Shown here: positions 1-7,044 of the stretch, in pieces
How the letters are laid out: every line of letters starts with the position of its first letter
Position numbering within the stretch: position 1 is the first letter of the stretch
NCBI GenBank assembly: GCA_030042755.1
Contig: JASHZC010000005.1
Coordinates: 1 to 7,044, forward strand
DNA: 7,044 nt
Source of the DNA: Vulcanimicrobiota bacterium
Lineage (GTDB): Bacteria; Eremiobacterota; Eremiobacteria; Baltobacterales; Baltobacteraceae
Direction of reading: 5' to 3'
The notes under the pieces: model-generated
What the model saw: only the letters and a program-made list of their open reading frames with translations
What the model was told of the DNA's origin: nothing
The model's database searches: none
Position numbers and translations under genes: made by a program

Positions 1-225
<225 letters not shown>

Positions 226-244
226 ACCGCTGGCGCTGGCCCGT

Positions 245-269
245 AGCCGCCGGGTGGCCACCCGGGGCT
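245..269. repeat. Inverted repeat centred on GGTGGCCACC
   Basis: The core CCGGGTGGCCACCCGG (250-265) is a perfect 16-bp palindrome. Skipping one base (G249), the arms extend through AGCC (245-248) and GGCT (266-269), giving 12 paired bases per side. With no loop between the arms it suits a dimeric DNA-binding protein better than an RNA hairpin, although RNA from either strand could still fold. It lies 35 bp before the kinase start and about 100 bp before the rpoC start, so an operator for one or both genes is reasonable. There is no U-tract on either side, which argues against a terminator. Function is inferred from symmetry and position only. Confidence 0.5.
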
Positions 270-281
270 GGACAGACCAAT

Positions 282-310
282 AGTTTATCGCACGGGGAGG
301 AAGTATGCAA
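282..310 (-). promoter_or_regulatory. Possible sigma-70-type promoter for rpoC
   Basis: On the minus strand TTGCAT (310-305) and TAAACT (287-282) are separated by exactly 17 bases. The -10 box matches TATAAT at four of six positions; the -35 box matches only the TTG of TTGACA. Transcription would begin near 275 and leave an rpoC leader of about 130 bases that contains the inverted repeat and both CGTAAGGGG elements. The -35 box would overlap the kinase start codon. This is a weak match offered because rpoC needs a promoter here if it is not behind rpoB. Confidence 0.3.
294..303 (+). promoter_or_regulatory. Ribosome binding site of the glycerate kinase gene
   Basis: GGGGAGGAAG contains a strong GGAGG core (296-300) four bases before the ATG at 305. 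It is the best Shine-Dalgarno sequence in the window and fixes the kinase start. Confidence 0.8.
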
Positions 311-1570
311 TGGACGCCACCCGCACTGCGCGGCGCACTACGCGCCATTTTCGACGCGGCCGTAGCCAGTGCCGACCCGCGCCGCGTCTTGGCCGCTCAT
401 CTACCCGAGCCTGCGCCTGGTCGTACGATCGTCGTGGGAGCCGGCAAGTCGGCGGCGCTCATGGCCGCGGCGCTGGAGGCCGCTTGGCCGGACGTTCGCC
501 TAGAAGGGCTGGTCGCGACGCCATACGGGCACGCCGTCCCGACTAAAAGCATCGAGGTTATTGAAGCGGCGCATCCGGTTCCGGATGAAAACAGCGAGCT
601 CGCCGCTACGCGCATGCTCGAACTGGTTCGCGGTCTCTCCGACCGCGATCTCGTCGTCGCATTGATGTCGGGCGGCGGATCCTCGGTGCTCGCCAAGCCG
701 GCACCCGGTCTCATGTTGGAAGACAAACAGGTTGTCGCGGCGCAGTTGCTGGCGTCGGGCGCGACGATCCACGAGATGAACGTCGTGCGCAAGCACATTT
801 CGGCCATCAAAGGTGGCAGACTCGCCCAAGCCGCGTCGCCGGCAAACGTCGTGACGCTTGCAATCAGCGATATCCCCGGCGACGACCCCGCGACGATTGC
901 AAGCGGACCAACCTTACCGGATTCAAGCACGCTCGCCGACGTTCGTGACATCGTCGAACGCTATGCGCTCCATCTTCCGATCGCCGTGTCGGCATATCTC
1001 GAGAATGCAGCGGAAACGCCGAATCCGGACGAGCTTTCGGGTGACGCGCGACTGATTGCGACGCCGATGCTCGCTCTGCAAGCTGCCGCCGAAATCGCGC
1101 AATCGTTCGGATTGCAGCCGCTGATTCTTGGCGAGCTCGAAGGCGAGAGCCGCGAACTTGGCGTCGTCATGGCCGGCATCGCGCGGAGCGTGCGCGTACA
1201 CGATATACCGATACGCGTCCCGGCTGCAATCTTGTCGGGCGGCGAAACGGTCGTCACTATCGGCCACGGACGCGCTGGACGCGGCGGCCGCAATCTCGAG
1301 TTTCTTTTGAGCCTGGCGATTGCGCTCGACGGCGCACCGGGAATTTGGGCGATCGCCGGCGACACCGATGGGCGCGACGGAACCGACAACGCTGCGGGGG
1401 CGATTATTGCGCCCGACACGTTGCAGCGAGCGCGAAGCGCCGGGCTCGATGCGCGCGCCTTGCTCGACGGTCACGACAGCTATACGTTTTTCGACGCCCT
1501 TGGCGACTTGGTCGTCACCGGACCTACGCTCATGAATGTTAACGCGCTACGCGTCCTGGTCATCGTGTAG
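305..1570 (+). CDS. gckA: Glycerate 2-kinase, MOFRL family
   Basis: This 421-residue cytosolic enzyme belongs to the class that phosphorylates D-glycerate with ATP to 2-phosphoglycerate, feeding carbon from glyoxylate, hydroxypyruvate or serine into glycolysis. The N-terminal domain (DUF4147 type) shows GAGKSA at 45-50, with K48 matching the conserved active-site lysine, AAHPVPDE at 88-95 and the glycine-rich SGGGSS at 122-127. The C-terminal MOFRL domain shows LSGGET (310-315), GRGGRN (325-330), DTDGRDGTDNAAGA (353-366), HDSYTFF (390-396) and TGPTLMNVNAL (405-415). The length and order are those of the family, and the start is fixed by a strong GGAGG. Two residues in the last motif differ from the usual TGPTGTNVNDL. 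Older annotations of this family as hydroxypyruvate reductase (TtuD) are generally considered misassignments. The following gene starts 23 bp downstream but may have its own promoter. Confidence 0.93.
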   Translation: MQWTPPALRGALRAIFDAAVASADPRRVLAAHLPEPAPGRTIVVGAGKSAALMAAALEAAWPDVRLEGLVATPYGHAVPTKSIEVIEAAHPVPDENSELAATRMLELVRGLSDRDLVVALMSGGGSSVLAKPAPGLMLEDKQVVAAQLLASGATIHEMNVVRKHISAIKGGRLAQAASPANVVTLAISDIPGDDPATIASGPTLPDSSTLADVRDIVERYALHLPIAVSAYLENAAETPNPDELSGDARLIATPMLALQAAAEIAQSFGLQPLILGELEGESRELGVVMAGIARSVRVHDIPIRVPAAILSGGETVVTIGHGRAGRGGRNLEFLLSLAIALDGAPGIWAIAGDTDGRDGTDNAAGAIIAPDTLQRARSAGLDARALLDGHDSYTFFDALGDLVVTGPTLMNVNALRVLVIV

Positions 1571-1581
1571 TCGCGCGGGTA

Positions 1582-1593
1582 TACAATTACGGC
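1582..1593 (+). promoter_or_regulatory. Candidate -10 element for a leaderless transcript
   Basis: TACAAT (1582-1587), five of six matches to TATAAT, is followed by six bases and then the ATG at 1594. That puts the expected transcription start on or next to the A of the start codon. No Shine-Dalgarno sequence precedes this ATG, which agrees with leaderless expression. The -35 region (about 1559-1564, GTCATC) is poor, as is often the case for this promoter class. Inference from spacing only. Confidence 0.45.
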
Positions 1594-2124
1594 ATGACTA
1601 TCGGAATCATTGGTGCGGACGATCGGGCGGTAACGGTCGGAAAGATGCTCTGCGCTTGCGGACACGTCGTATGCTTCAGCGATCCGATGAACGAAAGAAC
1701 GCCCGCTTCCGCGGCGCATGCGATCGGCCATGGCGCTTTTGCCTGCTCTCCAAACCAGCAGGCGACCACGTGCGATACCCTGATCTTCATGGTGCACTGG
1801 GAAGACCTCGATCGGACACTTGGCGCGCTTGGCACCTACAAAGATGGAATCGTCATCGATGCGACGCGGCCGCCCGATCTGGGCGAGCGAAGCTGCGCGG
1901 AAACGATCGCACAAAAGCTCGACAACGCACACGTCGTCAAAGCGTTCGTCGAGCATCTCGAACCGGGCGCGACCATCAAAGTCGCCGCCGACGATGCGCG
2001 GGCGCGAGAGCGTGCAGAGGAATTGATTGCCGGTTGTGGTTGCAACGTCGAGAACGTCGGTTCTCTGGCCAATGCACGGAGCATCGAACGCCACATGGCC
2101 TCCCGTTCCGTCTGGCGCCACTAA
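1594..2124 (+). CDS. NADP oxidoreductase, coenzyme F420-dependent family-like Rossmann protein
   Basis: This is a 176-residue soluble protein resembling the small NADPH:F420 reductase (FNO-like) fold. The first strand and turn are IGIIGADDRAVTVG (3-16), followed by GHVVCFSDP (23-31). HWEDL (68-72) matches the family's PWxxL segment, IVIDATRP (86-93) its DATNP and VVKAF (114-118) its VVKAFN. AADDARARERAEELI (131-145) and GSLANARSIE (156-165) match the typical end of the domain. The length is a little short for the family. Several binding positions are changed: the canonical GxGxxG is degenerate (GADDRA), DATNP is DATRP and KAFN is KAFV. An arginine usually found after the second strand for NADPH phosphate is absent. 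Eight cysteines (20, 22, 27, 51, 60, 101, 148, 150) are many for 176 residues. It may therefore be a cofactor-binding protein that no longer acts as a reductase. Its stop faces the receptor stop across 18 bp. Confidence 0.72.
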   Translation: MTIGIIGADDRAVTVGKMLCACGHVVCFSDPMNERTPASAAHAIGHGAFACSPNQQATTCDTLIFMVHWEDLDRTLGALGTYKDGIVIDATRPPDLGERSCAETIAQKLDNAHVVKAFVEHLEPGATIKVAADDARARERAEELIAGCGCNVENVGSLANARSIERHMASRSVWRH

Positions 2125-2142
2125 ATCACGGTCAGACGTGCG

Positions 2143-4968
2143 CTAGCGTGCCTCGGTTCGCACTAAGAGCACTCGCAGCGTCGTCGGGCCGTACGGGATA
2201 TTTCCGCGCAAACCAGCCTCACCGTTGATGAGTGGAGCCGGGATCGCCGCCGAGTTCACACCGTACAGTACGTATCTTAGCGCGTTGGCATCGAACACGT
2301 TATCTGCGGAAACCTGGATCGCGGTGTTTGCGGCAACGGGTTGCCGGAAGGTCGCGCTGCCGACGAAAAACGCCGGTATGTTGAACGTATTGTTCGACCC
2401 GTAGTATGTCAGTCCGAGCTCGGCGAATTGCCCCCACACACCGCGGCGATGGATCGCAGCATAACCCATCGAGTAGGCTTCGCTTTTGTTTGATATACCG
2501 TTGTACCCACTGCCGTTCGAATAATAATTGATGCCGGGAACGACGGCGAGGTTCGTCGTGTACACTCCCGCAGCGCTGAGATAGAAGTTCCCGGAGATGT
2601 TGTATGCGTAGGCTCGTGCAAGATCGCCGGACACGATATAGCCGTAGCCGACGGGTGGATCGCGGCGTAACGCCAGCTCGACACCCTCGTACCGGCTTTG
2701 CGCGAGGTTCTCGTTCGTGCTGGAATATACCGGATAGCCGTCATACGTGGTTCCCGTGTCGGTAATCGACGTTGCGAACTGGTTCCAGATGTTGGTGAGA
2801 TAGGTGTCGAGCGAAACGATGTCGCCGTCCCGCAAGCGCGCGTCCGCACCAACGTCGTAGGCAAAGGACGTTTCGGGCCGCAACGTGCCGGAATTCTTGG
2901 AGACCGTGATCGTTCCGTCAGATGGAGTCACCTCCGCCGGTGTCGTCGTGTTGTTGTCGATGAGCGACGGATAGGGCGGCGCGATCGACGAGCCCGTGGA
3001 GAATCGGATCGCGAGGTTTGGCGTAGCGCGGTACACGTATCCCAGGCGCGGATCATCGTGCGTCGTGGTTGACGTTGAAAAGTCGAACGTCGTATCCGTT
3101 GGGGAGGTCGGAGCGTACGTCGAGCGATAGACGTTGTAGTAGTTCGCGAGCGTCAGCTGCCCTTTCTCGCCGATCTGTAAGACGCCGCGGAGGAGATAGT
3201 TACTGAAATCCTGCCGCGTTCCCGGCGCAATCGAGTACTGGGTTGCGCCGGTCCCGCCGGCAATCTTGTACGAGTCCGTGAGCATCGTGTCTAAGTCGTA
3301 CGCGGCGCTAATAAGATCGTCGCCGATGGGATGATCGTATTCGAACGATGAGCCGTGCAGGTAATCGTGATCGCCCATGTTGTTGGTGTAAGCGTCGACT
3401 GCGGGAATAGTTACCAGTGCGGTCTGCCCGTCGAAAGGCGTGAGCGCGCCGTTGAGCTTAACGTTTCCATAGAGTTGAAGCGGAACCGTGTACGACTCGA
3501 AGGGATCGCTGGCATCCGAAACCGTCTGACGTTCCAAGACGGCGCTATAGTAGCGAGCCAGAAATGTGTCGTTGCCGAGCCCGGTGCGCAACTCGCTCTC
3601 GAACATCGGCTCGTTGTCGTACACTACCTGATCGGGTAGCGTCGTCGTCGTATTGAGCAAGAACTGACCGCCGTTTACGAACGGTCCCGCGTTCCCGAAA
3701 CCCGTTCCGGGCGCGAACGTGGAATAGATCTGCGAGAGGCCGGAAGCGGGACCGTTATATTGTCCCTGGATGCCGACATAGCCCGCAGTGAACGTCGTGA
3801 CGTTTGAGAAGTGATAGGCGAGCTTGGCCAATTCGCCGTTGCTTTGGTACGTCGAGGTGACGTCCTGACAGCAGGCCACAAGCTTTGCATAGGCGGCTGA
3901 GGGATTGCCCGCGGCGTTCTTCACTGGGTACGACCCGGAATATCCGCTCGGCGCGGTGCTGCTGGTTGTGGATGCGCCGATCGGCGTTCCGTTGATGAGC
4001 GTGTCGTTCGCCGCATTCGAAGAATACGGAAGGGTCACGTACGTCGGGTATGTGTCGAGCGGTCCGTTCGTTCCGTTCCTAACGAGTGAGACGAGATATC
4101 CAAGCCTCCCGCGATCGATCGTATCCGACATACGCAGTTCCAAGAATGCACCCTGCTGATTGTCGAAGCCCGCGACCAACGTACCCGTCGGCGTCATCGT
4201 TGGCTCGCCCGTCACGAAATTGAGCGTACCGCCTATTCCGTAGTTGATCTCGTTCGCATACGCGGTCGGCCCCTTGACGACTTCCACGTCGGAGAACAAC
4301 AGCGAGTTGACGAGCATCGTCGGATAGTCGCCCTTTGCGCCGTTGATCAGCGGGTGGCCGTCGATGAGCGTCGACTTTTCGTAATCGAGCGCGCCTCGAA
4401 GATTCGGCGATGTGATCGATCCGGGCGCAGCCGCGTCGGAACTGTCGGGCCGAGCAGAGACGACGCCGGGAATCTGATCGAGAACGTGACCGATCTGAAG
4501 CTGCCCTTGATCGATGAAGGACTGCTGCGAGAGCGTTTGAATCGCCGACGCGCTGGTGTTGAAGGAGCTTCCCGCGCTCGTCCGTACGGATGCGATCTGC
4601 TTCATCGTATCAAGCGTCGAGGGTACGAGCGTCACGTCGAGCTCACGTCCGGGTACGATAAATCCGCCGTATGCCCAGCGCTGAAATCCGCCTTTGCTCA
4701 CGATCACGTCGTACGATCCGGCCGGCACGTTGGCGATCGTAAATGCGCCGTTCGCGTCGGTCCGCACGGTCGCTGCGCGCGCCGGTCGAATTGCGACGGT
4801 CGCACCTGCGACGGGATCGCCACCGAGTTGACGGACCGACCCGGCGATCGCGAAACTCGTTTGCGCCTGCGCTCGAGCAAGCGTGCTCGCGATAAAGGGA
4901 ACAGCGACCAGAGAAAACACTAGGCATTTGATGAACGTGCGATGCGCTCTCATTCTGTTAGCCTTCAT
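2143..4968 (-). CDS. TonB-dependent receptor with N-terminal carboxypeptidase-regulatory-like domain
   Basis: This is an outer-membrane active transporter driven by TonB/ExbBD; its substrate is unknown. From the ATG at 4968 it has 941 residues. A Sec signal peptide has a basic start, a hydrophobic core (16-31) and a cleavage site after ARAQA (35). A beta-sandwich domain of the CarboxypepD_reg type spans about 39-116 (TVRTDANGAF at 67-76, NVPAGSYDVIVSK at 80-92). A linker with FN (136-137) and DQGQ (153-156) leads to the plug: IPGV (166-169), IDG (202-204), VEVVKG (228-233) and GGTLNF (246-251). The rest is a 22-strand-type barrel rich in Tyr, Asn, Ser and Thr. The only mature cysteines are the pair 366-367. 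The chain ends LRVLLVRTEAR, without the usual terminal phenylalanine. An upstream ATG at 5019 would run into the divergent gene; ATG 4953 (936 residues) is also possible. Confidence 0.93.
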   Translation of the reverse strand: MKANRMRAHRTFIKCLVFSLVAVPFIASTLARAQAQTSFAIAGSVRQLGGDPVAGATVAIRPARAATVRTDANGAFTIANVPAGSYDVIVSKGGFQRWAYGGFIVPGRELDVTLVPSTLDTMKQIASVRTSAGSSFNTSASAIQTLSQQSFIDQGQLQIGHVLDQIPGVVSARPDSSDAAAPGSITSPNLRGALDYEKSTLIDGHPLINGAKGDYPTMLVNSLLFSDVEVVKGPTAYANEINYGIGGTLNFVTGEPTMTPTGTLVAGFDNQQGAFLELRMSDTIDRGRLGYLVSLVRNGTNGPLDTYPTYVTLPYSSNAANDTLINGTPIGASTTSSTAPSGYSGSYPVKNAAGNPSAAYAKLVACCQDVTSTYQSNGELAKLAYHFSNVTTFTAGYVGIQGQYNGPASGLSQIYSTFAPGTGFGNAGPFVNGGQFLLNTTTTLPDQVVYDNEPMFESELRTGLGNDTFLARYYSAVLERQTVSDASDPFESYTVPLQLYGNVKLNGALTPFDGQTALVTIPAVDAYTNNMGDHDYLHGSSFEYDHPIGDDLISAAYDLDTMLTDSYKIAGGTGATQYSIAPGTRQDFSNYLLRGVLQIGEKGQLTLANYYNVYRSTYAPTSPTDTTFDFSTSTTTHDDPRLGYVYRATPNLAIRFSTGSSIAPPYPSLIDNNTTTPAEVTPSDGTITVSKNSGTLRPETSFAYDVGADARLRDGDIVSLDTYLTNIWNQFATSITDTGTTYDGYPVYSSTNENLAQSRYEGVELALRRDPPVGYGYIVSGDLARAYAYNISGNFYLSAAGVYTTNLAVVPGINYYSNGSGYNGISNKSEAYSMGYAAIHRRGVWGQFAELGLTYYGSNNTFNIPAFFVGSATFRQPVAANTAIQVSADNVFDANALRYVLYGVNSAAIPAPLINGEAGLRGNIPYGPTTLRVLLVRTEAR
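4931..4968. other. Head-to-head overlap of two divergent receptor genes
   Basis: The plus-strand receptor begins with ATG at 4931 and the minus-strand receptor with ATG at 4968, so 38 bp are coding on both strands and give signal-peptide residues in each direction. With the alternative minus start at 4953 the overlap is 23 bp. The only way to remove it is a GTG start at 4920 for the minus gene, which would delete the basic n-region of its signal peptide. Promoters of each gene must then lie inside the other gene's coding sequence; I found no convincing pair of boxes there. Confidence 0.6.
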
Positions 4969-7044
4969 TACCTTTCCATTCCGGGTCGATGCGGCACCAA
5001 GCATTGTCATCCACGTCATCGATCCCAGCCGCGTTCCGATAAGCGGAGCGAGGATTGAACTCGTCGGCGCGTCGACTCAAACAGGAACGACCGATCCGCG
5101 GGGAATCGTGCGGATGACGTTCGCACGCCCGGGGAAGCATCAGTTGCGTGTTAGCGCGATGGGTTTTCACGACTTCTCGGAAATCGTCGCGCTCGACGAT
5201 CAAAAATCCATCACCATCACGCTTCGGCCGTCCGCGGGGAGCCTTGGTGTCATCGGTTCGGTCACGGGCCACGCGCGTACGCCATTCAACGCAACGCCGG
5301 TCTCGCAGAAAGTTTATCCTCGCGAGGCATACCGCGATCAGGGTCAGCCGTCGGTCGCGAGCGTAATAAATCAAACGCCGGGAGTCCTTGCGCTGACGAG
5401 TACGTCGACCAACGCCGCGGCGCCACTCGCTCCGGCCTTCCCTTCCGTACGAAATGCTTTGCCGTTCGAAACGCCCGTGCTGATCGACGGTGCGCCGATC
5501 CTCACGCCGAGCGGCACCCTCGATCTCGCGCTGATTCCCACCTACGTTTTGGAAGAAGTCGAGATCGTCAAAGGAGCGGGCGACGTTGCCGGTGCCGGCG
5601 GCGGGGTTGGCGGCGCGATCAATTTTCGTACCGCCGATCCGACTCTTGGCTCGCGTGGAACGTACGAAATCGAGGGTGACTCGCGCGGCGGATCGTTTAC
5701 CGATCTCGCCTACGATGGCACGCAATCCGGAGGCACATTCGCCTACGCGACGATGCTTTCGATCGACGGTTCGCCGTGCTGTTCGCCGTACCCGAGCGAT
5801 TATACGCGGAAAGCCGTCCTCGTCAAGTTGCGCAGCACGCCGACGAGCGGCGTTTCGATAACCGGAACCGTTATGAGCGTTTCCGTGAACCGCTCGCTCT
5901 ACGCAGCCTACGGTCTGCCCGGTTTCGGATACGAGCATCTTGGCTTCGGAGATCTGACGGCGTCGTTGGATCGTGGCGACAACGCTTTCTCGCTGCGCGT
6001 GTTCACCGCGCAGACGCAGCAGGGCTCGGTCTCGCCGAACCTTTTTGACGAACCGGCCGCCGATGAGAACGGAGTCGAACTGAACTGGCGACACGTGACC
6101 GGAAAGGCGGCGTTCGACACAAGTGCTCGCACCATCGGGTCGAGCCTGGCTGGGACCAACGAGGCCCAAACGGTTTCGCTCGGCCGCGAGAGCATCACGT
6201 ATCGTCCCGACGCGCGCAGCGAGATCGATCTTTCCGGCCAAACCGGATCCAATCGCACGCAATTGCGCGACTTCAGCGGAGCGAGCGGACGCGCCGGCTA
6301 CTCGTACGAGCTTCAAGACGGACTCGCCTTGCGAACGTCGTACGGAACGAGCCTCGTGATGCCGCCGCTCGAAACTCTGACCGATGCGGGAGCCTTCACA
6401 AGCGCTATTACCAGCGTGGAACGCACGGCCGGTGGCGACGTCGGTCTCGAATGGCGTTTGCACGGCGGTACGACGACACTCTCGGCAGATTTGTATCGTA
6501 ATGTCACGCAAGGCGTGTACGTTCTCGACGACGACCGTTGGAGCAACGGTCCACCAATGGTCGAGAGCGGCGCCGAACTGGCGCTCCAGCAATTCAAACG
6601 CGTCGGAATGGGCTTCATCGCAGCGCTCGACCTCCCGCGGACGTTCGTCTGGGGAGCGCAAGCGCCGAATCTGTATCCCGCAAGTAATCTCGGTGCGGTC
6701 TTCGGACAGATTGCTCCGTTTCGAATTCCCTACGCGCAGGGATACGCCGAGCTCAGTTACAAGTGGCCGCGCGGTTCGCGCGCTTCCATCGGCGTGCTGT
6801 ATGTCGGCTCGAACAACGTCTACGGTGCACCCGCGTTCGCGACACTCAATTCGAATCTCGAACTTTCGCTCGGTTCGAAAGCGAAATTGCAATTCTCCGT
6901 GCAGAATCTGACCGACCAGCTTGCAAACAGATTGCCGGTCTTTCCCGGCGTTTACGCCGGCGAAGCTCAACCAACATACGGTCTCGAACCGTTTACGCTG
7001 CGTTTCATGTTTCGGCAGTCCTTCGGCGCCGGATCGCTGTACGA
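4931..7044 (+). CDS. TonB-dependent receptor, 3' end beyond the window
   Basis: A second outer-membrane TonB-dependent transporter, open for 704 codons to the window edge. It starts at ATG 4931 with a signal peptide (MNVRCALILLAFITFPF, then cleavage near VDA-AP, residue 21). A CarboxypepD_reg-like domain spans 25-100 (VPISGARIELVG at 35-46, GTTDPRGIVRMTF at 52-64). The linker has FN (119-120) and DQGQ (136-139). The plug has TPGV (149-152), IDG (185-187), VEIVKG (210-215) and GGAINF (227-232). The barrel begins near 245 and the chain stops just after FTLRFMFRQSF, which resembles a last strand, so only a few residues are probably missing. The only mature cysteines are 283-284. The Shine-Dalgarno sequence is weak (AGG at 4922-4924). 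It is shorter than the minus-strand receptor, mostly through smaller loops. The frame was translated through without a stop or shift. A long minus-strand frame over the same DNA is a shadow. Confidence 0.92.
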   Translation, partial: MNVRCALILLAFITFPFRVDAAPSIVIHVIDPSRVPISGARIELVGASTQTGTTDPRGIVRMTFARPGKHQLRVSAMGFHDFSEIVALDDQKSITITLRPSAGSLGVIGSVTGHARTPFNATPVSQKVYPREAYRDQGQPSVASVINQTPGVLALTSTSTNAAAPLAPAFPSVRNALPFETPVLIDGAPILTPSGTLDLALIPTYVLEEVEIVKGAGDVAGAGGGVGGAINFRTADPTLGSRGTYEIEGDSRGGSFTDLAYDGTQSGGTFAYATMLSIDGSPCCSPYPSDYTRKAVLVKLRSTPTSGVSITGTVMSVSVNRSLYAAYGLPGFGYEHLGFGDLTASLDRGDNAFSLRVFTAQTQQGSVSPNLFDEPAADENGVELNWRHVTGKAAFDTSARTIGSSLAGTNEAQTVSLGRESITYRPDARSEIDLSGQTGSNRTQLRDFSGASGRAGYSYELQDGLALRTSYGTSLVMPPLETLTDAGAFTSAITSVERTAGGDVGLEWRLHGGTTTLSADLYRNVTQGVYVLDDDRWSNGPPMVESGAELALQQFKRVGMGFIAALDLPRTFVWGAQAPNLYPASNLGAVFGQIAPFRIPYAQGYAELSYKWPRGSRASIGVLYVGSNNVYGAPAFATLNSNLELSLGSKAKLQFSVQNLTDQLANRLPVFPGVYAGEAQPTYGLEPFTLRFMFRQSFGAGSLY
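4971..4977 (-). promoter_or_regulatory. Ribosome binding site supporting the minus-strand receptor start
   Basis: On the minus strand GGAAAGG precedes the ATG at 4968, with the GGA part six bases and the last GG two bases away. This favours 4968 over the upstream ATG at 5019. The alternative ATG at 4953 has AAGG eight bases ahead (4962-4965), so it remains open. The site lies inside the plus-strand receptor coding sequence. Confidence 0.5.

What the first reader, a model, noticed from the sequence alone, without database searches (positions are those of the whole stretch)
3868..5782. Both receptors carry a lone adjacent cysteine pair at the same aligned position
Each mature protein has exactly two cysteines, and they are neighbours: 366-367 in the minus-strand receptor (codons 3868-3873) and 283-284 in the plus-strand one (codons 5777-5782). 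The surrounding pattern is shared with identical spacing: CC, four residues, S, one, Y, five, L, one, KL. It precedes a predicted barrel strand, so the pair may sit in an extracellular loop. Keeping CC in otherwise very different barrels suggests a function, such as a strained vicinal disulfide, a metal or thiol-reactive ligand site, or a loop lock.
Basis: partly seen in the sequence, partly recalled or inferred. Interest (0 to 1): 0.7.

Follow-up and report, generated by a model that had tools for sequence, protein, structure and literature searches.

The report
Fixed cysteine pair in receptor loop
Two neighbouring outer-membrane uptake receptors of an uncultured bacterium carry the same pair of adjacent cysteines in the same surface loop, an inherited feature of a large receptor family that most likely forms a tight disulfide pinning the loop to the rim of the barrel.

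Summary
Both TonB-dependent receptors have a lone CC pair (3868-3873 minus, 5777-5782 plus). It is a conserved trait of a large Ca. Eremiobacterota receptor clade: kept in 117/120 minus-type and 44/54 plus-type rows, window included. In 238 receptors, all 190 CC pairs share one alignment column. Models put both pairs in extracellular loop L2, just before barrel strand 4. The distance from CC to the beta4 Lys position is 16 residues in 190/190; the distance back to a beta3 column varies from 10 to 82. Cysteines from the plug on are even in 183/187; with the N-terminal domain, in 114/128. In 8 rows with one cysteine left at the site, L2 holds one other. Only 10 of 70 Plug receptors of six genomes have the motif. 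Best reading: an oxidised vicinal disulfide that staples the end of L2 to the barrel rim. Ligand contact is possible (precedent: SusD Bt1762); a metal site is disfavoured. The S-S bond, its geometry and its function are inferred. Class: new variant of a known kind.

The parts
2143..4968 (-). TonB-dependent receptor A (minus), 941 aa: CarboxypepD_reg, Plug, long beta barrel (alternative ATG starts at 5019 and 4953)
   Evidence: model m94e0110f65ce, mean pLDDT 91.8
3868..3873 (-). CC pair, residues 366-367 of receptor A
   Evidence: 117 of 120 rows keep CC
3850..4068 (-). extracellular loop L2 of receptor A (residues 301-373, between strand beta3 289-300 and beta4 374-386); CC lies in a short strand 363-370
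   Evidence: block pLDDT 97 for residues 361-370
3823..3825 (-). beta4 lysine K382, 16 residues after the first Cys
   Evidence: invariant in A1; spacing 16 in 190 of 190
4931..7042 (+). TonB-dependent receptor B (plus), 704 aa in the window, C-terminal end cut by the window edge
   Evidence: model m3a0b51e03a6b, mean pLDDT 81.8
5777..5782 (+). CC pair, residues 283-284 of receptor B
   Evidence: 44 of 54 rows keep CC
5738..5845 (+). beta3 (270-280), short loop L2 (281-291) with CC, beta4 (292-305) of receptor B
   Evidence: block pLDDT 54 for residues 281-290
5825..5827 (+). beta4 lysine K299, 16 residues after the first Cys

Best explanation
The CC pair is an ancestral element of a large clade of Eremiobacterota TonB-dependent receptors. 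It sits at the C-terminal end of extracellular loop L2, in rigid register with barrel strand beta4. It is most likely oxidised to a vicinal (eight-membered ring) disulfide. Its main job would be structural: the tight, stiff kink fixes the returning arm of L2 against the top of beta4, so that L2, whose length before the pair varies widely, always re-enters the barrel rim in the same pose over the substrate opening. Shown by computation: conservation, one alignment column, fixed spacing to beta4, predicted loop, mostly even cysteine totals, mostly joint loss. Inferred: the S-S bond, the rigidity, and any contact with the substrate.
For: Conservation: 117 of 120 minus-type rows, 44 of 54 plus-type rows, 55 of 55 new proteins of a third search (its query stretch held the pair, so this sample leans towards it). 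One site: all 190 CC pairs of 238 receptors fall in column 555. Register: first Cys to the beta4 Lys position is 16 residues in 190 of 190 (189 also by an ungapped pattern), while a fixed beta3 column to CC runs from 10 to 82. Location: L2 in both models. Pair as a unit: in 187 CC receptors with 560 or more residues from the plug on, Cys from the plug on is even in 183, and in 92 the pair is all; the others come mostly in close pairs, as loop disulfides would. Swap: in all 8 rows with exactly one Cys at the site, L2 holds exactly one other Cys. VKOR, a disulfide-forming enzyme family, is found in 7 of 12 related genomes. In 62 receptors read at DNA level the pair stays CC while its codons vary between TGC and TGT.
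Against: In the minus model CC lies inside a continuous strand (363-370), where neighbouring side chains normally point to opposite faces, which does not favour a 1-2 disulfide. In the plus model the loop is poorly predicted. Counted after residue 40, so with the N-terminal domain, Cys totals are even in only 114 of 128 P-list and window rows; 12 rows have one Cys in that domain, which is periplasmic by standard topology and so no likely partner of L2. DsbB was found in 0 of 12 genomes and VKOR in only 7 of 12. CC is dispensable: 21 rows inside the smallest clade that holds all CC receptors lack it. Five of them keep the 16-residue spacing with A-G, S-G or T-G in its place.
Confidence: 0.57

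Rival explanations
1. The vicinal disulfide is a flat hydrophobic platform that touches the substrate, perhaps the undecorated face of a sugar ring, as in the SusD-type lid Bt1762.
For: Precedent: Bt1762 C298-C299 contacts bound fructo-oligosaccharide and C298A abolishes levan binding in vitro (PMC7782687, passages). [quoted passage not shown] Minus-type receptors (49-71% identity) sit by GH3/NagZ-like genes in 10 of 13 loci of at least 9 kb, 9 of these also with AnmK, and some with MurQ-like, GH20 or BadF-type genes, which suggests an amino-sugar or muropeptide substrate. In one loss lineage a Tyr stands just before the CC position.
Against: CC is kept in many receptors whose loci lack these genes and whose barrels differ widely, so one ligand cannot explain it. 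The closest relatives with flanks of that size (L149, L151) lack the cluster. The fixed register to beta4 points to geometry rather than to a ligand. In PMC7782687 another residue that abolishes binding in vitro, W85, could be changed without a growth defect.
Confidence: 0.2
2. Reduced thiol pair that binds a soft metal or a thiol-reactive ligand, comparable to the Cys-containing copper site of OprC.
For: A TonB-dependent receptor with an external CxxxM-HxM copper site exists (OprC; PMC8610252 and PMC11836926, search listing and abstract starts). Adjacent Cys can bind soft metals (recalled). A His at minus residue 637 (112 of 190 CC receptors), by my strand count towards the extracellular end of a strand, could be a partner in some.
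Against: Neither window protein has CxxxM at the pair. The His at minus 637 is Gly in the window plus receptor, and the plug His 205 (139 of 190) is Ala there. The only His column of the four checked that is His in both window receptors (minus 546, 167 of 190) lies at what I read as a periplasmic turn. No Met column reaches 30%. Rows with one Cys left have a second L2 Cys.
Confidence: 0.11
3. The cysteines make disulfides to another chain (a surface lipoprotein or a second receptor) rather than to each other.
For: In 92 of 187 receptors the pair is the only Cys from the plug on, so partners in other chains are formally possible; the strand-like model conformation would allow it.
Against: In the 14 loci (window included) whose neighbours were clustered, no gene other than receptors was common to all. 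Sister receptors have a C...C pair within the same loop.
Confidence: 0.07

Closest known systems
TonB-dependent transporters (PF07715 Plug, PF00593 barrel) with an N-terminal carboxypeptidase-regulatory-like domain
   Different: In the sequence search of PDB the best stretches end before the pair (profile position 339 or lower for A1, 221 or lower for A2). None of the papers listed reports, in title or abstract start, a conserved CC in a barrel loop
SusD-type lid Bt1762 of the levan SusCD transporter, vicinal disulfide Cys298-Cys299
   Same: Adjacent cysteines on the extracellular side of a TonB-dependent uptake complex (PMC7782687, passages)
   Different: There the pair is on the lipoprotein lid and contacts the glycan; here it is in the barrel's own L2 and bond and ligand are unproven
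OprC copper receptor, CxxxM-HxM site
   Same: External cysteine-based site in a TonB-dependent receptor (abstract start in listing)
   Different: No CxxxM at the pair and no Met column kept with it

Membership tests
TonB-dependent transporter | Plug domain PF07715 above cut-off | tested here: met
   40.2 bits (minus) and 43.3 bits (plus) against cut-off 23.9
TonB-dependent transporter | C-terminal beta barrel closing on the plug | tested here: met
   PF00593 40.4 bits in plus; minus has no PF00593 hit but its model aligns to BtuB over 531 residues
TonB-dependent transporter | TonB-dependent uptake of a ligand | not testable with these tools
   needs an experiment
Vicinal disulfide proteins | two sequence-adjacent cysteines | tested here: met
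   conserved
Vicinal disulfide proteins | S-S bond between the two | tested here: inconclusive
   even totals from the plug on and the single-Cys swap argue for it; the strand assignment across CC argues against; coordinates not available
SusD-like ligand-contact vicinal disulfide | disulfide touches bound substrate | not testable with these tools
   no ligand known, no complex
OprC-type copper site | CxxxM with HxM | tested here: not met
   residue four after each Cys is V370/T371 (minus) and Y287/P288 (plus); no Met column reaches 30% among 190 CC receptors

The most novel reading that the evidence does not exclude
A clade-wide strained vicinal disulfide in L2 acts as a moving part of the transporter: its cis/trans or redox state, or its contact with the substrate, re-poses the L2 arm over the opening, so a large family of receptors for different substrates shares one switchable gate element.
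Probability: 0.12. Interest if true: 0.75.

Novelty: new variant of a known kind. Interest (0 to 1): 0.45.

Why it matters
Extracellular loops of TonB-dependent receptors usually diverge fast (established knowledge). Here one loop element is held at a fixed distance from a barrel strand through a diverse clade while the stretch before it varies from 10 to 82 residues. If the bond is real, it gives a simple testable handle (two cysteines, none other in the mature window proteins by my reading) on how L2 is posed and whether it moves in transport, and it adds to the few known functional vicinal disulfides. It is also a candidate sequence signature (CC, then the beta4 Lys 16 residues on) for recognising this receptor clade in metagenomes.

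Tried and rejected
Convergence between two unrelated receptors: disfavoured, the pairs share one column and the tree needs 9 changes against a shuffled mean of 44 (FastTree with long-branch warnings, and counts of changes cannot tell gain from loss). The alignment saw the cysteines themselves, so the ungapped spacing (189 of 190) is the more independent check. DQGQ as predictor of CC: rejected. CC as a feature of all Eremiobacterota receptors: rejected, 10 of 70 examined of 71 Plug matches in six genomes; one match was not fetched, and the six genomes were chosen because they carry relatives. CC tied to an amino-sugar gene cluster: only minus-type loci plus L162 and L163 hold those genes, not the other CC loci listed. 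A first count of CC by a plug-end pattern missed 84 of 335 rows and was replaced by HMM-based placing. A tblastn of P0117 against plasmids found nothing. The third protein search, which I hoped would leave the phylum, returned 57 proteins: P0174 and P0175, already held, and 55 new ones, all with the pair. Whether CC occurs outside Eremiobacterota is open: I obtained no genome handle of another phylum. Passages of PMC10875860 held nothing of use.

Selection of rows: 335 sequences were thinned to 239 by dropping any that shared an identical 60-residue stretch with one already kept; one more could not be scored. The loci were found with a CC-rich alignment, so 190 of 238 is not an unbiased frequency. 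3 of the 190 CC rows were too short for the cysteine count; some others are cut at contig or locus ends, so later cysteines may be unseen. The four odd totals there are P0113, P0097, P0057 and P0170.

Full report
WHAT IS THERE. The window encodes a divergent pair of TonB-dependent receptors. Receptor A is on the minus strand (ATG 4968 or 4953, stop ending at 2143). Receptor B is on the plus strand (ATG 4931, running off the window end). Both have a carboxypeptidase-regulatory-like domain and a Plug domain. Each has two adjacent cysteines, 366-367 in A and 283-284 in B, both encoded TGC TGT, at the coordinates given; the only other Cys in each lies in what I read as the signal peptide. The shared pattern CC-x4-S-x-Y-x5-L-x-KL occurs once in each. 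The two receptors are distant paralogues, 28% identical over the first 290 residues and 26% over a later barrel stretch.

CONSERVATION. In the minus-type alignment (the window and the 119 other proteins listed of 164 hits) CC is kept in 117 of 120 rows; the three without it are P0104, P0106 and P0110. In the plus-type alignment (the window and 53 of the 58 listed hits, the five weakest left out) it is kept in 44 of 54. Of the five left out, P0023, P0174 and P0175 have the pair and P0176 and P0177 do not. A third search with part of a distant relative, P0174, brought 55 new proteins, and all 55 carry the pair; the query stretch held it, so the sample leans that way. The genome loci found with the minus-type alignment are titled Candidatus Eremiobacterota or Eremiobacteria, candidate division WPS-2, or just MAG bacterium.

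ONE SITE, FIXED REGISTER. I combined the proteins of the first two searches with receptor ORFs from the fetched loci, thinned them to 239 and scored 238: 190 with CC in L2, 48 without. An alignment from just before the plug to the end puts all 190 CC pairs, including both window pairs, in one column. With L2 masked, the tree needs 9 changes of state against 44 for shuffled labels. Rooted for reading on P0177, the smallest clade that holds all 190 CC receptors has 21 rows without it; gain and loss are not proven by such counts, and the place of the long branch L160 is unsure. Of the 21, 19 have neither Cys at the site and two (L049, L067) keep one. From the first Cys to the beta4 lysine position (Lys in 185, Asp in 5 of 190) is 16 residues in 190 of 190. 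From a fixed column in beta3 to the pair it is 10 to 82 residues, 74 in receptor A and 10 in receptor B. So the pair is tied to beta4 while the rest of the loop is free to change.

LOCATION. The minus model (mean pLDDT 91.8) has beta3 at 289-300, CC in a short strand 363-370 and beta4 at 374-386. The plus model (mean 81.8) has beta3 at 270-280, CC in the coil 281-291 (pLDDT about 54) and beta4 at 292-305. Counting strands from the plug, both are L2, which is extracellular by the standard topology of these receptors (established knowledge). Both models match solved TonB-dependent receptors.

OXIDISED OR FREE. Direct proof is missing. Among 187 CC receptors with 560 or more residues from the plug on, cysteines from the plug on are even in 183; in 92 the pair is all there is, and the others come mostly in close pairs. 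With the N-terminal domain included the parity is weaker: even in 114 of 128 P-list and window rows, with a single Cys in that domain in 12. That domain is periplasmic by standard topology, so it is an unlikely partner. In 8 rows one Cys remains at the site, and every one has exactly one other Cys in L2. Six are in sister families; two, L049 and L067, are inside the CC clade. This looks like a vicinal disulfide traded for an ordinary loop disulfide. VKOR is found in 7 of 12 related genomes, DsbB in none of 12. Against it, the minus model treats 363-370 as continuous strand.

NOT UNIVERSAL. In six genomes that carry such receptors, 70 of the 71 Plug-positive matches were examined and 10 have the CC motif. 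The trait marks a clade, not all receptors of these bacteria. A search of 149 genomes of the phylum found a relative of receptor A at E <= 0.001 in 124; many of these are weak.

WHAT THE RECEPTORS MAY IMPORT. Ten of them (L003, L009, L012, L152, L153, L154, L155, L157, L158, L159) lie by GH3/NagZ-like genes, nine of these also by AnmK (anhydro-MurNAc kinase) and a beta-lactamase-family protein, and some by a SIS-domain MurQ-like gene, GH20 or a BadF-type kinase (in one search the labels GH2 and DUF412 are GH20 and DUF4127 with the last digit stripped; the name MurQ is my reading of SIS-domain hits). L149, L151 and L156 lack them; the shorter L001 and L150 were not counted. Among the other loci listed only L162 and L163 have such genes. 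A peptidoglycan-fragment substrate is therefore plausible for this subgroup, but CC is much wider than this context.

MECHANISM. The simplest account is a structural staple: a vicinal disulfide at a fixed distance from beta4 holds the end of a variable loop in a constant pose. A substrate-contact role has a precedent in the SusD lid Bt1762, where Cys298-Cys299 touches the glycan and C298A abolishes levan binding in vitro (PMC7782687, passages). A paper on cis peptides says vicinal disulfides can bind ligands, stabilise structure or switch conformation (PMC12102755, passages; the Richardson 2017 survey that it cites is not held). A metal site is disfavoured: no Met column reaches 30% among 190 CC receptors, and of the four His columns checked in the window only one (minus 546) is His in both receptors, at what I read as a periplasmic turn.

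NOVELTY. Searches for vicinal disulfide with TonB-dependent, with outer membrane and with SusD, for adjacent cysteines with TonB-dependent, for Eremiobacterota with TonB-dependent and for WPS-2 with TonB and outer membrane list no paper whose title or abstract start reports a conserved CC in a barrel loop. Only listings were seen, apart from passages of PMC7782687 and PMC10875860, and only open-licence papers are held. I class it as a new variant of a known kind.

Noticed in passing
window 4931-4968: The divergent receptor genes overlap at their 5' ends (plus ATG 4931, minus ATG 4953 or 4968), so each promoter or leader would lie inside the other's coding sequence. By my reading the 5' ends are also close or overlapping in L149 (near 10750) and L001 (near 480-517), with non-ATG starts assumed for the plus-type gene.
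   Followed up: partly
window 1-146: Minus strand reads like the N-terminus of RNA polymerase beta' (rpoC); recognised by eye, no search run.
   Followed up: no
window 305-1567 and 1594-2121: Glycerate 2-kinase-like protein (PF13660, PF05161) and a short protein with an F420_oxidored-type NADP-binding domain (PF03807).
   Followed up: partly
L003, L009, L012, L152-L155, L157-L159: Minus-type receptors lie by GH3/NagZ-like genes and mostly AnmK, some with MurQ-like, GH20 or BadF-type genes: a possible peptidoglycan-fragment uptake locus.
   Followed up: partly
L049, L067, L071, L089, L095, L103, L120, L125: Receptors with an ordinary C...C pair in L2, one Cys sitting at the CC site.
   Followed up: yes
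P0080-P0102 among others: 12 of 128 CC receptors have a single Cys in the N-terminal periplasmic domain, many of them in the P0080-P0102 stretch of the list; purpose unknown.
   Followed up: no
P0004, P0010, P0160, P0184, P0204: Family members labelled as other phyla (Alphaproteobacteria, Acidoferrales, Verrucomicrobiae, Dormibacteraeota) in MAG records; perhaps bin labels, but transfer is not excluded.
   Followed up: no
G007, G020, G132 and others: 25 of 149 genomes of the phylum have no match to the minus receptor at E <= 0.001, so the family is patchy in the phylum.
   Followed up: no
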